From Desulfoprunum sp. (lineage in GTDB: Bacteria; Desulfobacterota; Desulfobulbia; Desulfobulbales; Desulfocapsaceae), in the NCBI GenBank assembly GCA_030696435.1, contig JAUYSF010000433.1, positions 1 through 14,436 on the forward strand: DNA of 14,436 bases. Direction: 5' to 3'. Positions 1 through 14,436 of the stretch are shown in pieces. Position numbers and translations under genes: made by a program. The notes beneath the pieces were generated by a model. That model saw only the letters and a program-made list of their open reading frames with translations, made no database searches and was not told the DNA's origin. The first letter of the stretch is position 1. The number at the start of each line of letters is the position of its first letter.

Positions 1-117
1 ATCCGCAGACTGGTGACCCAAGCAGCATTGGACAATGATTTTGCATTACTTTGCCCGGTCCCACGCAAACCGGTGCTTAATTCTCTCGCGACCGAACTGA
101 TGCGCATGGTGGCATGA
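1..117 (+). CDS. C-terminal tail of an unidentified protein (5' end outside window)
   Basis: The frame is open from base 1 to a TGA at 115-117 and encodes 38 residues, ending in the stretch LLCPVPRKPVLN followed by LATELMRMVA. The mix of hydrophobic and charged residues reads like real protein. The tail loosely recalls the end of a LysR-type regulator effector domain, but that is only an impression and no family can be assigned. The gene would run towards the tRNA on the opposite strand and could share the hairpin at 186-228 as a terminator. It may also be a chance open frame. Bases 118-185 hold nothing recognisable. Confidence 0.35.
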   Translation: MRRLVTQAALDNDFALLCPVPRKPVLNSLATELMRMVA

Positions 118-185
118 GACTTTTATAGGAAACTTCAGTACAAGAAGAACGCAAAATAAAGCAATGGCAAATGGAACAAATCTCA

Positions 186-228
186 TAAAAAAAGGGGTTA
201 ACCAGCTAGTAATGCTGATCAACCCCTT
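186..228 (-). terminator. Rho-independent terminator of the tRNA-Arg transcript
   Basis: Arms 192-206 and 214-228 form a 15-bp hairpin around a 7-base loop. An A-run at 187-193 gives a U-tract after the stem on the minus strand. On the minus strand all 15 positions pair, two of them as G.U wobbles. On the plus strand the same positions are mismatches (200/220 and 202/218). This favours minus-strand use, just downstream of the tRNA. Weak action on the plus-strand gene ending at 117 is possible. Confidence 0.8.
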
Positions 229-236
229 GATTTTAT

Positions 237-312
237 TGGTGCCCCCGGTAGGAATCGGACCTACGGCACCAGGATTAGGAATCCTGTGCTCTATCCACTG
301 AGCTACGAGGGC
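237..312 (-). tRNA. tRNA-Arg (anticodon CCU), CCA encoded
   Basis: The reverse complement folds into a complete cloverleaf of 76 bases. The acceptor is GCCCTCG paired with CGGGGGC (one T.G wobble), followed by discriminator A and an encoded CCA. The D-arm is GCTC/GAGC with loop AGTGGATA, which keeps G18G19. The anticodon stem is CAGGA/TCCTG with loop TTCCTAA, giving anticodon CCU, which reads AGG. The variable loop has 5 bases and the T-stem is GTAGG/CCTAC. The T-loop reads TCCGATT, so position 55 is C instead of the nearly universal T. The gene lies on the same strand as the glgC pair but has its own promoter-like sequence. Confidence 0.95.
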
Positions 313-335
313 GGGTGCTCTTTTGAGTGAGCGGA

Positions 336-363
336 ATAATACCCAAGTTTTGCAAAATCGCAA
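336..363 (-). promoter_or_regulatory. Probable sigma-70 promoter of tRNA-Arg
   Basis: On the minus strand a -35-like TTGCGA (358-363) and a -10-like TATTAT (336-341) are separated by 16 bases. They sit in the gap between the glgC stop and the tRNA, about 24 bases before the mature 5' end. This would leave a short leader for RNase P to remove. Confidence 0.5.
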
Positions 364-389
364 TCCTTTTCTCCGACAGGGACAGGACG

Positions 390-1676
390 TCAGCTGATCT
401 CACCATCGGGAAATAGCGAATCCCCGTCGCCGATCTCCCCTACCGGAAAGGCATCTTGCCGGCAGTAAGAGTTGATGATGCAATTGCGGCCAACCTTCAT
501 GCCGGCTGGCACCTCCACAGCCTTGCCTAATAGGGTGATCCCGGTATAGAGATGCTTCGGATGCTGCCGGTTCGGGATGTCATGGTTGCTGCCGGTACCC
601 ACCAGGGCTCCTTCGCCGATCTGTACTCTCTTATCAAAGATAGCTAGATCCACCACCGCTCCTCTTTGCACCACACAGTCGGAAAAAAGGATCGAATTCC
701 TAACAACCGCCCCTTTTTCTACAACCACCCCCGGAGACAGGACCGAGTTGACCACTGTCCCTTGAATATTGCAGCCGGAGGATATCAGCGAACACTGTAT
801 CTGGGGCTTGTTTCCAAAACGTACGGGAGGCCGGTCGGCGAGCCGCTCCTCTGCCTCGACGTTGGTTCGAATATGCCATTTTTCAGGAGATATCCCGCTG
901 TCTTTTCGAATGATATCCATATTGGCCTCCCAGTAGGCCTGGATGGTCCCGACATCACGCCAATATCCATAAAAAGGATAGGCAAAGGTGTTGTCATGGG
1001 TAATGGCATGGGGCAGGATATGCATCCCAAAGTCAACCTCATTTTTATCCCGAGTCAGGGCATTGAGGAGATATTGCCGATCAAAGACATAAATGCCCAT
1101 GGAAGCCAGATTGGTTCGGGGGTTTTTCGGTTTTTCCTCCCAGTCGATGATCCGGTTATGCTCATCGGTGATCCCCGACCCGAACTGATGCATCTGGCTT
1201 TTCGGAACCACCATCATTGCCACCGTCACATCGGCCTTTTTTGAGCGATGGTATTCGATCATGGCATCGAAATCCATGTGATAGATATGATCGCCGGATA
1301 GAATCAAGACCTCATCGGTCGGATTCGACTCGATAAAATCGATATTTCGGCGGATTGCGTCAGCTGTTCCTTTATACCAATCGGATTCCTTCGAACCGGT
1401 TCGGGGTGGCAGGATTTTCACCCCCCGACTGCGGCCTGTCAGGTCCCAGGCCTCGCCCGAGCTGAGATGACTCATCAGCGATAGGGGTTTGTACTGCGTT
1501 AACACTCCGACCTTTTTCAGGCCGGAGTTGACCACATTGCTCATGCTGAAATCAATAATCCGGTAGATGCCGCCGAAAGGTACAGCTGGTTTGGCCCTAT
1601 TCTGCACCAAAATATTGAGCCGACTGCCGACCCCACCGGCAAGCAGGAGGACGAGGGCTTCCTTTGCCTGTATCAT
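390..1676 (-). CDS. glgC: Glucose-1-phosphate adenylyltransferase (ADP-glucose pyrophosphorylase)
   Basis: Makes ADP-glucose from ATP and glucose-1-phosphate, the committed step of bacterial glycogen synthesis, in the cytoplasm. The 428-residue product matches the usual length. The nucleotidyltransferase domain has LLAGGVGSRL (11-20), RAKPAVPFGG (27-36), WYKGTADA (100-107), SGDHIY (127-132), EEKP (180-183, sugar-phosphate Lys182), SMGIYVF (192-198) and GYWRDVGT (237-244, metal Asp241). The C-terminal third is a left-handed beta-helix of hexapeptide type. The ATG at 1676 is chosen because GGGGAGGTG lies 6 bases upstream and its ATGA overlaps the stop of the preceding paralogue, implying translational coupling. 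A start 12 codons earlier is possible but adds a non-family extension. All catalytic motifs look intact. Confidence 0.95.
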   Translation of the reverse strand: MIQAKEALVLLLAGGVGSRLNILVQNRAKPAVPFGGIYRIIDFSMSNVVNSGLKKVGVLTQYKPLSLMSHLSSGEAWDLTGRSRGVKILPPRTGSKESDWYKGTADAIRRNIDFIESNPTDEVLILSGDHIYHMDFDAMIEYHRSKKADVTVAMMVVPKSQMHQFGSGITDEHNRIIDWEEKPKNPRTNLASMGIYVFDRQYLLNALTRDKNEVDFGMHILPHAITHDNTFAYPFYGYWRDVGTIQAYWEANMDIIRKDSGISPEKWHIRTNVEAEERLADRPPVRFGNKPQIQCSLISSGCNIQGTVVNSVLSPGVVVEKGAVVRNSILFSDCVVQRGAVVDLAIFDKRVQIGEGALVGTGSNHDIPNRQHPKHLYTGITLLGKAVEVPAGMKVGRNCIINSYCRQDAFPVGEIGDGDSLFPDGEIS

Positions 1677-2926
1677 CGTAGCACCTCCCCGGCAGTAATT
1701 ACCTTTTTCCACCGGCTGGCCTTCAACAGGGGATAAATCGTGGCTCCCTCACCTATCACCACCTGCTCGGGAACCTGATTATTCCAGCCGATCACCGTCA
1801 CCCCGTTTGCCTGCCTGCCCGCTTCAGCCCCGACAACTACCCCTTCAGCGAAGGTGTTGTTGACATCGGCCACGACCTTATTCAACCGACAATTACGGCC
1901 TATCCGGTTATTAAAAAAGAGGACGGAATTCTCGATCACCGCCCCTTTTTCCACCCTGACTCCGGGAAAAATGATCGAACCGCGGACCGTGCCTTCTATC
2001 ACACAGCCATTGTAGATCAGACTGTCCTGAACCGAGGCATAATCACCCAGCAGTACCGGCTGAAAATCCCGGATACCACGATGATCAAGATTGGTGCGCA
2101 GACCCCATTTTTCCATATCGATAAGAGGTTCTTCGCCCAGCAGGTCCATATTCGACTGCCAGTATTCATCGACCGTCCGGGTATACCCCCAATACCCACA
2201 GAATTTATAGCCGTAGACTCGATAACCGGCCCTCATCATTCTCGGAATGATATCGCGCCCAAACTCATAGGAGACGTCCTCCTGGTTTTCGGCGAGAACC
2301 TTGTAAAGGACCTCAGGTTTGAAGCAGAGGACTGTAAGCGATACCCATTCAGATTGAGGGTTTACAGGTTTTTCCCAGTAGTCGGTTACCCGCCCGCCCC
2401 GCTCACCATCCTCATCGTCCAGGGCGGCAATGCCGAATCTGTTGGTTTTTTCGGATTTGACCCGAATGACTCCCATGGTGAGGTCGGCATTCTTTTCGCG
2501 GTGATAGGCGATCAGGTGCTGATAGTCCATCTTATAGATGTGATCGCCGGAGAGGACCAGGACGTGTTCCGGGTCGTGATATTGCACAAAATCGATATTT
2601 CTGAAGACCGCGTCTGCCGAACCGCGGTACCAGTCCTTCTGATCCGAGCCGATATAGGGAGGGAGCATGGATATGCCCCGAGAACGACCGAGCATGTCCC
2701 AGGCAGCACCTGTACCAATGTGGTTGATGAGAGAATAACTACGGTACTGACTGAGGATGGCGACCTGTTCAATTCCGGAATTCATCAGGTTGCTCAGAGG
2801 GAAATCGATAACCCGCCCGAAGCCGCCGAAGGGTACGGCCGATTTGGGACGATAGTAGGTGAGAACATTGAGTTCATCCACCCGGCCGCCTGCGAGGAGC
2901 ATTGCAAGTGTCGTCGGTTTTAGCAT
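1673..2926 (-). CDS. Divergent GlgC-family paralogue, probably a non-catalytic or altered subunit
   Basis: A 417-residue protein with the GlgC domain order: nucleotidyltransferase (1 to about 280), then hexapeptide beta-helix. LLAGG (10-14), VPFGG (31-35), WYRGSADA (99-106), SGDHIYKMD (126-134) and WEKP (184-187) are kept. Other catalytic spots differ from the neighbouring glgC. The nucleotide loop reads GRVDEL instead of GxGSRL, RAKPAV is RPKSAV, SMGIYVF is VSLTVLCF (196-202), and GYWRDVGT is GYWGYTRT (244-251), so the usual metal-binding Asp is Tyr248. By analogy with GlgC/GlgD of Firmicutes and the large/small plant subunits, it may form a heteromer with the product of the next gene, which overlaps it by 4 bases. 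It could also be an active enzyme with changed specificity. AGGT lies 6 bases before the ATG. Confidence 0.85.
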   Translation of the reverse strand: MLKPTTLAMLLAGGRVDELNVLTYYRPKSAVPFGGFGRVIDFPLSNLMNSGIEQVAILSQYRSYSLINHIGTGAAWDMLGRSRGISMLPPYIGSDQKDWYRGSADAVFRNIDFVQYHDPEHVLVLSGDHIYKMDYQHLIAYHREKNADLTMGVIRVKSEKTNRFGIAALDDEDGERGGRVTDYWEKPVNPQSEWVSLTVLCFKPEVLYKVLAENQEDVSYEFGRDIIPRMMRAGYRVYGYKFCGYWGYTRTVDEYWQSNMDLLGEEPLIDMEKWGLRTNLDHRGIRDFQPVLLGDYASVQDSLIYNGCVIEGTVRGSIIFPGVRVEKGAVIENSVLFFNNRIGRNCRLNKVVADVNNTFAEGVVVGAEAGRQANGVTVIGWNNQVPEQVVIGEGATIYPLLKASRWKKVITAGEVLR

Positions 2927-3068
2927 TCGTTTACCTGGTAATGAGATGGCGGACCATATTCAGTTTTCGGAAGAACACTAGCAAACGCCCCTCCACAAGC
3001 ATTTCTCTTCATATCATCAGGTCGATCAAAAGCGGTTTTGGCGATCTGTCGAAAAACTGTTTCCCCTC

Positions 3069-4088
3069 TCAGATATGGCTGTTGATCAGTTTTTTCAGGC
3101 TGTCCGAGTTGAATGCTTTATCTCCAATAGCCAGGTTTTTCAGTGGCACCTCGGCTCTGGCGGCCTCTTTGTGTCCACCGGCGGATCCAAGGGAACCGAA
3201 AATTCGGCTGGCCAGTTTACCGGCACTCTTGCGGTAACCGTCACAACGGAAGATCACCACCAATTTTTCCCCGTAAATCCCGGAGACGAAGACCCAGTCG
3301 ATCTCACCAACATGATTGAGAAAATCTGCCAAAATCACCAACACATCAGGACTGCGGACCTTGCCGATGTGGGTATAATATCGGCGTTTGAAATATTTGA
3401 GCTCCTGCATAGCAAGATTGAAATAGCGCAACTCCGAGCGCCTGAGATCGGTGAGTTCAAACTTGCGGACCAGGTCCCTGTTGGCGATATTAAAGAGATA
3501 GCGGAAGGCGATACCGTCGGCGAGTAAGGATTTTTTTTCGAAATTCTGGGTATCCACTTTTATGCCGTAAAAAAGGGCGGTGGCGAGTGAAACCGACGGC
3601 TTCATTTCGGCTGAGCGGAGATATTCCACGATCATCGTGGAGGTCGCTCCATAATCGGCACGAATATCGACACATCTGGCCTCCCATTTGTTTGTCGGGG
3701 GATGATGATCGATGATCACATCAAAATTGACCTTCTCAAAACAGGGGAGGTGATTCGGTTGGGAATCGATCAATACCTTCTTGGTATAATCGCTTATCTT
3801 GACATTGCTCATGCGCTCAAGGGGAATCCTGAGGCGCTCGACCATGGCGACATTATTGAGCCGCCTGATCTCGTTCGGGTGGGCGATAACGACATTCTTT
3901 ACCCGGTAGCGGAGCAGCCTTTTAACTGCCATGGCGCTGGCCAGGGCATCGGGATCGGCATTGATGAGAATAAGGACATCGTCGTCCTTGTCAAAAACAT
4001 CCCAAAACGCCTGCAATCGCTCTTTGGCCGTCTGTTTTGAGGAAACCGTACAGAGGGACGAAACAACATTTTTATGATTTCTGGTCAT
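3069..4088 (-). CDS. DHH/DHHA1-family phosphoesterase (NrnA-like)
   Basis: A 339-residue protein of the DHH superfamily. Members are Mn2+/Mg2+ phosphodiesterases such as the oligoribonuclease/pAp-phosphatase NrnA, cyclic-dinucleotide hydrolases and RecJ. Metal-site motifs appear in order: NADPDALAS (43-51), LIDSQP (106-111), IDHHPP (126-131), GATST (147-151) and KVDT (177-180). The DHHA1 part ends with GSAGGHKEAARAE (301-313). The exact substrate cannot be told from sequence. The start is uncertain: ATG 4088 is preferred because the domain begins soon after, but no good ribosome binding site precedes it. The frame stays open to a TTG at 4181 (31 more residues with no family resemblance). The gap to the glgC paralogue is 142 bases, with nothing identifiable in it. 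Confidence 0.88.
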   Translation of the reverse strand: MTRNHKNVVSSLCTVSSKQTAKERLQAFWDVFDKDDDVLILINADPDALASAMAVKRLLRYRVKNVVIAHPNEIRRLNNVAMVERLRIPLERMSNVKISDYTKKVLIDSQPNHLPCFEKVNFDVIIDHHPPTNKWEARCVDIRADYGATSTMIVEYLRSAEMKPSVSLATALFYGIKVDTQNFEKKSLLADGIAFRYLFNIANRDLVRKFELTDLRRSELRYFNLAMQELKYFKRRYYTHIGKVRSPDVLVILADFLNHVGEIDWVFVSGIYGEKLVVIFRCDGYRKSAGKLASRIFGSLGSAGGHKEAARAEVPLKNLAIGDKAFNSDSLKKLINSHI

Positions 4089-4728
4089 GTATGGTAACAG
4101 TGGCACTCCGGTTTCGCAGGATAGCAACTTCACCAGACCCGGTTTTTTCCTCAATAGCACAAAGGAAAGGGACCGGGGCAAAGGCTGAACACATCACGGT
4201 GCAGCCGGCAAAATCAACTCCGATACAGCCTGCCAATCCGTGTGTAGCCTACCCGTCTCAAATCTTCACAGAAGGCAACTCACGCGGATTGTTACACAGG
4301 CCGGAACGCCAGCCACCTCCTTTAAGATTCAGCCCTCCGGCGCCTTGAAAGATGCCCACCGGGGAACAGCATGATGTTTACCAGAGTGAAGAATGCAGCC
4401 ACTCCCAGAATGAGTAAACATCGCAACAGAAGAGCAATATATCACGAAGCTTTTCCAAAAAGCAAGGCCTTGACAAGAAGACCTTAGACATGCCTGGCGA
4501 AATGTAAAGTGCGGCTGCCGATTCCAAGGTTCCAGCCGAGAGCCTGCTCTTGACGGATGAACACTATAATGGTACCTAGTCTGAACGATGCGGGAAAGTG
4601 TTTTTCCTTGCAGATAGGGGATTCCCGGGCACTCCGAGAGGTTCCTCTGAGAAAGGTGGACCGCCATGATCAGAACCGCCATGAATTGCCGTATTTCACA
4701 ATGATTCGTCTGTGTTGAGGAGCACACC
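4089..4728. other. Long divergent intergenic region with strong hairpins, no convincing gene
   Basis: It lies between the minus-strand DHH gene and plus-strand lptG. Three inverted repeats are visible. The first is 4183-4206 (GGCTG/CAGCC plus CAC/GTG). The second is 4219-4305: segments of 4, 5, 11 and 4 bp around a loop near 4251-4272, with ATACA and TTACA bulges. The third is 4373-4422: a perfect 9-bp GATGTTTAC/GTAAACATC enclosing GAGTG/CACTC. None has a U-tract, so they are not ordinary terminators. Pairs 4241/4284 and 4372/4423 are U.G on the plus strand but C.A or A.C on the minus strand, which favours a folded plus-strand RNA. A TATAAT occurs at 4565-4570 without a well-placed -35. Longer open frames here (for example 4329-4727 minus) lack protein-like character. 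No known riboswitch or ncRNA consensus was recognised. Confidence 0.5.
4436..4465 (-). promoter_or_regulatory. Possible minus-strand promoter for the DHH gene leader
   Basis: TTGCTT (4460-4465) and TATATT (4436-4441) are 18 bases apart on the minus strand. Transcription would begin close to 4429, just before the 4373-4422 hairpin, and would give the DHH gene a leader of about 340 bases. The -35 match is moderate, so this is tentative. Confidence 0.3.
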
Positions 4729-5817
4729 TTGAAGTTACTCGACCGCTATCTCCTTGGTCAATTCATCAAATATTTTTTTACCGTCAACGTAGGTTTTGTC
4801 GCTATCTATCTGTTGGTGGATTTCTTTGAGAAGATTGACAATTTCTCCCGCGCAGGCAAACCATTTGCCTTGGCCATGAAATTCTTTATTCTCAATATTC
4901 CATTTATAATCGACCAGATAGGACCTGTCCTCATACTCCTCTCCGGGGTCATCAGTTTGGGTATCCTCAATCACACCCGCGAATTGACAGCCCTGAAGGC
5001 AGGCGGCATCCCTCTGAGGACCATCATCCGGCCGCTGATCATGGGTGGTTTCGGCCTGACCCTTCTCTTTCTGGCAGCAGCCCAGTTTCTCCTGCCAAAG
5101 ACCATTACCGCGACCAACAACATTTGGTATGAGCAGGTCAAAGGCAAGGTTCCCTTGGGGATCTACCGCAATGGCCGGTATTACTACAAAGGCAAGGAGG
5201 GTTTTTACAGTTTTGAATGGCCCCATTCGGAAAACTATGTCTTTAAAAACTTCTCCTACAGTTGCTGGGATGAAAAGTATAACATCAGGACCCTGCTCAA
5301 TTCGCAATGGGCCGACTGGAACGAAAAACGCAAGATGTGGATTTTGAAAGAAGGTCAGATTCAGGCCACCAAGGGGGACAGCACTTACAAAGTCAACAAC
5401 TTCAAGTACTGGGAGATACATCTTCCAGAAAATCCCGAGGACTTTCTGGTCCCGGAATACCAATCGGCTGAACTCTCTCTGACCGCTCTTTTTCTCGATA
5501 TCTCTAAAAAAGATTCCGATCGCGAGAAAAATAAAGCCTGGTCCGACTTTCTCAGCCGCATCTCCTATATATTCCTGGGTTTTCCGCTTCTGCTGCTGGG
5601 CCTGCCCATACTGCTGATCTCCTATCAGAAATGGGGTCGGGATCTCTCTATCGCCATTCCGGCCAGCTGTGGCATTGCCTTTTTAGCTTGGGGTGCCTGG
5701 GGCGCCCTGCAATCACTTGCCCGGGCTGCCTATATCTCTCCCTTGTTTGCGGCGGTCATCATCCACCTGCTTTTTGCCGGTGCGGGCATCTACCTCCTCA
5801 GAAAACAGGACCAGTAA
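4729..5817 (+). CDS. lptG: LPS export permease LptG (LptF/LptG family)
   Basis: Inner-membrane half of the LptB2FG ABC transporter that extracts lipopolysaccharide and passes it to the LptC-LptA bridge. The 362-residue protein has the family layout: three N-terminal membrane segments (about 12-33, 59-80, 99-121), a periplasmic beta-jellyroll (about 123-270) and three C-terminal segments (about 276-296, 306-326, 335-356). The opening LLDRYLL, the LVDFFEKID stretch and the coupling-helix region RELTALKAGG (84-93) favour LptG over LptF. The start is TTG at 4729, supported by GAGGAG 6 bases upstream. LptF, often adjacent, is not in this window. The next gene begins 3 bases after the stop, so the three plus-strand genes probably form one operon. 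Confidence 0.92.
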   Translation: MKLLDRYLLGQFIKYFFTVNVGFVAIYLLVDFFEKIDNFSRAGKPFALAMKFFILNIPFIIDQIGPVLILLSGVISLGILNHTRELTALKAGGIPLRTIIRPLIMGGFGLTLLFLAAAQFLLPKTITATNNIWYEQVKGKVPLGIYRNGRYYYKGKEGFYSFEWPHSENYVFKNFSYSCWDEKYNIRTLLNSQWADWNEKRKMWILKEGQIQATKGDSTYKVNNFKYWEIHLPENPEDFLVPEYQSAELSLTALFLDISKKDSDREKNKAWSDFLSRISYIFLGFPLLLLGLPILLISYQKWGRDLSIAIPASCGIAFLAWGAWGALQSLARAAYISPLFAAVIIHLLFAGAGIYLLRKQDQ

Positions 5818-5820
5818 GCG

Positions 5821-6585
5821 ATGAAGGCAGGGCAGCAAAGACAACGAGTCGGCATAGTCGGTATCCCACCTCTTGAAGTCATCTCGTTGCTGGAAACTGA
5901 GGGATGCCAGGTTTTTGATCTGGATGAGCCGCTGGTGAAAAAGGATATAGAATCAGCCTCCCCCTTTCTACCCAGGGTTTACTGCGCTATTCTCAGGACG
6001 GTCGTCATCAACGCCCTTGCCTTGCACCTCGACCGCATCTATATCGATGTCGGTCCCGGCAAGTGTGACAGTGCTTTGCACACCGCGACCATTCTGGCTG
6101 ATATTCTACCGAACACCATAATTATCCCGACACGCAATATGGATAGCTGCGATTTCGGCACGCCGCTCTGCAGAACCAGAATGCCCCTGCTCGACAGGAT
6201 GCTGGCTATCACGGCCTCCGTACAGAGTTCAAAATCCCATATCGAGCACGAGCCCTGTAAAGCCAGTTGCGGTTTCTGGGGAGTCCCACCACGAGACTTC
6301 TCCCTTTTAACCCTGTTTCCCGATACGACCCATATTTACGGCTGGACCCGCTGCATGGAAAACAAGACACCGGATAATAAACAAATGGAGGAGCATTTTA
6401 ATTCCGAGGTTCCGACGGTGTTTTTTGCCCAGTCTTTTTGTGCCAAGACTGCCCTGGCCCAGCATCTGGCCGGTCGCCACCCGCGTGGGCTGTATCTCGA
6501 CTGCGATGTGACCGTCGGCAACAGTGCGAAGTCGAAGATCCAGGCCTTTCTCGAACTTTCAGGTGTGCGCTGTGCTCATCGCTGA
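5821..6585 (+). CDS. Compact HgdB-like protein (2-hydroxyacyl-CoA dehydratase D-component family, divergent)
   Basis: A 254-residue soluble protein with 11 cysteines. Its C-terminus (GLYLDCD, then NSAKSKIQAFLEL, 223-246) resembles the LETDYT...GQLRTRIEAFLE end of HgdB-type subunits. FFAQSFC (201-207) resembles the KFC segment, and C55 plus KCDS (81-84) resemble the first two cluster-ligating cysteine motifs of that family. Those proteins hold a [4Fe-4S] or double-cubane cluster and receive electrons from an ATP-dependent activator. Family members are usually around 380 residues, so this is a miniature form. Two similar starts, GIPPLEVISLL (14-24) and GVPPRDFSLL (154-163), suggest two Rossmann-like halves. 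CKASC (146-150) is an extra cysteine pair. It starts 3 bases after lptG and overlaps the activator-like gene by 14 bases. The assignment rests on motif reading; the substrate is unknown. Confidence 0.65.
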   Translation: MKAGQQRQRVGIVGIPPLEVISLLETEGCQVFDLDEPLVKKDIESASPFLPRVYCAILRTVVINALALHLDRIYIDVGPGKCDSALHTATILADILPNTIIIPTRNMDSCDFGTPLCRTRMPLLDRMLAITASVQSSKSHIEHEPCKASCGFWGVPPRDFSLLTLFPDTTHIYGWTRCMENKTPDNKQMEEHFNSEVPTVFFAQSFCAKTALAQHLAGRHPRGLYLDCDVTVGNSAKSKIQAFLELSGVRCAHR

Positions 6586-7237
6586 CTTCGGCACCTCCTA
6601 CGTCAAGCTTCTGGATACCTCCCTTATCACCGAGGAACCCCGCATCATAGCCACCAGGGAGTTCAACCGCAGCCAGCGCGTCGATATCGCCACCGGCCAT
6701 AACGGCAAAAGCTATGCCACCTACTATATCAATGAACTTACAGCCCTGGCCCGCGGTGGAGAGCTACTCATAACAGAAGACAGCTATACCCTTCTTGACT
6801 GCGGGAGCAGGGACATCAAATTTGTGCGCTACGAGCAGGGACAGGTCAAGGATATGGGCTGGAATGCCGAATGCGGGGCTTCGATGGGATTCACCATCGA
6901 ACTGCTTGAACGCTACTACGACCTCGACTTTGCCAGTCTTGCCGTTCCTCTCTCGCCCTTTTCAGTGACCTGCGGTGTCCTCGGCATGAGCCATATCTTC
7001 GACGCGGTCATCAACGGCCAGAGCGAATCAGAGGCTGTCGCCCGTTTCGTCAAAGGTATTGCCCTGAACGCCTTCAACTTTGCCGGAAAACCTGACAAAA
7101 TTTATCTCTCAGGAGGTCTGTGCAATAATCCTCTTTTTGTCCGCTCATTTCCCTGCTCCCTGATTCCTCTGGGCCGCTACGTGCTCCTGGAAGGACTCAA
7201 GGCCTCGCTCTCACTCATAGGAGAATACACCGGATAA
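6572..7237 (+). CDS. BadF/BadG/BcrA/HgdC-family ATPase (dehydratase activator-like)
   Basis: A 221-residue ASKHA-fold ATPase. Family members (HgdC, BadF/G, BcrA/D, double-cubane reductases) are [4Fe-4S] homodimers that couple ATP hydrolysis to electron injection into a partner. Phosphate-binding motifs are IADFGTSYVK (3-12) and LLDCGSRDIKF (74-84). The cluster cysteine region is NAECGASMGF (98-107, C101). The second ligand is in SVTCGVLGMSHIF (131-143, C134). The adenosine motif is YLSGGLCNNPLFV (178-190). Both cluster cysteines are therefore kept, 33 residues apart, although the protein is shorter than the usual 260. GTG 6572 is chosen because AGGTG lies 6 bases upstream and the protein then begins directly at the first beta-strand. 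It overlaps the HgdB-like gene by 14 bases, which points to coupled expression of partners. Confidence 0.85.
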   Translation: MLIADFGTSYVKLLDTSLITEEPRIIATREFNRSQRVDIATGHNGKSYATYYINELTALARGGELLITEDSYTLLDCGSRDIKFVRYEQGQVKDMGWNAECGASMGFTIELLERYYDLDFASLAVPLSPFSVTCGVLGMSHIFDAVINGQSESEAVARFVKGIALNAFNFAGKPDKIYLSGGLCNNPLFVRSFPCSLIPLGRYVLLEGLKASLSLIGEYTG

Positions 7238-7302
7238 TCGGTCCTACCAAGTTCAACATCGGTCCGGAAAATATTTCTCTCACCTGAATCACATAGCCTG
7301 AA

Positions 7303-7343
7303 CGTAAAAAGGCCCACAGGATGTCCCTGTGGGCCTTTTTACG
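7303..7343. terminator. Bidirectional Rho-independent terminator
   Basis: Arms 7303-7320 and 7326-7343 are perfect 18-bp complements around the 5-base loop ATGTC. The A-run and T-run inside the arms give U-tracts on both strands. It lies between the convergent activator-like gene (stop 7237) and the FKBP gene (stop 7363), so it can end both transcripts. Bases 7238-7302 contain nothing else recognisable. Confidence 0.93.
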
Positions 7344-7362
7344 GACTATGATTTGAGTAGGA

Positions 7363-8118
7363 CTATTTCTTTTCTGTTTTCGGAGCCTTCGCTGCTTTCT
7401 CGGTTTTTTCTACTTTCTCGATGGAACGCAGATCGACCTCAAACACCAGAACCGAACCAGGCTCGATCACAGGCGGAGCTCCGTTGTCACCGTAGGCAAG
7501 CTCAGAAGGAATGACCACTCGGAATTTCGCTCCGACATTCATCAACTGCAGGGCCTCACTCCAACCGGGGATAACCTGACCAACCCCAAAGACAGCGGGT
7601 TCGCCTCGCTTAACGGAGTTGTCAAATTCCGTTCCATCAACCAGAGTGCCGACATAATCAACCTTGACAGTATCCGTAGCCTTTGGCAGAGGCCCGTCTC
7701 CCTTTTTCAGGACCTCATACTGCAGGCCGCTCTTGGTAACGATAACACCCTTTTTCTTCTTGTTTGTTTCAAGATAGGCAAGGCCGGATTTCTTATTCTT
7801 TTCCAGCATGGTTTTCATCTTTTCGGCCTGGCGGGTCTGCATTTTCTCGGCAAATTCCTTCTGTACCGCAGCAATTTCTTCTTTGGTCAACTTCTTCTCT
7901 GATCCGGCATAGGCATCATTGATTCCCTTGAGCAGGATATCGAGGGAAATATCATCCCCCATGCCCTTAAAATATGTCCCGACATCCAACCCCATGCTGT
8001 AACTCAGTTTTTCCTGAAACGTAGTCAGGGTTCCTGCTGCTTTGGGTTTCTCTGCGGCACAGAGCAAAGCCGGGCCGCACAACAGACTGACGACAACCAG
8101 CGCGATAATTCTTTTCAT
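7363..8118 (-). CDS. FKBP-type peptidyl-prolyl cis-trans isomerase, exported (FkpA/Mip-like)
   Basis: Catalyses proline isomerisation and assists folding, probably in the periplasm. The 251-residue precursor has a signal peptide (MKRIIALVVVSLLC, cleavage near residues 20-23). A helical FKBP_N dimerisation part (about 34-120) is rich in Lys/Glu, and the FKBP domain is at about 145-233. Active-site residues are kept: Tyr155, Phe165-Asp166 in EFDNS, VIPGW (182-186), AYG (208-210) and Phe226. The tail after 233 is a low-complexity Lys/Glu/Ala run. Cys20 is not in a canonical lipobox, so a lipoprotein is unlikely. ATG 8118 is supported by AAGGAG 7 bases upstream; the open frame continues 51 codons further but would bury the signal peptide. 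Bases 8119-8342 upstream show no clear promoter; TTGAGA-16-TATTGA near 8294-8321 is a weak candidate. Confidence 0.93.
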   Translation of the reverse strand: MKRIIALVVVSLLCGPALLCAAEKPKAAGTLTTFQEKLSYSMGLDVGTYFKGMGDDISLDILLKGINDAYAGSEKKLTKEEIAAVQKEFAEKMQTRQAEKMKTMLEKNKKSGLAYLETNKKKKGVIVTKSGLQYEVLKKGDGPLPKATDTVKVDYVGTLVDGTEFDNSVKRGEPAVFGVGQVIPGWSEALQLMNVGAKFRVVIPSELAYGDNGAPPVIEPGSVLVFEVDLRSIEKVEKTEKAAKAPKTEKK

Positions 8119-8342
8119 TCCTCTACTCCTTTTTTGTATTCGTGTACATAACTCTGCATACACCCCCATTCGGTGCCTTTCTCTCTCCCGTCGACAGCGC
8201 CCGTAAACAATCCAGCATACAAGATCGCCTGCAAGGATGATACCTCTGTCGAAGGAATCCTTATACTGCATTTACCGCAAAAATAACACTGGATCAATAC
8301 ATATCCCTTGAATTTTCTCAAGATTCACAGGCACGAGGACTT

Positions 8343-8786
8343 TTAGAGAATGACTACTGTAATTCCTGGATTATTTATTTTAAGATTCTTATCTTGGCTC
8401 AACTGCGGATAACGACGCACAAGAGCCTTGGCTGGACCTGCCTTGCTGCTATACTCCTCACCTGGGATGTAATCACAGATTTCTTTTCTGAGTCGCATAT
8501 AATCGAGGGACTTACGGCACTCTTCCCGGATTACGCCCCCCTTGCCACTCGAACCGTAGCCGTGAATCAGGGTAAGCAGACGTATACCTTCACGTTTGGC
8601 CGTGCCAATCTCTAGCGTCAATCGGCGCAGGGCAGTTTCTGCTGAAGGGCGTCCCCGTTCAAGGTTGACCGTTTTTTGGAGAAAAGGGCTTTTCGGAAGA
8701 AGGTGATCTTGCTGTTCACTTGCACAGAACCTGCAAATCAGGCTCCCCATCGAAATTTCATTGCCACAGACCTGGCAGAGAATCAT
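8343..8786 (-). CDS. Zinc-ribbon plus Smr-domain protein
   Basis: A 147-residue protein. An N-terminal zinc ribbon is formed by C4-x2-C7 and C18-x2-C21. From about residue 38 a Smr (small MutS-related) domain follows: a leading strand VNLERG (40-45), a helix with ETALRRL, then LLTLIHGYGSSGKGG (70-84) with the HGxG loop, and a closing DYIPGEEYS-type segment. Smr domains bind or nick branched DNA or act on RNA and stalled ribosomes. The usual LDLHG motif is replaced by NLERG, so nuclease activity is doubtful. The gene lies 82 bases downstream of rsh on the same strand. ATG 8786 has no good ribosome binding site but overlaps the stop of a possible 18-codon leader; a GTG at 8804 is an alternative start. 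Confidence 0.78.
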   Translation of the reverse strand: MILCQVCGNEISMGSLICRFCASEQQDHLLPKSPFLQKTVNLERGRPSAETALRRLTLEIGTAKREGIRLLTLIHGYGSSGKGGVIREECRKSLDYMRLRKEICDYIPGEEYSSKAGPAKALVRRYPQLSQDKNLKINNPGITVVIL

Positions 8787-8839
8787 AGTCGGGCCATACA
8801 ACACCAGCTGGTTTGATATTCTGCCATTTTCCCAGTCAT
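8783..8839 (-). CDS. Possible leader peptide coupled to the Smr gene
   Basis: An 18-codon frame starts at ATG 8839, preceded by a purine-rich GAGGGCGGGGT, and stops with TGA at 8785-8783. The stop overlaps the ATG of the Smr gene as ATGA. Since the Smr start lacks its own Shine-Dalgarno sequence, reinitiation from this frame is plausible. The peptide MTGKMAEYQTSWCCMARL matches nothing known. It may be coincidence. Confidence 0.2.
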   Translation of the reverse strand: MTGKMAEYQTSWCCMARL

Positions 8840-8868
8840 ACCCCGCCCTCAGGCCCTCCTCTCCGACG

Positions 8869-11064
8869 TTACAGTCTTCGCACGGAGATCACATGCTCCA
8901 TCTGCCTGAGATGCTGCATCAGAATATGCAGATGATCGAGATTCTCGACTTCTAGGGTAATTGTCAGATCTGCGGTATCCGCCGGGGTGACATGGGCTGC
9001 CACCTCGACTATATTGGCATTGTCGACACTAATGGTCGAACTGATCTCGGCAAAAATCCCTCGCCTGTTTTCCGCGCTGACATGGATTCCCGCCCTATAG
9101 TGTTTATCCTCGAGACCAGCCCAGGAGACATCGATCCAGCGTTGGGGATCGGTGTTCAGGAGATTGACGCAGTCTGCCTTGTGCACCGAGACCCCACGCC
9201 CAGTCGTGATAAATCCGACAATAGCATCACCCGGCACCGGGTTGCAGCACTGGCTGATTTTCACCAGCATGCCATCTATGCCATCGATACTGATCCCCGT
9301 TTTTCCGGGCTCTTTCTCCGTTGTCTGCTGGCTGACTAGACGACCAGCCAATTCCTCAGGAGACAGATCGGAATTCTCCTTTTCCTTCTCCTGCTGCAGT
9401 TCGGGGGGCTGCAAGGCCTTTATCAGAGTCTGGACGGTAATGACGCCACTGCCCACCTTGATCAGCATATCATCCAGGTGGTTACAGCGGAGATGTTTGA
9501 GCAGCAGACGAATGTGGCCGCTCTTGATCATCTTCTTGAGGCTGGTATTGTTGTTCTTGATCTCCCGCTCACAGATCTCACGGCCCAGCTTAAGTGCCTT
9601 TTCTTTTTCTTCCCGCCTGAGCCAGTTGCGGATCCTCGCCTTCGCCCTGCTGGTCTTCACCAGATCCAGCCACCCGCGGCGGGGCCGCTGATTCGGCGAG
9701 GTGATGATCTCGACGATATCGCCGATCTGCAGCTGGTATTTGAGAGGCACCAGACGTCCATTGACCTTGGCACCGACGCAGTGATCACCAACCTCGGTGT
9801 GTACGGCATAGGCAAAATCAATCGGCCCGCTGCCAAGAGGGAACTCCTTGACCTGGCCGCCGGGCGTCAGGGCGTAGACATCCGGCTCATACAGTTCTCC
9901 CTTGACGCTGTCAAGGAACTCGCGCGGATCCTCAACCTCATGCAGGGATTTAACAAGTTTTTTCAGTTCCCGGAACAGTCGGGCATCGTTCTGGCTGACC
10001 TTCTGTCCTTCTTTATAGGCCCAGTGCGCGGCAACACCTTCCTGGGCCACCCGATCCATCTCTTCGGTACGGATCTGGATCTCGATGAAATGTTCGCGCG
10101 GTCCCACTACAGTGGTATGCAGCGATTGATAATTGTTGGCCTTGGGACTCGAGATGAAGTCCTTGATCCGCCCTGGTACCGGTGCCCAATCGGCATGGAT
10201 GATACCGAGGGCCTCATAACATTCGTTGACCGACTCGACGATTATGCGGAAAGCCACCTTGTCATACACCCGTTCGAGGGGAATGTTTTGCACGACAAGC
10301 TTTTTATAGATCGAAAACAGATGCTTGGGTCTACCAATAATACGCCTTGCGGTGATATTACTTTCGGCCAGCTTACCATGCAAGATGGAGATCACCTCAT
10401 TGACATATTGCTGCCGCTCATCAAGAGAGTCCTCGAGCTTACCGGCTAGATCAGTATATTCCTGGGGATAGAGATATTTAAAGGCGAGATCCTCCAGTTC
10501 CCGTTTGAGCCAGTCTATACCGATACGGCTGGCCAGGGGAGCATAGAGATCCATGGTCTCCCGGGCCATTTCCAGCTGTGTCTCCCGATCGACCATGTCG
10601 AGGAGGAACATATCCTGCAACCGATCCACCAGTTTCACCAGGAGGACCCGGATATCCGCGGCAATTGCCAGCAGCATCTTGCGGACATTCTCGGCCTGAT
10701 TTGCCAGCTTACTGTCGTATTGCACCTCGGTGATCCGGGTCGAGCCTGCAACAATGGCCGCGACATCCTTGCCGAATTTCTGATGCAATTCCTCTATGGT
10801 GACGCCCTCTTTCAGCACCCCATGTAGCAAGCCGGCCAGAACCGTATCCAGATCGAGGTGCATGGAGGCCAGCATTGAAGCGACCTCCAGGGCGTGAATG
10901 AGATATGATTCCCCTGAAAAATGCCGTTTCCCGCCGTGTACCTTGACGACGACACTCCAGGCCTCGTCGATCAGCGAGAGATCGACACCGTTGAGATAAT
11001 TGGCTGCCAGGACCTTCAGGCCCCGGGGATTAATCATTGACCCGTTTGGCATACGAACAGTCAC
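8869..11064 (-). CDS. rsh: RelA/SpoT-family (p)ppGpp synthetase with degenerate hydrolase domain
   Basis: A 731-residue long RSH protein: HD domain (about 30-190), synthetase (about 230-350), TGS (about 394-455), helical part, zinc-finger region with C606-C607, H628 and C632, and ACT domain (about 657-731). The synthetase looks intact: GRPKHLFSIYKK (244-255), RIKD (299-302, the RXKD type of bifunctional enzymes), NNYQSLHTT (310-318) and EIQIRT (328-333, catalytic Glu328). The hydrolase site does not: H57 and D147 remain, but the HD pair is His81-Gly82, the following ED is Lys-Glu, and RLHNM is RLQDM. It is probably a ppGpp synthetase without hydrolase. It starts 9 bases after proS, so amino-acid charging and stringent response are linked. 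GTG 11064 or ATG 11052 (AAGGTG 9 bases upstream) may be the start. Confidence 0.93.
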   Translation of the reverse strand: MTVRMPNGSMINPRGLKVLAANYLNGVDLSLIDEAWSVVVKVHGGKRHFSGESYLIHALEVASMLASMHLDLDTVLAGLLHGVLKEGVTIEELHQKFGKDVAAIVAGSTRITEVQYDSKLANQAENVRKMLLAIAADIRVLLVKLVDRLQDMFLLDMVDRETQLEMARETMDLYAPLASRIGIDWLKRELEDLAFKYLYPQEYTDLAGKLEDSLDERQQYVNEVISILHGKLAESNITARRIIGRPKHLFSIYKKLVVQNIPLERVYDKVAFRIIVESVNECYEALGIIHADWAPVPGRIKDFISSPKANNYQSLHTTVVGPREHFIEIQIRTEEMDRVAQEGVAAHWAYKEGQKVSQNDARLFRELKKLVKSLHEVEDPREFLDSVKGELYEPDVYALTPGGQVKEFPLGSGPIDFAYAVHTEVGDHCVGAKVNGRLVPLKYQLQIGDIVEIITSPNQRPRRGWLDLVKTSRAKARIRNWLRREEKEKALKLGREICEREIKNNNTSLKKMIKSGHIRLLLKHLRCNHLDDMLIKVGSGVITVQTLIKALQPPELQQEKEKENSDLSPEELAGRLVSQQTTEKEPGKTGISIDGIDGMLVKISQCCNPVPGDAIVGFITTGRGVSVHKADCVNLLNTDPQRWIDVSWAGLEDKHYRAGIHVSAENRRGIFAEISSTISVDNANIVEVAAHVTPADTADLTITLEVENLDHLHILMQHLRQMEHVISVRRL

Positions 11065-11073
11065 CTTTATATC

Positions 11074-12786
11074 CTATTTCACCATCTCGTCGGCTATTCT
11101 CGCGAGCAGTTCAGCCTTGAGCCGATCAGGAGACATCCCATCGCTCTCGCCGGTCTTCCGACTGCGAAGTTCGACTATGCCGTCCTGGCCAAATTTTTTG
11201 CCGACGGTGATCCTAAACGGTATGCCCAGAAGGTCGGCATCCTTGAATTTCGCACCTGGGCGTTCATCCCGGTCATCAAGGAGCACGTCTACGCCCTCAC
11301 TCACCAGATCGGTATACAGCCCTTCCGCTGCCGCAGTGATCTTTTCGTCTTTGGGATCAAGGTTGAGAATAATGGCCTGGTAGGGGGCGAGGGGCATCGG
11401 AAAAATGATGCCGTTCTCGTCGTGATTCTGCTCAATAGCAGCAGCGACCACCCGACTGACCCCAATGCCGTAAGTGCCCATGACAAAGGGCTTTTCCTGG
11501 CCATCACTGTCCTGGAAGACTGCATTCATTTTTTCGGAATAGGTGGTCCCGAGTTTGAAGATATGGCCGACCTCGATACCCTCGGTGAGTTCAAGTCGGC
11601 CGCCGCAGACGGGACAGGGATCGTCGGTGCTGATCTTGCGCAGATCAGCCACGACCTCAACCTGGAAGTCCCGTTCATAGTTGACATTTTTCAGGTGATG
11701 GTTTTTCTCGTTGGCGCCGGCCACAAAATTGCGCATCAACACAACTTCCTGATCGGCGACAAGCCGGATGGTGAGCCCGACCGGTCCCAGATAGCCGGTC
11801 GGGACTCCCGTTGCATCAAAGACTTGCTTATCCTCGGCCAGCACCACATCCGCCACCTTCAGAAGATTCTTCAGCTTGATCTCTTCAACCTCACGGTCCC
11901 CCCGTACCAGGACGGTGACCGGTTGGCCGTCGGCCAGGTAGACCATGGTCTTGACCAGGTTGGCGGCCTCAATTCCGAGAAAATCACAGACGGCATCGAC
12001 CTTGCGCTTGCCGGGCGTTTCGATCTTCTCCAGGTCGGCCATGGCCTCGGAACTAGCGGGGCCGACGACCTTCACCTCGGCTTTCTCCATATTCGCGGCG
12101 TATTCACAGGCCGTGCAGACAACGATTGTATCCTCTCCCGTCTCCGCCAGGACCATGAACTCATGAGAAAAATTGCCGCCAATCGCCCCGGAATCAGCCT
12201 GCACCGCCCGAAAAGTCAGACCGCAACGGCTGAAGACGCGCTTGTAGGCCTCGTACATTTTCATGTAACTGATATCCGCCTGTTCATCGCTGACGTCAAA
12301 TGAATAGCCATCCTTCATCAGAAATTCGCGACCTCGCATCAGACCGAAGCGAGGTCTGACTTCATCCCGAAATTTGGTCTGAATCTGATAAAGATTGACC
12401 GGCAGATCTCGGTAGGAATGCAATTCTCGGCGGACGAGATCGGTGATGACCTCCTCGTGGGTCGGCCCCAGGCAGGATTCACGATCATGCCGATCTTTAA
12501 AACGAAGCAGCTCTGGCCCGTATTTTTCATAGCGCCCGGTCTCGATCCACAGATCAGCCGGCTGCACCATCGGCAGGAGCAGTTCCTGAGCACCGGCCCG
12601 GTTCATCTCCTCCCGAACGATTGTCTCAACCCTTCGCAAGGCCGCCAATCCATAAGGCAAGTAGCTGTAAATCCCCGCAGTGAGCTTTCGTATGAATCCG
12701 GCCCGCAGCATAAGACGGTGACTGATCACCTCGGCATCAGCGGGGGTCTCTTTCAATGTCGGCAACAACATCTGTGAGTAACGCAT
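11074..12786 (-). CDS. proS: Prolyl-tRNA synthetase (bacterial type with editing domain)
   Basis: Charges tRNA-Pro. The 570-residue length fits the E. coli type. Class II core motifs are GPTHEEV (107-113), [17 protein letters not shown] (139-155) and the motif 3 segment GTYGIGVSR (437-445). A YbaK-type INS editing domain lies between (about 225-390), with the editing lysine K279 in [12 protein letters not shown] (331-337) and His363-His364. CPVCGG (391-396) is a possible structural metal site. The anticodon-binding domain is at about 465-570, with [18 protein letters not shown] (504-521). ATG 12786 gives the standard start [13 protein letters not shown]; the ribosome binding site is weak. It lies downstream of ispG across about 100 AT-rich bases and directly precedes rsh. 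Confidence 0.98.
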
Positions 12787-12799
12787 AGTATCTCGTAAT

Positions 12800-12829
12800 T
12801 AAATAGATTTATTTTGAATTATTCGGCAA
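12800..12829 (-). promoter_or_regulatory. Possible promoter for proS-rsh
   Basis: On the minus strand TTGCCG (12824-12829) and TATTTA (12800-12805) are separated by an AT-rich 18-base spacer in the otherwise GC-balanced gap between ispG and proS. This would allow proS-rsh transcription independent of ispG. It rests on pattern only. Confidence 0.3.
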
Positions 12830-12888
12830 TTCCCGCCATCCTCTGTCAGGCATGAAAAAATGGAGCCTGCAGGACATGGAGTAGTTAT

Positions 12889-13971
12889 TCAGGATTTTTG
12901 CCTCTCATCTTCCATCTTCTGCAATTCGGCAAGAAAGACCTCAAGTAGCTGATCTTCAGAAATTTTTTTGTAGATCTCGCCTTTTTTGAAGATTATCCCG
13001 ACCCCATGGCCGCCGGCGATGCCGATATCCGCCTCTCGGGCCTCGCCCGGTCCATTGACCGCGCAGCCCATGACGGCAACCTTGAGGGGGGTCTTCATGG
13101 TCTGGACATACTGTTCGACCTTTTCCGCAAGACTAAAGAGATCGATCCGGGTCCGACCACAGGTCGGGCAGGAGATCAGCTCCGGTCCACGTTCACGGAT
13201 CTTCAATGAACGGAGCAGTTCAAAAGCGACTCGGATCTCCTCGACCGGATCGCGGGTCAGAGAGATCCTGAAGGTGTCGCCGATGCCCTGACTCAATAAG
13301 ATCCCCAGGGCCACACTGGATTTGACGGTGCCGGCAATAAGGCCGCCGGCCTCTGTGACTCCCAAGTGCAAGGGGTAATCCGTGAGTTTCGAGAGTTTCT
13401 GATAGCCGCCCACCGTAGTCAGGACATCCGAGGACTTTATCGAGATCTTCATCTCATGAAATCCCAGGTCTTCAATCAGGCGGACATTGCGCAGGGCACT
13501 TTCAATGAGGGATTGGGGGTTCTCAGCGGTCGGATAGCCATAGGTCTTCAGCAGATCCTTCTCAATCGAGCCGCTGTTGACCCCGACCCGGATAGGCACC
13601 CCGTGCAGTTTGGCTGCAGCTACGACTCGGGCCAGTTTTGCGCTGCCGCCGAGATTGCCGGGATTGATCCGGATGGCCTGAGCCCCGTTCTCCATGGCGG
13701 CAACCGCCAGACGGGAATCAAAGTGAATATCGGCAATGAGCGGGATGGAGATGGCATCACGGATGGCCCGCAAGGCGCTAGCGGCCTCCAGGTCAGGAAC
13801 CGCAAGCCTGATGAGCTCACAACCGGCCGCCGCAAGTCGCTCTATCTGGGCAAGAGTCGCAGCAACATCCCGGGTATCGGTGTTGGTCATGGACTGCACA
13901 GCCACCGGCTGGTTATTGCCGATCCGGACATTTCCGATACAGATCTCTCTTGTCTGACGCCGAATGATCAT
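12889..13971 (-). CDS. ispG: 4-hydroxy-3-methylbut-2-enyl diphosphate synthase (IspG/GcpE)
   Basis: Seventh enzyme of the MEP isoprenoid pathway: reductive ring opening of MEcPP to HMBPP using a [4Fe-4S] cluster and ferredoxin or flavodoxin electrons. The 360-residue protein has the TIM-barrel part with VAVQSMTNTDTRD (23-35), ADIHFDSRLA and RINPGNLG, then the cluster domain. The cluster ligands are C268 and C271 in SCPTCGR, C303 in MGCAVNGPGEA, and E310. This is the compact two-domain form, without the inserted A* domain of plants and chlamydiae. No strong ribosome binding site precedes ATG 13971, but the N-terminus aligns with family starts. It lies between tsaB and proS on the same strand, a common deltaproteobacterial order. 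Confidence 0.98.
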   Translation of the reverse strand: MIIRRQTREICIGNVRIGNNQPVAVQSMTNTDTRDVAATLAQIERLAAAGCELIRLAVPDLEAASALRAIRDAISIPLIADIHFDSRLAVAAMENGAQAIRINPGNLGGSAKLARVVAAAKLHGVPIRVGVNSGSIEKDLLKTYGYPTAENPQSLIESALRNVRLIEDLGFHEMKISIKSSDVLTTVGGYQKLSKLTDYPLHLGVTEAGGLIAGTVKSSVALGILLSQGIGDTFRISLTRDPVEEIRVAFELLRSLKIRERGPELISCPTCGRTRIDLFSLAEKVEQYVQTMKTPLKVAVMGCAVNGPGEAREADIGIAGGHGVGIIFKKGEIYKKISEDQLLEVFLAELQKMEDERQKS

Positions 13972-14053
13972 AGCCGTTCGAGGAAGGGGGTTATGAGCAG
14001 CACGGATGCATGGGCAGGATCACGCCTGGCTCATTTCACTTGAGACTATTACT

Positions 14054-14069
14054 GATGTCCATGGACATC
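14054..14069. repeat. Perfect 16-bp palindrome upstream of ispG
   Basis: GATGTCCATGGACATC reads the same on both strands, in the 109-base gap between the tsaB stop and the ispG start. As RNA it gives a 6-bp stem with a 4-base loop; as DNA it has the form of a dimeric-repressor operator. No T-run follows, so it is not a standard terminator. Function unknown. Confidence 0.5.
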
Positions 14070-14080
14070 CCTGTGGCCGC

Positions 14081-14436
14081 TCAGGTTTTCTTGATCAGGC
14101 TGAGTTCGGCATCCGAGGCCCGGACATACAGAGGTGAAGCCGATCCCGTATCAAGGACTTCTCCAGCCACCAATTTTTCTCCGGCAAGAAGCCCAAGAGA
14201 TGCGGCCATCGGGACGTGGAGCTGGGCCGGGGCAATCTCCAGTTTCTCTCTCAGGATTTCCCGCCAAAACCCACCATAGGTCACAACTGCATCACCCACC
14301 ATATATACCGGTTCCAGGATATGTTCGGCAAGCTGTTCAGGACTGACCACAGATATTTTACTGATCTGGCGGATCGCGCCCTGTTTATCACGACGAAAAA
14401 AGGCAGCATATACCTCCTTTTTACGCGCATCAAGGG
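14081..14436 (-). CDS. tsaB: tRNA threonylcarbamoyladenosine biosynthesis protein TsaB (partial, 5' end outside window)
   Basis: TsaB (YeaZ) is the non-catalytic partner of TsaD in making t6A37 of ANN-decoding tRNAs. The visible 117 codons are the C-terminal half. The first readable codons give LDARKKEVYAAFF, the family's DARxxEVY signature, encoded at the extreme right of the window. The C-terminus ends with PLYVRASDAELSLIKKT, matching the typical P.YLR.S.AE ending. The frame is open to the window edge, so the start lies beyond 14436. It is upstream of ispG in the same transcription direction, with 109 bases between. Confidence 0.9.
   Translation of the reverse strand, partial: LDARKKEVYAAFFRRDKQGAIRQISKISVVSPEQLAEHILEPVYMVGDAVVTYGGFWREILREKLEIAPAQLHVPMAASLGLLAGEKLVAGEVLDTGSASPLYVRASDAELSLIKKT

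Follow-up and report, generated by a model that had tools for sequence, protein, structure and literature searches.

A compact HGD-D-like and activator gene pair of Desulfoprunum sp., a probable ATP-driven reductase of the BCR-I/HAD superfamily

Two overlapping genes of Desulfoprunum sp., gene A and gene B (together, the pair), probably encode a self-contained ATP-driven reductase of the BCR-I/HAD superfamily whose substrate is probably not a CoA ester. The pair lies in a 14,436-nt stretch of DNA, analysed whole and called the window below. Tests for defining features of DCCP, HAD and BCR did not find them in it, so A-B is placed outside all three groups, as a compact new variant within the superfamily. 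The locus is organized as follows.

4729..5817, + strand: lptG, the co-directional upstream neighbour, from profile match and locus survey (context, outside the module)
5821..6585, + strand: gene A, a miniature HGD-D-like (BCR-I/HAD fold) protein and putative cluster-bearing reductase, 254 aa, ATG start
6572..6585, + strand: A/B overlap of 14 bases, where A ends and B begins
6572..7237, + strand: gene B, a small activator-type ASKHA ATPase, 221 aa from GTG 6572
7363-8271: convergent gene downstream of B, FKBP-type by eye

A mechanical list of open reading frames runs B up to an upstream GTG at 6524; the GTG at 6572 was used here and gives the 14-base overlap that an earlier note on this DNA had reported. 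The aligned parts of A and B are spaced as in the window also at loci L051-L053, L056, and L118, and the overlap suggests translational coupling of the two genes. The same note had seen neither a second dehydratase subunit nor a CoA-transferase nearby, which was confirmed: inspection of the window by eye revealed no second HGD-D subunit and no CoA-transferase, and the host assembly (3.82 Mb, 494 contigs, 93% complete) yielded no PF06050 matches at E ≤ 1e-3. Matches to PF01869 above the cut-off came, in the host assembly, only from two stretches of one long open frame. This frame (L001, on G000:C29), which runs from 496 and is reported at 1425 aa, has two activase domains, with TIGR00241 matched twice in the scanned 1088-aa part, and we take it to be PlsA/DUF2229-like. 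Elsewhere in the window, two adjoining GlgC-like (ADP-glucose pyrophosphorylase) genes were recognized by eye as a tandem at 390-2926.

Gene A had no match at E ≤ 1 in Pfam or NCBIfam, PF06050 and NF040772 included, and PF06050 matched four of 25 A relatives, with a best E of 4e-4. Homologues of A numbered 1334 at E ≤ 1e-3, which, like the selection figures given below, speaks against a chance finding. Against solved structures, the A profile reached only E 0.33 and a broader alignment (A2) found no match up to E 10, and hhalign probabilities for A against HGD-D proteins were only 28-44%. The predicted model of A nevertheless consists of two alpha/beta domains with four-stranded parallel sheets, the HGD-D fold, and its best Foldseek match was HadC. 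In this model, strands 100-104, at the end of the first half, and 150-154, at the start of the second, stand ~45 residues apart and are joined by one long helix, so that most of the CoA-channel helical domain is predicted to be missing. Among the places listed, the A profile finds only A genes although the genomes of another lineage of the phylum (f42) hold many full-size HGD-D genes, and A is therefore a discrete family.

The cysteine motifs and C-terminus of A align with those of HGD-D proteins. The alignment drew on 239 listed sequences, 120 from one search (the window's own included) and 119 from a second, of which the 236 of at least 230 aa were kept and three shorter ones dropped. Cys55, Cys82, Cys207, Trp153, and Trp175 are invariant (236/236), and Cys117 is present in 158 of 236; across the aligned sequences the family has only four conserved cysteines, encoded as follows.

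5983..5985, + strand: Cys55 codon, motif LPxxYC, aligned with the first proximal HGD-D cluster cysteine, 236/236
6064..6066, + strand: Cys82 codon, motif GxGKCDS, aligned with the second proximal cluster cysteine, 236/236
6352..6354, + strand: Cys178 codon, motif GWTRCxE, 231/236
6439..6441, + strand: Cys207 codon, motif AQSFCAK, aligned at low confidence with the third proximal cluster cysteine, 236/236

The three cysteines of the proximal cubane of HGD-D proteins thus have aligned counterparts in Cys55, Cys82, and Cys207, the third of them aligned weakly. In a full-length hhalign comparison without accuracy threshold, Cys207 falls on the third proximal HGD-D cysteine within a low-confidence stretch, and residue 13 of A (Val in 123 and Trp in 90 of 236) falls, also within a low-confidence stretch, on the first HGD-D cysteine, Cys36 in BzdN. 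Forcing the full-length comparison of A with HGD-D proteins left Cys178 unplaced, BzdN Cys263 and Cys293 being its candidate counterparts, and hhalign -glob with A2 gave a different, worse alignment. Taken together, the alignments suggest that A has counterparts of the three proximal ligands plus one extra cysteine, Cys178, which is possibly a remnant of a distal double-cubane ligand, an uncertain assignment.

Gene B is recognizable as an activator, although it stays below both curated scores: it matched PF01869 at 18.2 bits (cut-off 31.5) and TIGR00241 at E 8.4e-8 and 32 bits (cut-off 125.4). Its predicted ASKHA fold is nearest to the activators, DCCP-R and HgdC tie as its best sequence match in the PDB, and HadI matches it at E 4.5e-9. 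In an alignment of 119 sequences (118 of 120 listed homologues plus the window, from 603 homologues found in all), the ATPase signature residues Asp5, Gly7, Lys12, Asp76, Gly78, Asp81, Lys83, Gly181, and Gly182 are invariant (119/119). Four cysteines are equally conserved, and the first two align with cysteines of 7yyl_E and 1hux_A.

6872..6874, + strand: Cys101 codon, first inter-subunit [4Fe-4S] ligand by alignment to activators, 119/119
6971..6973, + strand: Cys134 codon, second inter-subunit cluster ligand by alignment, 119/119
7121..7156, + strand: Cys184 and Cys195 codons, further invariant cysteines behind the GG motif, 119/119

Neither of the two activator alignments compared has a cysteine opposite Cys184. 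An apparent in-frame TAG within B in five genomes of a third lineage (f20) very probably marks the true end of the gene, which the alignment overruns by a few residues (L015-L017 inspected). What the earlier note had read from the letters alone, an A of 254 residues with HgdB-like cysteine motifs and C-terminus and a B with ATPase motifs, C101, and C134, is borne out by these alignments, and the predicted-structure comparison that it proposed for A found an HGD-D-type fold and hence no refutation. In the profile check that it proposed, B matched PF01869 below the cut-off and A drew a blank against PF06050.

The best-studied BCR-I/HAD enzymes act on CoA esters. Class I benzoyl-CoA reductases of the bzd/mbd type (PDB 8s02, 9gai) are heterodimers with a double cubane, a catalytic cluster, and a CoA ester substrate, whereas A is single, short, and devoid of most of the intermediate domain. 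In the BzdNO sections of PMC11971306, the double cubane is held by six cysteines (BzdN Cys36/73/100/263/293/327), the single cubane of BzdO is bound by Cys95/128/380, with Trp46 and the substrate filling the space of the lost sub-cluster, and the intermediate domain of BzdN and BzdO comprises three helices in 72-78 residues and helps to build the CoA-tail channel; A differs in having a single long helix in this position. With (R)-2-hydroxyisocaproyl-CoA dehydratase, HadBC plus HadI (PDB 3o3m, 4eht), two cysteines align well with A and a third weakly, but HadBC is made of two different subunits with CoA-channel helices, whereas A is a single gene lacking most of those helices. The two different HGD-D subunits of dehydratases and benzoyl-CoA reductases have no equivalent here, there being one A gene and a host assembly, 93% complete, without a PF06050 match. 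A CoA-ester dehydratase or benzoyl-CoA reductase was rejected because a second subunit is lacking, as are most of the CoA-channel helices. PlsA/PlsR, which we take to belong with the activase/HGD-D superfamily, sets a precedent for a reductase acting on lipids instead of CoA esters; PlsA-like proteins are long multi-domain chains and differ in this from A-B, and the long double-activase protein of the host sits elsewhere in its genome (L001). The relevant part of PMC9702350 describes the PlsA/PlsR genes as encoding reductases of acyl ester to alkenyl ether (plasmalogen synthase).

Nor is the pair always accompanied by known dehydratase subunits. In a PF06050 search of 24 genomes with the pair and one without, seven of the 24 had no match at E ≤ 1e-3, three more had only one match near 9e-4, below the cut-off, and 14 had a match above it, the eight f42 genomes having 12 to 32 matches each. 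Together with the predicted HGD-D fold, the presence of the pair without such subunits, which goes against the second refuting condition of the earlier note, supports the distinct reductase that the note had proposed.

That note had also called the pair closer in logic to double-cubane proteins, which holds for the layout, one HGD-D gene plus one activator as in DCCP/DCCP-R (PDB 6eno, 7yyl, 7yzm), and for the tie of DCCP-R as best match of B, but not for the cluster: with only four of the six cysteines kept in A, a double cubane is not expected. DCCP is also much longer (~420 aa against 254 aa for A), its [8Fe-9S] cluster calls for six cysteines where A has four conserved ones, and the DCCP family model NF040772, which scored a DCCP relative in the phylum (L135) at 469.4 against a cut-off of 350, did not match A at E ≤ 1. 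A double cubane in A was rejected as the default, two of the six ligand positions being unconserved. A DCCP-like reductase of small molecules, with a four-cysteine double-cubane-type or [4Fe-5S] cluster and substrates of the acetylene, azide, or hydrazine type, is unlikely, since the double cubane of BzdN, in the description given in that part of PMC11971306, is bound by six cysteines, against four in A, and since 213 of 236 sequences have Val or Trp where A is aligned, at low confidence, to Cys36.

A and B are present and absent together. Of 297 genomes sampled from the phylum, 24 have A, and these same 24 have a close B (E < 1e-60), each time next to A; in one of them (G108) the A gene runs over more than one contig, with B beside its 3′ part. 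Of the 193 genomes sampled from the order, 158 have A and 159 a close B at E ≤ 1e-30; in the sole genome with B but no A (G318), the lptG contig stops short of A. The pair is missing from 34 of the 193, and its function is thus dispensable. The survey of adjacency suggested in the earlier note gave the same picture: among the 80 named loci kept of 304 confirmed relatives, B lies directly 3′ of A in 75 of the 76 with at least 900 bases downstream, the sole exception (L092) having A and B ~3 kb apart (7975-10957). A wider survey of the phylum with the A-family profile A2 matched 28 of 395 genomes at E ≤ 1e-3, all in the order, f20, or f42, and thus added no further lineage. Relatives of A also carry the names Latescibacteria, Armatimonadota, and Melainabacteria; of 39 pattern stretches in viral contigs scanned with A2, none was confirmed. 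Judged from codon comparisons with six relatives, both genes are under purifying selection, with dN/dS of 0.06-0.12 for A and 0.03-0.12 for B and synonymous sites near saturation in most comparisons.

The place of the pair behind lptG, which the earlier note had called unexplained, is real: lptG lies directly 5′ of A in 70 of the 71 kept named loci with at least 1300 bases upstream. In 12 genomes where A was not found, the lptG locus was recovered in 11, and the 1.5 kb behind lptG in ten pair-less loci (G318 excluded) held FKBP-type, DUF362, or other genes, with no A and no B. The 12-16 kb read around the pair in L042-L047 contained no lptG match. In f20 the pair is followed by lysS and an FtsX/MacB-type permease gene (from a scan of L042, which L043 resembles in sequence), and in f42 metallo-beta-lactamase-type genes flank it in L044, L045, and L047 and lie downstream only in L046 (by Pfam in L044 only). 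Since these two lineages carry the pair without an lptG match nearby, its place behind lptG looks like a lineage-specific neighbourhood, and dependence on lptG is rejected; a mobile cassette is not supported, given the conserved place of the pair. Genes for DUF362 proteins follow the pair in some genomes, but where the pair is absent they can follow lptG directly (L062:9294-10250, L166:643-1485, L167:2626-3450; identified by Pfam in L167 and by sequence resemblance only in L166), and their presence is thus independent of the pair. None of the conserved neighbours points to a particular substrate.

Of the 50 named loci whose upstream sequence reaches 4.6 kb or more, 43 have a RACo homologue less than 5 kb upstream, in divergent orientation to the lptG-A-B operon. 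The one representative scanned matched PF14574, PF17651, and PF17650, and NF040756 only from profile position 131, as might be expected of a corrinoid reductive activator without the N-terminal [2Fe-2S] part. A gene of this kind was seen at L039:3529-5061, with counterparts upstream of lptG in many of L057-L130, and none was found near the pair in the window, L051-L054, L062, L110, or L127. This arrangement is what an electron-feeding module would predict, in which A-B would deliver low-potential electrons to another protein, for example the RACo-like activator, and the RACo-like gene also co-occurs with the pair, in 127 of 159 order genomes with A or B against 6 of 34 without (Fisher P 1e-11, genomes taken as independent of kinship). 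The tally was made by hand, from a best E ≤ 1e-120 plus G195 and G240, where the gene was seen, unlisted genomes being those left over. In the six pair-less genomes the RACo-like gene starts < 2.3 kb from the contig start, on the side on which the pair would be expected. Against such a role, the association may be physical linkage only, 32 of the 159 genomes have A or B without a close RACo copy, the window's own genus among them, and PF14574 had no match in four of four f42 genomes searched, all with the pair. Missing from both, the RACo-like protein is at most an optional partner, and we regard the electron-feeding role as quite unlikely. Equally doubtful is the broader proposal that A-B is the smallest nitrogenase-like ATP-driven electron pump in the superfamily, a general low-potential source for other enzymes, such as a corrinoid activator now without an iron-sulfur domain of its own, with Cys184/Cys195, a second and family-specific cysteine pair of B, adding a further redox or metal site.

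TudS, to our knowledge, works without an activator, and it has a single domain, whereas A has two domains and an adjoining activator gene. This enzyme, 4-thiouridine-5'-monophosphate desulfidase, which the passage on it in PMC11971306 presents as a reduced one-domain HGD-D relative turned to sulfur transfer with one cluster, is the precedent for a non-redox or regulatory paralogue, in which A would be a cluster-bearing sensor or sulfur-transfer enzyme and B a switch, a reading made very improbable by the two domains of A and by the invariance of the ATPase signature residues and both cluster cysteines of B.

In the self-contained reductase favoured here, B would form a dimer, by analogy with known activators, that shares one [4Fe-4S] cluster through Cys101 and Cys134 and accepts an electron from ferredoxin or another low-potential carrier. 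On binding and hydrolysing ATP, B would push one electron onto the cluster of A. The latter would be a two-domain HGD-D core with one cluster bound by Cys55, Cys82, and Cys207, to which Cys178 may add a fourth or auxiliary ligand, and it would work as a homodimer, A being encoded by a single gene. Once reduced, the cluster of A would in turn reduce the substrate, which may be a small molecule or a protein-bound cofactor; a CoA ester is improbable, since A lacks most of the CoA-channel helical domain.

A few systems are known to inject electrons at very low potential with ATP as the driving force. Among the matches listed in a literature search, the titles and abstract openings included no paper on the A-B pair, which is not proof that none exists, and the main text of PMC5516251 does not mention hydroxyglutaryl, dehydratase, or Wood-Ljungdahl. 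A compact, conserved pair without most of the CoA-channel domain, carried by 158 of the 193 order genomes sampled, suggests that a reductive reaction still awaits description. Both genes occur in the cultured species Desulfoprunum benzoelyticum (L053) and Desulfofustis glycolicus (L062), and the question is thus open to experiment. Evolution of the superfamily by loss of sub-clusters has been proposed (PMC11971306, in the part concerned with these enzymes), and A-B, intermediate between full-size enzymes and TudS with its single domain but with its ATPase retained, bears on that proposal.
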